64,000 nucleotides of DNA, taken from positions 7,378,001-7,442,000 of the forward strand of contig NZ_CP107819.1 in the NCBI RefSeq assembly GCF_036346295.1. Reading direction: 5' to 3'. The stretch is from Streptomyces sp. NBC_00536. GTDB taxonomy: Bacteria; Actinomycetota; Actinomycetes; Streptomycetales; Streptomycetaceae. The notes beneath the pieces were generated by a model. That model was given only the letters and a program-made list of their open reading frames with translations. It had not been told where the DNA came from and did not search any database. The position numbers and the translations under genes were made by a program. Below are positions 1-64,000 of the stretch, in pieces (the first letter of the stretch is position 1; every line of letters begins with the position of its first letter).

Positions 1-2
1 CC

Positions 3-647
3 ATGAAACTCGTCTACGTCTTCGACGCCTACTGCGGCTGGTCCTACGGTTTTGCCCCCACCCTGGCCGAGGTCACCCGGCGTCACCCCGAACTGCCCGT
101 CGAGGTCGTGTCGGGCGGCTTGTTCACCGGGCCGCGGGCCGTCCCGATCCGCGAGTTCGGCTACGTCCAGGGCGCGAATGCCAAGATCAGCGAGCTGACC
201 GGTGCCGGGTTCGGGGCCGGGTACGAGCGGCTGATCGCCGACGGCTCGTTCGTCATGGACTCCCTGGACGCCGCCCGGGGCATGGCGGCGCTGCGGCAGG
301 CGGCCCCGGAACGGGCGGCGGAGCTGGCCACGGCCGTGCAGGCCGCGTTCTACCAGGACGGCCTGAGCCTGTCCGACCCAGAGACCTTCGCCCGGATCGC
401 CGCGGCAGTCGGCCTTGATGCGCTGGAGGTCGGCTCCGCGCTCGCCGCACCGGCTGCCTCCCTGGCGGCCGAGGCCGACTTCCGGCGGGCGGCAACCCTG
501 GGCGCGAACGCCTACCCGACCCTCCTGGTCCAGGACGGCGACCGCACCGCGGTGCTCGCCGTCGGCCACGCCCATCCCGACACGATCGACACCCTCCTGG
601 AGCAGTTCGGCTCCGCCCGCACCCGGTCGGCCGCGTCCGGCCGCTGA
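3..647 (+). CDS. DsbA-family (FrnE-like) thioredoxin-fold oxidoreductase, monothiol
   Basis: A 214-residue protein of the DsbA/COG3531 group, predicted cytoplasmic thiol-disulfide oxidoreductases. The active-site motif is at residues 11-14 as CGWS, where the family usually has CxWC. The second cysteine is therefore serine, and only monothiol chemistry is possible. A cis-proline loop (NAYPTLLV) lies near residue 168, and the helical insert between is intact. No signal peptide is visible, so it should act in the cytosol. The ATG two bases inside the window opens directly into the first beta strand and is probably the true start, but the upstream context is cut off. The next gene, a metallo-beta-lactamase-fold protein, is 127 nt downstream in the same direction. 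The fold is clear; the substrate is unknown. Confidence 0.85.
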   Translation: MKLVYVFDAYCGWSYGFAPTLAEVTRRHPELPVEVVSGGLFTGPRAVPIREFGYVQGANAKISELTGAGFGAGYERLIADGSFVMDSLDAARGMAALRQAAPERAAELATAVQAAFYQDGLSLSDPETFARIAAAVGLDALEVGSALAAPAASLAAEADFRRAATLGANAYPTLLVQDGDRTAVLAVGHAHPDTIDTLLEQFGSARTRSAASGR

Positions 648-774
648 ATCCCGGCCGACACACCGGCACGGTCGGTGCCGCCCGCACCCGGCGGCGCGAA
701 CCTGAACCCACACGGCGGGCAACCAGCCTCACCCCTCAGCACCCCCCACTCTGATCCCGGCAAAGGACATGATG

Positions 775-1581
775 ATGAGCACTCTCGACTTCAAGGTCAT
801 CGACCTGGACTTCCCCGTCGGCTCGAGGAACAAGACCGCCACCCTCATCACCGGTGAGCACGACGCGTTCCTCATCGACACCGGATTCACCCGCGCCGAC
901 GGCCACCGGCTGGCCGCCGAGATCCTCGACTCCGGCAAGAACCTCACCAAGGTCTTCATCAGCCATGCAGACCCCGACTACTACTGGGGCGCCGAAGTCA
1001 TCGCCGACGCCTTCCCGGATGCCGAGATCCTGGCGACACCGCTGGTGATCGAGCACATCAAGGCCGCGTACGAGGGCAAGCTCAAGGCCTGGGAGCCGGT
1101 GGGCGCCAACCGCCCCACCCGCCTGGTCGAGATGGCCGAGCTGACCGGTGACCTCACCTTCGAAGGGCACGTCTTCCAGCTCAAGGGCGGCCACCCGGGG
1201 CTGCCCGACCGCCACTACCTGTGGCAGGCCGAACACCGGGCGATCGTCGCCGGCGTCCTGCTCTTCCAGAACGAGCACGTCTGGGTCGCCGACACCGGCA
1301 AGCCCCAGGACCGCGCCGTGTGGATCGAGCTGCTGGATGAGATGGCGGCCCTGGACCCCGCCTTCGCCGTCCCCGGCCACCGCCTGCCCACCACCACCCT
1401 CGACGCGAGCCCGATCGCCTACACCCGGGACTACCTCACCGCCTTCGAGGACGAGCTGGACAAGGCCGACAACGGTGAGGCCCTGACGAACGCGCTGGTC
1501 GCCCGCTACCCCGACTCCGGCATGCTCATCGCGGCCCAGCTCGGCGCGAAGGTCGCCAAGGGCGAAATGACCTGGGGCTGA
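775..1581 (+). CDS. MBL-fold metallo-hydrolase with non-canonical metal motif
   Basis: A 268-residue metallo-beta-lactamase-fold protein. The usual HxHxDH metal motif is replaced by HADPDYYWG near residue 64. This variant is seen in a subfamily of MBL proteins and keeps only the first histidine. A later GHRLP motif could supply another ligand. Three ATG codons lie in tandem at 769, 772 and 775. The AAAGGA at 762-767 fits the third best (7 nt spacing), so 775 was chosen. There is no signal peptide. Hydrolase, oxidoreductase or non-catalytic roles are all possible. It sits in a row with a DsbA-like protein, an NTF2-like protein and an MDR oxidoreductase, which suggests small-molecule or redox metabolism. 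The pathway is not identifiable. Confidence 0.82.
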   Translation: MSTLDFKVIDLDFPVGSRNKTATLITGEHDAFLIDTGFTRADGHRLAAEILDSGKNLTKVFISHADPDYYWGAEVIADAFPDAEILATPLVIEHIKAAYEGKLKAWEPVGANRPTRLVEMAELTGDLTFEGHVFQLKGGHPGLPDRHYLWQAEHRAIVAGVLLFQNEHVWVADTGKPQDRAVWIELLDEMAALDPAFAVPGHRLPTTTLDASPIAYTRDYLTAFEDELDKADNGEALTNALVARYPDSGMLIAAQLGAKVAKGEMTWG

Positions 1582-1695
1582 CCCAGCGCCCGACCACGGG
1601 TCCGGCCGGGGACGCGGGCCGGACCGTGCCCGCCGAGCCCGGCGAGAACCCCTGAGCACCACCGCCCGCGACACCCAGGCCGCCGGCCCCGCGCC

Positions 1696-1871
1696 CGCCA
1701 GTTCGGCCCCGCGCTCCTGGGGACCTACGGCCACCTCGCCGCGTACCTGATCGCGCCGGTCCTCGGAGCGCCCTCGGCGCGGGCATCCACCAGTTGCTTC
1801 AACGCTACGCAGGACCCAGGCGCGTACCCACCCACCGCCTGTGCCCCACCAGCACCCCCGACCCCATCTGA
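1696..1871 (+). pseudogene. Aquaporin (MIP family) C-terminal remnant, frameshifted
   Basis: No complete gene lies between 1582 and 1886. The stretch from 1696 reads ARQFGPALLGTYGHLAAYL and then IAPVLGA. This matches the end of bacterial aquaporins: the second NPA region continuing as ARxFGPA, then the last membrane helix. A frame change is needed near 1770, after which LGAGIHQLLQRY follows and the frame ends at TGA 1869-1871. No upstream half is recognisable. This is a 5'-deleted, frameshifted relic, identified by motif only. A short chance match cannot be fully excluded. Confidence 0.6.
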
Positions 1872-1886
1872 GAAAGGCCGTACCCC

Positions 1887-2309
1887 ATGGAGACCACCGA
1901 CTTCCACGACTCCGCCGCCCCTGCCGTCGTGGTGCGCCGCCAGTACGTCGCCTCCGCCAACGGCGACCTCGAAGCCCTGCGGGCCACCCTGGCCGACGAC
2001 GTGGAGTGGACCGAGATGGCCGGCTTCCCCCTGGCCGGCACCTACCGCACCCCCACCGGCGTCACCTCCGCCGTCATGGAACCGCTCGGCGAGTCCTGGG
2101 ACGGCTGGGCCGCCCACGACGACACCTACGTCGTCGACGGCGAGAACGTCGTCGTCCTCGCCCGCTACACCGCCACCAACAAGGCCACCAACAAACCGCT
2201 CAACGCGCGCGTCGCCCACCACTTCGTCGTACGCGGCGGAAAGATCGTCCGCTTCGAGCAGTTCGTCGACACCGCCCTGGTCCGCGACGCCATGCACCCA
2301 GGCGCATGA
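1887..2309 (+). CDS. SnoaL/NTF2-like protein
   Basis: A 140-residue cone-fold protein of the SnoaL/ketosteroid-isomerase-like superfamily. It shows the usual N-terminal helix (VVVRRQYVASANGDLEALRA), followed by DDVEWTEMAGFPLAGTYRT and a C-terminal strand set ending in the typical GGKIVRFEQFVDT. Members act as polyketide cyclases, isomerases or stress-related binding proteins. Nothing here fixes the substrate. The ATG is preceded by GAGAAAGG at about 9 nt. It lies just downstream of the aquaporin relic and 147 nt before the MDR oxidoreductase, in the same direction. Confidence 0.82.
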   Translation: METTDFHDSAAPAVVVRRQYVASANGDLEALRATLADDVEWTEMAGFPLAGTYRTPTGVTSAVMEPLGESWDGWAAHDDTYVVDGENVVVLARYTATNKATNKPLNARVAHHFVVRGGKIVRFEQFVDTALVRDAMHPGA

Positions 2310-2456
2310 CCGCACCCGCCCAGTTCCCCGCCGGACGTCCTCGACCGGGGTCTTGAGCCCGTCGAGATCGTCGGGCTCCGCCCGACCAAGGTCCACGCGT
2401 ACGGCGGCGCCACCGGTCGACCAACGACCGCCGCATTGCCGAACCGGGGAATCACC

Positions 2457-3482
2457 ATGAACGAACCGGCCAACCGTGTCGAGGAGACCGAGCCCCGCAC
2501 GATGCGCGCCATCGTCGTCTTTGAACCGGGTGGCATTGACAAACTCGTCGCCACGGACCTGCCCGTGCCCCCGGTACGCCCCGGACGGGTCCGCATCAAG
2601 GTCAAGGCGTTCGGGGTCAACGAGTCCGAGGTGACCACCCGCCGGGGCCTGTCCAGCCGCGACGTGACGCTGCCGCGGGTGCCCGGCATCGAGTGCGCCG
2701 GGGTGGTCGACGAGGCCCCCGCCGGCAGCGGCCTCACCCCCGGCCAGCAGGTGGCCACCATGATGGGCGGGATGGGGCGCTCCTACGACGGGGCGTACGC
2801 CCGGTACGTGCTGGTCCCAGCCGGACAGGTCATCCCCTTCACCTCGGACCTGCCGTGGGCCACGCTCGGCGCGCTCCCGGAGATGGTCCAGACCGCCTAC
2901 GGCTCCCTGGCCGCCGGCCTGGACCTGAGTGCCGGACAGACTCTGCTGATCCGCGGCGGCACGTCCACGGTCGGTCTGACCGCCGCCGCCATGGCCAAGG
3001 ACCTGGGCGCCACCGTACTGGCCACCACCCGCCGCCCCGACCGCGCGGACATGCTGCGCGACCTCGGCGTCGATCACCCCGTCTTCGACGACGGCGAGAT
3101 CGCCGATGCCGTACGGGAGATCTGCCCGGGCGGGGTTGACGCGGCCTTGGAACTGGTCGGCTGCGGGCGTCTGCACGACACCCTGCGCGCGGTCCGCCTC
3201 CACGGCACGGTCTGCTTCACCGGCGCGTCGGCGGACGAGTGGACCATCCCGGACTTCAGCCCCTTCGGCTTCATCCCGAACGGGGTACGGCTGACCGCGT
3301 ACGGCGGCGCGGCCACTGACCTGCCGGCCGACGTCCTCGACCACCAGCTGCGCGCCGTCGCCGACGGACGCCTGAACGTTCGCGTCGCGAAGGTCCATCA
3401 CGGCCTGGAATCCGTCCGCGAGGCGCAGGCCGACTTGGAGTCCGGCGCGTTCCCGGGCAAGCACGTCGTCGTACTCGACTGA
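2457..3482 (+). CDS. Zinc-independent MDR-family NAD(P)H:quinone oxidoreductase
   Basis: A 341-residue medium-chain dehydrogenase/reductase of the quinone oxidoreductase branch. It has an N-terminal GroES-like domain (VFEPGGIDKLVATDLPVPPV, then VPGIECAGVVDEA) and a Rossmann domain with the cofactor loop RGGTSTVGLTAAAMAKDLGA. The catalytic zinc ligands of alcohol dehydrogenases are absent, as expected for this branch. The ATG at 2457 has GGGGA 6 nt upstream and is preferred over an upstream TTG. The open frame extends further upstream through 2310-2456 without a recognisable domain. It probably reduces an enone or quinone with NADPH; the substrate is not deducible. Confidence 0.85.
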   Translation: MNEPANRVEETEPRTMRAIVVFEPGGIDKLVATDLPVPPVRPGRVRIKVKAFGVNESEVTTRRGLSSRDVTLPRVPGIECAGVVDEAPAGSGLTPGQQVATMMGGMGRSYDGAYARYVLVPAGQVIPFTSDLPWATLGALPEMVQTAYGSLAAGLDLSAGQTLLIRGGTSTVGLTAAAMAKDLGATVLATTRRPDRADMLRDLGVDHPVFDDGEIADAVREICPGGVDAALELVGCGRLHDTLRAVRLHGTVCFTGASADEWTIPDFSPFGFIPNGVRLTAYGGAATDLPADVLDHQLRAVADGRLNVRVAKVHHGLESVREAQADLESGAFPGKHVVVLD

Positions 3483-3525
3483 AGCGATGCTCAACCACCG
3501 GACACGAAATCCGCGCGGGGGCGCG

Positions 3526-3908
3526 GTGACCCTCACCGGTGCCGGATCCAGCGGACCGCGCGCCGCACGGCCACCGGCCTCCCGGACGTCAGCCACGACC
3601 GCCCCTTCACCCCGAAGCTCGACGTCTACAAGACGGCGGGCAAAGTGTTCCTGATCGTCACCGATGCCCCCGACGAGCCTGCCGACCAGATCATCACCGT
3701 CAAGTGCGATCCGGACCAGGGCAGTTCGCTGTGTATGCGCTACGAGAGCATCGTGCCGGGCCGCTATCTCAGCAAGGCGCACTGGGTCTCGGTCGGCGCG
3801 GGCCCCGACATCACGGCCGACCTGATCGAGTACCTGGTCAGCAACTCCTACGACCTCGTCCACGGCCCACCGCCCAAGAATGCCCCGCTGAGCCAGGGCA
3901 TCCGATGA
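3526..3908 (+). pseudogene. MmcQ/YjbR-family protein with a single-base frameshift
   Basis: The YjbR/MmcQ (DUF419) domain reads continuously from about 3543 to the TGA at 3906-3908. Family blocks are visible: HDRPFTPKLDVYKTAGKVF, IITVKCDPDQ, PGRYLSKAHWVSVG and LVSNSYDLV. That frame has no start until a GTG at 3645 in the middle of the domain. The missing N-terminus (VTLTGA, from GTG 3526) is one frame away, and one lost C in the GCC-CGG run near 3543 would join them. It is therefore a frameshifted gene, or a sequencing error. Its TGA overlaps the ATG of the RarA fragment (ATGA), so the two were probably once translationally coupled. Confidence 0.72.
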
Positions 3909-4234
3909 CCCACACCGAACCCGCGCTGCCCCTGTTCGGCGACGAGCCGCCGCGCCCGCCGGCCGATCGGCTGCGCCCGCGTACGTCTCGGCGACGTGGT
4001 CGGCCAGGACCATCTCCTGGCCCCGGATGCCCCGCTCGGCCGCATGGTGGCCGGACGGCGCCTGGTCTCCACTGTTGTGGGGGCCCGCCCGGCTGCGGAA
4101 AGACCACCATCGCCCGCCTCCTGGCCGAGCGCACTGGTCTTGCCTTTGGGTCACTGTCGGCAGCCTTCTCCAGCGTCGCCGATCTGCGCAAGGTCTTCAA
4201 GACCGCCACCCGAAGACTCGAGATCGGCCAGGGT
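3905..4234 (+). pseudogene. rarA: RarA/MgsA replication-recombination ATPase, N-terminal fragment
   Basis: The start MTHTEPALPLFGDEPPRPP is typical of RarA (MgsA/WRNIP1), an AAA+ ATPase that acts at stalled forks. The frame then slips near 3990 (LGDVVGQDHLLAPDAPLG is in the +1 frame) and slips back near 4078. There the Walker A GPPGCGKTT, the segment LLAERTGLAFGSLSAAFSS and the end TRRLEIGQ appear in the original frame. Homology stops before Walker B, so the catalytic core is missing. The relic follows the broken yjbR with a 4-nt overlap. An intact rarA presumably exists elsewhere in the genome. Identification is strong; function is almost certainly lost. Confidence 0.8.
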
Positions 4235-4533
4235 GACCGTGAGCCGGTGACGGGTGAGCCCGCGTCCGGCCGTCGGCCCCTGCCGCGGCCATTGCGGCGG
4301 TGCGGTCCTGACCGGGAGATCAGTCCTCAAGCGTTCCAGAGTGGCTGACCGATTGGACGCCTGGTCGGCGGCGTCACGACAGGCTGGTTCGCATGGAAGT
4401 GCAGGTAAGGAGCCTTCTCGTCAGAGGGGATCGATGTTCCCGATAATCTTCGATCTGACGCGTGCCGATGTACAGTGAAGACCGCCCTTGACCTGCAGAA
4501 AGCAGGCAGGGAGCCGTCTTCGAGGAGTCCACA
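4235..4533 (+). other. Intergenic stretch before panD
   Basis: About 300 nt between the RarA fragment and panD. No coding segment or known motif was recognised. It is less GC-rich than its surroundings near 4430-4480, which fits a promoter region for panD. No confident -10/-35 pair was found. Part of the lost 3' half of rarA may have been deleted here. Confidence 0.5.
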
Positions 4534-4953
4534 GTGCTGCGCACTCTGTTCAAGTCCAAGATCCACCGGGCCACCGTCACGCAGGCCGATCTGCACTACG
4601 TCGGGTCCGTGACCATCGACGCCGATCTCATGGAGGCGGCGGATCTGCTGCCCGGGGAGCTGGTGCACATCGTCGACATCGACAACGGCGCCCGGCTGGA
4701 GACGTATGTCATCGAGGGCGAGCGCGGATCCGGCGTGATCGGGATCAACGGCGCCGCCGCCCATCTGGTGCACCCCGGTGACCTGGTCATCCTCATCAGC
4801 TACGGGCAGTTCGAGGACGCCGAGGCGCGCGCGTTCGTGCCGCGGGTGGTGCACGTCGACGCGGACAACCGGATCGTCGAACTGGGCGCGGATCCCGCCG
4901 CCCCCGTACCGGGGACGGACCAGCGGCGCAGCCCGCACGCGGTCGCGATCTGA
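4534..4953 (+). CDS. panD: Aspartate 1-decarboxylase proenzyme PanD
   Basis: This enzyme decarboxylates L-aspartate to beta-alanine for pantothenate and coenzyme A synthesis. The 139-residue proenzyme has the self-cleavage site at Gly24-Ser25 (HYVGSVTID), which generates the pyruvoyl cofactor. Other family blocks are [15 protein letters not shown] at the N-terminus, [18 protein letters not shown] and GDLVILISY. The length is normal, with a slightly long tail. The start is GTG with GAGGAG upstream. Unlike in many bacteria, panB and panC are not adjacent. A small acetyltransferase follows after a 13-bp tandem repeat. In enteric bacteria a GNAT-related protein (PanZ/PanM) promotes PanD maturation; whether the neighbour does so here is only a thought. 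Confidence 0.96.
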
Positions 4954-4960
4954 ATCCACG

Positions 4961-5012
4961 GCGCGGGAAGACTGCGTGGGAAGACTGCGCGGGAAGACGG
5001 CGCGGGAAAGAC
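4961..5012 (+). repeat. Four 13-bp tandem repeats after panD stop
   Basis: Four near-identical units of the type GCGCGGGAAGACT run back to back, starting 8 nt after the panD TGA and ending just before the next gene's ribosome-binding region. The units differ at one to three positions. It is one of several stop-proximal minisatellites in this window. Confidence 0.8.
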
Positions 5013-5026
5013 AGGGCGAGAGGGTG

Positions 5027-5376
5027 ATGGGCATGGCGATCGAGATCAGGGACGACCGGGCCGCCGGGCGCCTGGAGGCGTACGAGGGCGCGGAGCCGGT
5101 CGGCGTGATCGCCTACTTCGTCCTTGGCCCCGGGCCGGGCGCGGGCGCCCTCGTCGCGGTGCACACCGTGGTCGAGCCGGGCCACGAGGGCAAGGGGATC
5201 GCCGGGGACCTCGTCCGTACCTTCTACGGCATCGCGGCCGCCGAGCAGGTCGCCGTGGTTCCGCTCTGCCCGTACGCGGCGAGCTGGGCCGCCCGTCACC
5301 CCGAGGAGGCGCCGCAGCCGGCGGCCGAGGTCGTGGCCGCGGCGAAGCGGCAGCTGGACTCCGACTCGGCGCTGTG

Positions 5377-5380
<4 letters not shown>
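5027..5380 (+). CDS. Small GNAT-fold N-acetyltransferase (YidJ/COG2388-like)
   Basis: A 117-residue single-domain acetyltransferase. The acetyl-CoA-binding block is VVEPGHEGKGIAGDLVRTFY near residues 52-71, followed by VVPLCPYAASWAARHPE, the signature of the short COG2388 group. That group is thought to acetylate small molecules or protein N-termini; no member here points to a substrate. ATG 5027 is preceded by GCGAGAGGG; GTG 5024 and ATG 5033 are in frame and possible. The stop overlaps the next gene's GTG (GTGA), so the two are translationally coupled. Its position after panD is noted, but a role in PanD maturation is unsupported. Confidence 0.82.
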
Positions 5381-10349
<4,969 letters not shown>

Positions 10350-10409
10350 GAGGGCCACAATGCCTGGTCCGGCTTGAGTATTCCTCGTCCCACAGGTGGT
10401 GATCGCCTG

Positions 10410-10422
10410 TACTCCTGGAGTA
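10410..10422. promoter_or_regulatory. Short dyad TACTCC-T-GGAGTA upstream of the DMT gene
   Basis: A perfect inverted repeat with 6-bp arms, 61 bp upstream of the DMT start and about 230 bp upstream of the SDR start. It could be an operator for a dimeric repressor. No regulator gene is adjacent. Confidence 0.3.
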
Positions 10423-10559
10423 GTACACGCCTAGCAAAGGTGTAGTTCACGAGTAGTGGAGGAGCCCTCCCTCACCCCGTGGAGGGACGCCCCATTCGCC
10501 GCCTCGACGTACATAACGTGATGATCCGACCGCTGCGTGTGAGGTGCCCCGGAGCGGGT

Positions 10560-10589
10560 TTGGTTCCGGGCGTGTCGGATCCGTACAGT
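10560..10589 (+). promoter_or_regulatory. Possible promoter of the SDR gene
   Basis: TTGGTT and TACAGT are separated by 18 nt and lie 63 nt upstream of the SDR start, in a 300-nt intergenic stretch that holds no gene. The match to the HrdB consensus is moderate. Confidence 0.3.
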
Positions 10590-10652
10590 TCTGCTTTTGG
10601 GGAGTTCGCGGCACGCGGACGCGGACGAGTTGATCGAGGAACGGCAACGGCC

Positions 10653-12125
10653 ATGACGATGACCGAAGACATCGAAGAGATCCGGACGTACGGCCCGGGC
10701 ATCGACCCCGAGCGCCTGGCCGTCTGCCTCGCCGTGCTCGACGAGCTGGACAAGCTCGACGTCGACCACCCCGACGCCGTCACCGTACGCCGTGCCACCG
10801 CAGGTATCTACCGCACGGTCAAGCAGCGCCGCCGCCAGGACCGCCGCGCCGCCAAGACGGCCAACGACAAGGCCGTCACCGAGGCGACCGCGACCGGCTC
10901 CGCCGACCGCATCGATGACGAGACCCAGGGCAACGCCCTGAGCGCCGCGACCAAGGGCCCGGTCGCCGGAATACTCCAGCGCCCGCGCTCCTGCTACGTC
11001 TGCAAGACGCGCTACGTCGAGGTCGACGCCTTCTACCACCAGCTCTGCCAGGACTGCGCCGCCTTCAACCGCGCGCGCCGCGACGCCCGTACCGACCTCA
11101 CCGGCCGCCGCGCCCTGCTCACCGGCGGCCGCGCCAAGATCGGCATGTACATCGCGCTGCGGCTGCTGCGCGACGGCGCCCACACCACCATCACCACCCG
11201 CTTCCCGAACGACGCGGTCCGCCGCTTCAAGGCGATGCCCGACAGCCACGAGTGGCTGCACCGCCTGAAGATCGTCGGCATCGACCTGCGCGACCCGGCC
11301 CAGGTCGTCGCGCTCGCCGATTCGGTCGCCGGCGAGGGTCCCCTCGACATCCTGATCAACAACGCCGCGCAGACCGTGCGCCGTTCCCCCGGCGCCTACA
11401 GCGAGCTGGTCGCCGCCGAGAACGCCCCGCTGCCCGCCGGTGAGCTGCCCGCCTCCGAGGTCATCGGCACCTTCGGCAGCGGAACCGTCGACCGGGTCGC
11501 CGCCCTGCCCACCGGCCAGGGCGAGAAGCTCACCGCCCAGGACGTGACCGAGCTGGCGCTGGTCTCCGGTTCGGCTTCACTGGAGCGGATCGCCGCCGGC
11601 ACCGCGATCGACGCGGGCGGCCTGGTCCCCGACCTGCACGACACCAACAGCTGGATCCAGACGGTGTCCGAGGTGGACCCGATCGAGCTGCTCGAAGTCC
11701 AGCTGTGCAACTCCACCGCGCCGTTCATCCTGATCAGCAAGCTGCGCCCGGCCATGGCCGCGGCCGCCGCCGAGCGCCGCTACGTGGTCAACGTCTCCGC
11801 GATGGAAGGCGTCTTCAGCCGCGGCTACAAGGGCGCCGGCCACCCGCACACCAACATGGCGAAGGCCGCGCTGAACATGCTGACGCGCACCAGCGCCCAG
11901 GAGATGTTCCAGAAGGACCAGATCCTGATGACCGCGGTCGACACCGGCTGGATCACCGACGAGCGCCCGCACCCGGACAAGGTCCGGCTCGCGGAGGAGG
12001 GCTTCCACGCCCCGCTCGACCTGGTCGACGGCGCGGCCCGGGTCTACGACCCGATCGTCCGCGGCGAGGCCGGCGAGGACCTGTTCGGCGTCTTCCTCAA
12101 GGACTACGCGCCCGGCAACTGGTAG
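10653..12125 (+). CDS. Divergent short-chain dehydrogenase with N-terminal zinc knuckle
   Basis: A 490-residue protein, far longer than a usual SDR (about 250). Residues 1-100 are helical and charged. A probable zinc site follows, CYVCK and CQDC at about 114-117 and 131-134. The Rossmann fold then begins with LLTGGRAKIGMYIALRLLRDG and continues with DILINNAAQT. In the active site the usual YxxxK reads TNMAK near residue 400, so the catalytic tyrosine is replaced while the lysine is kept. An insert of about 100 residues follows NNAAQ. ATG 10653 has GAGGAACGG upstream. A regulatory or atypical oxidoreductase role is possible; the substrate is unknown. Confidence 0.82.
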   Translation: MTMTEDIEEIRTYGPGIDPERLAVCLAVLDELDKLDVDHPDAVTVRRATAGIYRTVKQRRRQDRRAAKTANDKAVTEATATGSADRIDDETQGNALSAATKGPVAGILQRPRSCYVCKTRYVEVDAFYHQLCQDCAAFNRARRDARTDLTGRRALLTGGRAKIGMYIALRLLRDGAHTTITTRFPNDAVRRFKAMPDSHEWLHRLKIVGIDLRDPAQVVALADSVAGEGPLDILINNAAQTVRRSPGAYSELVAAENAPLPAGELPASEVIGTFGSGTVDRVAALPTGQGEKLTAQDVTELALVSGSASLERIAAGTAIDAGGLVPDLHDTNSWIQTVSEVDPIELLEVQLCNSTAPFILISKLRPAMAAAAAERRYVVNVSAMEGVFSRGYKGAGHPHTNMAKAALNMLTRTSAQEMFQKDQILMTAVDTGWITDERPHPDKVRLAEEGFHAPLDLVDGAARVYDPIVRGEAGEDLFGVFLKDYAPGNW

Positions 12126-12613
12126 TACGCCCCGGCGGCCACCAGCTCCAGGACCGGCCGCCAGTCCTCCATCACCCCGGCGTCCAGGCCGACGACCTTG
12201 CCCGCGTCGTCGGCCTGCCGCAGCGTGACGGCGTCCGCCGCGTCCGGCCCGGCCCCGGGTGCCTCGTACCGGTTCCCGGTCTCCTCGTACCGGCCCCCGG
12301 GCTCCCCGTGCCGCTGCGCGGGGACGTGCAGCCGTACCAGCCGGGCCACCCGGTCGCCGAGCAGCGGCCGCAGGGCTTCGGCGGCGAGGCCGGCGTGACC
12401 GGCGAAGTCCCCCGGGCGCAGCAGGTGCCCGAGGTCATGCACCAGGCCCGCGACCTGCAGTTCCTTGTCGGAGGGGTGCGAGCGGCGCAGCAGCGCCGCC
12501 GTCTGCAGTCCGTGATCGTGCAGATCGACCGGATCGCCGCCGCGGTCGGGCGCGTCCCAGGCCCCGCGGCAGGCGCGCAGCAGCTCCATCAGCTCGTCGA
12601 CACTGCCGATCAT
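12104..12613 (-). CDS. HD-domain protein resembling PhnZ/TmpB oxygenases
   Basis: A 169-residue HD-domain protein. Histidine pairs are arranged as LHDHGLQTAALL, then VAGLVHDLGHLL, then FAGHAGLAAEALRPLLG and VRLHVPAQR. The tail reads QADDAGKVVGLDAG. This order (E/D-H-x-LQ, HDxGHLL, H..GA, VxLHVxAKR, RxxDDxxK) matches the mixed-valent diiron HD oxygenases PhnZ/TmpB, which break C-P bonds of hydroxylated aminophosphonates, rather than typical HD phosphohydrolases. A variable Arg/Pro/Glu-rich insert lies after VPAQR. No phosphonate genes are adjacent, so the substrate is open. ATG 12613 was chosen; a GTG at 12616 is adjacent. It overlaps the convergent SDR by 22 nt. Confidence 0.75.
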   Translation of the reverse strand: MIGSVDELMELLRACRGAWDAPDRGGDPVDLHDHGLQTAALLRRSHPSDKELQVAGLVHDLGHLLRPGDFAGHAGLAAEALRPLLGDRVARLVRLHVPAQRHGEPGGRYEETGNRYEAPGAGPDAADAVTLRQADDAGKVVGLDAGVMEDWRPVLELVAAGAYYQLPGA

Positions 12614-12791
12614 CACCGGCGTTCCGGACCCCTCCACCACGGCTCCCTCCGTCTGCGCACGGCCGCCGTGCGCGAGGCACGGCTCCCGTCGAGTCCCGCC
12701 GAGCAGATCAGCCCCATACGGCACACCGGCATACGGCGTCCTGAATTCCGGGGGAAATCAAGAGGTCGAAAGCGGATTTTACCTTTCCATC

Positions 12792-12807
12792 GAGCGGGGT
12801 CCCGCTC
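12792..12807. promoter_or_regulatory. Inverted repeat GAGCGGG-GT-CCCGCTC
   Basis: A perfect dyad with 7-bp arms in the 336-nt gap between the divergent HD gene and the small-peptide gene. Directly after it comes ATATGTGTACCCT, which could hold a -10 element reading rightward, so the dyad may be an operator over the peptide-gene promoter. Nothing else is recognised in the gap. It could also be a chance GC palindrome. Confidence 0.35.
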
Positions 12808-12949
12808 ATATGTGTACCCTGAAGCACACGGACGGCCCCACCAGGGCCACGCTCCGTATCGAGAACCATGGCGCCACCGCGTCCGGATGTCCTTTTCCCT
12901 GCCCGGCAGCGGTACGCCCGCCGGGTTACGCGACACAAAGGAGTGCGCG

Positions 12950-13126
12950 GTGACACCAGAACTGACCAAGCGTGACCAGGGGCTGATGGAGCGGACGGAC
13001 TACCGCTCCCGCACCCGCTCGGATGAGCTGGGAAGCCTGGAGGTGTGGGCCAGGTCCGCACCGATCCGGCTCGCCGGGTACGAAGAGGACCTGGCGGAAC
13101 CGCACATCCTGCCCGGCATCGACTGA
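12950..13126 (+). CDS. Small 58-residue acidic peptide of unknown function
   Basis: A short gene with a textbook ribosome-binding site (AAAGGAG, 6 nt from GTG 12950), which supports real translation. The product is charged and soluble: an N-terminal half rich in Thr, Arg and Asp (LTKRDQGLMERTDYRSRTRS) and a C-terminal acidic stretch ending EDLAEPHILPGID. It has no cysteines, signal peptide or membrane segment. The family is not recognised. It lies alone between the HD gene and the epimerase-like gene, with a dyad upstream and a strong hairpin downstream, so it looks like a monocistronic unit. Regulatory peptide, modified-peptide precursor or small stress protein are all possible. Confidence 0.6.
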   Translation: MTPELTKRDQGLMERTDYRSRTRSDELGSLEVWARSAPIRLAGYEEDLAEPHILPGID

Positions 13127-13246
13127 CCGCAGGCTCCGCCGTGCCCCCGCGCCGATCCGGTGGCGGGGGCACGGTGCGCGCGCCGGACGCCCGCTGACCG
13201 TCCGCGCCGATCGCCTCACGGGGGCGCGGGGTTCCCGAACCGCGTA

Positions 13247-13272
13247 CGCCGACAGCGTCATCGCTGTCGGCG
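13247..13272 (+). terminator. Hairpin with 11-bp perfect arms
   Basis: CGCCGACAGCG and CGCTGTCGGCG flank a TCAT loop, 121 nt after the small-peptide gene and 45 nt before the epimerase-like gene. There is no T-tract, which is common for Streptomyces terminators. An operator for the downstream gene is the alternative. Confidence 0.6.
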
Positions 13273-13316
13273 ATCACCGCTTCCCGCGGCCCGGTCCGCC
13301 CGGCAGGCTGACCGGT

Positions 13317-14303
13317 ATGAAGCTGCTGATGCTGGGCGGGACCGAATTCGTGGGCCGGGCGATCACCGAGGACGCCCTGGAGCGGGGCTGGGACGTCACC
13401 GTCTTCCACCGGGGGCGGCACGCCCCGCCGCCCGGAGCCGTCTCCCTGCACGGCGACCGTCTGGAGCCCGACGGGCTCGCGGCCCTCGCCACGGGGGAGT
13501 GGGACCTGGTCGTCGACACCTGGAGCCACGCCCCCACCGCGGTGCGGGACGCGGCCCGGCTGCTGCACGGCCGGGTCCGGCACTACACGTACATATCCAG
13601 CCGGTCCGTCTACACCTACCCGTCGCCCGCCGGCCTCGGCGAGGACGCCCCGCTGGTCGAGGGCTCGCCCGACGCGGAGGCCACCGACTACGCCGAGGAC
13701 AAGCGGGGCGGCGAGCTGGCCGCCCTCGGTGCCTTCGGCGAGGACCATGCCCTGCTGGTGCGCGCCGGGCTGATCATCGGCCCGTACGAAAACGTCGGGC
13801 GGCTGCCCTGGTGGCTGAACCGCGTCGCCCGCGGCGGCCCGCTGCTCGCCCCCGGCCCGCGCGACCTCGCCCTCCAGTACATCGATGTCCGCGACCTCGC
13901 GCGCTGGACCCTGGACGCCGCAGCGGCCGGACTGGGTGGTCCCTACGACCTGGTCTCCCCGCTCGGGCACGCCACCATGGGCAGCCTCCTGGATGCCTGC
14001 GCCGCCGCCACCGGCGGCCGCGTCGAGCAGCGCTGGACCGACCCGGCGGTGATCGTCAAGGCCGGTATCGAGCCTTGGACGGAGCTGCCGATCTGGCTGC
14101 CCCCGGGCGAGCTGTGCGACTACCTGTTCGGCGCGGACGTTTCCAAGGCCCTGGCGGCGGGGCTCACCTGTCGGCCGATCGAGGAGACGACCGCCGACAC
14201 CTGGGCCTGGCTCCGCTCGCTCGGCGGAGTCGCCCCGCACCGGCCCGACCGCCCGCAGAAGGGCATCACGGCGGAGCGCGAGGCCGAGCTACTCGGGCTC
14301 TGA
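13317..14303 (+). CDS. Atypical (extended) SDR, NAD-dependent epimerase-like
   Basis: A 328-residue protein with the N-terminal Rossmann motif MKLLMLGGTEFVGRAITEDA, a GGTxFxG variant of the GxxGxxG loop. HYTYISSRSVY follows near residue 95 and the active-site region TDYAEDKRGGE near 122, where YxxxK is kept as YAEDK. This pattern matches the atypical SDRs often annotated as epimerase or mRNA-binding-like reductases. The C-terminal substrate domain is intact. The start is ATG. There is no clear operon partner; it ends 15 nt inside the convergent lipase maturation factor gene. The substrate is unknown. Confidence 0.82.
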   Translation: MKLLMLGGTEFVGRAITEDALERGWDVTVFHRGRHAPPPGAVSLHGDRLEPDGLAALATGEWDLVVDTWSHAPTAVRDAARLLHGRVRHYTYISSRSVYTYPSPAGLGEDAPLVEGSPDAEATDYAEDKRGGELAALGAFGEDHALLVRAGLIIGPYENVGRLPWWLNRVARGGPLLAPGPRDLALQYIDVRDLARWTLDAAAAGLGGPYDLVSPLGHATMGSLLDACAAATGGRVEQRWTDPAVIVKAGIEPWTELPIWLPPGELCDYLFGADVSKALAAGLTCRPIEETTADTWAWLRSLGGVAPHRPDRPQKGITAEREAELLGL

Positions 14304-15725
14304 CCGGGCACCCCCCAGGCGGGTGGGCGGGAGGTACTCGCCCACCAGCCTGCGGTGCCACCACGCGCCCGTCGCGCGCAGCTCCCGCCAGGTGGTGAAC
14401 CGGTAGCGGTACACCCGGGCGCGGACATAGCGGGGCGGCCGGTCCGGGAAGGGGTTGTGGCGGATCAGCCGGAGCGTGTCCCGGTCGCCCGCCAGCAGCC
14501 GCTCCACGAACGGGCCGAACCAGCCCCGCGCGTAGCCGGGGGAGAGCGCGGCGAACCACATCAGCCAGTCGAGTCGCAGGTGGTACGGGGCGAACTGGCG
14601 CGGGATCCGGCGTGGATCGCCCGGTTTGCCCTTGAATCCGTACTCCCGCCAGTCGCCGTCCGCGCGCGGCACCGGGTCGGCGGTCCCCTCCACCACCACC
14701 TCGTCGCGGATCCGCCCGACGGTCCCGAACGCCCCGTAGCTGTTGACCAGATGGAGCGCGTCGAAGGAGCGGTTCATCACCTGGCGCCGCGAGAGCAGGT
14801 TGCGGACCGGATGCCTGCTGAGCACCAGCACCAGCGCGGTGAGCGCACACACGAGCACCACGTACCAGAGCGGGGCCGGGCGCGCCGCGGCGGCGGGCGG
14901 CGGGCCCGCGAGCGCGGTGAAGTCCACGGCGGAGAGTGCGGCCGCGATCGTCACCCAGTTCAGCCAGGCGAAGTTGCCCGACAGCACCAGCCACAGCTGG
15001 GTCCCGGCGATCACCCCCGCCGCCACGGACGCCACCGGCTGCGGAGTGAACAGCAGGACGGGCACCAGCAGTTGGGTGACGTGGTTCGCGGCGCACTCCA
15101 CCCGGTGCACCGGCCGCGGCAGCCGGTGGAAGAACCAGCTCAGCGGCCCCGGCATCGGCTGCGTCTCGTGATGGAAGTACAGGCAGGTCAGCCGCCGCCA
15201 GCACGGATCGCCGCGCATCTTGATCAGCCCCGCCCCGAACTCCACCCGGAAGACCACCCAGCGCAGCAGCCACAGCACGAGCACCGGCGGTCCCACCCGG
15301 GCATTGCCCAGGAACACCGCGAGGAACCCCACCTCCAGCAGCAGCGACTCCCAGCCGAAGGCGTACCAGGTCTGCCCGACGTTCACGACGGACAGGTACA
15401 GCGCCCACAGCAGCGCCCACATCGCCATCGCCGCGCCCAGGGGTACGGCGTCCCCCGCACCCGCCGCGAGCGCCGCCGCCAGCGCCGCACCGGACCAGGC
15501 GCAGCAGGCGAAGAGCCGGTCGGAGTAGCGCAGTTGGAACAGGCTGGGCGCCTCCCGGAAGGTGAGGTGGCGGACGTAGCGCGGGACCGGGAGCATGCCG
15601 TGGGCGCCGATCAGCGCCCGGAACTGCAGGGCGGCCCCGGCGAAGGCGAGGACGTAGACGCCCGCCAGGGCCCGCTGGAAGACCAGCCGGCCGAGCCAGT
15701 AGCCGGGCGCCGTGAACCAGTCCAT
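14289..15725 (-). CDS. Lipase maturation factor (LMF1)-family membrane protein
   Basis: A 478-residue multi-pass protein. Roughly seven hydrophobic helices occupy residues 10-310. Family blocks include YRYSD-like RYSDRLFACCAW, RVEFGAGLIKMRGDPCWR, YFHHETQPMPGPLSWFFHR and, in the C-terminal soluble part, NSYGAFGTVGRIRDEVVVEG, EYGFKGKPGDPRRIPRQFAPYH split over the conserved region, and RLDWLMWFAALSP. In vertebrates LMF1 folds secreted lipases in the ER; bacterial homologues have no established role. The start is ATG 15725. It is followed upstream by DUF1990 and YndJ genes in the same direction, 26 nt away, so it is probably the last gene of a three-gene operon. Confidence 0.9.
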   Translation of the reverse strand: MDWFTAPGYWLGRLVFQRALAGVYVLAFAGAALQFRALIGAHGMLPVPRYVRHLTFREAPSLFQLRYSDRLFACCAWSGAALAAALAAGAGDAVPLGAAMAMWALLWALYLSVVNVGQTWYAFGWESLLLEVGFLAVFLGNARVGPPVLVLWLLRWVVFRVEFGAGLIKMRGDPCWRRLTCLYFHHETQPMPGPLSWFFHRLPRPVHRVECAANHVTQLLVPVLLFTPQPVASVAAGVIAGTQLWLVLSGNFAWLNWVTIAAALSAVDFTALAGPPPAAAARPAPLWYVVLVCALTALVLVLSRHPVRNLLSRRQVMNRSFDALHLVNSYGAFGTVGRIRDEVVVEGTADPVPRADGDWREYGFKGKPGDPRRIPRQFAPYHLRLDWLMWFAALSPGYARGWFGPFVERLLAGDRDTLRLIRHNPFPDRPPRYVRARVYRYRFTTWRELRATGAWWHRRLVGEYLPPTRLGGARSEPE

Positions 15726-15751
15726 CGCCTCCAGTATCGGCCGCGGCGGTG

Positions 15752-16315
15752 TCAGCCGCGCGCCACCAGGGCGCGCAGGGTGCGGCCCAGCAGCCGGGCG
15801 TAGCCGAGCTGGAGCACCGGGATCAGCGGACCGGCGAGCCGGGTGTACCAGGCGGCCGGGCGGCTGAAGGCGGTGACCGAGAACCAGACCGAGCCGTCCT
15901 CGGCCAGCTCCACCAGGAACGATTCCTCGCCGCATTCGGGATGCCCGTCCAGGGTTCCGTAGGCGAAGCCCACCCGGCCCGGTTCGAAGGCCGTCCAGAT
16001 CACCTCGCACGGAGCGTCGATCCGCAGCGGCCCGAACCCGATGCCGACCTCGACCCGGCCGCCCGGCCGGACGACCCCGTGCCCGGCCCGGATCCGCATC
16101 CCCGTGGCGCGGTGCAGGCGGAAGGTGACGACGGCGGCGCCCGCCGTCTCGAAGGCGGCCCGGCCGTGGCCGACCCGGACCCGGTGCTCCAGATGGTGGT
16201 ACCCGGCGGGCAGCGGCCGCAACCGGGTCGCCCCGCGGTCGGGATAGCTGACCCGGCCCGGCCGTTCGGCCGCGCCCCGCGGCCGGTGGGCGCCCTCGCT
16301 GATGATGCGGGTCAT
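15752..16315 (-). CDS. DUF1990-family protein
   Basis: A 187-residue protein of the DUF1990 family. It starts MTRIISEGAHRPRG and has the conserved YHHLEHRVRVGHGRAAFETA, then a mixed-strand domain with FAYGTLDGHPECGEESFLVE and a C-terminal FSRPAAWYTRLAGPLIPVLQ. The shape resembles START/SRPBCC-like ligand-binding proteins, but that is inference. It lies between yndJ (13 nt upstream) and the LMF-like gene. DUF1990 and YndJ proteins often occur together, which suggests a shared membrane-linked job, not known in detail. Confidence 0.83.
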   Translation of the reverse strand: MTRIISEGAHRPRGAAERPGRVSYPDRGATRLRPLPAGYHHLEHRVRVGHGRAAFETAGAAVVTFRLHRATGMRIRAGHGVVRPGGRVEVGIGFGPLRIDAPCEVIWTAFEPGRVGFAYGTLDGHPECGEESFLVELAEDGSVWFSVTAFSRPAAWYTRLAGPLIPVLQLGYARLLGRTLRALVARG

Positions 16316-16328
16316 GAGGCGTTCTCCT

Positions 16329-17150
16329 TCACGAGGTGTTCTCCTTCAGGCGGCGCCAGGCCAGCACCGAGCACAGTGCGAAGCCGAGGGCGTTTCCGAG
16401 GCCGTGGGTCGCGGCCATCCAGGTCAGGGTGGGGTGGACGAGGCCGCTCGCCTCGCCCAGCGCCCACCACAGGGCGAGCAGCATGGTGATGCCGAGGACG
16501 GCGGCCGAACCGGCGAGCAGCGCCCGGGTGACCCGGTCGCGCGCGGCGGGCCGGATCTCCCGCCAGGTCAGCAGGGCCACCGCCCACATCCCCGAGGTGA
16601 GGACGACCGCCCCGGCGAGTTCCGCCCAGTCGTCCACGAAGTACCCGGCGAGCACCAGCAGGGTTCCGCCCGGGACGCTGTACGCCGCCCAGCGCGCCCA
16701 CGGCCCGGGCGCGGCGGCCCGGCACACGAGCCCCGCGACCAGGGCCGCGGTGAATCCGGCGAAGTGGAAGTGCGGCACCGTCAGGGCCAGGATCTCCAGG
16801 TCGAAGCCGAAGAGCCGGTGCCCCGTCCGTTCGGCGACCAGCGCGGCCCCGGCGACGCCGGGGGTGACGAGCGCGGTGAGCACCGCGATCTCGGGCGGCG
16901 CGAGCGAGCGGGTGCGCCGCAGCCGGACCGGGGCGTGCAGGGCGAGCGCCACGGTGGCGATCGCGTAGAGCGCGGCGAGCGTGCCCGCGCCCGCGCCGCG
17001 GGGCAGCCAGAGGGAGAGGGCGCCGGGGGCGGCGAGCAGGGGCCAGAGCCGGGCGGTCGTGCGCAGCCGGGCCGGGTCGATGAGGCGCAGTCCGGCGGGC
17101 ACGACGTAGAGCATGCCCAGGGTGACGATGAGGTTCACCAGTATCGTCAC
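16329..17150 (-). CDS. YndJ-like multi-pass membrane protein
   Basis: A 273-residue hydrophobic protein with about eight membrane helices and the family block LEILALTVPHFHFAGFTAALVAGL near residue 140 (conserved HFHFAGF). It is the first gene of an apparent operon with the DUF1990 and LMF-like genes. Two perfect 14-bp palindromes lie 34 and 75 nt upstream of its start, so it is probably under a repressor not encoded nearby. The function is unknown; some homologues are fused to DUF1990-like parts. Confidence 0.82.
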   Translation of the reverse strand: MTILVNLIVTLGMLYVVPAGLRLIDPARLRTTARLWPLLAAPGALSLWLPRGAGAGTLAALYAIATVALALHAPVRLRRTRSLAPPEIAVLTALVTPGVAGAALVAERTGHRLFGFDLEILALTVPHFHFAGFTAALVAGLVCRAAAPGPWARWAAYSVPGGTLLVLAGYFVDDWAELAGAVVLTSGMWAVALLTWREIRPAARDRVTRALLAGSAAVLGITMLLALWWALGEASGLVHPTLTWMAATHGLGNALGFALCSVLAWRRLKENTS

Positions 17151-17183
17151 CCTGGACAGCCCTCCCCCCGTGCGGCGAACGCT

Positions 17184-17197
17184 TTGAACGCGTTCAA
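17184..17197. promoter_or_regulatory. Operator palindrome 1: TTGAACGCGTTCAA
   Basis: A perfect 14-bp palindrome in the 233-nt divergent region between yndJ and the DUF6777-like lipoprotein gene. Such TGAAC-N2-GTTCA dyads are typical TetR-family operators in Streptomyces. A CTCAC-GTGAG dyad follows at 17198-17211. Confidence 0.7.
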
Positions 17198-17224
17198 CTC
17201 ACGGTGGTGAGCCTAGGGGTTCCC

Positions 17225-17238
17225 TTGAACATGTTCAA
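17225..17238. promoter_or_regulatory. Operator palindrome 2: TTGAACATGTTCAA
   Basis: A second perfect copy with identical half-sites and a different central dinucleotide. The centres are 41 bp apart, close to four helical turns, so the two dimers would bind on the same DNA face. It lies about 146 nt before the lipoprotein gene, so both directions could be controlled. Confidence 0.7.
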
Positions 17239-17383
17239 GACCGCGTGAGACCCGAGGCGTCCCGGCGCCGCCGACCGGTCGCGCAGCGTGCTCCATCGTG
17301 ACGCTCCGCTTGCGGCGCCCCCGGACATGCGTCAGACAAGAGGGGAGCAACCGGGCACACCAGGGGCCGACAGGGAGAACTTC

Positions 17384-18823
17384 GTGACGGATCTGACGGA
17401 TCTGACGGGCCGGACGCATCAGACGGGTCTGACGCATCAGACGGGTGGGACCGACCGGCACGCACCGCACCCTCCGCCGGACCCTTCGCCGCACCGGGCC
17501 CCCGCACGGCCGGCCCGCCGGCACGCCCCGGCGGGCGCCGCCCTCCTCGCCGCCCTCGGCCTGCTCGCCGCGGCCTGCGGCGGCCCCGCGAACGGCTCGG
17601 CCGCCCCCGCCGCCGCTCCCGAGAGCCAGGACGTCCAGCTCCTGCCGGTCGCCGCCCCGGGCCCCGACCCCTTCGGCGCCTCCACCGCGACGGCGGAGTC
17701 CGCACCGCTGCAACCACCCCTCCCCAACGCCACCGGCGAGGGCATCCGGACCGTCGGCGGCGCCACCCCCGGCCTCTACGGCGGCACCCAGCGGCTCGGC
17801 AGCTGCGACGTCGAACGCCAGGTCGGCCACCTCACCTCCGACGACGCCAAGGCGAAGGCCTTCGCCGAGGCCTCCGGCATCGAACGGCCGAAGATCCCCG
17901 AGTTCCTGCGCGGCCTGACCCCCATGGTGCTGCGCGCCGACACCCGGGTGACCGGCCACGGCTTCAAGGACGGCCGCGCCACCGGCTTCCAGTCGGTCCT
18001 CCAGGCCGGCACCGCCGTCCTCGTCGACAGCCACGGCATGCCCAGGGTCCGCTGCGCCTGCGGCAACCCGCTCCAGTCCCCGCGCGCCGCCAACGGCGCC
18101 CCCGTCCTCAAGGGCGACCAGTGGCCCGGCTACGACCCCCACCAGGTCATCGTCATCGAACCGACCGTCCAGGTCATCGACAGCTTCGTCATCGCGAACC
18201 TCGGCGACAACACCTGGATCGAGCGCAAGACCGGCGATGACGGGGCCCAGGACAAGAGCCCCCAGGTGCCGCCCCCCTTCGACCCGGCCGACGGGATCGC
18301 GCCCGCCGAGCCGGCGGGCCCGGCCGACCCCGCCGCACCGTCGCAGCCCTGCGCCACCCGGGACCCCAACAGCCTGGCCCGCACCGACCCTCCGTCGACG
18401 AAACCGTCCGGGAAGCCGTCGACGAAACCGTCCGGCAAGCCGCCCGCGGTGCCGCCGCCCCCCGTCCCGGGCGACTGCCCGCCCTCCGGGCCCGCCACGG
18501 TCCCGCCCCCGCCCCGGGACACCGCCCCGAACACCCCGAACACCCCGAACCGGCCCGACCAGCCCGCCCCGCCCACCGCGCCGCGGCCCACCGCTCCGCC
18601 GCTGGCCGAGCCCCCGCCCGCCGACGTCCCGCCGGACCTGCCGCCCGGTCCCGACGGGCCGAGCGTGAGCCCGTACGACCCCTACGGTCCCCTCGACCCC
18701 GCCAGCCCGCTGCCTCCCGGTGACCGCACGGACCCGACGGTCCCCACCGACCCCCCTGACCCCTACGCCGTCCCCGGGCAGCACTTCACCCCGGATCCGG
18801 GCTACTCCTTGGAGAGCGTCTGA
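17384..18823 (+). CDS. DUF6777-like lipoprotein with long proline-rich tail
   Basis: A 479-residue exported lipoprotein. The N-terminus is unusual: a tandem DNA repeat encodes about 16 residues (TDLTDLTGRTHQTG and similar) ahead of an Arg/Pro stretch. A hydrophobic core and lipobox LAAAC follow near residue 65. The folded domain (about 75-310) contains GATPGLYGGTQRLGSCDV, LTPMVLRADTRVTGHGF, FQSVLQAGTAVLVD and RCACGNPL, which I associate with DUF6777. The rest is a roughly 170-residue Pro/Thr/Asp linker that probably spans the wall. GTG 17384 has AGGGAGAA upstream; an upstream in-frame start is possible but lacks a site. Confidence 0.78.
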   Translation: MTDLTDLTGRTHQTGLTHQTGGTDRHAPHPPPDPSPHRAPARPARRHAPAGAALLAALGLLAAACGGPANGSAAPAAAPESQDVQLLPVAAPGPDPFGASTATAESAPLQPPLPNATGEGIRTVGGATPGLYGGTQRLGSCDVERQVGHLTSDDAKAKAFAEASGIERPKIPEFLRGLTPMVLRADTRVTGHGFKDGRATGFQSVLQAGTAVLVDSHGMPRVRCACGNPLQSPRAANGAPVLKGDQWPGYDPHQVIVIEPTVQVIDSFVIANLGDNTWIERKTGDDGAQDKSPQVPPPFDPADGIAPAEPAGPADPAAPSQPCATRDPNSLARTDPPSTKPSGKPSTKPSGKPPAVPPPPVPGDCPPSGPATVPPPPRDTAPNTPNTPNRPDQPAPPTAPRPTAPPLAEPPPADVPPDLPPGPDGPSVSPYDPYGPLDPASPLPPGDRTDPTVPTDPPDPYAVPGQHFTPDPGYSLESV

Positions 18824-18848
18824 CCCGCCCGTGTGTCATGGTGGACCG

Positions 18849-20891
18849 GTGCCGAGCACCGTATCGCTGCCGGACGACTGGCCCGCGCACCCGGACCGGT
18901 CGCTCACCCTGAACCGCATGGGCAGCTTCGACTGGGACCTGGTCACCGGACTCATGCACATGGACGCGCCCGCCCTCGACGTCTTCGACACCCTCCCCGC
19001 GGACTACGACGAGCGGCCCGAGTCCCTCTCGCCCCGGGTCCCGCCCGCCGAGGCCGTCCGGCTCGACGCGCTCGTCTCCAGCGCCCTCAAGAGCGGGGTG
19101 GAGAGCTACGGCGCCTACTTCCGCATCCGCTGCCGCGACGGCCGGCTCCGCTGGACCCACACCCAGGGCCGCGTGATGCGCGACGCGGACGGGCGCCCGT
19201 ACCGCATCATCGGCATCGTCCGGGACGCGACCGAGGAGCTGAGCCACTCCGCCGAACGCCTCGGGCTGGACGAGGAACGCCGCCGCCAGACCTCCGTGGT
19301 CGAGGGCACCACCGCGGCCCTCGCCCACGCGCGCACCGTGCAGGACGTCATCGACGCGCTCAGCGACGCGCACGGCCTGGAACGCCTCGGGACCATGGGC
19401 ATGGTGATGGGGCTGGTCGAGGCGGGCCGCATCCACCTGGTCGCCGAGGGCCCCGAGGGCAGCTTCGTCCCCGGCACCCGGTACACCCGCATCGACGAGG
19501 ACTACCCGATGAGCGAGGTGGTCCGCTCGCTCCAGCCGAGGTTCATCGACTCGCAGGAGGAATTCGCCACGTCCTACCCGGAGCTGTGGTCGAAGATCTC
19601 CTACATGCGGATCTCGGCCGCCGCCTATCTGCCGCTGATCGCCCAGGCCCGCCCGATCGGCGCGATCGGCCTCCTCTACCAGGACAAGGACGGCTTCACC
19701 CAGGACGAACGGAACCTGCTCGTCGCCCTCGGCAGCAGCATCGCCCAGAGCCTCCAGCGCGCGATGCTCCTCGAACAGGAACACGACCTCGCCGAGGGCC
19801 TCCAGCAGGCCATGCTGCCGCGCCGGATCCCGGCCGTCCCCGGCGCGCAGATCGCGGTGCGCTACCGCTCCGCCCGGATGGGCCGCGACATCGGCGGCGA
19901 CTGGTACGACGTCATCCCGCTGCCCGGGGGCCGGGTCGGCGCCGTCATCGGCGACGTCCAGGGACACGACACCCACGCGGCGGCCGTGATGGGCCAGCTC
20001 CGCATCGTGCTGCGGGCCTACGCCGCCGAAGGGCACGCGCCCGCCACCGTGATCGCCCGGGCCTCCGTCTTCCTCCACGAACTCGACACCGACCGCTTCG
20101 CGACCTGCACCTACGTCGAGGCCGACCTGTCCACCGGGGTCCTCCAGCTGGTCCGCGCCGGGCACCTCGACCCGCTGCTGCGCACGCGCGACGGGGACTG
20201 CCGCAGGCTCCCGGTGGAGGGCGGGATGCCGCTCGGCCTCTCGGCGGAGTTCGGCCGCCTGGAGTATCCGGTGACCACGGTGGAACTGGACCCCGGGGAA
20301 ACGCTTCTCCTGTGCACCGACGGCCTGGTCGAACAGCCCGGCGCCGACCTCGACGATGGGATCCAGCACCTCACCGCCATGGTCCGCTCCGGCCCGGCCG
20401 ACCTCCAGCTGCTCGCCGACCGGCTGGTCGAGGTCGCCGAAGAGCGGGGCGACGACGACGTGGCCCTCCTGCTGCTGCGCCGCCAGGCCGAGGACGCCCC
20501 GCAGGCCGGCGGCCGCCTCCAGCAGCACGTGGCCCCCGGCGACCCCGAAGGCCTCGTCTCCGCCCGGCACATGATCGGCGCGGCCGTCCGGGCCTGGGGC
20601 GCCCGGGGTCGGGGCGACGAGATCGAACTCGTCGCGGACGAACTGATCGTGAACGCCCTCATGCACACCGACGGCCCGGCGATCGTCACCCTGCGCGTCC
20701 TGACCGGCCCCGAACGCCGCATCCGCGTCGAGGTCGAGGACCGCTCCAGCGCCCTCCCGCGCCGCCGGGAGGCGGGCGACTCGGGGGTCTCGGGCCGCGG
20801 GCTGATGCTGGTGGACCGGCTGGCGGACGTCTGGGGCGTGGAGTCCCGGGGCGGCGGCAAATGCGTGTGGTGCGAGTTCGTGATGACGTGA
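18849..20891 (+). CDS. PAS-GAF-SpoIIE phosphatase-HATPase signalling protein
   Basis: A 680-residue cytoplasmic regulator. A PAS domain (about 15-125) has the PAC-like end YRIIGIVRDATEE. A GAF domain (about 150-295) has AAAYLPLIAQARPIGAIGLLY. A PP2C/SpoIIE phosphatase domain (about 310-505) has DIGGDWYDVIPLPGGRVGAVIGD and DDDVALLLLR, with the metal-binding aspartates intact. A C-terminal GHKL ATPase domain of the RsbW type (about 545-680) has VADELIVNALMHTD and GRGLMLVDRL. Such proteins dephosphorylate anti-anti-sigma factors and may also phosphorylate them, linking a sensed signal to sigma factor release. GTG 18849 was chosen by domain start. No partner anti-sigma gene is adjacent. Confidence 0.93.
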   Translation: MPSTVSLPDDWPAHPDRSLTLNRMGSFDWDLVTGLMHMDAPALDVFDTLPADYDERPESLSPRVPPAEAVRLDALVSSALKSGVESYGAYFRIRCRDGRLRWTHTQGRVMRDADGRPYRIIGIVRDATEELSHSAERLGLDEERRRQTSVVEGTTAALAHARTVQDVIDALSDAHGLERLGTMGMVMGLVEAGRIHLVAEGPEGSFVPGTRYTRIDEDYPMSEVVRSLQPRFIDSQEEFATSYPELWSKISYMRISAAAYLPLIAQARPIGAIGLLYQDKDGFTQDERNLLVALGSSIAQSLQRAMLLEQEHDLAEGLQQAMLPRRIPAVPGAQIAVRYRSARMGRDIGGDWYDVIPLPGGRVGAVIGDVQGHDTHAAAVMGQLRIVLRAYAAEGHAPATVIARASVFLHELDTDRFATCTYVEADLSTGVLQLVRAGHLDPLLRTRDGDCRRLPVEGGMPLGLSAEFGRLEYPVTTVELDPGETLLLCTDGLVEQPGADLDDGIQHLTAMVRSGPADLQLLADRLVEVAEERGDDDVALLLLRRQAEDAPQAGGRLQQHVAPGDPEGLVSARHMIGAAVRAWGARGRGDEIELVADELIVNALMHTDGPAIVTLRVLTGPERRIRVEVEDRSSALPRRREAGDSGVSGRGLMLVDRLADVWGVESRGGGKCVWCEFVMT

Positions 20892-21010
20892 CCGCAGCAG
20901 CAGCAGCGGAAACGGAACCCGGAACGGAGGCGCAACCGGAACGCGCACCGGCGCCCGGCGCCCCCAAAGTCCATTGCGGCGCCCGGCGGCGGTGACGCAG
21001 GATCGACGCG

Positions 21011-22261
21011 ATGACTACCGCCACGCACGACGTCCGCCGGTCGCTGAAGGCCGGAGATCTGCCCGGAGCGCTCCGGGCCCTGCGGCCCCACGCCGAGACC
21101 GCCTCACCCGCCGATCTCGCCAAGGCCACCCGGGAACTCGCCGACGCCGCCGGATTCGCCGACCTCGCCCGGGCCGCGAAGACCGCCGCCAAGAACCCCC
21201 GGGACCCCCAGGCGCTCTACGACTTCGGCTACGCCTGCGTGGAGCGCGGCGTGTCCTTCCTCGCCGTCGCCCCGCTGCGCCACGCGCTCGCGCTGCTGCC
21301 CGATTCCCGCAAGCTCCTCGCCGAACTGGTCTCCGCCCTCGAAGACGGTCACCGGCACGCCGAGGCCGCCGCCCTGCTCGCCGCGCGGGGCGAGCGCCTG
21401 CCCGCCTGGCCCGAGACCTACCTGCTGGTCCACAACACCCTGTGCGCGGGGGACTTCGAGGGCGCCCGCGCCGCCGCGATCCGGCTGCCCGCCCCCGAGG
21501 ACGAGACCTGGCTCGGCGCCCACGGGCGCCAGCGTCGCATGCTGGGCCGCGCCGAACTGGCCCGCGCGGCCGGTCCGCTCGACGGCCGGGACCTGCGCGG
21601 CTGGCACTTCGCGCTCACCGGCGCACTGCTGGGCACGCTGTCCCCGTACGGCTACGGCGCGGGGATGACCGGCCGCTACGCCTTCCTCGGCGACAGCCAC
21701 GCCCTGGCCCGGCGCGGCCTCGACCGCCTCGCGCTCGCCCTGGCCGCCGCCGGGCAGCGCCCGACGACGGTCTCGCTGCTCCCCGGCCGCGCCGACCGGA
21801 TCCTCGGCCTGGCCGCCGCCGGGGTGCTCGGGCTGCCCGTCGTGCCCTACGCACCGGACCGCGGGGACACGGTCGTCGTCGCCTACGACCTGAACGCCTG
21901 CGACCCCGACGTGGTGCGCACCCTGCGCACCCGGGCCACCGGCCAGGTCCTGCACGAACACCTCACCTGCTGGACCGACCCGCCGCCGGTGAGCGCCGAC
22001 TCCAGCGGGCTCCTGTGCCAGTACGTCATCGCCCCCTGGGCGGCGCACGGCGACCGGCCCGCGGACGAGCGCCCCGAGGCGGACATCGCCCGCGAGATCA
22101 TCGGCGCCGACACCGAGCCGGACGAGGGCGACGGGGAGACCCCGGCCGACCCGGACGAGGCCTTCCGGGCCTACGCCGCCGCGGTGGCCCCCGGCTGGCT
22201 CGGCGGCGCCCGCGACCACATGGGCTCACCGGGACCGGTCCCCGGCTCGCGTTTCGGCTGA
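21011..22261 (+). CDS. Tetratricopeptide-like hypothetical protein
   Basis: A 416-residue soluble protein, not assigned to a named family. The N-terminal 190 residues are alpha-helical repeats of TPR or HEAT type (RSLKAGDLPGALRALRPHAE, DFGYACVERGVSFLAVAPLR). The centre (about 195-320) has alternating strands with YGYGAGMTGRYAFLGDSHAL, then GRADRILGLAAAGVLGLPVVPY and VVVAYDLNACD. The tail is acidic. There is no signal peptide. The start is ATG, 119 nt after the phosphatase gene. It is close to the DNA glycosylase gene, with a 20-nt gap, so the two may be co-transcribed. The function is unknown. Confidence 0.8.
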   Translation: MTTATHDVRRSLKAGDLPGALRALRPHAETASPADLAKATRELADAAGFADLARAAKTAAKNPRDPQALYDFGYACVERGVSFLAVAPLRHALALLPDSRKLLAELVSALEDGHRHAEAAALLAARGERLPAWPETYLLVHNTLCAGDFEGARAAAIRLPAPEDETWLGAHGRQRRMLGRAELARAAGPLDGRDLRGWHFALTGALLGTLSPYGYGAGMTGRYAFLGDSHALARRGLDRLALALAAAGQRPTTVSLLPGRADRILGLAAAGVLGLPVVPYAPDRGDTVVVAYDLNACDPDVVRTLRTRATGQVLHEHLTCWTDPPPVSADSSGLLCQYVIAPWAAHGDRPADERPEADIAREIIGADTEPDEGDGETPADPDEAFRAYAAAVAPGWLGGARDHMGSPGPVPGSRFG

Positions 22262-22281
22262 GGGCCCGGCACCCTGGGAGG

Positions 22282-23145
22282 GTGCCGGAGCTGCCGGAGG
22301 TCGAGGCCCTGAGGGAGTTCCTCGACGAGCACCTGACCGGGCGGGTGGTGGAGCGCGTCCTCCCGCTCAATGTGAGCATGCTCAAGACCTACGATCCTCC
22401 GCTCACCGCCCTCGAAGGGCAGCCCGCGGGAGCCACCGGCCGCCGCGGCAAGTTCCTCGCGCTGCGGATCGGCGAGCTGTACCTCGTCACCCACCTCGCC
22501 CGGGCCGGCTGGCTGCGCTGGCACGACACCTTCCCCGAGCGGCCCCCCAAGCCCGGCGGCAAGAGCCCGCTCGCGCTGCGCGTCGTGCTCCGGGGCGGGG
22601 GCGGCTTCGACCTCACCGAGGCGGGCACCCAGAAGCGGCTCGCGGTGTACGTCGTCCACGACCCGGGGGAGGTCCCCGGCATCGCCCGGCTCGGACCGGA
22701 CCCGCTGGCCGAGGGCTTCGGGAGGGCCGAGTTCGCGGCGCTGCTCGCGGACGAGCGGCGCCAGTTGAAGGGGTTCCTGCGCGACCAGAGCGTGCTGGCC
22801 GGGATCGGGAACGCGTACAGCGACGAAATCCTGCACCATGCCCGCATGTCGCCCTTCAAACTCGCCTCCTCCCTCGACGAGACCGAGGTGTCCCACCTCT
22901 ACGAGGCGGTCCGGGCGACCCTGCGCGAGGCGCTCGCGCGCACGCACGGCGTGGCCGCCGGGAGCCTGAAGGCGGAGAAGAAGAGCGGGCTGCGGGTGCA
23001 CGGGCGGACCGGCGAGGCGTGCCCGGTGTGCGGGGACACCATCCGCTCGGTGTCCTTCGCCGACTCCTCGCTCCAGTACTGCGCCACGTGCCAGACCCAG
23101 GGCAAGCCGCTCGCCGACCGGCGCCTCTCCCGCCTGTTGAAGTAG
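22282..23145 (+). CDS. Fpg/Nei-family DNA glycosylase
   Basis: A base-excision repair enzyme of 287 residues. The N-terminal catalytic PELPEVE follows the start codon directly; Pro2 is the Schiff-base nucleophile and Glu3 the acid. The helix-two-turn-helix block is LRDQSVLAGIGNAYSDEILH. The C-terminal zinc finger has CPVCGDTI and YCATCQTQGK, with all four cysteines present. Lysines in KAEKKSG precede it. It should remove oxidised purines or pyrimidines and nick the abasic strand. Whether it behaves as Fpg or as an Nei cannot be settled by eye. GTG 22282 is fixed by the PELPEVE start. A MITE-like element begins 4 nt after its stop. Confidence 0.93.
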   Translation: MPELPEVEALREFLDEHLTGRVVERVLPLNVSMLKTYDPPLTALEGQPAGATGRRGKFLALRIGELYLVTHLARAGWLRWHDTFPERPPKPGGKSPLALRVVLRGGGGFDLTEAGTQKRLAVYVVHDPGEVPGIARLGPDPLAEGFGRAEFAALLADERRQLKGFLRDQSVLAGIGNAYSDEILHHARMSPFKLASSLDETEVSHLYEAVRATLREALARTHGVAAGSLKAEKKSGLRVHGRTGEACPVCGDTIRSVSFADSSLQYCATCQTQGKPLADRRLSRLLK

Positions 23146-23149
23146 CCGC

Positions 23150-23317
23150 CTAGGGGGTGTCTGGTGGATCTCCGTGGGGAAGGAGCGGCGTCCGGCGCGT
23201 GCTCTCGGTGTGCCGGCCGGGAGTCCGCGTACTGGTTGTACGTGGGCTTTCGGCCGGTGCAGCGAGAGGGCGTGCCGGGCGTCGCGACGCCGCGGAGATC
23301 CACCAGACACCCCCTAG
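23150..23317. mobile_element. MITE-like palindromic element, CTAG-bounded, 168 bp
   Basis: The ends are 25-bp perfect inverted repeats beginning CTAGGGGGTGTCTGG and including the CTAG on both sides, consistent with CTAG target use by IS5-like elements. No coding capacity is seen. The interior, read on the minus strand, aligns with the second element at 39030-39209 over shared blocks CGCGACGCC, CTCGCTGC, CCAGTA and GACGCCGC in the same order. Transcripts would fold into a long hairpin and could terminate the glycosylase gene. Confidence 0.8.
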
Positions 23318-23329
23318 ACTGGCCGGACC

Positions 23330-23746
23330 ATGTCCGACGAGGAGCAGCAGCCCCGGCAGCCGGCGGCCCGGCCCGGATCGCGCCGGGAGACGGTCACCGG
23401 TGTGGCCCGCGGCGGGCGCGGACGGCCGCCCGCGCACACTCCGGCGCGCTCGGAGATCTCCCAGCAGACCTCGCTCGGGGCCACCTACGTCCGCGCCTTG
23501 ATGCGCAGCCAGTTGAGGGCCGCGCTGGCCGCCCTCGCGGCGCTGCTGGCGCTGGTCGGGACGCTGCCCCTGCTGTTCACCCTGCCGCACGCCGACTCGG
23601 GTCCGCTGGTGTGGGTGGGGCTCGGGGTGGTGGTGTACCCGGTGATGTGGCTGATCGCCCGCCGGTACGTGGGACGCGCCGAACGCAACGAGGCCGACTT
23701 CACCGGGCTGGTCACGGAACCGGTGAGCCCGGACCACCCGGCCTGA
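23330..23746 (+). CDS. Small two-helix membrane protein
   Basis: A 138-residue protein. The first 60 residues are charged and disordered (MSDEEQQPRQPAARPGSRRE). Two hydrophobic helices follow at about 64-82 and 90-110 (ALAALLALVGTLPLLFTL; VWVGLGVVVYPVMWLIARRYV), with a short cytoplasmic tail. Related small proteins often sit before cation/acetate symporters in Streptomyces; here no symporter follows, so it is orphaned or the neighbour was lost. The stop lies in the first of three 13-bp tandem repeats. The MITE-like element ends 12 nt upstream of the ATG, so promoter elements must lie in or across it. Confidence 0.78.
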   Translation: MSDEEQQPRQPAARPGSRRETVTGVARGGRGRPPAHTPARSEISQQTSLGATYVRALMRSQLRAALAALAALLALVGTLPLLFTLPHADSGPLVWVGLGVVVYPVMWLIARRYVGRAERNEADFTGLVTEPVSPDHPA

Positions 23747-23772
23747 CCACCCGGCCTGACCACCCGGCCCGA
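23734..23772 (+). repeat. Three 13-bp tandem repeats over a stop codon
   Basis: Units CCACCCGGCCTGA, the same again, and CCACCCGGCCCGA. The stop of the membrane-protein gene is the TGA that ends the first unit, so the second unit recreates a stop and the third does not. Confidence 0.85.
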
Positions 23773-23796
23773 CCGACCGGCCCGCTCGCCCCACCT

Positions 23797-24297
23797 TCAG
23801 AACAGGTGCATCGCCAGATGCCCCAGGGGCAGGCCCAGTTGCCAGGCCGGGGTCCACACCCGGGCGTTCTCGTCCAGCTCCGGCGGAGCGTCCTCCTGGC
23901 CGTGCCCTCCCGGGTCGAGGTTGGTGGCGAACAGTTCGGTCCGCTCCAGCCAGCTCCAGGCGTCCCGGGCCAGCTCCAGGTCCGGATCCTCGCCCGCGCC
24001 GCGCTCCCGGGCCTCCTCGCCCAGCTGGAGGAACCTGGTCTGCACCCAGTCCCGCCAGGGATGACCGTAGGCCGTCAGGGAGAGCCACTCGTCGAGCTGC
24101 GAGACCACCCGGATCCCGGACAGTTCACCGGCGGCGTCGGAGAGGTAGATCGTCAGGGCCAGGGTGTCCCGCCCGGCCCGGAATTCCAGGGTGCTGACCG
24201 GGATCAGCCGTCCCGTGCGCAGCAGTTCGTCCGCGATGTACTCGGCGTAGAGCCACGCCATGGGCACCGCGAGCCCGCCGTCACTGGTGCCGTTCAT
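23797..24297 (-). CDS. Conserved soluble protein of unknown function
   Basis: A 166-residue acidic protein: MAWLYAEYIADELLRTGRL, then a strand-rich part (LEFRAGRDTLALTIYLSD, IRVVSQLDEWLSLTAYGHPW) and a helical part (LELARDAWSWLERTELF), ending WQLGLPLGHLAMHLF. No known domain was recognised. It lies 227 nt downstream of the ECF sigma gene in the same direction and could be part of its regulon or a modulator, but it lacks the HxxxCxxC zinc motif of classical anti-sigma factors. ATG 24297 was taken; the Shine-Dalgarno region is weak, and an in-frame GTG-CCC-ATG just downstream is possible. Confidence 0.68.
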   Translation of the reverse strand: MNGTSDGGLAVPMAWLYAEYIADELLRTGRLIPVSTLEFRAGRDTLALTIYLSDAAGELSGIRVVSQLDEWLSLTAYGHPWRDWVQTRFLQLGEEARERGAGEDPDLELARDAWSWLERTELFATNLDPGGHGQEDAPPELDENARVWTPAWQLGLPLGHLAMHLF

Positions 24298-24524
24298 ACC
24301 CTCGGGCTGCACCGTTCCACCTTCTCCCGCGTGTCGAGCTTCCCGCCGTCGGTCAGAGCCTTCCCTCCGAGCCTCGCAGGACGGGCGATGTTTACTCAAC
24401 TTGGAGGGTCCAACAGCGAATTGGATGCGCTGTGCGTCCACTTCGGTCATACCTTGAGCGGTTCTCGGCCAGTTCGCGAGCCGGGGCCTTCGGTCAGGGC
24501 CTTCGGCCGGGGCCGCGCGCGGCC

Positions 24525-25064
24525 TCACGCGCCGAGCCCGTACCCGTACCCCTGGAGACCCTTGCGCAGGGCCCGCAACGCGTAGTGCGTACGGGACTTG
24601 ACGGTTCCGGCCGGTATGCCGAGTTCCTCGGCGGCCTCCGCGACCGAGCGGTCGCGGAAGTAGACCTGCATCAGCACCTCGCGGTGTTCCGGGCCCAGAC
24701 TGCCCACCGCCCGGCGGACGTCGATCGCGGTGACCGAGCGGGAGACCCCGTCCCGGGGCGCGGGCGTCTGGTCCAGGCCCTCCGGCTCGACCTCCTGGGG
24801 GCGCGAGAGCCGGGCCCGGCGCGCGTCGATCGCGAGCCGCCGCCCCACCGTGAACAGCCAGGGCCGCATGGAGGCGTGGGGGCTCTCCAGCACCTCGGGG
24901 TGCTGCCAGGCGCGCACCAGGGTTTCCTGCACCAGGTCCTCGGCGCGCTGCGCGTCGCCGTTGCAGAGGCCGAGGAGGAATCCGAACAGAGCCCGTCCGT
25001 GCTCGCGCTGGAGTGCGGCGAGCGCCTCGGGGTCGGTGCGGCAGAGGGTGGGGGAGGGGGGCAC
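24525..25064 (-). CDS. ECF-subfamily RNA polymerase sigma factor
   Basis: A 179-residue group 4 sigma factor. Region 2 is AALQREHGRALFGFLLGLCN, then AEDLVQETLVRAWQHPEVLE and PWLFTVGRRLAIDARRAR. Region 4 is LGPEHREVLMQVYFRDRSVA followed by ELGIPAGTVKSRTHYALRAL, a complete helix-turn-helix. The start is GTG 25064 with AAGGAG 7 nt upstream. No zinc-binding anti-sigma gene adjoins it. The downstream gene of unknown function, or a distant partner, may control it. Its ECF group cannot be assigned by eye. Confidence 0.92.
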   Translation of the reverse strand: MPPSPTLCRTDPEALAALQREHGRALFGFLLGLCNGDAQRAEDLVQETLVRAWQHPEVLESPHASMRPWLFTVGRRLAIDARRARLSRPQEVEPEGLDQTPAPRDGVSRSVTAIDVRRAVGSLGPEHREVLMQVYFRDRSVAEAAEELGIPAGTVKSRTHYALRALRKGLQGYGYGLGA

Positions 25065-25290
25065 CGATGGCTCCTTCCGGGGTGGGTGCGGATCGACACC
25101 ACCACCCTGACCTGCGGTGGGCCGCCCGGGAACCATCGGGTGGCGCCGCTGCGCCCAAGCACCCGGGCCGTCCGGTGGGCGGCCCCCTTCGGCGGTGAAC
25201 GGTCGAACGGCGCGGTGAACGGCAGGCCGTCGTGGGGCGGGGCGGCGCCGCCATGAGAGTGACTGCGGGTGCGACCGGCGGAGCCGTTCC

Positions 25291-25319
25291 TTGACTTGTG
25301 ACGCCCGCACTCAAGGATT
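25291..25319 (+). promoter_or_regulatory. Candidate promoter of the CapA gene
   Basis: TTGACT at 25291 and AGGATT at 25314 are separated by 17 nt and lie 40 nt upstream of the ATG. The -35 is strong and the -10 moderate. Confidence 0.45.
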
Positions 25320-25358
25320 CAGGTCATCGGATTGTCCTATGAATGGGAGCCGGACCAG

Positions 25359-26600
25359 ATGACCAAGCGCACGCGGCGGGCCGTAGCGGTCCTGTCGGCC
25401 GTCCTGCTCTCCGCCGCGGCCGCGGCGGGCTGCTCCGGCTCACCGGACACCGGCGGGACCAAAGGACCCACGGGAACCAAAGGAACCACGGGGCGCACGG
25501 GAGGCACGGGAAGCACGGGCAGCACGGCGACCAAGGCGTCCCCCGGCACCACGCCGACCGCCGGCAAGGGCTTCACCCTGGTCGCGAGCGGCGACGTGCT
25601 CCCGCACACCTCGATCATCAGCGCCGCCGCCACCGGGGGCGGCGGCTACGACTTCAAACCGATGTTCTCGGGCGTCAAGGACCTGGTCTCCGCCGCCGAC
25701 CTGGCGCTCTGTCACAGCGAAACCGTCTACGGCGAGGAGGGCGGTCCCTTCACGGGATACCCGGACTTCGTCTCCCCGCCGCAGGTGGCCGAGGGACTCA
25801 AGGACGCCGGGTACGACGGGTGCTCGACCGCCTCGAACCACACCCTGGACGACGGAGCCGACGGGCTGAAGCGGACCCTGGACACCTTCGACAAGGCGGG
25901 CCTGAAACACGCCGGTTCGGCCCGGACGGCCGCCGAGGCGGCCACCGTGACGACGTACGCGGCGGGCGGCGCCAAGGTAGCGCACCTCGCCTACACCTAC
26001 GACACCAACGACCACCCGATGCCCGAAGGACAGCCCTGGGCGGTCAACCTGATGGAACAGGAGAAGATCGTCGCCGACGCCCGGGCGGCCCGGAAGGCGG
26101 GCGCGGACGTGGTGCTGGTCAGCCTGCACTGGGGCACCGAATGGCAGACCGCGCCCGACGAGCGCCAGCTCACGCTCGGCAAGGCGCTCACCGCCTCGAC
26201 GAGCGGCGGCCGGCCCGACATCGACATGATCCTCGGCACGCACGCGCACATCCCGCAGGCGTACGAGAAGGTCAACGGCACCTGGATCATCTACGGCATG
26301 GGGGACCAGGTCGCGGGAGAGATGTTCAACGACGAGGGCGCCCGCGACCTGCGCGGCAACTACGGCTCGATCGGCCGTTTCACCTTCGCTCCCCCCGCCG
26401 CGCCCGGGCAGCCCTGGCGGGTCACCAAGGCCGAGTACGTCCCGCAGATGATGGACCTCGCGGCGGGCAGGGTCGTCAACCTCCCGGCGGGCCTGGCCAA
26501 GGACCCCGACCACGAGGGGTACAAGAGCGCCGAGGAGGCCATCAGCGAGGCCGTGCTCAGCCGCGGCGCGGCCAAGGACGGTCTGACGCTCGGAAAGTGA
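25359..26600 (+). CDS. CapA-family lipoprotein (metallophosphatase fold) with Gly-Thr stalk
   Basis: A 413-residue exported lipoprotein. The signal peptide ends at lipobox AAGC (Cys near 26). A stalk of about 30 residues of Gly-x-Thr triplets, collagen-like, follows. The CapA/PgsA domain spans about 65-380: LVASGDVLPHTSI, DLALCHSETVY, STASNHTLDDGADG, VVLVSLHWGTEW and LGTHAHIPQAYE, with the Asp, Asn-His and His-x-His metal-site motifs present. Homologues take part in poly-gamma-glutamate capsule formation, but no pgsB or pgsC is near, and most actinobacterial members are of unknown role. ATG 25359 has GGGAG upstream. Confidence 0.9.
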   Translation: MTKRTRRAVAVLSAVLLSAAAAAGCSGSPDTGGTKGPTGTKGTTGRTGGTGSTGSTATKASPGTTPTAGKGFTLVASGDVLPHTSIISAAATGGGGYDFKPMFSGVKDLVSAADLALCHSETVYGEEGGPFTGYPDFVSPPQVAEGLKDAGYDGCSTASNHTLDDGADGLKRTLDTFDKAGLKHAGSARTAAEAATVTTYAAGGAKVAHLAYTYDTNDHPMPEGQPWAVNLMEQEKIVADARAARKAGADVVLVSLHWGTEWQTAPDERQLTLGKALTASTSGGRPDIDMILGTHAHIPQAYEKVNGTWIIYGMGDQVAGEMFNDEGARDLRGNYGSIGRFTFAPPAAPGQPWRVTKAEYVPQMMDLAAGRVVNLPAGLAKDPDHEGYKSAEEAISEAVLSRGAAKDGLTLGK

Positions 26601-26621
26601 CACCGGCGGGTCCGGCACGGC

Positions 26622-26642
26622 GCCGGCGGTGACGCCACCGGC
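26622..26642. terminator. Short hairpin between convergent capA-like and usp genes
   Basis: GCCGGCGG and CCACCGGC pair at seven of eight positions around a TGACG loop, in the 66-nt space between the two convergent genes. A bidirectional terminator is likely. Confidence 0.4.
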
Positions 26643-26666
26643 GACCCGGCCATCCGGCGCCTCCCG

Positions 26667-27128
26667 CTACGGGACCACCGTCACCGGCCAGCGCCCCGCC
26701 TTGACCAGCCGGACCGCCACGGACCCGATGATCCGGTGCCCGGCCTGCTCGGAGGCGCCGACCACCACCGCGTCCGCGGTCAGCTCCTCGGCGGCGCTCA
26801 CCAGCCCCGCGTACGGGTCCCCGCGGAAGGTGTGGAACTGCCAGCGCACCTCGAAGATGCCCTTCAGGCGCTCCGCGGACTCCCGGATCTCGGCGACGAT
26901 CCCCTCCGCGATCTCCTCGGTCGTGCCGGCCACCGGCGCGCCCATGGCCGCCCCGGCCGGGATCACCGGCTGGACGTAGACCAGCGCCAGGAGGGCGTTC
27001 TGGCGCCGGGCCAGCCCCGCCGCGTAGGCGGCCGCCCGCAGTGACGAATCGGATCCGTCAACCCCGGCGAGGATCACCTTCGGACCGTCGGTACCCCGCT
27101 CGAACCCCGTGCTCACGTGCTCTGTCAC
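26667..27128 (-). CDS. Universal stress protein (UspA family)
   Basis: A 153-residue single-domain Usp protein. The first strand and loop VILAGVDGSDSSLRAAAYAA and the C-terminal block AVVVGASEQAGHRIIGSVAV, with the G-x-x-x-x-G-x(3)-GS pattern used for ATP binding, are both present. Such proteins accumulate under growth arrest or oxygen limitation. GTG 27128 is the only sensible start. It is divergent from lysX with 60 nt between starts, so the promoters overlap or face each other. Confidence 0.9.
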   Translation of the reverse strand: MTEHVSTGFERGTDGPKVILAGVDGSDSSLRAAAYAAGLARRQNALLALVYVQPVIPAGAAMGAPVAGTTEEIAEGIVAEIRESAERLKGIFEVRWQFHTFRGDPYAGLVSAAEELTADAVVVGASEQAGHRIIGSVAVRLVKAGRWPVTVVP

Positions 27129-27188
27129 CCCACAGAGGTTAGTGCGTTCGGCGCGCGGACCGGCGCGCGCCTCCCTACAGTGCGAACC

Positions 27189-30488
<3,300 letters not shown>

Positions 30489-30559
30489 TCGGGTGAGGGC
30501 GCCGGTGGCGCGTCCGCGTCTCCGGCCCTCCGCGGCGGTGTCGTTGATACGTAGTAGTA

Positions 30560-31444
30560 ATGAAAACTGACGAGCCGACAGTAGGGCGACGCGTGCTCCT
30601 GCGTTCCGCCGTCTTCCTCGGAATCGCCGCCGCGGCCTCCGGCCTGCTCGGCGAGGAGGAGGCCGCGGATCCCGCCCGGCCCGGCGCTCCCGGCGCGGGT
30701 GGCGGCGCGGGGGCGCCCGGAGCCCCCGCGCCGAACCGGCAGGGCGCGCCCTCGAACGCGTACCGGCTGAGCCCGATGACCGCCGACGCGCCGCCCCGGT
30801 ACCAGCGGGCCAAGCCCGCCGTCCGCACCCGTCCCATCCTGGAACTCTCCGGCGCGCCCGGCGCCCCGGCCGTCGGCAGCCAGATGGTGCTCACCTTCGA
30901 CGACGGCCCCGACCCCCGCTACACCCCCGGGATCCTGGACACCCTCGCCCGGTACGGGGTCCGCGCGATGTTCTTCGTCTGCGGGGAGATGGCCACCGAC
31001 AACCGGGACCTGATCCGGCGGATGGCCGACGAGGGGCACGTCATCGGCAACCACACCTGGACCCACCCGCTCATCCCGACGCTCACCCGGCCCGGCCTCG
31101 CCTCCGAGATCGGCCGCACGAGCGAGGTCGTACAGCAGGTCACGGGGGAGGCGCCGCAGTGGTTCCGGGCGCCGTACGGCGCGTGGAACCGGGCCGCCTT
31201 CGAGATCGGCGCGGAGCTGGGGATGGAGCCGCTCGCCTGGACCGTGGACACGCTGGACTGGACCGAGCCGGGCACCCCCACGATCGTCTCGCGGGTGCTC
31301 AAGGGGGCCGCTCCCGGGGTGATCGTGCTCTCGCACGACGCGGGCGGCAACCGGACGCAGAGCGTCCAGGCGCTGGGCGAATACCTGCCCCAACTCCTGG
31401 CCCGCGGCTACCGGATGACCCTGCCGGGCCTGCGGTCCCACTGA
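30560..31444 (+). CDS. Secreted polysaccharide deacetylase (NodB/CE4 domain)
   Basis: A 294-residue protein with an N-terminal twin-arginine-like signal (VGRRVLLRSAVFLGIAAAAS), a Gly/Ala/Pro linker, and a CE4 domain from about residue 110. The motifs are complete: MT1 LTFDDGPDP with the base and metal Asp, MT2 NHTWTHP, MT3 FRAPYGAWN, MT4 DTLDWTEPG and MT5 VIVLSHDAGG. It should deacetylate N-acetylated sugars of peptidoglycan, chitin or an exopolysaccharide. ATG 30560 lies 72 nt after lysX. Convergent with the class F sortase gene, it fits a cell-surface cluster. Confidence 0.92.
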   Translation: MKTDEPTVGRRVLLRSAVFLGIAAAASGLLGEEEAADPARPGAPGAGGGAGAPGAPAPNRQGAPSNAYRLSPMTADAPPRYQRAKPAVRTRPILELSGAPGAPAVGSQMVLTFDDGPDPRYTPGILDTLARYGVRAMFFVCGEMATDNRDLIRRMADEGHVIGNHTWTHPLIPTLTRPGLASEIGRTSEVVQQVTGEAPQWFRAPYGAWNRAAFEIGAELGMEPLAWTVDTLDWTEPGTPTIVSRVLKGAAPGVIVLSHDAGGNRTQSVQALGEYLPQLLARGYRMTLPGLRSH

Positions 31445-31499
31445 AGATACGTTCCCTCAGCGGGACCGCGGGCCCGGCCGGCCCGGTGCGGGCGCCGGC

Positions 31500-32228
31500 T
31501 CAGCGCGTCTCCACCATCCGGGCGAAGACGACCACGTTGCCGTCGTAGCCGCGGGCCTTCGAATAACCGCCGCCACAGGTGATCACCCGGAGTTCCGGCT
31601 GGCCGGTGTCCCCGTACACCCGGGCTCCGGGGAAGGAGTCCTTGGCGAAGACCTCCACGCCGTACACCTCGAACACCGCCGTGCGCCCGTCGTAGCGCTG
31701 CACCTCGATCCGGTTGCCCTTCTGCAGCGCGCCCAGCCCGTAGAAGACCGCCGGGCCCTTCGCGTTGTCCACGTGCCCCACGATCACCGCCGAGCCCCGC
31801 TGGCCGGGCGAGATGCCGTTGAGGTACCAGCCCGCCAGGTTCGGGTCCTGCGGCGGCGGGGCGTCGATCCAGCCCTCCGCGTCCAGCCCGACCGTCATCA
31901 CCGGCGCGTCCACCTTGATCGACGGGATCCGCACCCGCTGCACCGAGGAGTGCTCCAGCGGCTCCGGCGGCGGCCCGGGCGGCTGCTCCGGCAGCTGCTG
32001 CGCCGTCTGGTCCGGCTGCTGCTCCGGCACCTGCCCCGTTACGGGCGTGCTCGGCGCGGGCTGCGGCTGCCCGGGGCGCACCCCGACGGCCGCCGCGGCG
32101 GCCGGCTGGGGCGGTCCGTCCTCGAACTCCGCCCCGTTCCGGACCATGGCGAGGCCGGTGAGCATGACGAGGGCGAGCACTCCCCACGGTGAGCGTCTTC
32201 GCGACGGAACGGTCTCGTCCCAGCCCAT
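31500..32228 (-). CDS. Class F sortase
   Basis: A 242-residue membrane-anchored transpeptidase. A single N-terminal helix (about 14-30, PWGVLALVMLTGLAMV) serves as anchor. A Gln/Pro-rich stalk (about 40-93) is followed by the sortase barrel with catalytic His152 in GHVDN and Cys218 in VITCGGGYSKARG; Arg226 is the likeliest arginine partner. The short calcium-free shape and the IPSIKVDAPV start of the barrel are typical of actinobacterial class F. It should cleave a C-terminal sorting signal of surface proteins and transfer them to a nucleophile. The next two genes encode secreted proteins with identical GGLGGS tails. RBS GGGAAGGGAG. Confidence 0.92.
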   Translation of the reverse strand: MGWDETVPSRRRSPWGVLALVMLTGLAMVRNGAEFEDGPPQPAAAAAVGVRPGQPQPAPSTPVTGQVPEQQPDQTAQQLPEQPPGPPPEPLEHSSVQRVRIPSIKVDAPVMTVGLDAEGWIDAPPPQDPNLAGWYLNGISPGQRGSAVIVGHVDNAKGPAVFYGLGALQKGNRIEVQRYDGRTAVFEVYGVEVFAKDSFPGARVYGDTGQPELRVITCGGGYSKARGYDGNVVVFARMVETR

Positions 32229-32432
32229 GGTTCTCCCTTCCCGACGCGGGGGTCCCGACCCGCGTTCCGTTCCCACCCCACATGCACTGCTTCGTACGCC
32301 CTGCTTCACGCACGCTAAGGCTGTGCGCGCAGGACGGCGAGGGGGGAGGCGCGAACGGGTGGCGGACCCCGGCCGGGCCGGGGCGGGGGGCCGTACGGGA
32401 TGCGCCCATCCAGGTAATCGTCACATAAATGC

Positions 32433-32462
32433 CTGACGGGTCGTGACCTGCGGATCCGTCAG
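32433..32462. promoter_or_regulatory. Inverted repeat CTGACGG-N16-CCGTCAG
   Basis: A dyad with 7-bp arms in the middle of the 391-nt region between the divergent sortase and secreted-protein genes. This gap holds no gene; both promoters must lie here. The wide spacing makes an operator or a stem-loop leader equally possible. Confidence 0.35.
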
Positions 32463-32619
32463 ATGAGCCCCCGTCGCCTCGGCGTGTCGCTCAACCGGGC
32501 GGCCCAAAGGCGGAAATGCGCTGGTTGCGGACCGGGCCGAGGGTTCGTCATGGGAGGCGTTCTCGTCGATGATCCCGGGCGACCACCGCTCCGGGGCGCT
32601 TCCCGCTGGAGGTTCCATC

Positions 32620-33156
32620 ATGCGTGCTTCTCGCGCTCTCACCATGACCGCGGCGGTCATCGCCGTCGTCGGACTCGCCACTCCGTTCGCCAGTGCGAGC
32701 AGCAACGAGCCGGCCGGCGGCCCGGCCGGCGGACCCGGCGGCGGCGGGCCCGGCGGCGGGCCGAGAAACGTCTCGGTCTCCCCGTACTCGGTGCACCCGG
32801 GCGCCTCGATGGAGGTCAAGGCGGAGGGCTGCACCCGCGGCGGCACGGTCTGGTCGCCCGGCAACTTCGAGCAGGCGAACCTGTCGGGCGGGTCCCCGGC
32901 CTTCGCCACCGTGCACATCCGGCACAACGCCCGGACCGGGGACCAGAACCTCTCGGTCAAGTGCCACGACAACAGCCTCGTCGCCACCCAGCGCTTCCGG
33001 ATCCTGGAGGGCCGGGGCGCGCAGGGCGGACTCGGCGGCTCCATCGGCCCGTCCGCCACCGAGACCGCCATCGGCGCGGGCCTCGTGGGCACGGCCGCCC
33101 TCGGCGCGGGCATCCACGTGATGCGCCGCCGCCGCCCGGTCCACGGGCGGGTCTGA
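32620..33156 (+). CDS. Secreted Ig-like protein with GGLGGS-TM-Arg C-terminus (paralogue A)
   Basis: A 178-residue exported protein. A signal peptide of about 27 residues ends ASA. A Gly/Pro spacer (about 31-48) is followed by a beta-sandwich-like domain (about 49-131: VSVSPYSVHPGASMEVKAEG to SVKCHDN) with one likely disulfide, Cys71-Cys115. The C-terminus has GAQGGLGGS (GGLGGS at 136-141), a hydrophobic stretch (about 147-166) and MRRRR. It is paralogous to the gene at 33266-33796, which is convergent. The tripartite tail next to a sortase gene suggests wall or membrane anchoring. RBS GGAGG 7 nt before ATG. The function of the sandwich domain is unknown. Confidence 0.85.
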   Translation: MRASRALTMTAAVIAVVGLATPFASASSNEPAGGPAGGPGGGGPGGGPRNVSVSPYSVHPGASMEVKAEGCTRGGTVWSPGNFEQANLSGGSPAFATVHIRHNARTGDQNLSVKCHDNSLVATQRFRILEGRGAQGGLGGSIGPSATETAIGAGLVGTAALGAGIHVMRRRRPVHGRV

Positions 33157-33192
33157 CCGGCAGCCTCCCCGGTCGTGCCCAGCAGCCCGTGA

Positions 33193-33240
33193 ACCGCCGG
33201 TCGCCCCGAGTCCTGGCCAGGACTCGGGGCGACCGGCGGT
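33193..33240. terminator. 48-bp perfect palindrome between convergent secreted-protein genes
   Basis: Two 24-bp arms meet without a spacer (the arm begins ACCGCCGGTCGCCCCGAG), 36 nt after paralogue A and 25 nt before the end of paralogue B. It should act as a strong bidirectional terminator. A perfect arm this long without any mismatch is notable. Confidence 0.85.
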
Positions 33241-33265
33241 CGATGGTCGACAGTCGATACGGGGC

Positions 33266-33796
33266 TCAGTGCCCGCGGGCGTTCGTACGGCGCCGGACCG
33301 CGTACCCGGTCCCGGCGGCCGCGGCCAGGAGGAGACCCGCGCCCGCGGCCAGTTCGCCCGTGTCCATCCCGGCGACGCTGCCACCGAGACCGCCGCGCAC
33401 ACCGCGCGACGCGGCTGTGGACCTCGTGGTGGGGGTGCTCGTCCCGCCCGCGATGGTGAGATCGGTGGAACCGGTCTCGTTGTTGCAGGTGAAGTTGACG
33501 GAGTAACGGGCCCCGCGCCGGGCGTCCCGGTCCACCGTGACCCGTACGGTCTTGCCCTTCGGCACGCTCACGGTGTCGAAGATGCCGGAGGAGACGGTGG
33601 TGCTCGCCGCCGTACAGCCGGTGACCGAGAGCACGACCGAACCGCCGGGCGCGACCGTCGAGGGGGCGACGGCGAACCCGAACGAGGTGACCGGCTGGGC
33701 CCCCGCCGCGACGGCGCAGGACGCACCGAGCGCGAGGACGGTGCCCGCGGCCCCGGCGACGAGGAGAGCGGTGACTGACGTACGTATCGCGCCCAT
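33266..33796 (-). CDS. Secreted Ig-like protein with GGLGGS-TM-Arg C-terminus (paralogue B)
   Basis: A 176-residue exported protein, a diverged paralogue of the gene at 32620. A signal peptide (about 1-31) ends VAA. The sandwich domain (about 38-116) starts FAVAPSTVAPGGSVVLSVTG and carries one likely disulfide, Cys61-Cys104 (NFTCNNET). A Thr/Ser-rich spacer leads to RGVRGGLGGS (GGLGGS at 135-140). A hydrophobic helix (about 148-166) and RRR follow. The tail spacing is the same as in paralogue A, although the surrounding residues have diverged. That pattern fits recognition by a shared enzyme, presumably the adjacent class F sortase. Start ATG 33796. Confidence 0.85.
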   Translation of the reverse strand: MGAIRTSVTALLVAGAAGTVLALGASCAVAAGAQPVTSFGFAVAPSTVAPGGSVVLSVTGCTAASTTVSSGIFDTVSVPKGKTVRVTVDRDARRGARYSVNFTCNNETGSTDLTIAGGTSTPTTRSTAASRGVRGGLGGSVAGMDTGELAAGAGLLLAAAAGTGYAVRRRTNARGH

Positions 33797-34011
33797 GGTT
33801 CTTCTCCGGATCCCCGAGGAGCAGCTGCGGAACGGTTTCCGCACGTGGGGGGTCGTGCGCCTCGATGTCCGCCACGCTAGGTGCGCCCGCGGTGACCCGC
33901 GATCAGGAACGGGCGAATGGGGCATCCCGGTACGCCGAACCGGGGACGGAGGGCCCGCCCCCGGTTTGCCGGAACCCCGGGCGGGTGGGCCTTCGGCGCC
34001 GCGCCGCCGGA

Positions 34012-34797
34012 TCAGTCGCCGCCGAGCCCCAGGTGCGGGAACTGCTGGAAGAACGGCTCGGCCGTGGCCGAGACCCCCCGGCTGAACGGCGCGTCGAAGT
34101 CCCAGATGAGGAACAGCAGGAACGCGATCAGCGCGCTGAACAGCCCGGCGAGCAGCATCTCCCGGAAGGACCGCCGGATCTGCAAGGTGAAGATCAGCCC
34201 CACGGTCACCAGCGCTCCCGCGATCAGGCCGAACCAGACCACCCCCGGCATGGTGGCCCCGGCGCTCTGCAGCCGCGCGCTGCGGGCGTCGTCCACGGCC
34301 CCGACCTGGTCCACCAGCGGCTGGTAGGCCTGCCCCTCGTGGTCGGTCTGCGGCGTGTAGTCGGTCACGTCCCGGCGGATCCGGTCGAGCAGCTTGCCGC
34401 CCTCGTCCGAGACGTCCCCGCTGTCGGCCATCTCCTTCCACTCCTTCGTGACCACCAGGGACACGTAGGCGTCGACGTCGGCGCGGATCTTGGTGCGCAC
34501 CGGCGCGGGATAGACCTCGGAGCGGATGCTCACCTCGTGCAGCGCCTGGGCCTCCTGGCGCACGTACTCCTGGGCGGCCCCGCGGCCCTCCCAGACACCC
34601 GCGATCGCCAGGCCCAGCACGATCGCGTAGATCACCCCGATCATCATCGTCATGTACTCGATGACGTCGGGGGTCTCGTTGGGATCGTCGTCCTCACCGA
34701 TCCGCCGGTGGTTGAAGAAAGCGATGGTTAAGACGACGGCGCAGGCCGCTGCCATCGCGAGGGACAGGACGAGCCATTCCGACAAGGCAACTCCCAC
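34012..34797 (-). CDS. DUF4239 membrane protein containing a TTA codon
   Basis: A 261-residue protein with two N-terminal helices (about 8-27 and 48-68), a long extracytoplasmic or cytoplasmic helical domain and two C-terminal helices (about 186-206 and 213-232). This is the bestrophin-like DUF4239 architecture. Residue 23 (AVVLTIAFF) is encoded by TTA at 34729-34731, the only in-frame TTA noticed in the window, so translation should depend on the developmental tRNA gene bldA. The first start is GTG 34797; a TTG at 34785 has GGGAG just upstream and may be the true one. The function is unknown. Confidence 0.82.
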   Translation of the reverse strand: MGVALSEWLVLSLAMAAACAVVLTIAFFNHRRIGEDDDPNETPDVIEYMTMMIGVIYAIVLGLAIAGVWEGRGAAQEYVRQEAQALHEVSIRSEVYPAPVRTKIRADVDAYVSLVVTKEWKEMADSGDVSDEGGKLLDRIRRDVTDYTPQTDHEGQAYQPLVDQVGAVDDARSARLQSAGATMPGVVWFGLIAGALVTVGLIFTLQIRRSFREMLLAGLFSALIAFLLFLIWDFDAPFSRGVSATAEPFFQQFPHLGLGGD

Positions 34798-34869
34798 AAG
34801 AAACGAATCGGGTCAACGAAGAGGGCCGACACAGCGGGCCGAAGAAACGGTCAACGCACCGGGCCGGGG

Positions 34870-35562
34870 TCAGCGCGAGCGCAGCGCGACGATGGCGAGC
34901 ACGGCGGGGGCCGCCGTGAGCAGGGTGAAGGTGACCGGTGAGATGTGGTGCGCCACCGGTTTACGGGCCTGCGCGTGGTAAGCGGGCCTGGGCACCGGCT
35001 TCTTCGCGGGCGGCGCCACCACCGGGGCCGGCGGAGGCGGCGGCGCGGGCGGGGGCGGCGGCGCGGGAGCCCGGTACACCCGGGGCGCGGGCGGCGCCGG
35101 TTTCGGGGGCGCGGGCGGTGGCGGCGGGGGCTCGGGCGCCGGCGCGGGAGGCGCGGGCGGGGTGGGCTTCGGGGGCGGCGTGGGCGTGGGTTCGGGTTTC
35201 GGCGGTGTCGGTGTGGGCGTCGGAGCAGGGGTGGGCGTCGGGCACGGCGGGGGCGGGGGCGGGGGCGGGGGTGGCGGACAGGGCGGGGGCCACGGCAGGC
35301 AGTGGTGCCCGCCGTGGTGGCCGCAGTGGTTCCCGCCGTGGCCGTCGTGGTCGTCGTCGTGATGTCCGCCACCCCGGGAACCCCCGCCACCACCGCGGAG
35401 GCTCTCGCTCCGGGCTGCCGCGACCAGCTCGACGACGGTCCTGCCGTCGTCCGGGCCGGGCATCGCGTGGGCGCGGCTATCGGCCACGGCGGGTGTGGCG
35501 GACAGCGCCGCCCACACCAGCACCGGGACCGCCAGCAGGCGCCGGGCACAGGGTCTGTTCAC
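34870..35562 (-). CDS. Proline-rich secreted protein with C-terminal membrane anchor
   Basis: A 230-residue low-complexity protein. A signal peptide (ARRLLAVPVLVWAALSATPA) is followed by a short helical part. Then comes a His/Gly/Asp-rich segment (HHDDDHDGHGG, possibly metal-binding) and about 110 residues of Pro/Ala/Thr/Lys. A C-terminal hydrophobic helix ends ALRSR. The shape suits a wall-spanning stalk. It lacks the GGLGGS motif of its neighbours but belongs to the same surface cluster, 72 nt upstream of the DUF4239 gene and co-directional. The GTG start is inferred from the signal peptide; no strong ribosome-binding site is seen. Confidence 0.62.
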   Translation of the reverse strand: MNRPCARRLLAVPVLVWAALSATPAVADSRAHAMPGPDDGRTVVELVAAARSESLRGGGGGSRGGGHHDDDHDGHGGNHCGHHGGHHCLPWPPPCPPPPPPPPPPPCPTPTPAPTPTPTPPKPEPTPTPPPKPTPPAPPAPAPEPPPPPPAPPKPAPPAPRVYRAPAPPPPPAPPPPPAPVVAPPAKKPVPRPAYHAQARKPVAHHISPVTFTLLTAAPAVLAIVALRSR

Positions 35563-35820
35563 CCGGGGAGCATGGGGCCGCGTGCCCTCCGGCACTCCCG
35601 CACCAGCCTCCGTTCCTCCGAACGGGCGGAGTTGGGACCGTAGAGGTTTGAGCCACTGGACGGTGGTGTCCGATCGAGCGTCGATCAATTCCCAAAAGGT
35701 ATTTGTCGGTTTCGATCATTCCCGGCGGACGGGGCTCCTGGTGTGTTTGGTGTGTGACGAAGAACGGACCGCCAATTTCCGCTTTCGCTCGCTCCGTTGG
35801 GCAATGATCAGTACATTCGG

Positions 35821-35838
35821 CTCGGACAGCTGTCCGAG
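35821..35838. promoter_or_regulatory. Perfect 18-bp palindrome CTCGGACAGCTGTCCGAG
   Basis: It lies 37 nt upstream of the DUF574 start, in the 313-nt divergent gap that otherwise holds no gene. The length and perfect symmetry favour an operator of a dimeric regulator over chance. It could also be a leader hairpin. Confidence 0.6.
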
Positions 35839-35875
35839 ACGCCCGGACACCGACGGACTACGCTTGGAGACCCCG

Positions 35876-36697
35876 ATGGAGCGACCCGCCTGGGCCCCGC
35901 CAGGCATCGACATATCGGTGCCGAGCGTGTCCCGCATCTACGATTACTACCTCGGCGGCTCCCACAATTTCGAGGTCGACCGCCAGGCCGCCCGCCGGGC
36001 CATGGAATTCATCCCGGGGCTCCCCAAGATCATGCAGGCCAACCGGGCATTCATGCGCCGCGCCGTCCGGTACGCCGTCTCCCAGGGCGTCACCCAGTTC
36101 CTCGACATCGGGTCCGGCATCCCGACCTTCGGCAACGTCCACGAGATCGCCCAGGCCGCCAGCGACGAGGCCCGCGTCGTGTACGTCGACCACGACCCGG
36201 TCGCCGTCGCGCACAGCCAGGCCGTCCTGGCCGGCACCGAACGCACCGGCATCGCCGCCGCCGACCTGCGCAAGCCGGCGGACATCCTGGCGAGCCCCGA
36301 GGTGACCGGGCTGCTCGACCTGAACCGGCCGGTGGCCCTGCTCCTGGTCGCGGTCCTGCACTTCCTGGAGGACGCGGACGAGCCGTACGCCGCCGTCGCC
36401 GAGCTGCGCGACGCGCTGGCCCCCGGCAGCCTGCTGGTCCTCACGCACGCCTCGTACGAGGGGGTTCCGGTCGCGGAGGAGGTCGCGGGCGGGGCCGTCG
36501 GCGTCTACCGGGACATCCGCAACCCGCTGGTCATGCGCAGCGGTGCGGAGATCGCGGGCTTCTTCGACGGGTTGGAGTGGGTGGAGCCCGGGCTCGTCTC
36601 CATGCCCGAGTGGCGGCCGGAAGGCCCGCAGGACGGCGAGGTCCAGGAAGATCCGTACGCCTTCTCGGGCTTCGCGGGCGTGGGACGCAAGGCGTGA
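35876..36697 (+). CDS. DUF574 SAM-dependent methyltransferase-fold protein
   Basis: A 273-residue actinobacterial S-adenosylmethionine-binding protein. The family start PSVSRIYDYYLGGSHNFEVD is followed by the SAM loop FLDIGSGIPTFGNVHEIAQ, the acidic turn VVYVDHDPVAVAHSQ, and PVALLLVAVLHFLED. ATG 35876 has GGAGA about 7 nt upstream. DUF574 proteins are abundant in Streptomyces, often near XRE/DUF397 regulators, and a structure with SAM is known, but no substrate is established. Its TGA overlaps the GTG of the PAS-GGDEF-EAL gene (GTGA), so the two are made together. This hints at a link to c-di-GMP signalling. Confidence 0.92.
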   Translation: MERPAWAPPGIDISVPSVSRIYDYYLGGSHNFEVDRQAARRAMEFIPGLPKIMQANRAFMRRAVRYAVSQGVTQFLDIGSGIPTFGNVHEIAQAASDEARVVYVDHDPVAVAHSQAVLAGTERTGIAAADLRKPADILASPEVTGLLDLNRPVALLLVAVLHFLEDADEPYAAVAELRDALAPGSLLVLTHASYEGVPVAEEVAGGAVGVYRDIRNPLVMRSGAEIAGFFDGLEWVEPGLVSMPEWRPEGPQDGEVQEDPYAFSGFAGVGRKA

Positions 36698-39033
36698 GAC
36701 TCCCGGCACAGACGGCGGGGCAGGCGGACGCGGTGGCACCGGCGACGGCCGCGCCGGGTGCGGGCGTACCCGCGCCCGCACCCGCATCCGTACCGGCGCC
36801 CGTTCCCGTTCCTGCGTCCGTTCCCGTTCCCGCGACGGCGGCTCCCCGTGCGGTGACGGCGGCGGCGCCGACCGCACCGGCCGCGGGGCTGCCCGCCGAT
36901 CCGGAGGACCGCATCGGGCGGTTCGCGACCATCTGGAGCCGGGCCATCTTCCCGGTCACCGCCACCTCGCTCACCCGGGTGGAGTTCGAACGCCATCTCG
37001 TGCCGCTCGCCCGCACCCTGGCCGAGGCCCTGCACGCCCGGCCCTTCGACGCGTCCGTCGGCCAGCGCGTCGGCACCGAACTCGTCGCCGTGCACTGCAC
37101 CGACCCCGAGGCACTGGCGGGCACCCTCGGCGTGGTCGAGGCCTACCTTGTCCTGTACTGCGGCCCGGACGGCAGCGGGGTGGACGAGTCCGAGGAGTAC
37201 CGGGCCCGGTGCGCCCGGCTCCAGCACGGGATCGCGGCGGGCTTCGCCCGGGCGCTGCGGGAGCGCACGCTCAAGGAGCAGGAGGCCATCGCCCGGTCCG
37301 CGCTGACCGCCCGGATCGACGCCCAGCAGGCCCTGCACGCCAGCGAGGCGCGCTTCCGCGCGGTCTTCGAAGGCGCGGCGATCGGCATCGGCATCGCGGA
37401 CCTCCAGGGCAACGTCCTGGAGGTCAATGACACGCTGCTGCAGATGTTCGGCGGCCTGGAGGGGCACGTCCGCAGCCGCAACGTGAACGAGTGGAGCCAC
37501 CCGGACGACACCCCCCACGTGTGGCGGATGTACGGGGAGCTGGTGCGCGGCGAACGCGAGAGCTACCGCGTGGAGAAGCCGTACTACCGGCACGACGGGA
37601 CCGTCCTGTGGACGAACCTGACGGTGTCCCTGCTGCGGGACGCCGAGGGCACGCCGCAGTACCAGCTGGCCCTGATGGAGGACACCACCGAACGGCGGCT
37701 GCTGAACCTGCGGCTGCGCTACGAGGCCACCCACGACGCACTGACCGGACTGCCCAACCGGACCCTCTTCTTCGAACGGTTGGAGAAGGCACTGGGCGGG
37801 GCGGGGGGCGCCCGCTTCGGCCTGTGCTACCTCGACCTGGACGGCTTCAAGACGGTCAACGACAGCCTCGGCCACTCGGCGGGCGACCGGCTGCTGGTGG
37901 AGGTCGCGGACCGGCTGCAGAGCTGCGCCACCGGGCCCGGGGAGGTCGTCGCCCGGCTGGGCGGCGACGAGTTCGTGGCGCTGACCACCGGACCGGAGAC
38001 CGAGGAGAAGGTGACCGACCTGGCGATGCGGATCCTGTCCGTCCTCGCCACCCCGATCCGCCTGGAGGGCCGCGAGCTGACGGTCCGGGGCAGCATCGGC
38101 ATCGTGGAGGGTCCGGCGGGCTCGCGGACCGCGGCCGAGGTGCTGCGCAGCGCCGACATCACGATGTACCGGGCGAAGGCGGCCGGGGGCAACCGCTTCG
38201 AGTTCGCCGACGAGGAGGCGGACGCCCGGGCGATCACCCGGCACGGCCTGACCAACGCGCTGCCCGCCGCCCTGGAACGCGGTGAGTTCTTCATCGAGTA
38301 CCAGCCGCTGGTGCACATGCACGACGGCAGCGTGCACGGTGCCGAGGCCCTGGTGCGCTGGTCGCACCCGCAGTACGGGGTGCTCGGACCGGACCGGTTC
38401 ATCCCGCTCGCCGAACGGACCGGCCTGATCGTGCCGCTCGGCCGCTGGGTCCTGGAAGAGGCGGTCCGCCAGGCCCGCAACTGGCAGCGCGAACACGGCG
38501 GTTCCGCCCTGCGCATCAACGTCAACCTCTCACCGACCCAGCTCCACCACCCCGGCCTGGTCGCCGACACGGTGGCGGTGCTGGAGAACTCCGGCCTGGC
38601 CCCCGGCGCGCTGTGCCTGGAGGTCACCGAGTCGGCCCTGATCGGCGCCGATGACGAACTCCTCGAACCGCTGCGGCGGCTCGCCGCGCTCGGCGTGGAC
38701 ATCGCCCTCGACGACTTCGGCACCGGCTACTCGAACCTGGCGAACCTGCGCCGTCTCCCGGTGAGCGTCCTGAAACTGGACCGCTCCTTCACGCAGGGCA
38801 TGCAGCAGGAACCCGCGAACCCGGTCGACGTGAAGATCGTGGAGGGCATCGTCGCCCTGGCCCACAGCCTCGAACTGGCCGTGACGGTCGAGGGAGTAGA
38901 AACCGGCGTCCAGGCGGCCCAACTCCGCGCCCTCGGCTGCGACACGGCCCAAGGCTGGTACTACGCCCGCCCCGGCGCCCCCGACCGCATCCACGCCCTC
39001 TCCCTCCGCGACGCCGTCCCCACCCCGGGCTAG
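36694..39033 (+). CDS. rmdA: PAS-GGDEF-EAL cyclic-di-GMP enzyme (RmdA-like)
   Basis: A 779-residue cytoplasmic protein. The Ala/Pro/Val-rich repetitive N-terminus (about 1-65) looks disordered. A helical sensory region (about 70-210) precedes a PAS domain (about 212-335: FRAVFEGAAIGIGIADLQGN). The GGDEF domain has RLGGDEFVAL near 425 (intact site), with DALTGLPNR at its start. The EAL domain has GAEALVRWSHPQYG near 550, LDDFGTGYSNL near 675 and LKLDRSFTQGM, so catalytic residues are largely kept. It is predicted to degrade and perhaps make c-di-GMP. The order and the neighbouring sdh genes recall S. coelicolor RmdA, which affects aerial development. The stop TAG is part of the CTAG edge of a MITE-like element. 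Confidence 0.88.
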   Translation: MRLPAQTAGQADAVAPATAAPGAGVPAPAPASVPAPVPVPASVPVPATAAPRAVTAAAPTAPAAGLPADPEDRIGRFATIWSRAIFPVTATSLTRVEFERHLVPLARTLAEALHARPFDASVGQRVGTELVAVHCTDPEALAGTLGVVEAYLVLYCGPDGSGVDESEEYRARCARLQHGIAAGFARALRERTLKEQEAIARSALTARIDAQQALHASEARFRAVFEGAAIGIGIADLQGNVLEVNDTLLQMFGGLEGHVRSRNVNEWSHPDDTPHVWRMYGELVRGERESYRVEKPYYRHDGTVLWTNLTVSLLRDAEGTPQYQLALMEDTTERRLLNLRLRYEATHDALTGLPNRTLFFERLEKALGGAGGARFGLCYLDLDGFKTVNDSLGHSAGDRLLVEVADRLQSCATGPGEVVARLGGDEFVALTTGPETEEKVTDLAMRILSVLATPIRLEGRELTVRGSIGIVEGPAGSRTAAEVLRSADITMYRAKAAGGNRFEFADEEADARAITRHGLTNALPAALERGEFFIEYQPLVHMHDGSVHGAEALVRWSHPQYGVLGPDRFIPLAERTGLIVPLGRWVLEEAVRQARNWQREHGGSALRINVNLSPTQLHHPGLVADTVAVLENSGLAPGALCLEVTESALIGADDELLEPLRRLAALGVDIALDDFGTGYSNLANLRRLPVSVLKLDRSFTQGMQQEPANPVDVKIVEGIVALAHSLELAVTVEGVETGVQAAQLRALGCDTAQGWYYARPGAPDRIHALSLRDAVPTPG

Positions 39034-39209
39034 GGCGTGTTTTAAAAGTTCCGCCTGGCCCGCGACGCCTGGCACCGCGCCTCGCTGCGTTGTCGGAACG
39101 CCCGATTACGTCCAGTAGGCGGGCGATCCTCCGCCTTGCGATGCACGGCGCCAGACGCCGCGGGCCGCGCCCTCCGGGCGCCCGGCGCTACTTTTAAAAC
39201 ACGCCCTAG
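39030..39209. mobile_element. MITE-like palindromic element, CTAG-bounded, 180 bp
   Basis: Terminal inverted repeats are perfect over 20 bp (CTAGGGCGTGTTTTAAAAGT), with CTAG at both edges. The AT-rich TTTTAAAA arm stands out from the GC-rich surroundings. The interior is related to the 23150-23317 element in opposite orientation, although the tips differ. It lies between two convergent genes, supplies the stop codon of the PAS-GGDEF-EAL gene, and should terminate transcription as a hairpin. Confidence 0.8.
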
Positions 39210-39213
39210 GCGG

Positions 39214-39831
39214 TCAGCCGATCCCGGTGACGACCGAGGCAACGGACAGGAACAGCGCGCCCAGGGCCCCCGCGCAGCCGTAGAGCCGCACCTCGGGTCG
39301 GGCGTCGTATCGGCGGACATAGCGGGTGGTGGCCGCGGCGAAGGCCAGGCCGCCGGTGATGAACCAGGGTCCCCACAGGTAGAGGTACCAGTGGGTCAGC
39401 CCGGCCAGATCCGGCGCGACGACGCGTGCTCCGGCCTCCACCAGCACCCCGTGGACGACGAACAGGCAGCCGTGCCAGATGAGGAGCACCGTCGCGCCGG
39501 CGCCACAGAACACCGTGAGCCGGCCCGTCCACGTGCCGCGGCGCCGCGTCAGGCCGATGCCGACCAACGCCCCGAAGAGCTTCAGCAAACCGGTCACCCA
39601 CAAGACGGCCAGGAACCACGTCACCCGGTCCTCGGCAAGCTTCACCAGCGACGGAGCCACCGTGGACCGCGCGCCGAAGGTGCTGCCCAGAGCCCAGATG
39701 AAACTGGGTACCGCGAACAGAACTCCCCACGCCCCAGCGGCAAACCCGGGCCACCTGCCCATACGGAGGCGGAGCGGCCGGCTCGTGGCCGGACGTACCG
39801 GCCTGTCCAATGAATGCTCGATCGTCGTCAC
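39214..39831 (-). CDS. DUF3995-like multi-pass membrane protein
   Basis: A 205-residue protein with four to five helices: AAGAWGVLFAVPSFIWALG (about 28-48), WFLAVLWVTGLLKLFGALVG, FCGAGATVLLIWHGCLFVVH and LYGCAGALGALFLSVASVV. The first helix with W-G-x-L-F-A-V-P-S-F-I-W is typical of DUF3995-type proteins; assignment is moderate. GTG 39831 is the likely start, with an upstream extension possible. It ends 5 nt from the MITE-like element. The function is unknown. Confidence 0.7.
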   Translation of the reverse strand: MTTIEHSLDRPVRPATSRPLRLRMGRWPGFAAGAWGVLFAVPSFIWALGSTFGARSTVAPSLVKLAEDRVTWFLAVLWVTGLLKLFGALVGIGLTRRRGTWTGRLTVFCGAGATVLLIWHGCLFVVHGVLVEAGARVVAPDLAGLTHWYLYLWGPWFITGGLAFAAATTRYVRRYDARPEVRLYGCAGALGALFLSVASVVTGIG

Positions 39832-40028
39832 GACTCCACCGTCGCCGAGCCCCGACGACAGGGCGTCGTCCCCGCGAACGATCAGGCTCCCCCGCACGGG
39901 GGAGTGCCCCTCGACGCGCCACCGCCACCGACCGGGCGCCGTCCTGGTCGGCCAGGTCGGGAATCAGGCGCCGCGCCTCCGAGCTCCAGAAACGGGTCGG
40001 GGTTCGGGTTCGGTCCGGCGGTACGGGG

Positions 40029-41162
40029 TCAGTCGAGCCCCGCTTCGATGCCGCGGCCGGGCTCGCGGACGGCTGCCAGGACGCGTGCCTGGCGGGCGGA
40101 GGTGTCGGCCAGCAAGTGGGCCGCGGCCGGGAGCCGTTCGGCTTCGTAGGTCTCCAGGATGTGCTCCGCGCCGGGGTCCGCCAGGGCGGCGCCGAGGACA
40201 CGGGCGAGGGTGGCGGCGTCCTGGATGCCGGTGTTCATGCCGAGCCCGCCGGCTATCGGGTGGACGTGTGCCGCGTCTCCGGCGAGGAAGCAGCGGCCCT
40301 GCCGCATCCGGTCGGCCATCCGCACGTTGACCCGCCAGGCCGAGGCCCACGTCACCTCGGCCAGCCGGATCCCCGGCATCCGGGCGTGCCGGTCGAAGAG
40401 CCGCTGGAAGCTTTCGAGGGAAGGGGCCACCCGCTCGCCCCGGTGGTCCGTCTCCGGTGAGGCCTGCAACTGGAAGACCTCCGTCCCCGGTATCGGGCAG
40501 AGCATCATCGCCCCGCCGTCCGAGGTGAACCACTGGTGCCAGTGGTCCCGGCTCAGCCCGGCCGCCGTCACGTCTCCGATGACCATCGCCTGCTCGTCGT
40601 CGGTGCGTCCGTCGAAGCGGATGCCCAGCATTTTGCGGACGGTGGAGCCTCCCCCGTCGCAGCCGGCCAGATAGGCGGCCCGCAGCGTCCGCCCGTCCGT
40701 GAGGGTCGCCCACGCCCCGGCGGCGTCCTGGCCCACGGCCTCGACTTCGGCGTCGTATTCGACCAGGACACCGGACTCGGCCAGCCGGTCGCGCAGGATC
40801 TCCTCGATCTGCCATTGGCCTATGAAGACCGAGGAGCCGTCGCGGGGGGTGTCGTTGATGTGCTCCCCGTCGAAGTACTTGCGGAAGACCAGGCCGGTGC
40901 CGCCCGTGGAGGTCATCCGATCGGCGACCCCGAGGGTCTCGAAGATTTCGAGGCTGCCGAGGTGCAGGCTCTTGCCACGCGACTCTCGGTGCGGTGTGGA
41001 CCGCCGGTCGATCACCCTTACCCGGGCGCCCCGGCGGACCAGGTCACAGGCGAGGGTGAGGCCCGTCGGCCCGGAGCCCACGATCAGTACGTCCACTGCG
41101 TCTGCCGCGTCCGCTGTGTCTGCCACGTCCGCTACATCTGCTACGTCCACTACGTCCGTCAT
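40029..41162 (-). CDS. FAD-dependent aromatic monooxygenase, short form
   Basis: A 377-residue group A flavin monooxygenase (PheA/TfdB/MhpA type). The FAD Rossmann motif is VLIVGSGPTGLTLACDLVRR, with the dinucleotide-binding CDGGGSTVRKMLGI in the middle and GDAAHVHPIAGGLGMNTGIQ at the C-terminal side. It lacks the C-terminal thioredoxin-like domain of the roughly 500-residue relatives. The N-terminus carries Val-Asp-Ala repeats (VDVADVADVADTADAADAVD) from a short tandem DNA repeat. ATG 41162 has AAGGAA upstream. It is divergent from a TetR gene with an inverted repeat between, which suggests inducible control by an aromatic or antibiotic ligand. Confidence 0.9.
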   Translation of the reverse strand: MTDVVDVADVADVADTADAADAVDVLIVGSGPTGLTLACDLVRRGARVRVIDRRSTPHRESRGKSLHLGSLEIFETLGVADRMTSTGGTGLVFRKYFDGEHINDTPRDGSSVFIGQWQIEEILRDRLAESGVLVEYDAEVEAVGQDAAGAWATLTDGRTLRAAYLAGCDGGGSTVRKMLGIRFDGRTDDEQAMVIGDVTAAGLSRDHWHQWFTSDGGAMMLCPIPGTEVFQLQASPETDHRGERVAPSLESFQRLFDRHARMPGIRLAEVTWASAWRVNVRMADRMRQGRCFLAGDAAHVHPIAGGLGMNTGIQDAATLARVLGAALADPGAEHILETYEAERLPAAAHLLADTSARQARVLAAVREPGRGIEAGLD

Positions 41163-41232
41163 CGGAGATTCCTTCGTCGGTCTGGTCGCTGCTGTCGGCG
41201 TGACTCCAGTGAAGCGGCCGTTCGCAGAAAAA

Positions 41233-41262
41233 GCAACCCGGTCACAAAAATAACTTGGTTGC
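41233..41262. promoter_or_regulatory. Inverted repeat GCAACC-N18-GGTTGC in divergent promoter
   Basis: The arms lie in the 123-nt AT-richer gap between the monooxygenase and TetR genes and flank an A-rich core. The outer bases TTCGCA and TTGCGAA extend the symmetry imperfectly. It is a probable operator for the TetR protein, controlling both genes. Confidence 0.5.
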
Positions 41263-41285
41263 GAAATATCTGCTAGCCTGTGGGC

Positions 41286-42086
41286 ATGGACAACACGAGT
41301 GCCCCCCAAGCGACCGGTCTGCGCGAGGCCAAGAAGCAGCGCACGCGGCAGCTGCTCGCCGCGACCGCGCTGGAGCTGTTCCTGGAGCGCGGCTTCGACG
41401 CCGTCTCGGTCGCGGACGTCGCCGCCGCCGCGGAGGTCTCCAAGCCCACCCTGTTCCGGTACTACCCGAGCAAGGAGGACCTGCTGCTGGACCGCTTCGC
41501 CGATCACCAGGACGAGGCGGCACGTGTCGTGCGCGAGCGGCCCGCCGGGCAGACGCCGGTCGAAGCCCTGCACGCCCACTTCATCGCGGGCCTCGCCGCC
41601 CACGACCCGATCACCGGCCTCTGCGATCACCCGAACGTCGTCGTCTTCCAGCGGCTGCTCTACTCGACCGCGAGCCTCGAAGCGCGCCTGGCCAACTACA
41701 CGGCGCGCGAGGTGGAACTGCTCGCCGCCGTACTGGCGGCGGAGGCGGAGGCGGAGACGGAAGCGGAATCACGAGGAGCAGTGCAAGCGGAAGTGGAAGC
41801 GGGACCAGTGGCGACGGGAGCGGTAGGGGCGCCGTCGCTCCCGGCCCGGCTGGCCGCCCTGTATCTGGTGACCGCCCGCCGTGAGCTGGGGCGCGCGAAC
41901 TGGCTCCGCATGGACGCCGGGCAGAGCGCGGCCGAGGCGCTCCCGGCCGCGGTGGCCGATGCCGACGCGGCCTTCGCCATGCTGGCCGAGGGGCTGAACC
42001 GCACCCTGCCCGGCCGCACCCCGCTCGCCCCGACCCCCGCCCCGACCCCCGCCCCGACCTCCACCCCCTCCGGAACGGATCAGTAG
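41286..42086 (+). CDS. TetR-family transcriptional repressor
   Basis: A 266-residue regulator. The DNA-binding domain (about 15-62) contains AKKQRTRQLLAATALELFLE, then GFDAVSVADVAAAAEVSKPT and LFRYYPSKEDLL, a complete helix-turn-helix. The ligand domain is interrupted by a Glu/Ala-rich low-complexity insert (about 150-175) and the protein ends in Pro/Thr repeats, which makes it longer than the usual 190-220. ATG 41286 is used; a GTG six bases earlier is in frame. It is divergent from the flavin monooxygenase, its likely target. It ends 7 nt inside the convergent S66 peptidase gene. Confidence 0.92.
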   Translation: MDNTSAPQATGLREAKKQRTRQLLAATALELFLERGFDAVSVADVAAAAEVSKPTLFRYYPSKEDLLLDRFADHQDEAARVVRERPAGQTPVEALHAHFIAGLAAHDPITGLCDHPNVVVFQRLLYSTASLEARLANYTAREVELLAAVLAAEAEAETEAESRGAVQAEVEAGPVATGAVGAPSLPARLAALYLVTARRELGRANWLRMDAGQSAAEALPAAVADADAAFAMLAEGLNRTLPGRTPLAPTPAPTPAPTSTPSGTDQ

Positions 42087-43156
42087 GTCACGGTGATCCG
42101 CCGTGCGGGGCCGTCCACCCGCACGACCCCGCCGTACGGAATCACCACCTGGGGATCCGTGTGCCCCAAGTCCACGTCGAAGACGGCCATCAGGTCCGGG
42201 GCGTAGGTCTTCAGCGCCCGCAGTACGGCCTCCCGCTGCTCCTCGGCGTACCGCAGCCTGCCCTCGATGTCGTGGGGCTGGTCGAAGGACCACGCCTTCG
42301 CGCGGCCCATCATCAGAGCGGAGAACCGGGCGAGCAGTCCGCGCTCACCCATGCAGCGCAGGATCCGGAACACCTCCTCCGCCCGGGGCATTTCCTCGGA
42401 CGTCTCCAGGAACAGCACGCCGCCCTCGGCCGCCTCCGGCGCCGCCGCGACCTCCCGGTCGGCCATCAGCAGCCAGGAGAGGATCTCCAGATTGCCGCCC
42501 CACGCCCGCCCCTCGGCCACTCGGTCCGGCCGGTGCCAGATCCAGCCGGCCCCGGCACGGTCCTCGGGCTCGGCCTCGAAGGTGGCGGGATCGGCCCAGT
42601 CGCGGTCGGTGTCCCGGAAGCGTGCGGCGGGCCGGAGTTCATGGGGGCCGGAGGTGAAAAGGGCCGCCCGGATCGAAGCGGCGGTCACCGGGTGGAGCGC
42701 GTACGGCCGCCCGAGCTCGGTCATCACGCAGGCGCCGTGGTAGGCCACGATGCCGAGGTTCCGCAGGAAGAGCAGCAGGCAGGTGTTGTCGCTGAACCCG
42801 AAGAACGGCTTCGGGTGGGCGCGGATCAACTCCCGGTCCAGCAGCGGCAGGACGGTGAGCTGGTCATCGCCCCCGATGCTCGCCATCACCGCCTTGGCGG
42901 TCGGATCGGCGAACGCGGCGTGGATGTCGTCGGCGCGCTCCCGGGGTGTGGAGCCCATCTTCCGGGTCGCCGGATACTCCACCGGCTCCAGCGCGAACTC
43001 CTCCCGCAGCCGCGCCAGCCCCAACTCGTAGGGGAGCGGAAGGATCCCCGGCAGGCCGGAGGAGGGGGAGATGACGGCGATGCGGTCGCCCGGTGCGGGC
43101 TTGGGCGGATACGACGGAACGGGTGGCTCGGCAATCGGACGTGAAGGGGTGCTCAT
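42080..43156 (-). CDS. S66-family LD-carboxypeptidase / MccF-like peptidase
   Basis: A 358-residue serine peptidase. The N-terminal strand is RIAVISPSSGLPG. The nucleophile elbow is GFSDNTCLLLFL, with Ser near residue 122. The Glu and His of the triad are in WGGNLEILSWL and DVDLGHTDPQVVIPYGG. Length and motifs suit the MccF-type branch, which inactivates aminoacyl-nucleotide antibiotics such as microcin C, more than the short LdcA branch that trims peptidoglycan tetrapeptides; this cannot be settled by eye. There is no signal peptide, so it is cytoplasmic. Start ATG 43156. Confidence 0.88.
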   Translation of the reverse strand: MSTPSRPIAEPPVPSYPPKPAPGDRIAVISPSSGLPGILPLPYELGLARLREEFALEPVEYPATRKMGSTPRERADDIHAAFADPTAKAVMASIGGDDQLTVLPLLDRELIRAHPKPFFGFSDNTCLLLFLRNLGIVAYHGACVMTELGRPYALHPVTAASIRAALFTSGPHELRPAARFRDTDRDWADPATFEAEPEDRAGAGWIWHRPDRVAEGRAWGGNLEILSWLLMADREVAAAPEAAEGGVLFLETSEEMPRAEEVFRILRCMGERGLLARFSALMMGRAKAWSFDQPHDIEGRLRYAEEQREAVLRALKTYAPDLMAVFDVDLGHTDPQVVIPYGGVVRVDGPARRITVTY

Positions 43157-43224
43157 GCGGGGACACTACGGGCGCGATCCGGCCCCGGGCAGCCCGATTT
43201 CCCCTGACCGCCGCCCGGCCCCCG

Positions 43225-43364
43225 CCTCGGCCCACCGGGATTCGCCTCAGTCCACCAGGATCCGCCTCAGTCCACCAGGATCCGCCTCAGTCCACCGGGA
43301 TTCGCCTCAGTCCACCAGGATCCGCCTCAGTCCACCGGGATCCGCCTCAGCCCACCAGGATCCG
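43225..43364. repeat. Seven 20-bp tandem repeats derived from the lysR 3' end
   Basis: Seven units of the type CCTCAGTCCACCAGGATCCG run without gaps. The last unit contains the lysR stop codon. Read on the minus strand each unit is CGGATCCTGGTGGACTGAGG, so each recreates the gene's final codons (RILV-D/G-stop). The array extends 3' of lysR and ends about 80 nt from the upstream S66 gene start. Confidence 0.9.
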
Positions 43365-44225
43365 CTTCAGCTCCCGGGCCGCGCGCGGCGGGGCCACGTC
43401 CGTGCGGTGGGCCAGGGCGATCGTCCGGCGCAGGGGTGAGCCCGCCAGCGCGGTGGTGCGCAGCCCCTGACCCGCATGGTCGACGACCATCGCCGGTACC
43501 ACCGCGATCCCCAGCCCGGCCCGGACGAACCCGAGCACCGCGTCCATCTCACCGCCTTCGACGGTGAACACCGGCTCGAACCCCTCGGCCCGGCAGGCGG
43601 CCACCGTCAGTTCCCGCAGGTCGTAGCCGTGCCGGAACATCACCATCGGCTCCTGCCGCAGATCCCGGATCCGCAGCGGCCCGCCATCGCCCGGGGGCGG
43701 CAGCTCCGCCGAGGAGACCACCACCAGGTCCTCCGTCAGCAGCTCGACCGTCGTGAGCGCGGGCGCCGACGGCGGCAGCGGCAGCGTGACCAGGGCCAGG
43801 TCCAGGGCCCCACGGGCCAGTTCGCGCACCAGGTCCAGCGAGCCGCTCTCCTCGATCAGCAGCTCGATCCCCGGGTGCGCGGTGTGGAAGGCGCGCAGGA
43901 CGTCCGGCAGCAGGCCCGTGCACACGCTCGGCGTGGCCCCCAGTCGCACCCGTCCGCGCCGCAGCTGCGCCAGTTCCTGCACTTCCAGCCGGGCCGTGTC
44001 CGCGTCCGCCAGGATCCGCCGCGCGAGCGGCAGCAGGGTCTCGCCCGCGTCCGTCAGCGCGATGTTGCCCCGCGCCCGGCTGAACAGCTCCGCCCCCAGC
44101 TCCCGCTCCAGGGCCTTGATCTGCTGGGAGAGCGACGGCTGGGCGACGTGCACCCGCTCCGCCGCCCGCGTGAAGTGCCGGGTCTCGGCCACGGCCACGA
44201 AGTACACGAGCTGCTGGAATTGCAT
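43347..44225 (-). CDS. LysR-family transcriptional regulator
   Basis: A 292-residue regulator. The N-terminal winged helix-turn-helix MQFQQLVYFVAVAETRHFTR and RVHVAQPSLSQQIKALEREL is complete. It is followed by the linker helix and a two-lobed effector domain (VRLGATPSVCTGLLPDVLRA, GGEMDAVLGFVRAGLGIAVV). It is divergent from sdhCAB across a 96-nt region with two dyads, so it probably regulates the succinate dehydrogenase operon and itself. The effector is unknown. The 3' end merges into a 20-bp tandem array. Confidence 0.94.
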   Translation of the reverse strand: MQFQQLVYFVAVAETRHFTRAAERVHVAQPSLSQQIKALERELGAELFSRARGNIALTDAGETLLPLARRILADADTARLEVQELAQLRRGRVRLGATPSVCTGLLPDVLRAFHTAHPGIELLIEESGSLDLVRELARGALDLALVTLPLPPSAPALTTVELLTEDLVVVSSAELPPPGDGGPLRIRDLRQEPMVMFRHGYDLRELTVAACRAEGFEPVFTVEGGEMDAVLGFVRAGLGIAVVPAMVVDHAGQGLRTTALAGSPLRRTIALAHRTDVAPPRAARELKRILVG

Positions 44226-44244
44226 CGTCCCAGCTTAGACCACC

Positions 44245-44263
44245 TGATAGTCGCCACCTATCA
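44245..44263. promoter_or_regulatory. LysR-type box TGATAG-N7-CTATCA
   Basis: A perfect dyad with T-N-A spacing close to LysR boxes, 20 nt upstream of lysR and 59 nt upstream of sdhC. It is the likely recognition site for autoregulation. Confidence 0.6.
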
Positions 44264-44284
44264 AGATGAGCCTCATCATGTCTT

Positions 44285-44299
44285 GGACCTTTGAGGTCC
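44285..44299. promoter_or_regulatory. Dyad GGACCT-TTG-AGGTCC upstream of sdhC
   Basis: A perfect inverted repeat with 6-bp arms, 23 nt before the sdhC ATG and inside the probable promoter or leader. It may be the activation site for LysR or a site for another regulator. Confidence 0.45.
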
Positions 44300-44321
44300 T
44301 TGGTCCCTAACGTCTGGACCC

Positions 44322-45026
44322 ATGGCTCTGGCAACGCGGACGGGCCGACGGCCGTCCACCACGCGCACGCTCTGGGACTCCTCCGTCGGCAAGAAGACCG
44401 TCATGGCGGTGTCCGGGCTGATCATGCTCGCGTACCTCGTCGTCCACATGCTCGGCAACCTGAAGATCTTCTTCGGGGCCGGGGAGTTCAACGGCTACGC
44501 GGCCTGGCTGCGCCACATGGGAGCGCCCGTCCTGCACAGCCACTGGGGACTGTGGATCGCCCGGATCGTCCTGCTCGCGGCCGTCGTCGCGCACGCCGTC
44601 TCCGCCTACCAGCTGAGCCGCCGCGACATCAGGGCGCGCCCCGTCAAGTACGCCCACAAGCGGCGGCGCGCCAGTTACGCGACCCGCACGATGCGCTGGG
44701 GCGGGGTGATCCTCGGCCTGTTCATCGTCTGGCACATCCTCGACCTGACCACCCTCACGGTCAACGAGCGGGCGCTGGAGGGGCATCCGTACGAGAACGT
44801 CGTCGCGACCTTCTCCACCTGGTACGGCAACGTCATCTACATCACCGCGATGGCCGCCCTCGCCCTCCACGTCCGGCACGGGTTCTGGAGCGCGGCCCAG
44901 ACCCTCGGAGCGGGCAACGCCCGCCGCGACCGGGCGCTCAAGGCCCTCGCCAACCTGTTGGCCCTCGTCCTCTTCGCGGGATTCGTCTCCGTCCCCGTCT
45001 CCGTCATGACCGGATTGGTGGGCTGA
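44322..45026 (+). CDS. sdhC: Succinate dehydrogenase cytochrome b subunit
   Basis: A 234-residue membrane anchor of the fused type B class found in actinobacteria and Bacillus. Five helices are visible: [79 protein letters not shown] and [20 protein letters not shown]. Conserved histidines (VVHM, VAHA, VWHI, HVRHG) are candidate haem b ligands. It passes electrons from SdhB to menaquinone. ATG 44322 begins the sdhCAB operon; sdhA starts 2 nt after its stop. Confidence 0.94.
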
Positions 45027-45028
45027 CC

Positions 45029-47046
<2,018 letters not shown>

Positions 47047-47050
<4 letters not shown>

Positions 47051-47793
47051 AGCTCACCCTGCGCGTCTGGCGCCAGCAGCACGCCGACGCCCCCGGCGCC
47101 ATGGCGGCCTACGAGGTCGACGGCATCTCGGAGGACATGTCCTTCCTGGAGATGCTCGACACCCTCAACGAGGACCTCATCCTGCGCGGTGAGGACCCGG
47201 TCGCCTTCGACCACGACTGCCGCGAGGGCATCTGCGGCGCGTGCAGCCTCGTCATCAACGGCGACGCGCACGGACCGGAACGCACCACCACCTGTCAGCT
47301 CCACATGCGTTCCTTCGCCGACGGCGACACCATCGACGTCGAGCCCTGGCGGGCCGCGGCCTTCCCCGTGGTCCGTGACCTGGTGGTGGACCGGAGCGCC
47401 TTCGACCGGATCATCCAGGCGGGCGGTTACATCACCGCCCCGACCGGAGCCGCGCCCGAGGCGCACGCCACGGCAGTGCCCAAGCCCGTCGCCGACCACG
47501 CCTTCGAGAACGCCGAGTGCATCGGCTGCGGCGCGTGCGTGGCCGCCTGCCCCAACGGCTCGGCGATGCTCTTCACCGCGGCCAAGGTCAACCATCTGGG
47601 CGTGCTCCCGCAGGGTTCGCCGGAGCGGGAGACCCGGGTGCTGGACATGGTGGCCCGGATGGACGGCGAGGGGTTCGGCGGCTGCACCCTCACCGGCGAG
47701 TGCGCCACCGCCTGCCCCAAGGGCATCCCGCTGCCGTCGATCGCGGCGATGAACAAGGAATGGCTCCGGGCCGTCCGCAAGGGCGGTCGCTGA
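47047..47793 (+). CDS. sdhB: Succinate dehydrogenase iron-sulfur subunit
   Basis: A 248-residue electron-transfer subunit. The N-terminal ferredoxin-like [2Fe-2S] domain has [16 protein letters not shown] and TTTCQLHM. The C-terminal domain has [15 protein letters not shown] and [17 protein letters not shown], which hold the [4Fe-4S] and [3Fe-4S] clusters; all expected cysteines are present. It links SdhA to the cytochrome subunit at the inner membrane face. Start ATG overlaps the sdhA stop. A 240-nt intergenic stretch without a recognised gene follows. Confidence 0.97.
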
Positions 47794-48033
47794 GGGCCTC
47801 CGGACATTCGACGCCGGGCTTTTCCGAGGATCGTTTCGGGAAAGTCCGGTTTGTCGACGGACCGGTCGCGGATTCCTGTGAGGGGCCTGTGACCTGCATC
47901 GACTTGTACGGACCGCCAAAGGTCCAAGGTCCTGTTCAACATTCAGCCATCCCGGCATATTGTGATGTTGACCTGGGCGGAACTGCCGTTCACGGCCGAG
48001 GGTAAAAACGATCGCGACCCCCGAGGTGTGACC

Positions 48034-49905
48034 ATGAGCGGCATGAGCGGATTCCGCAGACGCCTGCGCTGGACCGGCCTCCACCGGCTCGCCCGGGTCC
48101 TGCGGCCGTCCGCCCGCGTCCCCGGTCAGCCCGGGCGCACGGAGCGCGAACGGCTCGACGCCGCGCCCACCGGGACGCCGGACCCGCGCCCTCCCGACCG
48201 CGAGGAAGAGCTGCTGGCCGTCCTCGCGAAGAGCGAGGGCGCCGTCCGCTACCGGGGCAGGCTGGCCCTCGTACGGGACGACCTGATGCCCGCCGACCTG
48301 CGCGCCGCGAACCTCCGGGCCGCGGCCGAGGCCCTCGAAGGCGCCGGGATCGGCTACGGGCTGGTCCCCGACGGCGGACTCCTGCACCGCGTCGCCATCG
48401 CACCCGGCGCCCGGGCGACCGCGCTCGCCGCGTGCGCGGAAGCCTTCACCGGACGGCCGGTCTACGCCGAGCTGCTCGGCGAGGGCGGAACCCTCGCCGT
48501 CACCCTCGCCGAGGCCCTCCCCGCGGCCGTCGCCGCCCAGGAGGCCGAGCGCCGCCACGACGCGGCCGCCGACGAGGAGGACCCGTACCACAAGGTCAAG
48601 GGCGTCCGCCTGCACCAGCCCGTGGTGACCTCCGGGCGCACCCTCTACCTCGGCGCCGACCACGGCTGCGACCTGGAGTTCTGGGATCCGCCGGAGTCCG
48701 GCTCCGGCGGAGTCGCCTCCATCCGCGAAACCCCCTTCGGCTGGTGGGTGCCCTCGCTCGCGGCCACCCTCACGCGCCGCGTCGGCGACCGCGAGTACCC
48801 GGTCGTGGACGCCCTCGCCCGGCGCTTCCCCGACGACATCGACTTCCCGATCGACGCCGTGATCACCTGGGTGGACGCCGACGACCCCGTCTGGCGCCGC
48901 CGCAGGGACCGGGCCCAGGCCGAGTACGCCGAAGACACCCGCCGTGCCGGGTCCGGCGCCGCCGGTGCGACGGGGGTCCCCGCGGTCGACGACGCCGACC
49001 ACCGCTACCGCGACCGCGGCGAACTGCGCTACTGCCTGCGCTCCATCGCCGCGCACGCCCCCTGGATCCGCCGGATCTTCCTCGTCACCGACGACCAGGT
49101 GCCGACCTGGCTGGCCACCGACCACCCGCAGGTCACCGTCGTCTCCCACCGCGAGCTGTTCGCCGACCCCGGCTCGCTGCCGGTCTTCAACTCGCACGCC
49201 ATCGAGACGCAGCTGCACCGCATACCCGGCCTCGCCGAGCACTACCTCTACTTCAACGACGACATCTTCCTCGGCCGTCCGCAGCAGCCGCAGAGCTACT
49301 TCCTCCCCTCCGGGCTGCCCAAGGTCTTCCACGACACCCGGGCCGTCCCGCCCAGCTCGCCGGACATCCGCGACGACGTGTTCACCGCCTCGCAGCGGGC
49401 CACCCGCCGCGCCGTCGAGGAAGTCGCCCGCCGCACCTACCCGCGCATCCTGGCCCACGCGCCGTACCCGATGAGCCGCTCCCTCTTCGCCCAGGCCGAG
49501 GAACGGCTCCCCGGACGCCTCGCCGCCACCAGCCGCTCGGCCTTCCGCAGCGCCACGGACCTCGCCCCGATCACCCTGGCCGCGCACCTCGCGCTCGCCG
49601 AAGGCCGGGCCGTCGAAGGGGAACTGGCCCTCGCCTACGTCTCCACCGACCGCCCGGAGGAGATCGAACGGCTGCCGGAACTGGTCCACGACCGCCGCAC
49701 CGACGCCTTCTGCCTCGCCGACGACTGCGGTACGCAGCTGTCGCCCGAGGAACAGCACCGGGCGGTCACCGCGTTCCTGGAGGCGTACTTCCCGGTCGTC
49801 TCGCCCTACGAGAAGTGCGCGTTCATGCCCGCTCAGCGGGGGAGCGGCACCGGAGCCTGCGCCGATCGGCTGACCGCGGCGGCGCGGGCCGTGCCGTACA
49901 CGTGA
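48034..49905 (+). CDS. Stealth-family hexose-1-phosphate transferase
   Basis: A 623-residue protein of the Stealth family, which makes phosphodiester-linked capsular or wall polysaccharides. The four conserved regions are in order: CR1 IDAVITWVDADDPVWRRRRD near 280; CR2 ELRYCLRSIAAHAPWIRRIF with LVTDDQVPTWL near 340; CR3 HAIETQLHRIPGLAEHYLYF with NDDIFLGRP near 400; and CR4 near the C-terminus, PYEKCAFMP. The first 270 residues are variable. There is no signal peptide. ATG 48034 has GAGG 7 nt upstream. No other capsule genes adjoin it, but several wall-active genes lie in the window. The acceptor polymer is unknown. Confidence 0.92.
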   Translation: MSGMSGFRRRLRWTGLHRLARVLRPSARVPGQPGRTERERLDAAPTGTPDPRPPDREEELLAVLAKSEGAVRYRGRLALVRDDLMPADLRAANLRAAAEALEGAGIGYGLVPDGGLLHRVAIAPGARATALAACAEAFTGRPVYAELLGEGGTLAVTLAEALPAAVAAQEAERRHDAAADEEDPYHKVKGVRLHQPVVTSGRTLYLGADHGCDLEFWDPPESGSGGVASIRETPFGWWVPSLAATLTRRVGDREYPVVDALARRFPDDIDFPIDAVITWVDADDPVWRRRRDRAQAEYAEDTRRAGSGAAGATGVPAVDDADHRYRDRGELRYCLRSIAAHAPWIRRIFLVTDDQVPTWLATDHPQVTVVSHRELFADPGSLPVFNSHAIETQLHRIPGLAEHYLYFNDDIFLGRPQQPQSYFLPSGLPKVFHDTRAVPPSSPDIRDDVFTASQRATRRAVEEVARRTYPRILAHAPYPMSRSLFAQAEERLPGRLAATSRSAFRSATDLAPITLAAHLALAEGRAVEGELALAYVSTDRPEEIERLPELVHDRRTDAFCLADDCGTQLSPEEQHRAVTAFLEAYFPVVSPYEKCAFMPAQRGSGTGACADRLTAAARAVPYT

Positions 49906-49936
49906 CCGGGAACCGTCATGGGTGACAGTGTCCGGC

Positions 49937-50587
49937 ATGGCAGAAGCACCAAGAGGCCTCGGACCACGGCGCCGGACCGTGCTCGCCGCACTCACCCCGA
50001 TCGCCCCGCTGTTCCTGGCAGGCTGCGCCGCCGACGAGCGCCCGGCCGCCCCCGCCCCGGGACCGCAGCCGCCCGCCCATGACGCCCTGATCATGGTGAT
50101 CCGGCACGCCGAGAAACCGTACGCCGGGGACACCGGTGAGGACGACGAGGGCAACGACGACGCGGGATCCCTCGCCGGCCGCGGCCGCCGCCGTGCCGAG
50201 GCCCTGTCCCAGCTCTTCCCGCCCACCCCGGGGGCCGCCCTGCCCCGGCCCGCGGTGATCTTCGCGCCCGGCCCGGCCGGCCCCGCCAGGTCCCGCCAGA
50301 CCGTGGCCCCACTGGCCGGGGCGCTGCGCACGCCCGTACGGGCCGACCTCGCCGTCGGCCGCGAAGCGGACCTGGCCCGCGCCGCGCTCGCCGCCCGCGC
50401 CCCCGTCCTCATCTGCTGGGAACACACCGGCATCCCGCGCCTGGTCCACGCCCTCGGCGCCGACCGGGTGCTCGGCATCCCGGCGGGCTGGCCCGACCGC
50501 TACGACCTCGTGTGGCTCCTGGACCGCCGCAAGGGGGAGTGGAGCTTCCGCGAACTCCCGCAACACCTGCTCACCGGGGACGCATAG
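49937..50587 (+). CDS. Histidine phosphatase-superfamily lipoprotein
   Basis: A 216-residue exported protein. The Arg-rich start (RGLGPRRRTVLAALTPIAPL) resembles a twin-arginine signal and leads to lipobox LAGC near residue 30. The phosphatase motif RHAEKPY (near 55) carries the catalytic RH. The later conserved histidine is in CWEHTGIPRLVHAL, and the fold appears complete but short. It may dephosphorylate an extracellular phosphoester. Starts at GTG 49922 and ATG 49937 are both possible; no site decides. It follows the Stealth gene by 31 nt, so the two could form an operon. It overlaps the convergent UvrA paralogue by 17 nt. Confidence 0.82.
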   Translation: MAEAPRGLGPRRRTVLAALTPIAPLFLAGCAADERPAAPAPGPQPPAHDALIMVIRHAEKPYAGDTGEDDEGNDDAGSLAGRGRRRAEALSQLFPPTPGAALPRPAVIFAPGPAGPARSRQTVAPLAGALRTPVRADLAVGREADLARAALAARAPVLICWEHTGIPRLVHALGADRVLGIPAGWPDRYDLVWLLDRRKGEWSFRELPQHLLTGDA

Positions 50588-52982
50588 CCCGTTCAAGATA
50601 GGCCGCCGTACGCCCCTCCCCGGACCGGGCCACCCGGTCCGGCGGGCCGGCCGCCACCACCCGGCCGCCGTCCGCGCCGCCGCCCGGACCCAGGTCGATC
50701 ACCCAGTCCGCGCCCGCCACCACCGCCATGTCGTGCTCCACGACCACCACCGAATGCCCGGCGTCCACCAGCCCGTGCAGCCGGTCCAGCAGCACCTCCA
50801 CATCGGCCGGATGCAGCCCGGTCGTCGGCTCGTCCAGCAGGTACAGGGTGTGGTCCCGGCGCACCCGCTGCAGCTCGTTCGCCAGCTTGATCCGCTGCGC
50901 CTCGCCGCCCGAGAGCTCCGTCGCGGGCTGCCCGAGCCGCAGGTAGCCCAGGCCGATGTCCGCCAGCGCGCGCAGCGCACGGTCGGCCGCCGGGACCTCC
51001 GCGAAGAAGACCGCCGCGGCCTCCACCGTCAGCCCCAGCACCTCCGCGATGTTCAGGCCCGCGTGCCGCACCTGGAGGGTCTCGTCGTTGTAGCGGGCGC
51101 CCGCGCACGCCGGACACGGGGCGTACGTACTGGGCAGGAAGAGCAGCTCCACCGAGACGAAACCCTCGCCCTGACAGGTCTCGCAGCGCCCGCCCGCCAC
51201 GTTGAAGGAGAACCGGCCCGCCTTCCAGCCGCGCGCCCGCGCCTGCGGGGTGGCCGTGAACAGCGCGCGGACCGCGTCGAACAGACCCGTGTAGGTGGCC
51301 AGATTGGACCGCGGGGTCCGGCCGATCGGCTTCTGGTCGACCTCCACCAGCCGCCGGACCGCAAAGTCCGGCTCCGCCGCCGCGATCCGCTCCCGGACCG
51401 TGTCCGCCAAAACCTGGCCGACCAGGGTGGACTTGCCCGATCCGGAGACTCCGGTGACCGCCGTGAACACCCCCAGCGGGAACGCGGCCGACAGGTCCCG
51501 CAGGTTGTGCCGTGTGACCCCGGACAGGCGTACCTCGCCGGTCGCCGCACGCGGCGCCCGCTCCGCCCGCCCGGCCCCCTCGGCCGGACCTGCCGGACCG
51601 GCCAGGAACCGCGCGGTGGCCGAATCCGGTACTCCGGCCAGTGCCCGCGGCGGCCCGCTGTACAGCACCCGGCCGCCGTGCTCCCCGGCCAGCGGCCCGA
51701 CGTCCACCAGCCAGTCCGCGTGGCGCACCACGTCCAGGTGGTGCTCCACCACGAAGACGGTGTTCCCCGCCTCCTTGAGCCGGTCCAGTACGCCGAGCAG
51801 CGCCTCGGTGTCGGCCGGATGCAGCCCCGCCGACGGCTCGTCCAGTACGTACACCACCCCGAACAGCCCGGACCGCAGCTGCGTCGCCAGCCGCAGCCGC
51901 TGCAGCTCGCCCGCCGACAGGGTCGGCGCGGTGCGGTCCAGGCTCAGGTACCCCAGGCCCAGCTCGGTGACCGGGCCGATCCGCGACCGCAGGTCCGCGG
52001 CCAGTACCCGGGCCGCCTCACCGGCCGGGGGAGCGGAGGCCAGTACGGCGTCCAGGTCGGTCAGCGCCAGCGCCGCCAGCTCCGCGATCGTCCGGCCCGC
52101 GAAGGTCACGGCGAGCGCCTCCGGGCGCAGCCTGCTGCCCGCACAGACCGGGCAGGGGGAATCGGCGAGGAACTTCTCGGCCCGCGCCCGCAGCGTGGCG
52201 CTCTTCGTGCTGCCGAAGGTCTTCATGACATAGTGCCGCGCGCTCATGTACGTGCCCTGGTAGGGGCGTTGGATCCGGTCCGCGTCCCGCACCGGGTGCA
52301 CGGTGACCACCGGCTGCTCCTCGGTGAACAGGATCCACTCGCGGTCCTTCGCAGGCAGCTCCCGCCACGGCCGGTCCACGTCGTGGCCCAGCACCTCCAG
52401 GATGTCCCGCAGGTTCTTGCCCTGCCAGGCCCCCGGCCAGGCGGCGATCGCACCCTGACGGATCGACAGACCGGAGTCGGGCACCAGGAGTTCCTCGCTG
52501 GTGCGGTGGACGCGCCCGAGCCCGTGACAGGAGGGACACGCGCCGGCCGCCGTATTGGGGGAGAAGGCGTCCGAGTCGAGCGACGGCGCGCCCGGCGGAT
52601 AGCTGCCGGCCCTGGAGTACAGCATCCGCAGGGAGTTGGACAGCAGGGTCACCGTCCCGACGGACGAGCGGGAACCGGGCGTGGAGCGCCGCTGCTCCAG
52701 GGAGACGGCGGGCGGCAGCCCGGTCACGGAGTCCACCTTCGGGGCGCCGATCTGGTGGATGAGCCGACGGGCGTACGGCGCCACGGACTCGAAGTACCGG
52801 CGCTGCGCCTCGGCGTACAGGGTCCCGAAGGCGAGCGAACTCTTCCCGGATCCGGACACTCCGGTGAAGACGGTCAGGGCGTCACGGGGGATGTCCACAT
52901 CGACCCCGCGCAGATTGTGCTCCCGGGCACCGCGCACGCGAACGAAGGAATCACGGGCGGAGGGGTCGGTCGGCTGGCGCAT
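50571..52982 (-). CDS. UvrA-like ABC ATPase (class II UvrA paralogue)
   Basis: An 803-residue protein with two ABC ATPase modules arranged as in UvrA, about 150 residues shorter than canonical UvrA because the UvrB-binding and insertion regions are reduced. Walker A motifs are TGVSGSGKSSLAFGTLYAEA near 40 and TGVSGSGKSTLVGQV near 510. ABC signatures are LSAGELQRLRLA (usual LSGGE altered) and LSGGEAQRIKLA. Zinc modules are CPSCHGLG, CPVCAGSR, CETCQGEG and CPACAGAR. Such paralogues (UvrA2, DrrC-like) give resistance to DNA-binding drugs, often self-made antibiotics. Start ATG 52982. Confidence 0.93.
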   Translation of the reverse strand: MRQPTDPSARDSFVRVRGAREHNLRGVDVDIPRDALTVFTGVSGSGKSSLAFGTLYAEAQRRYFESVAPYARRLIHQIGAPKVDSVTGLPPAVSLEQRRSTPGSRSSVGTVTLLSNSLRMLYSRAGSYPPGAPSLDSDAFSPNTAAGACPSCHGLGRVHRTSEELLVPDSGLSIRQGAIAAWPGAWQGKNLRDILEVLGHDVDRPWRELPAKDREWILFTEEQPVVTVHPVRDADRIQRPYQGTYMSARHYVMKTFGSTKSATLRARAEKFLADSPCPVCAGSRLRPEALAVTFAGRTIAELAALALTDLDAVLASAPPAGEAARVLAADLRSRIGPVTELGLGYLSLDRTAPTLSAGELQRLRLATQLRSGLFGVVYVLDEPSAGLHPADTEALLGVLDRLKEAGNTVFVVEHHLDVVRHADWLVDVGPLAGEHGGRVLYSGPPRALAGVPDSATARFLAGPAGPAEGAGRAERAPRAATGEVRLSGVTRHNLRDLSAAFPLGVFTAVTGVSGSGKSTLVGQVLADTVRERIAAAEPDFAVRRLVEVDQKPIGRTPRSNLATYTGLFDAVRALFTATPQARARGWKAGRFSFNVAGGRCETCQGEGFVSVELLFLPSTYAPCPACAGARYNDETLQVRHAGLNIAEVLGLTVEAAAVFFAEVPAADRALRALADIGLGYLRLGQPATELSGGEAQRIKLANELQRVRRDHTLYLLDEPTTGLHPADVEVLLDRLHGLVDAGHSVVVVEHDMAVVAGADWVIDLGPGGGADGGRVVAAGPPDRVARSGEGRTAAYLERAMRPR

Positions 52983-53090
52983 TCATCACATTTTACGGGG
53001 TCCGGGTCACCCTGCCCGACGCCGGGACACCCTTTAGGGGGACTTACTTCGCGGGGGTCGCTGACTACGCTCGTCCCTGAATCCACTCAC

Positions 53091-53102
53091 ATGCAATTGC
53101 AT
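53091..53102. promoter_or_regulatory. Palindrome ATGCAATTGCAT upstream of the DUF397 gene
   Basis: A perfect 12-bp AT-rich palindrome, 23 nt before the DUF397 start, in very GC-rich surroundings. It is a candidate autoregulatory site for the XRE protein encoded next. Confidence 0.5.
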
Positions 53103-53125
53103 ATGGGATGGAGGGAGTGTCGGTC

Positions 53126-53392
53126 ATGGGATTCGGAAAGAGGTGGCCCGTGGGATTCGAGAACGGCATGGCGGCGGACGGCATCACATCGGTGCGCTGG
53201 GTGAAGAGCAGCGCGAGCAGCGGGATCGGGAACTGCGTGGAGGTGGCGGCGCTGCCGGGAGGTGATTTCGCGGTGCGCAATTCGAGGTTCCCCGGCGGCC
53301 CGGCCCTGGTGTTCACCCGGGACGAGATGACGGCGTTCGTGGCGGGAGCGGGCGCCGGGGAGTTCGATCACCTGCACGGAGCGGATGCCTAG
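53126..53392 (+). CDS. DUF397-domain protein
   Basis: An 88-residue protein. The DUF397 core is ITSVRWVKSSASSGIGNCVE, VAALPGGDFAVRNSRFPGGP and LVFTRDEMTAFVAGAGAGEF. DUF397 proteins pair with XRE/DUF5753 regulators across Streptomyces. For some pairs (Scr1/Scr2 of S. coelicolor) a toxin-antitoxin-like relation or an effect on antibiotic production has been reported. GGAGGGAG lies 7 nt before ATG 53126, which fixes the start. The XRE gene begins 89 nt downstream. Confidence 0.92.
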   Translation: MGFGKRWPVGFENGMAADGITSVRWVKSSASSGIGNCVEVAALPGGDFAVRNSRFPGGPALVFTRDEMTAFVAGAGAGEFDHLHGADA

Positions 53393-53481
53393 GGTAAATT
53401 CCTGGCCAATGCTTGATGAAACGGGCATGCGAGATCCAGACTGGGCCGCTGATGGCGCTTTTCAGTCAGCAAGGAGCTCGC

Positions 53482-54456
53482 ATGTCCGGTCGTCCGCGAC
53501 CACCGCGCGGGGTCACCACCCCCGCGCCCCCCGGTCCACCCGCCGCCGGGGCCCCGGCCGAACGGGGCCCCGCCTCACGGCTGCTGGGCGAGCGGCTGCG
53601 GAGACTGCGGGAGGACCAGCAGCTGTCCCTCGTGGACGCGGCGGCCCTCATCCGGGGGTCCGCGTCGAAGCTCAGCAGACTCGAACGGGGCGAGAGCCCG
53701 GCCAAGACCAATGACGTCTGGGACCTGGTGCGCCACTACGGCCTGCCTGCTGACGAGTACGACGAGATCCACGAACTCCTCGACCAGGTACGGCTGGAGC
53801 GGCGCGGGCGCAAGTACGAGGACCTGACCCCCGACTTCCTGCGCAGGCTCATCTCGCTGGAGGCACAGGCGAAACGGATCTGCGCCTACGAAACCCACGT
53901 GGTCCCCGGGCTGTTGCAGACCAAGGAGTACGCCCGGGTGCTCGTGGGCCTGGCCACGGAGGCGGACCCGGTGGAGATCAGCCGGCACGTACGGGTGCGC
54001 GAGGAGCGCCAGCGGCTGTTGAACCGCCCGCACCGCCCCGAACTCATCATGATCCTGGACGAGAGCGTGCTGTACCGGCCCGTCGGCGGCCCGCGGGTGA
54101 TGCGCGACCAGATGCGGCACCTGAAGAGCTTCGCTTCGGACGGGTCCACCGACGCGCACATCCGGATCCTGCGCTTCGACCACAACGAGGTCGGCACGGC
54201 CCCCGGATTCCCGGTCACCCACCTGCAGTTCGTGGACGGCGGCCCGGCCGAGCTGGTGTACGTCGAGCAGTTGGAGAGCGCGGACTATGTGACGGCCCCC
54301 GCCCGCGTCAGGCGCTACCGCGAGGTCATGGACCACCTGATGGAACGCGCCCTGCCGTGGCAGGAGAGCGTCGACTTCCTCGACGAGCGGATCCGGGAGT
54401 ACGCGGCCAAGGCGGAGGCCTCGGACCCGCCGGGAACGGCCCCGGCCGGGGACTGA
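53482..54456 (+). CDS. XRE-family regulator with DUF5753 (Scr1-like) domain
   Basis: A 324-residue DNA-binding protein. The N-terminal 35 residues are Pro/Ala-rich. The Cro/CI-type helix-turn-helix (about 38-95) reads GERLRRLREDQQLSLVDAAA and GSASKLSRLERGES. The DUF5753 region (about 110-300) has AKRICAYETHVVPGLLQTKE, RQRLLNRPHRPELIMILDES and FVDGGPAELVYVEQLESADY. It is the partner of the DUF397 gene and is expected to bind near the palindrome upstream of that gene. ATG 53482 has AAGGAG at 6 nt. It ends one base from the convergent DUF574 gene. Confidence 0.94.
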   Translation: MSGRPRPPRGVTTPAPPGPPAAGAPAERGPASRLLGERLRRLREDQQLSLVDAAALIRGSASKLSRLERGESPAKTNDVWDLVRHYGLPADEYDEIHELLDQVRLERRGRKYEDLTPDFLRRLISLEAQAKRICAYETHVVPGLLQTKEYARVLVGLATEADPVEISRHVRVREERQRLLNRPHRPELIMILDESVLYRPVGGPRVMRDQMRHLKSFASDGSTDAHIRILRFDHNEVGTAPGFPVTHLQFVDGGPAELVYVEQLESADYVTAPARVRRYREVMDHLMERALPWQESVDFLDERIREYAAKAEASDPPGTAPAGD

Positions 54457-54457
54457 C

Positions 54458-55243
54458 TCAGACGATCCGCCCCACCCCGCCCCACGCGATCAGGTCGGTG
54501 GCGCGGGGGAGCGCCGGGCGGACCGGATCCGGGCGCCAGTCGGCGACGTCCCCCAGCCCGGGCTCGATGATCTCCAGCCCGTGCAGGAAACCGCGGACCT
54601 CGTGCTCCTCGCGCACCCGGCCCCAGCCGCCGAGCGTGGCATCCCTGATCAGCGAGGTCACCCGGTCGCGGACCTCGGGGCACCGGCTCGTGTACTGGCA
54701 CACCACCAGGAAGCTGCCCGGCGCCAGCCGCTCCTTGACCCGCTCCAGCATGGGCAGGACGTCCTGGTCGGGCAGGCACTGGGAGACGGCCACGAACAGG
54801 GCGGCCGTGGGTTCGCCGGGCCGGATCAGCCCGCGGACCTCCGGAGCGGCGAAGACGGCCGCGGTGTCGCGGACGTCGGCCGACACCACGGCGGTCCACG
54901 GGTTCTCGACCAGCCGGGCCCGGGCGTGGGCCAGGACCAGCGGGTCGTTGTCGATGTAGACCACGCGGGACCCGGGGGCGACGGTCTGGGCGACCTCGTG
55001 CACATTGTCCCGGGCGGGCAGGCCGCAACCGTGCTCCAGGAACTGCCGGATGCCGTAGTCACGGGCGAGGACGCGGACCGCGCGGCGCAGGAAGGCCCGG
55101 CTGGCGAGGGCGAGGGTGCGGGAGCCGGGTGCGATGCCGAGCAGGTCTTCGCAGACCTTCTGGTCCACGGGATGGTTGTCGACCCCGCCGAGCAACCGGT
55201 CGTAGATCCGCGCGACGCTCGGCGTGCGCACACCGTGGTGCAT
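54458..55243 (-). CDS. DUF574 SAM-dependent methyltransferase-fold protein
   Basis: A 261-residue protein, the second DUF574 member in the window. It starts MHHGVRTPSVARIYDRLLGG, followed by the SAM loop FLEHGCGLPARDNVHEVAQT, where the usual DIGSG/DLGCG acidic residue is EHGCG, then VVYIDNDPLVLAHARARL and AALFVAVSQCLPD. The methyl acceptor is unknown. ATG 55243 has GAGGGGG upstream. It is convergent with the XRE gene with one nt between stops. An inverted repeat lies 26 nt upstream of the start. XRE, DUF397 and DUF574 genes grouped in this way recur in Streptomyces. Confidence 0.92.
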   Translation of the reverse strand: MHHGVRTPSVARIYDRLLGGVDNHPVDQKVCEDLLGIAPGSRTLALASRAFLRRAVRVLARDYGIRQFLEHGCGLPARDNVHEVAQTVAPGSRVVYIDNDPLVLAHARARLVENPWTAVVSADVRDTAAVFAAPEVRGLIRPGEPTAALFVAVSQCLPDQDVLPMLERVKERLAPGSFLVVCQYTSRCPEVRDRVTSLIRDATLGGWGRVREEHEVRGFLHGLEIIEPGLGDVADWRPDPVRPALPRATDLIAWGGVGRIV

Positions 55244-55268
55244 CCGTCCCCCTCAACCCTGCCCCAAG

Positions 55269-55287
55269 AGTTGTGCCGGTCACAACT
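55269..55287. promoter_or_regulatory. Inverted repeat AGTTGTG-CCGGT-CACAACT
   Basis: Perfect 7-bp arms, 26 nt upstream of the DUF574 start at 55243. Its position in the promoter suggests an operator. The half-site does not match that of the other DUF574 gene. Confidence 0.5.
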
Positions 55288-55425
55288 GACCATGTTAGAG
55301 AGGAAGTGGATCGCGCGCCGTCACCTGAAGGTGTGGAAAACAGGGGCGCGCGGAGGCAGTTGTCGTTCGGCGAGGCGTCCGGCGGTCCGGGGGACCGCCG
55401 GAGCGACGGCGACGGCGGTCGGGAG

Positions 55426-55716
55426 CTATCGGCGCGGGGCGTGCTCCCGGCGGATCCTGCGGGCCCGGCGCTCCCTCGCGGCCCACCGGCGGATCGAGTA
55501 CGCGACCCCCGCCAGGGTCAGTGCGAACCCCACCACGTCGAGGGTCACGGAACCGCCCTCCCGGTACACGAGCAGGGCGATGAGCAGGCAGAGGAGGACG
55601 AGGCCGATGGCCAGGGTGATGCGCAGGAGGGTTTGCCCGCCGGACTGCTGCGGGATACTGCGCTTACGTTGCACCGGGATCCATGCGAGGAGCCCCCGGC
55701 GTGGCGGGTTGAGCAA
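55426..55716 (-). CDS. Small single- or double-helix membrane protein
   Basis: A 96-residue protein with helix TLLRITLAIGLVLLCLLIAL (about 29-49), a second hydrophobic stretch SVTLDVVGFALTLAGVAYSI (about 56-75) and a strongly basic tail (RRWAARERRARRIRREH). The start is TTG 55716, chosen because AAGGA lies 6 nt upstream and no ATG or GTG before residue 15 is in frame. No family was recognised. It is isolated, with a hairpin upstream. Confidence 0.62.
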   Translation of the reverse strand: MLNPPRRGLLAWIPVQRKRSIPQQSGGQTLLRITLAIGLVLLCLLIALLVYREGGSVTLDVVGFALTLAGVAYSIRRWAARERRARRIRREHAPRR

Positions 55717-55743
55717 GGCGATTCCTTTTCCCTTGGCTTGACG

Positions 55744-55777
55744 GACGGCCCTGGGCGCTGGAACGCCCGGGGCCGTC
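55744..55777. terminator. 14-bp-arm hairpin upstream of the small membrane gene
   Basis: GACGGCCCTGGGCG and CGCCCGGGGCCGTC pair with a single T-G wobble around a CTGGAA loop, followed rightward by TTGCTCT. No gene on either strand ends here, so it may terminate an unrecognised transcript or act as a leader structure of the minus-strand gene at 55716. Confidence 0.5.
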
Positions 55778-56154
55778 TTGCTCTGTTGGAAGCGGGGCCG
55801 AATCTACCTTCTCCTCAACAGAAGTGACGTCCCGGCAGAACGTGCGAAAGGGCCCCTCGTGGGAATTCGAATCCCCCTATGATCGGTCTGCCGCTGTCAA
55901 TGCGGCATATGGCCTGGCCTGGCCCGCGCGGGCTCGGAAAGGGCTCTTGCCCAGCGGAGATCCGGGTGTTGCGGGGGGCCTGGAAGGCCTGATGAGATTC
56001 ACCCGTAGGAATGAAGTTCGCACGCTTGTGCCCGGGATGGCGCATTGCGCGGCGCTCGAATCGCCCGTGCGTATGCAACGTACGCAGGGCGCTTAATTCG
56101 CTTAAGCGAAGGCTTCCTTCGTCGCTGTCGGTGCCCGCGCCTACGCTGGCCCGC
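55778..56154. other. Gene-free stretch before the HAD gene
   Basis: About 380 nt with distinctly lower GC than the flanks. No coding segment is convincing: an open frame of 90 codons at 55824-56096 lacks a ribosome-binding site and has atypical third-position bias. It holds GGGAATTCGAATCCC near 55861, a TGCGTA-N7-TACGCA dyad near 56070 and the palindrome listed next. It may contain a small RNA or a decayed insertion. Confidence 0.4.
56097..56110. promoter_or_regulatory. Perfect palindrome TTCGCTTAAGCGAA
   Basis: A 14-bp palindrome, 44 nt upstream of the HAD gene start, in an AT-richer pocket. It is an operator candidate. Confidence 0.5.
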
Positions 56155-56649
56155 ATGAGCGCACACACGAACGGCCGGCCGCTGGCCGTCTTCGACATCG
56201 ACGGGACCCTCTCCGACACCGCGCACCGCCAGCACTTCCTGGAGCGCCGGCCCCGGGACTGGGACGGCTTCTTCGGTGCGGCCCAGGACGACCCGCCGCT
56301 CGCCAAGGGCGTGGCGATGGCGGTCGGGAGCGCCGCCGACTGCGAGGTGGTCTACCTGACCGGGCGGCCGGAGCGGTGCCGCGCGGACACCCTGGAGTGG
56401 CTGGCGCGGCACGGGCTGCCCGAGGGGCGGGTGTGGATGCGCGGCGACCAGGACCGGCGCCCGGCCCGGACGACCAAGCTGGAGGTGCTCCGCCGGATCG
56501 CCCGGGGCCGGGAGGTGCGGATGCTCGTGGACGACGACGAGCTGGTCTGCCAGGCGGTGCGCGCCGCGGGGTTCCGCGTCGTACGGGCGGACTGGGCGGC
56601 GGACGCGCCGGAGCTGCGCGAGGCTCAGGAGGGCGAGGGGCGCACCTGA
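56155..56649 (+). CDS. HAD-superfamily phosphatase (polynucleotide kinase 3'-phosphatase-like)
   Basis: A 164-residue HAD protein. Motif I is AVFDIDGTLSDTAHRQHFLE with both catalytic aspartates, motif II is VVYLTGRPERCR, Lys is in TTKLEVLRRI, and motif IV is MLVDDDELVCQA. The pattern VFDIDGT..LTGRP..R..T...L resembles the phosphatase domain of T4 polynucleotide kinase and related phage and actinobacterial proteins. The substrate is unknown. The ATG is at 56155. The stop codon lies at the start of a 14-bp tandem repeat. Convergent with dodecin. Confidence 0.88.
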   Translation: MSAHTNGRPLAVFDIDGTLSDTAHRQHFLERRPRDWDGFFGAAQDDPPLAKGVAMAVGSAADCEVVYLTGRPERCRADTLEWLARHGLPEGRVWMRGDQDRRPARTTKLEVLRRIARGREVRMLVDDDELVCQAVRAAGFRVVRADWAADAPELREAQEGEGRT

Positions 56650-56689
56650 TCCCGCGCGCCCGATCCCGCGCGCCCGATCCCGCGCTCGG
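56648..56689 (+). repeat. Three 14-bp tandem repeats starting in the HAD stop codon
   Basis: GATCCCGCGCGCCC twice, then GATCCCGCGCTCGG. The GA of the first unit is the last two bases of the TGA stop. The array can also fold (CCCGA/TCGGG) and may help terminate transcription. Confidence 0.8.
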
Positions 56690-56703
56690 GCCTCGCCGTC
56701 GGG

Positions 56704-56919
56704 TCAGTCCTCGCCGTCGAGGCGGAAGCCCACCTTGAGCCCCACCTGGAAGTGCGCGACCTCGCCGTTCTCGATGTGCCCGCGGACCTGGGAGACCTCG
56801 AACCAGTCCAGGTTCCTGACGGTCTGGCCCGCGCGGGCGATGCCGTTGCGGATGGCCTGGTCGATGCTCTCGGTGGAGGTTCCGACGATCTCGGTCACGC
56901 GGTAGGTGTGGTTGGACAT
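56704..56919 (-). CDS. Dodecin-family flavin-binding protein
   Basis: A 71-residue protein with the dodecin fold: YRVTEIVGTSTESIDQAIRN, GIARAGQTVRNLDWFEVSQV with the stacking Trp, and RGHIENGEVAHFQVGLKVGF. Dodecins form hollow dodecamers that bind and buffer flavins or coenzyme A in the cytosol. Length and motifs are canonical. ATG 56919 has GGGAG upstream. It is convergent with the HAD gene and divergent from the sugar-binding lipoprotein gene. Confidence 0.95.
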   Translation of the reverse strand: MSNHTYRVTEIVGTSTESIDQAIRNGIARAGQTVRNLDWFEVSQVRGHIENGEVAHFQVGLKVGFRLDGED

Positions 56920-57111
56920 GGGGCTCTCCCGAGGGTGGGGGCTGGTGCCTCGTTCCACGGTGCCCCAGTACGTCCCGGTCCGCGAGGCGGAGGGGGCCCG
57001 GAGGAGCCGTGCGGCCCGCATGCGACGTTCCTGTGAACCCTGTGTGTGCACCAGGTGGAGGAGACGTACCGGTTCGTCGCATTTGTGCAGAGAATCCAGC
57101 GCCCGAGCCCC

Positions 57112-57140
57112 TTGACCCGCCCATTGGTCCATGCCAATTT
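57112..57140 (+). promoter_or_regulatory. Promoter with DasR-like operator for the sugar-binding gene
   Basis: TTGACC (57112) and CAATTT (57135) with a 17-nt spacer form a plausible promoter. Within the spacer, at 57123-57138, lies ATTGGTCCATGCCAAT. This dyad matches the DasR responsive element consensus (ACTGGTCTAGACCAGT type) at 12 of 16 positions. A repressor there would block polymerase, with relief by glucosamine phosphate in the DasR model. Confidence 0.55.
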
Positions 57141-57178
57141 CAAGCCATCTGAGATCAACCCACCAGAAGGTGACCTTC

Positions 57179-58441
57179 GTGAAAATGCGTTTCCTCGCCG
57201 TGTGCACCGCCCTCGTGGCCGCCACCGCACTGACCGGCTGCAGTGCGCTCGGCAGCTCGGACGGCGGGCCCCAGAAGGTCACGCTGTGGCTCATGAAGGG
57301 CAGCGCCTCGGATGGCTTCATCAAGAAGTTCACCGACGCCTACGAGAAGGACCACCCCGGGGTCGACCTCGACATCAAGATCCAGGAGTGGACGGGCATC
57401 GGCGACAAGGTCAACGCCGTGCTCAAGGGCAAGGGCAAGGAGAAGGCCGACGTCATCGAGGTCGGCAACACCCAGGTCGCGCAGTACATCGAGACCGGCG
57501 GCCTGTCCGAACTCACCCTGGAGGGCCTGCGCGAGTGGGGCAGCAAGGACTGGCTCAAGGGCCTGGCCGACCCCGGCAGCGTGAACGGCGCCCAGTACGG
57601 CGTCCCCTGGTACGCGGCCAACCGGGTGGTGATCTACAACAAGGACATGTTCACCAGCGCCGGGATCAAGACGCCCCCGAAGAACCGCGCGGAGTGGATC
57701 TCCACCACCCAGAAGCTCGACAAGGGCGCCCAGCAGGGCATCTACCTGCCGGGCCAGAACTGGTACGTGCTGTCCGGGTTCATCTGGGACGAGGGCGGCG
57801 ACCTCGCCGTCGAGACCGGCGGCCAGTGGATCGGCACCCTCGACACCGGTGAGGCCCTGGCCGGCATGGACTTCTACAAGCAGCTCCAGGCGCTGGGCGA
57901 CGGCCCCAAGAGCGCCGACGAGGAGAGCCCCTCGCAGGCCGAGGTCTTCGCGCGCGGCCAGATCGCGCAGATCATCGCCCCGCCCGGGCAGGCCGCGCAG
58001 ATCGAGGAGCTGAACCCGGCCCTCAAGGGCAAGCTCGGCTTCTTCTCGATACCCGGGAAGACCAGCGAGAAGCCCGGAGCCGTCTTCACCGGCGGCTCCG
58101 ACCTGATCATCCCGGACCACACCGCCGACCGGAAGGCCGCCGTGGACGTGATCACGGCCCTGGTCAGCGAGAAGTGGCAGACCGAACTGGCCCGCGAGAT
58201 GAGCTACGTCCCCAACAAGACCACCCTCGCGCACGTCGTCGAGGGCAACGACGGCGCCACCGCGATGGCTCCGGGAGCCGCCCAGGGACGGGCCACCCCG
58301 AAGTCCGCCCGCTGGGCCGAGGTCGAGGCCAAGAACCCCATGAAGCCCTACATGACGGCCGTCCTGTCCGGTCAGGACCCGAAGGAAGCCGCGAAGACGG
58401 CCTCCGAGGCCCTCAGTAAGATCCTCAGCTCCGACCGCTGA
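57179..58441 (+). CDS. Sugar ABC transporter substrate-binding lipoprotein (DasA-like)
   Basis: A 420-residue family 1 extracellular solute-binding protein. The signal peptide ends at lipobox LTGC near residue 21. The mature part starts VTLWLMKGSASDGFIKKFTD and includes IQEWTGIGDKVNAVLKGKGK, VIEVGNTQVAQYIETGG and YGVPWYAANRVVIYNKDMF, which resemble the chitobiose-binding DasA group. No permease or ATPase gene adjoins it; it is an orphan that would borrow a transporter (DasBC-MsiK or another). GTG 57179 has AGAAGG at about 8 nt. A DasR-like site in the promoter supports amino-sugar control. The exact ligand is inferred. Confidence 0.85.
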   Translation: MKMRFLAVCTALVAATALTGCSALGSSDGGPQKVTLWLMKGSASDGFIKKFTDAYEKDHPGVDLDIKIQEWTGIGDKVNAVLKGKGKEKADVIEVGNTQVAQYIETGGLSELTLEGLREWGSKDWLKGLADPGSVNGAQYGVPWYAANRVVIYNKDMFTSAGIKTPPKNRAEWISTTQKLDKGAQQGIYLPGQNWYVLSGFIWDEGGDLAVETGGQWIGTLDTGEALAGMDFYKQLQALGDGPKSADEESPSQAEVFARGQIAQIIAPPGQAAQIEELNPALKGKLGFFSIPGKTSEKPGAVFTGGSDLIIPDHTADRKAAVDVITALVSEKWQTELAREMSYVPNKTTLAHVVEGNDGATAMAPGAAQGRATPKSARWAEVEAKNPMKPYMTAVLSGQDPKEAAKTASEALSKILSSDR

Positions 58442-58490
58442 GTTCGGGCCGCTGAGTTCCGGCACCTGAGCCCGACCGCTGAGTTCAGCG
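58433..58490 (+). repeat. Degenerate repeats of the lipoprotein gene's 3' end
   Basis: GACCGCTGAGTTC, which includes the TGA stop, recurs as a near copy at about 58447 and exactly at 58474-58486, with a decayed CACCTGAGC copy between. The last copy joins CAGCG to make the dyad CGCTGAGTTCAGCG (58477-58490), a possible terminator. Confidence 0.65.
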
Positions 58491-58609
58491 TTCGCACATC
58501 CAGGTGCCGCCGCTCGGTCATGTCGAATCCAGCCGGTCACGGAAGAAGTAAAGGAGTCAGGCCGATACGCCGCCGGCCTGGCTCCCGCTTCCGGATCAGG
58601 AGCCACGTC

Positions 58610-59428
58610 ATGACCATCGCCCCCCTTTCCCCCGCCGACCTCACCACCCTCCCCGTGGCCCCGCGCCCCGCACGCCCGCAGGCCGTCCCCGCCCTCCCCG
58701 CGCCCCGCTACGCCGTCCGCCTGGCCCGTGACGAGGACGAGGTGCGCGCCGCCCAGCGGCTGCGCCACCAGGTCTTCGCGGGCGAGCTCGGCGCCCGCCT
58801 CGACGGCCCCGAGCCGGGCCTCGACGCCGACGCCTTCGACGCCTACTGCGACCACCTCCTCGTCGTCGAGGAGGAGACCGAGCAGGTCGTCGGCACCTAC
58901 CGGCTGCTGCCCCCGGAGCGCGCAGCGGTCGCGGGGCGGCTCTACTCCGAGGGTGAGTTCGACCTCTCCGCCCTCGCGCCCATCCGGCCCGACCTGGTCG
59001 AGGTCGGCCGCTCCTGCGTCCACCCCGACCACCGCAACGGCGCGGTCATCGCCCTGATCTGGGCCGGGCTGGCCCGCTACATGGACCGCTCCGGGCACAA
59101 CTGGCTGGCCGGGTGCTGCTCCGTCCCGCTCGCCGACGGCGGGGTCCTCGCCGCCGCCACCCGGGAGAACGTCCTCACCCGCAGCCTCGCCCCCGAGGAG
59201 TACCGGGTCACCCCGCACCGCCCCTGGAGCCCCGAGGGCATCACCTTCCCCGACCGCGTCGAGCTGCCGCCGCTGCTGCGCGGCTACCTGCGGCTGGGGG
59301 CCTGGGTGTGCGGGGAGCCCGCGCTCGACGCCGAGTTCGGCGTCGCCGACCTCTACGTCCTGCTCTCGCTGCGCCGCACCAACCCGCGCTACCTCCGGCA
59401 CTTCCTCTCGCTCGCCCCCGGCGCATGA
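58610..59428 (+). CDS. olsB: OlsB-like ornithine N-acyltransferase (GNAT fold)
   Basis: A 272-residue acyltransferase of the OlsB/hemolysin-like GNAT group. The signature region is VRLARDEDEVRAAQRLRHQV, then CDHLLVVEEETEQVVGTYRL, and VEVGRSCVHPDHRNGAVIAL at about residues 133-152. OlsB attaches a 3-hydroxyacyl chain from acyl carrier protein to the ornithine amino group, giving lyso-ornithine lipid. ATG 58610 has AGGAG at 7 nt. Its TGA overlaps the ATG of the lyso-lipid acyltransferase gene, matching the olsBA order. An alternative small-molecule GNAT role is less likely given that neighbour. Confidence 0.82.
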   Translation: MTIAPLSPADLTTLPVAPRPARPQAVPALPAPRYAVRLARDEDEVRAAQRLRHQVFAGELGARLDGPEPGLDADAFDAYCDHLLVVEEETEQVVGTYRLLPPERAAVAGRLYSEGEFDLSALAPIRPDLVEVGRSCVHPDHRNGAVIALIWAGLARYMDRSGHNWLAGCCSVPLADGGVLAAATRENVLTRSLAPEEYRVTPHRPWSPEGITFPDRVELPPLLRGYLRLGAWVCGEPALDAEFGVADLYVLLSLRRTNPRYLRHFLSLAPGA

Positions 59429-60387
59429 GCGCCTGGCTGCCCACCTCGCCCTGTACCCCCGAAGCCTGCGCCGCCCACCGCGGCCCGGCCGCGGGTGCCG
59501 CGCACGCGGCGGTGCGCCTGTTCACCGCCGTCCTGGTGCTGCTGCTCGGCATCCTGGCGGCGCCCGCCCTGCGGCCGCTGCCCGCCGGGCCGCGCGGTGC
59601 GCTCGTACGGGCCTGGGCGCGCGGGTTCGTCCGGTCCTTCGGGATCCGGATCACCGTCCACGGGACCCCCGGACCGGACGGGGGCCGGCTCGTCGTCGCC
59701 AACCACATCTCCTGGCTCGACATCCCGCTCGTCGCGGCCGCGCTGCCCTCCCGGATGCTGGCCAAGAGCGAGATCCGCGACTGGCCGGTCCTCGGGGGGC
59801 TCGCCACCGGAGCCGGGACCCTCTTCATCGAACGCGAGCGGATCAGGGCCCTGCCGGACACGGTGGGGCAGCTCACCGCCGCGCTGCGGGCCGGGGACCG
59901 GGTGACCGTGTTCCCCGAGGGCAGCACCTGGTGCGGGCGCGGCCGGGGGCCCTTCCGCCGGGCCGCCTTCCAGGCGGCCCTGGACGCGCGGGTCGCCGTA
60001 CAGCCCGTACGCATCGAATACCGGCTGGCCGACGGGCGGCTCGCGGGAGCGCCCGCCTTCGTCGGCGACGACCCGCTGACCGCCTCGCTGTGGCGGATCG
60101 CCCGGGCCCGCGGAGTGCGGGCCGACATCACCCTGCTGCCGCGGATCCCGCCGGGCCGTCACCCGGACCGGCGGGACCTCGCCGCGGCGGCTCAGGCGGC
60201 CGTCGCGTCCGGCTCCGAACCGTTGAACGGCATCCCGGCGCCCCGCACCTCCCCGGCGCCGCGCACCTGGTCCTCCGCCGTGGCCGCGGCGACGGACAGG
60301 GACACCGCGAACCGGCCCGCCCGGTCCGTCCACCACTGGGTCAGTTCGAGTCCGGCGGACGCCAGTTCACCGCGCACCCCCTCCTGA
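59425..60387 (+). CDS. olsA: OlsA/PlsC-like lyso-lipid O-acyltransferase
   Basis: A 320-residue membrane-associated acyltransferase. An N-terminal helix (AVRLFTAVLVLLLGILAAPA) is followed by the HX4D motif VVANHISWLDIPLVAAALPS, the FPEGS motif (RVTVFPEGSTW) and the TLFIERER block. It should add the second acyl chain to lyso-ornithine lipid (OlsA) or to lysophosphatidate. The start ATG overlaps the olsB stop. The conserved domain ends near 60190. The last 65 residues are low in similarity to the family and lie antisense to the 3' end of egtD, so the natural end may be a lost stop. Confident in the domain, less in the tail. Confidence 0.85.
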   Translation: MSAWLPTSPCTPEACAAHRGPAAGAAHAAVRLFTAVLVLLLGILAAPALRPLPAGPRGALVRAWARGFVRSFGIRITVHGTPGPDGGRLVVANHISWLDIPLVAAALPSRMLAKSEIRDWPVLGGLATGAGTLFIERERIRALPDTVGQLTAALRAGDRVTVFPEGSTWCGRGRGPFRRAAFQAALDARVAVQPVRIEYRLADGRLAGAPAFVGDDPLTASLWRIARARGVRADITLLPRIPPGRHPDRRDLAAAAQAAVASGSEPLNGIPAPRTSPAPRTWSSAVAAATDRDTANRPARSVHHWVSSSPADASSPRTPS

Positions 60388-61259
60388 CGGAACTTCGCGG
60401 AGATCTCGGTCAGGATCTCCTCACCCGCCGCGAACGGCACCACCAGGTCCAGCGCCCGGATCTTCACCACGGCGTCCGTCCGGGCGCGCAGCCGCATCTC
60501 CATCCACTCGTCCTCCCGGTTCCACACCGCCACGTGCGCGAAATCGGCGGTGTGGAAGTCCGCGCCCAACTCCCGGTCGATGACGGCCAGTACGTTCCGG
60601 TTGAACTCGGCCGTCACCCCCTGCGCGTCGTCGTACGCCGCCACCAGCACCGCCTCGTCCTTGACCAGGTCGGTCCCCATCAGCAGCGCGTCCCCCGGCG
60701 AGAGCATCGCCCGTACGGACGCCAGGAAGGCGGCCCGCTCGGCGGGCCGCAGGTTCCCGATCGTCCCGCCCAGGAACACCACCAGCCGCGGCCCCGGCGA
60801 CGGCGGCAACGCCAGCGGCCGGGTGAAGTCCGCCACCAGCGCGTGGACCCGCAGCCGCGGCCGGTCCGCCAGCAGCACCCCGGCCGCGCCCCGCAGCGCG
60901 CTCTCGCTCACGTCCACCGGGACGTACGTGTCCAGCGCGGGCAGTGCCTCGATCAGGTGCCGGGTCTTCTCCGAGGACCCCGAACCCAGCTCCACCAGGG
61001 TCCGGGCGCCGCTGACCGCCGCGATCTCGCCCGCCCGTTCCAGCAGGATCTCCCGCTCCGCGCGCGTCGGGTAGTACTCGGGCAACCGGGTGATCTCCTC
61101 GAAGAGTTCACTGCCCCGGCTGTCGTAGAACCACTTGGGCGGCAGCGATTTGGGGGACGCGGTCAGTCCCTCGCGCACATCGGCGCGCAGCGCCGCCTCC
61201 GCCGCGTTCTCGTCGAGGGTCCGGGTCAACCGGAAGCCGCCCATGGGGAATTCACTCAC
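60192..61259 (-). CDS. egtD: L-histidine N-alpha-methyltransferase EgtD
   Basis: A 355-residue enzyme that trimethylates histidine to hercynine, the first committed step of ergothioneine synthesis. Motifs include LPPKWFYDSRGSELFEEITR, YYPTRAEREILLERA, the SAM site LVELGSGSSEKTRHLIEAL, VFLGGTIGNL and YDDAQGVTAEFNRNVL; the histidine-binding Tyr/Asn residues are in the last block. GTG 61259 overlaps the TGA of egtC and has AAGGAG upstream; an ATG five codons later is in frame. The core ends near FAVSLSV at about 60290. The last 30 residues overlap the convergent olsA tail. Confidence 0.95.
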   Translation of the reverse strand: MSEFPMGGFRLTRTLDENAAEAALRADVREGLTASPKSLPPKWFYDSRGSELFEEITRLPEYYPTRAEREILLERAGEIAAVSGARTLVELGSGSSEKTRHLIEALPALDTYVPVDVSESALRGAAGVLLADRPRLRVHALVADFTRPLALPPSPGPRLVVFLGGTIGNLRPAERAAFLASVRAMLSPGDALLMGTDLVKDEAVLVAAYDDAQGVTAEFNRNVLAVIDRELGADFHTADFAHVAVWNREDEWMEMRLRARTDAVVKIRALDLVVPFAAGEEILTEISAKFRQEGVRGELASAGLELTQWWTDRAGRFAVSLSVAAATAEDQVRGAGEVRGAGMPFNGSEPDATAA

Positions 61260-62011
61260 TGGGTCTCCTTGAGTGGGGTCAGGTCGACGCGCGTACGGGA
61301 AGCGGTCAGCAGCGTCCGGTCGGGGACCTCGCACCAGCGGGGGTCGTCGTCGTAGGGCTCGGACGCGACGACCGTGCGCCCCGCCCGGTCGTCCGCCAGG
61401 TACCACAGCGAATCGCCCCAGGCCGTCGCCGCGATCGCGTGGCCGTCGGTGAGCAGCAGGTTCAGCCGGGACCCGGGCGAGGCCGCCGCCAGCTCGTACA
61501 CCGGGCCGGTCAGCGCCTCGCCCAGGCTCCCGCCCGCCCGCAGCACGCGCAGTACGAGCGCCCACACCAGCGCTGAATCGGAGCGGGCGGCCAGCTGGAG
61601 CAGCTCCAGCGGCGCCAGCGCGGCGGCGGGCCCGGCGGCCGCATCGGGCCAGTCCCGCACCGCGCCGTTGTGGCTGAACAGCCAGGGTCCGGACGCGAAG
61701 GGCGCGGCCGCGGCCTCCCCGTCGGCGCCGCTCAGGGTCGCGTCGCGGACGGCGGCCAGCGCGGCCCCGCTGCGCACCACCCGCGCGAGATCGCTGAAGG
61801 AGGCGTCGCCCCACACCGGGCCCGCCCTGCGGTAGCGGGCCGGTATAGGGTCCCCCTCCGCATACCAGCCCATTCCGAAACCATCGGCGTTGACCGTCCC
61901 GAAGCGCTGGCGGCGGGGCTCCCAGGACTGGCGCACCAGCGAGTGATCCGGTTCGGTGAGCAGTCTGCCGAGCGGCACCACCGGTCCCAGCCATGCGATG
62001 TGACGGCACAT
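61256..62011 (-). CDS. egtC: Ergothioneine amidohydrolase EgtC
   Basis: A 251-residue Ntn-type class II glutamine amidotransferase. Cys2 directly after the start (MCRHIAWLGPVVPLGRLL) is the nucleophile. NADGFGMGWY, FSHNGAVRDW and SDSALVWALVL are family blocks. It removes glutamate from the gamma-glutamyl hercynylcysteine sulfoxide. ATG 62011 shares a base with the egtB stop, and its own TGA overlaps the egtD GTG, so translation is coupled through the operon. A cytosolic protein. Confidence 0.95.
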   Translation of the reverse strand: MCRHIAWLGPVVPLGRLLTEPDHSLVRQSWEPRRQRFGTVNADGFGMGWYAEGDPIPARYRRAGPVWGDASFSDLARVVRSGAALAAVRDATLSGADGEAAAAPFASGPWLFSHNGAVRDWPDAAAGPAAALAPLELLQLAARSDSALVWALVLRVLRAGGSLGEALTGPVYELAAASPGSRLNLLLTDGHAIAATAWGDSLWYLADDRAGRTVVASEPYDDDPRWCEVPDRTLLTASRTRVDLTPLKETQ

Positions 62012-63339
62012 CAGATGTCCCTCGCGGTGCGGAAACCGGCGAAGATCTGGCGGCGCACCGGCAGGTCCCAGTTGCGGAAGGTGCCCCGGCAGGCCACCGG
62101 ATCCACGGCGAACGAGCCGCCGCGCAGCACCTTGTGCTCCGGACCGAAGAACACCTCGGAATACTCGCGGTAGGGGAACGCCCGGAACCCCGGGTAGGGC
62201 AGGAAATCGCTCGACGTCCACTCCCACACGTCGCCGATCAGCTGGCGCACGCCGAGCGCGGACGCCCCGGCCGGGTAGCTGCCCGCGGCGGCCGGGCGCA
62301 GGTGGCGCTGGCCGAGATTGGCGTGCGCGGGCGTGGGATCGGCGTCGCCCCACGGGTAGCGGGTGGACCGGCCGGCCGCCGGGTCGTGGCGGGCCGCCTT
62401 CTCCCACTCGGCCTCGGTGGGCAGCCGCCGCCCGGCCCAGCGGGCGTACGCGTCCGCCTCGTACCAGCTGACGTGCAGCACCGGCTCGTCGTCGGGCACC
62501 GGCTCCACCACGCCGAAGCGGCGGCGCAGCCACTGGCCCGCCTCCCGGTACCAGAACAGCGGGGCCTCGATCCCGTGGCGGCGGATCTGCTCCCAGCCCT
62601 CGGCCGCCCACCAGCGGGCCTCGCCGTAGCCGCCGTCCGCCATGAAGGCGCGGAACCGGGCGTTGGTGACCGGGACCGTGTCGATCCAGAAGGGCCCGGT
62701 GTCCCGCGTGTGCGCGGGACGCTCGTTGTCCAGTGCCCACGGCTCGGTGGAGGTGCCCATGGTGAACGGCCCGCCGGGAACCAGGACTTCGGCGGCCGGC
62801 GGCGGAGGCCCGCTCGGCGGTTCCGGCTCCGGGGCGGTCAGCACCGGGCTGCCCGGCCGCAGCTGATGGGTGATCAGCATCGTTTCGTCGTGCTGCTGTT
62901 CGTGCTGCGCGATCATCCCGAAGGCGAAGCCGTCGTCGAGCAGCGCGGAGCCTTCGAACGGGGTCCGCTCCAGCAGGTCGAACACCCGGTCCCGCACCCG
63001 CGCGCTGTAGCCGCGCGCCTCGGCGGGGCCCAGCAGCGGCAGGGCGGGCCGCTCCGCGCGGGGATGCGCGAACGCGTCGTAGAGCGGGTCGATCCCGGGA
63101 AGGAGCGGCTCCCGGCCGGCGACCCGGCGCAGCAGCCACAGCTCTTCCTGGTTGCCGATGTGCGCGAGGTCCCACACCAGCGGGGACATCAGCGGCGAGT
63201 GCTGCGCGGTCAGGTCGGCGTCGGTCACCGGGTCGGTCAGCCCGGCGGTCCGGACCCGGGCGGCGGTCAGCGCGGCGGCCGCCCGTTCGCGCAGGTCCCC
63301 GGGCGGCGCCTGGGGCGCCCGGTCGGTTTCGGCGCTCAC
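62011..63339 (-). CDS. egtB: Ergothioneine sulfoxide synthase EgtB
   Basis: A 442-residue non-haem iron enzyme that joins hercynine to gamma-glutamylcysteine (or cysteine) with O2. The N-terminal DinB-like domain has the iron ligands in WDLAHIGNQEELWLL and IAQHEQQHDETM (HxxxH). The C-terminal formylglycine-generating-enzyme-like domain has FWIDTVPVTNARFRAFM, HVSWYEADAYARWAGRRLPT and VWEWTSSDFLPYPGFRAFPY, ending CRGTFRNWDLPVRRQIFAGF. The GTG start overlaps the egtA stop (GTGA). Confidence 0.96.
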   Translation of the reverse strand: MSAETDRAPQAPPGDLRERAAAALTAARVRTAGLTDPVTDADLTAQHSPLMSPLVWDLAHIGNQEELWLLRRVAGREPLLPGIDPLYDAFAHPRAERPALPLLGPAEARGYSARVRDRVFDLLERTPFEGSALLDDGFAFGMIAQHEQQHDETMLITHQLRPGSPVLTAPEPEPPSGPPPPAAEVLVPGGPFTMGTSTEPWALDNERPAHTRDTGPFWIDTVPVTNARFRAFMADGGYGEARWWAAEGWEQIRRHGIEAPLFWYREAGQWLRRRFGVVEPVPDDEPVLHVSWYEADAYARWAGRRLPTEAEWEKAARHDPAAGRSTRYPWGDADPTPAHANLGQRHLRPAAAGSYPAGASALGVRQLIGDVWEWTSSDFLPYPGFRAFPYREYSEVFFGPEHKVLRGGSFAVDPVACRGTFRNWDLPVRRQIFAGFRTARDI

Positions 63340-64000
63340 GGGCGCGCCTCCTTCCGGTCAAGGGCGGGAGCTGGAGATGGAGCCGGGGCGGGTGCCGGGG
63401 ACGCCATCGTGGCGCCGGACCGGGTGCGCGCCTCCTCGGCCTCGTCGGCGGGGCAGCGGCCGCGCCGCACGAACCGGTCGGTGAACTCGCCCACGGCGTC
63501 CCGCACCCGGGTGTCCGCCCCGAGGCGCGGCAGCGCCTCGGCCGCCGCCCGGAAGCAGGCGCGGGCGGCGGCGCGCAGCTCCGGGTCGCGCGGCCCGAAC
63601 CGGGCGGCCGAGCGCCAGAGCGGATTGCGCGGCGCGGGCCGCGGGCCGTAGGAATCGGCGAGCCCCTTCGCCACGCGGTACGCCGTCTCCGCGGCCTCCG
63701 GATCGTCGAACAGGGCGTGCACCACGGCCACCGGGACCAGCCAGCCGTCCGGACCCGGCTGCGCGTCGATCATCCGCAGCTCCAAGTGCCCGCGCGGCCG
63801 GACCGGCGGGAACAGGGTGGTGAGGTGGTAGTCGAGGTCCGCGGCGGTCGGCGGCCGGGGCCCGGCGCCGCGCAGCCACCCGCGGAAGCTCAGGCCCCGG
63901 GGGACCTCCCAGGCCCCGGCCGCCTTCTCGTGGTCCGGACCCGGTGGCCGTACGCACATCACCGTGGTGTCGAGCGCGTGCCGGGTCCAGGCCTCGCGCG
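63336..64000 (-). CDS. egtA: Glutamate-cysteine ligase EgtA (partial; runs off right edge)
   Basis: The C-terminal half of the gamma-glutamylcysteine synthetase that supplies the sulfur donor for ergothioneine. The frame enters from the window edge as EAWTRHALDTTVMCVRPPGP, followed by DYHLTTLFPPVRPRGHLELR and MIDAQPGPDGWLVPVAVVHA, typical of the GCS2/EgtA group; the catalytic N-terminal half is outside. A poorly conserved Pro/Ala tail precedes the stop, which overlaps the egtB GTG. It is the first gene of the egtABCD operon, whose promoter lies beyond the window. Confidence 0.93.
   Translation of the reverse strand, partial: REAWTRHALDTTVMCVRPPGPDHEKAAGAWEVPRGLSFRGWLRGAGPRPPTAADLDYHLTTLFPPVRPRGHLELRMIDAQPGPDGWLVPVAVVHALFDDPEAAETAYRVAKGLADSYGPRPAPRNPLWRSAARFGPRDPELRAAARACFRAAAEALPRLGADTRVRDAVGEFTDRFVRRGRCPADEAEEARTRSGATMASPAPAPAPSPAPALDRKEARP

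Follow-up and report, generated by a model that had tools for sequence, protein, structure and literature searches.

A candidate Gly-Gly sorting signal beside a class F sortase of Streptomyces

C-terminal signals of the LPXTG and LAXTG type, read by sortases of class A and class E, consist of a pentapeptide with a variable P2 residue, a helix and a basic tail; the signals given for classes A-E in the relevant passage of PMC5148588 each contain Thr, and none is given there for class F. Many Actinomycetes genomes encode class F sortases, yet the pertinent passages of PMC6998099, which state "no function designated", and of PMC13251363 give them no role. A 2019 Biochem J paper cited in PMC8200545 describes the class F enzyme of Propionibacterium (Cutibacterium) acnes in its title as housekeeping, and PMC8200545 itself gives 19 predicted substrates for this enzyme. 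NCBIfam holds the family GVDTG_CTERM (NF058571, "GVDTG sorting domain"), a tripartite tail with Thr at P1; among the open-licence PMC papers listed for GVDTG, or for GGLGG with a sortase, we find none on this signal, and the titles and abstract openings listed name no class F signal of such form. GlyGly-CTERM proteins likewise carry a Gly-rich C-terminal motif, a helix and a basic tail, with a rhomboid, rhombosortase (TIGR03902), as their enzyme.

Here we analyze a locus of Streptomyces sp. NBC_00536 within a 64,000-nucleotide stretch (the window; NZ_CP107819.1, positions 7,378,001 to 7,442,000), in which a class F sortase adjoins two small proteins, A and B, with related tails. A signal read from neighboring genes names a candidate substrate for many class F sortases and, if our reading is true, a sortase that cuts between two glycines would be a new protein ligation tool.

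The sortase and its two neighbors

The features of the locus, in window coordinates, are as follows (arrow, predicted scissile bond).

31500..32228, minus strand: class F sortase, 242 aa (NCBIfam NF033748, Pfam Sortase)
32620..33156, plus strand: protein A, 178 aa ORF with an upstream GGAGG; predicted substrate
33016..33042, plus strand: putative signal of A, GAQG↓GLGGS, read directly and from conservation
33067..33123, plus strand: C-terminal hydrophobic stretch of A, then RRRR, read directly
33266..33796, minus strand: protein B, 176 aa ORF; predicted substrate
33377..33403, minus strand: putative signal of B, GVRG↓GLGGS, read directly and from conservation
33278..33361, minus strand: helix at the C-terminus of B, spanning residues 146-173 with the RRR, from an AlphaFold model

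The sortase has an N-terminal hydrophobic stretch and a Pro/Gln-rich linker ahead of its sortase domain, and scores 214.4 bits against NF033748 class_F_sortase (curated NCBIfam cut-off, 166) and E=1e-23 against Pfam Sortase; a PDB search with its sequence gives no match at E<=0.001. We find His152 and Cys218 intact, as the preliminary description had it, and invariant in 89/89 aligned class F domains (numbering from the ATG; in our frame they are 153 and 219). A wider row set contains one outside row (L404) with Gln at the catalytic His column. The column that corresponds in our own alignment to the catalytic Arg of the sortase superfamily holds Asn in the window's sortase and in nearly all aligned rows (43/44 Gly-type, 31/32 Thr-type and 12/12 unlabelled), which leaves the assignment to class F untouched, since an Arg to Asn change is reported for actinobacterial class F in the corresponding passage of PMC6998099.

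Protein A comprises a signal-peptide-like start, a Gly-rich linker, a small body homologous to B and a sorting-signal-like tail, while B comprises a signal-peptide-like start, an Ig-like β-sandwich, a disordered linker and a similar tail. An own-genome search with B finds A (37% identity, E=1.1e-5), and the ORFs and sequence bear out the initial view of two predicted secreted, diverged paralogues that keep GGLGGS, a hydrophobic stretch and an Arg cluster beside a class F sortase. The AlphaFold model of B has seven strands in residues 40-115, with pLDDT 90-94 over residues 41-110 and <50 for residues 120-145, where the signal sits directly before the helix, and we conclude from this model that the signal of B probably lies in a disordered linker. 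A fold search with the model gives a best E of 2.1e-3 and none <=0.001; many of its top matches are Ig-like domains, the first being a Clostridium pilin domain, which supports the description of B as Ig-like without a closer relative.

Conservation and register of the tail

The tails of A and B have the LPXTG-type layout of motif, hydrophobic helix and basic tail at the C-terminus, with 37 residues after GAQGGLGGS in A and 36 after GVRGGLGGS in B. We examined the best 120 of 482 relatives of B and the best 120 of 148 relatives of A, and find Gly at P1, P1' and P3' in 120/120 of each set and the tail at a fixed position across all 240, with the strict form GG[LVIF]GGS in 118/120 of the best B relatives. 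The conserved unit begins three residues upstream of the hexapeptide, as G-[VA]-x-G-G-[LI]-G-G-S; GGLGGS, the extent originally given for the signal, lies within this longer unit, which is better read as G[VA]xGG followed by LGGS. The B relatives include a S. venezuelae protein (P0115). P2 is the most variable of positions P4-P1' in both families, like the X of LPXTG, and A shares with LAXTG an Ala at P3. Unlike LPXTG and LAXTG, A and B have Gly at P4, an extra conserved [LI]GGS past the predicted bond and, at the P1 position where the LPXTG type requires Thr, Gly in 240/240 relatives examined.

Tails from other class F sortase loci of Streptomyces (HVRTGVGG, SVKTGVGG) align with this unit as G-[VA]-x-G↓G-[LI]-G-G-S, and on this alignment the first GG of G[VA]xGG-LGGS is better read as the Thr-Gly position of LPXTG, with Gly for Thr. 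The tail GARTGLGG at L203, which adjoins a sortase 52% identical to that of the window, is intermediate between the Gly and Thr forms. The tail of A and B is also found in five loci on an Excalibur-like body that is unrelated and non-homologous to A and B, and we therefore regard the tail as a module.

NF058571 picks up two Thr-type tails that neighbor other class F sortases in Streptomyces, with 35.1 and 37.2 bits, over its cut-off of 29, whereas A and B reach only 14.8 and 13.6 bits, with Gly in place of Thr at P1; the Gly form is therefore a variant beyond the modelled Thr form. The proposal that GGLGGS is an undescribed class F signal holds insofar as the tail is modular and tied to class F, but the signal is not wholly undescribed because NF058571 already recognizes the Thr form.

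Linkage of the tail to class F sortases

Among 58 loci collected by sortase sequence alone, 57 have at least one tail next door and 54 have both; three have one, and the single locus with none (Kibdelosporangium) has a sortase of 43% identity. The trio of sortase, A and B is present in S. lavendulae CCM 3239 (L166). A tail-centered survey of the best 150 listed tail matches in 61 Streptomyces genomes finds, for 97 of them, a listed class F sortase no more than 2.5 kb away, and reading the loci of the other 53 adds 14 more, giving 111/150 adjacent tails. The remaining 39, for which no class F neighbor was established, include tails at contig ends and true orphans, and a paralogue in the same genome at 2534048 is among them. 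With both tails at 54/58 sortase loci and 111/150 tails adjacent, the earlier suggestion that A and B are cargo of a class F sortase appears likely.

The genome of the window encodes six class F-like sortases, five over the cut-off and one at 157 bits; four of the six have no motif-tail neighbor, one of these four having a different tail. In contrast to the P. acnes enzyme of the same class, the sortase of the window is one of six class F-like paralogues and has its own neighbor pair, but one dedicated pair is not the sole mode of class F sortases, given the 19 substrates predicted in P. acnes. In a sortase tree, the clade of the window's sortase (40 rows, SH-aLRT 95, quick method) has Gly-type neighbors in 37 rows, none in two and a Thr-type neighbor in one, and the Gly label requires 10 changes on the tree versus 30.2 when shuffled. 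This clade occurs in 46/61 Streptomyces genomes by hand count of matches of at least 230 bits. The other 15 genomes gave 39 listed tail matches, of which we fetched 30; ten fetched tails have class F in the locus, nine of Thr type and one of Gly type (G045, PARGGLGG), and two further genomes (G015, G030) retain degenerate Gly-type orphan tails. In 3/15 genomes, therefore, a Gly-type tail occurs without the window's clade; presence and absence of the two are not strictly coupled, and such coupling is not used as proof. Class F is over the cut-off in 61/61 sampled Streptomyces genomes, which makes the frequency of the Gly form in genomes without class F a weak test of the linkage within Streptomyces.

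Related tails, G[VA]x[T/A/G]GxGG, also neighbor class F sortases in further families of Actinomycetes, and the kind is not special to Streptomyces, for whose class F sortases the signal was first proposed: 62/80 class F loci outside Streptomyces have one within 1.5 kb, and 18/80 have no motif tail. The tail density near class F is 66 per 227.5 kb versus a background of 2 per 464.65 kb, or ~67x, by a regular expression that was composed after the loci had been read and was used unchanged for the background. In 148 Actinomycetes genomes, class F is over the cut-off in 67, with one Streptomyces of that sample (G220) lacking it, and 37/51 over-cut-off NF058571 places have a listed class F sortase within 2.5 kb. 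The refuting condition named at the outset, an equal frequency without class F, was put to the Thr form: all 39 genomes with over-cut-off GVDTG have a strong class F match, which is found in 71/148 overall (p=1.8e-16, uncorrected for phylogeny), while 7 of the 22 genomes with only weaker GVDTG matches lack one.

A predicted Gly-Gly cleavage and its alternatives

We consider it probable that the three genes form a dedicated sortase-substrate module, in which the class F sortase would cut A and B and anchor them to the wall. A and B would be exported and halted in the membrane by the C-terminal helix and Arg cluster, so that G-[VA]-x-G-G-[LI]-G-G-S, as an extracellular linker, is offered to the adjoining sortase. 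The sortase Cys would attack the Gly-Gly bond at the Thr-Gly place of LPXTG, the Ig-like domain would pass from the resulting acyl-enzyme to a peptidoglycan precursor and would end up as a small wall-anchored surface domain; the P1 Gly would have taken the place of a Thr still kept by other class F systems. We count against this explanation that deletion of all four class F sortases of Actinoplanes is described as without phenotype in the relevant passage of PMC13251363.

A and B may instead be processed by another sortase, of class E or another of class F, with the neighbor mainly serving something else. The six class F-like sortases of this genome, and Gly-type tails that stand as orphans with no sortase nearby, indicate that an enzyme can act in trans, and class E enzymes are proven anchors in Streptomyces as summarized in PMC5148588; however, class E reads LAXTG according to the same summary, this genome has a separate LAHTG tail at 7501745, and whether a tail is of Gly or Thr type tracks the clade of the class F sortase beside it, all of which make this alternative unlikely. 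We similarly doubt that the neighboring class F enzyme acts as a sheddase, which would recognize the tail as a sortase does and cut it, but admit water and release A and B: the Asn in place of the canonical Arg, reported for actinobacterial class F in PMC6998099 (passage cited above), is consistent with this outcome, while the housekeeping designation in the title on the P. acnes enzyme argues against it. A and B could also simply be anchored in the membrane by their tails, the conserved Gly stretch serving as a flexible linker and the sortase being a bystander. The orphan tails agree with this reading, but it is very improbable, as flexibility does not call for invariance at three positions in 240/240 sequences, for retention on an unrelated body or, in other families, for a place next to an enzyme of this class; conservation and modularity disfavor it. 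Intramembrane proteolysis by a rhomboid, after the Gram-negative GlyGly-CTERM/rhombosortase comparison made at the outset, is favored by the resemblance of the Gly/Ser-rich motif, helix and basic tail to GlyGly-CTERM (described in PMC6219818) and by rhomboid-like matches below the cut-off in 41/41 genomes. It is the most remote of these readings and is rejected, with rhombosortase TIGR03902 over the cut-off in 0/41 genomes (own genome included), no GlyGly-CTERM family among NCBIfam matches of A or B at E<=1, and a sortase, not a rhomboid, accompanying the tails.

Extending the sortase-substrate module beyond this locus is more tentative. Many Actinomycetes class F sortases may own an adjacent substrate with G-[VA]-x-[T/A/G]-G-x-G-G, the supposedly indispensable P1 Thr having perhaps been lost in several lineages; the window's clade would then be Thr-free and cut Gly-Gly, with a bump-and-hole exchange of Val for Ala/Leu two residues before the His. 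We compared enzyme and tail in 214 rows, having dropped L364 and L374 for a motif parse that is not credible. Residue 151 (two before catalytic His153, our frame) is Val in 110/124 non-Thr rows, defined as tails not purely of Thr type and including five mixed ones, and in 8/90 Thr rows; in non-Streptomyces rows the counts are 15/27 versus 5/50 (Fisher p=2.7e-5, uncorrected for phylogeny). Exceptions outside Streptomyces are Thr tails with Val (L227, L317, L320, L326, L327) and Ala tails without Val or Ile (L313, L329, L343, L352, L372, L377, L395), and within Streptomyces three Thr rows with Val and two Gly rows without (L106, L125). The match of Val151 to non-Thr tails is suggestive only: when treekit pairs rows on starred branches, 6 pairs result, with 2.4 the same way versus 0.1 the other, which is not significant. 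Our own pairing on all branches of a quick tree (14.9 pairs) gives 5.0 versus 0.5 (p about 0.06), and ranks Val151 second of 204 site-states; pooling Val or Ile gives 6.5 versus 0.2 (p about 0.13).

Genes of the locus and a model of protein B

The tail shared by proteins A and B is a real and conserved variant of a sorting signal, strongly linked to class F sortases by its genomic context. The window (7378001–7442000 on contig 1 of a 9.15-Mb genome) holds the following genes.

31500–32228, − strand: class F sortase gene (NCBIfam class F, 214.4 bits; cut-off, 166)
32620–33156, + strand: protein A gene
33266–33796, − strand: protein B gene, on the same strand as the sortase

The sortase and A genes are divergent and the A and B genes convergent. 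A carries GAQGGLGGS followed by 37 residues (a hydrophobic stretch, then RRRR and a short end) and B carries GVRGGLGGS followed by 36 (a hydrophobic stretch, then RRR and a short end); these coordinates, the class F score and the tails agree with the preliminary description of a sortase beside two GGLGGS tails, each with a helix and an Arg cluster. Neither A nor B matches a Pfam family at a meaningful score. The ORF adjoining the sortase (30560–31444) is polysaccharide deacetylase-like by eye, and a His/Gly/Pro-rich ORF (34870–35688, − strand) has a terminal hydrophobic stretch and RSR, without the Gly-type motif.

An AlphaFold model of B, built with 43 aligned sequences from the A and B families, contains seven strands in residues 40–115 (pLDDT 90–94 over 41–110), a segment of pLDDT under 50 at 120–145 with GVRGGLGGS inside it (132–140), and a helix at 146–173; the whole-chain mean is 68.1 and pTM 0.46. 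Foldseek against the PDB returns no match at E ≤ 0.001 (best, 2.1 × 10−3), with many Ig-like domains on top. The model suggests a folded Ig-like domain joined by a flexible stalk to a terminal membrane helix, an arrangement that would fit a sortase substrate without proving it. We infer that the neighbour is the substrate and that the substrate is anchored to the wall.

Extent, register and modularity of the tail

Our searches recovered 482 B relatives and 148 A relatives, of which the best 120 per family were examined. In these sets, numbered around the predicted scissile bond, P1, P1′ and P3′ are Gly in every B and every A relative; P4 is Gly in 112/120 B and 108/120 A, and P5′ is Ser in 119/120 and 115/120, respectively. 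P3 is Val in 120/120 B, and Ala (109/120) or Ser (11) in A; P2′ is Leu in 110/120 B, and Leu or Ile in 119/120 A; P2 holds Arg or Gln in the B family, and in the A family it may be Gln, Glu, Leu, Asp, His or another residue. Constraint thus extends beyond GGLGGS, originally proposed as the signal, and starts at the Gly three residues ahead of the first GG. A second class F module of the same genome bears on the register of this unit.

Contig 1, 2629942–2630951: class F sortase (at 2630499) with a neighbour ending in HVRTGVGGG, helix and RRR

This neighbour and a related protein score 35.1 and 37.2 bits against GVDTG_CTERM (NCBIfam NF058571, a Thr-form sorting domain; cut-off, 29), and the locus is a Thr-type sister module. 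When HVRTGVGG and GVRGGLGG are aligned, the Thr-Gly pair falls on the first Gly-Gly, and a locus whose sortase is 52% identical and branches close to the base of the clade that holds the window's sortase (L203) has the neighbour tail GARTGLGG, the motif of A with Thr; the signal therefore follows the register of LPXTG but carries Gly at P1. Another class F sortase (contig 1, 3085381–3085842; L015:4904–6269) has an upstream neighbour ending in DHDTGGPGLPHT, helix and RRRR, a third tail type outside both motifs. The genome also encodes a protein with an LAHTG tail of class E type (contig 1, 7501745–7501843; L135), and therefore both kinds of signal coexist in it.

BLASTP of tail-removed bodies (151 records, some fetched twice) gives a largest cluster of 144 records and 116 distinct bodies that includes A and B, a second of five records whose bodies share D[LR]DCxDF, and a third of two, the LAHTG protein fetched twice. 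The best family for the D[LR]DCxDF bodies is Excalibur, matched by one of the four that were scanned, with E = 0.018 and a score short of the cut-off. Their tails are of the A/B kind (GVRGGLGGS twice, GVQGGLGGS, GVRGGIGGA and GVRGGVGGA), and no class F sortase occurs in their five 12-kb loci. Retention of the same tail on unrelated bodies indicates that the tail is itself a signal.

Association with class F sortases

With only the sortase protein as query, GTDB genome contigs yield 58 loci, titled Streptomyces in 56 cases, 'Actinobacteria bacterium OV450' in one and Kibdelosporangium in one; two tails lie beside the sortase in 54/58, one in 3 and none in the Kibdelosporangium locus (43% identity). 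In the converse search, a profile of 46 tail positions (27 rows, E ≤ 0.01) matches 58 of 61 Streptomyces genomes, all 61 of which have class F sortases. Among the 150 tail matches listed, 97 are within 2.5 kb of a class F sortase among those listed; reading the loci of the remaining 53 adds 14 adjacent cases, and of those left over a few stop at a contig edge and the others are orphans. A rough hand reckoning of chance adjacency (six sortases × ~5.5 kb in 8.5 Mb) gives 0.4%. One orphan paralogue of A and B in the same genome (contig 1, 2534048–2534176; L002, L017) has a GARGGTGGS tail, and no class F sortase lies closer than about 5 kb.

Class F exceeds its cut-off in 67 of 148 Actinomycetes genomes. 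Outside Streptomyces we fetched 80 of 87 sortases among the matches listed (hand count), with up to ~3 kb on each side and a few loci overlapping, and looked within 1.5 kb for a protein carrying x[VAMIPT]x[TAGS]GxG[GSTAP] together with a helix and a basic tail. Such a tail is present in 62/80 loci, with Thr (37), Ala (20) or Gly (5) at P1 of the first match; the 18 others include contig ends and near-variants outside the expression (GAQTGGGL, GAQTGEAP). Tail density is 66 in 227.5 kb near sortases versus 2 in 464.65 kb of background, defined as stretches separated from any class F sortase by >2.5 kb (in the window, own-genome loci L012–L017 and flanks of fetched loci); one of these two belongs to the own-genome orphan, a locus selected on account of its tail. 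GVDTG_CTERM exceeds its cut-off in 39/148 genomes, each of which belongs to the set of 71 whose class F match is strong (E < 1e-40, hand count; p = 1.8e-16, a statistic that ignores species relatedness), and of 51 over-cut-off places, 37 have a sortase among those listed within 2.5 kb. In this co-occurrence test on the Thr form, the 22 genomes with only below-cut-off matches divide into 15 with a strong class F match and 7 lacking one. One Streptomyces genome (G220) lacks class F and GVDTG matches alike.

Excerpts of PMC5148588 assign signals to sortase classes A–E and give none for F, those of PMC6998099 give class F no function, and those of PMC8200545, a P. acnes study, list 19 predicted substrates. 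In Actinoplanes missouriensis, deleting the four class F genes together is reported to leave the phenotype unchanged (PMC13251363). Among the open-licence PMC papers that our searches listed, none names a signal of this form; given the related domain GVDTG_CTERM, the suggestion that it is undescribed holds in part.

Sortase tree and enzyme residues

The sortase tree (208 records with 153 distinct domains, reduced to 89 representatives at <88% identity, each labelled with the tail type of its neighbour) draws on a sample biased to high-scoring class F sortases and loci fetched for a tail. The window's clade has 40 rows: 37 Gly-type, one Thr-type and two without a tail. The GG label, which allows P1 to be G, A or S and is doubtful on reading in a few cases (such as L065, L081 and L148), changes 10 times versus 30.2 in shuffles (0/500 as low), a result that near-copies help.

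Two positions ahead of the catalytic His, most sortases with Gly/Ala-type tails have Val, and most of those with Thr-type tails have Ala or Leu; by weighted mutual information this residue ranks first of the columns tested over 214 rows and second over 77 non-Streptomyces rows, and on the tree the direction is consistent, with too few independent contrasts. We take its S. aureus sortase A equivalent to be Ala118, in the substrate groove. The window sortase has Asn where the superfamily has the catalytic Arg, like the actinobacterial class F enzymes described in PMC6998099, and near-invariant Arg elsewhere (R179 and R215 in our frame). In one further locus (L404; G296:C1:5295500–5302100), the catalytic His column of our alignment is occupied by Gln in a class F-like sortase whose neighbour has a GVDTGSGP tail.
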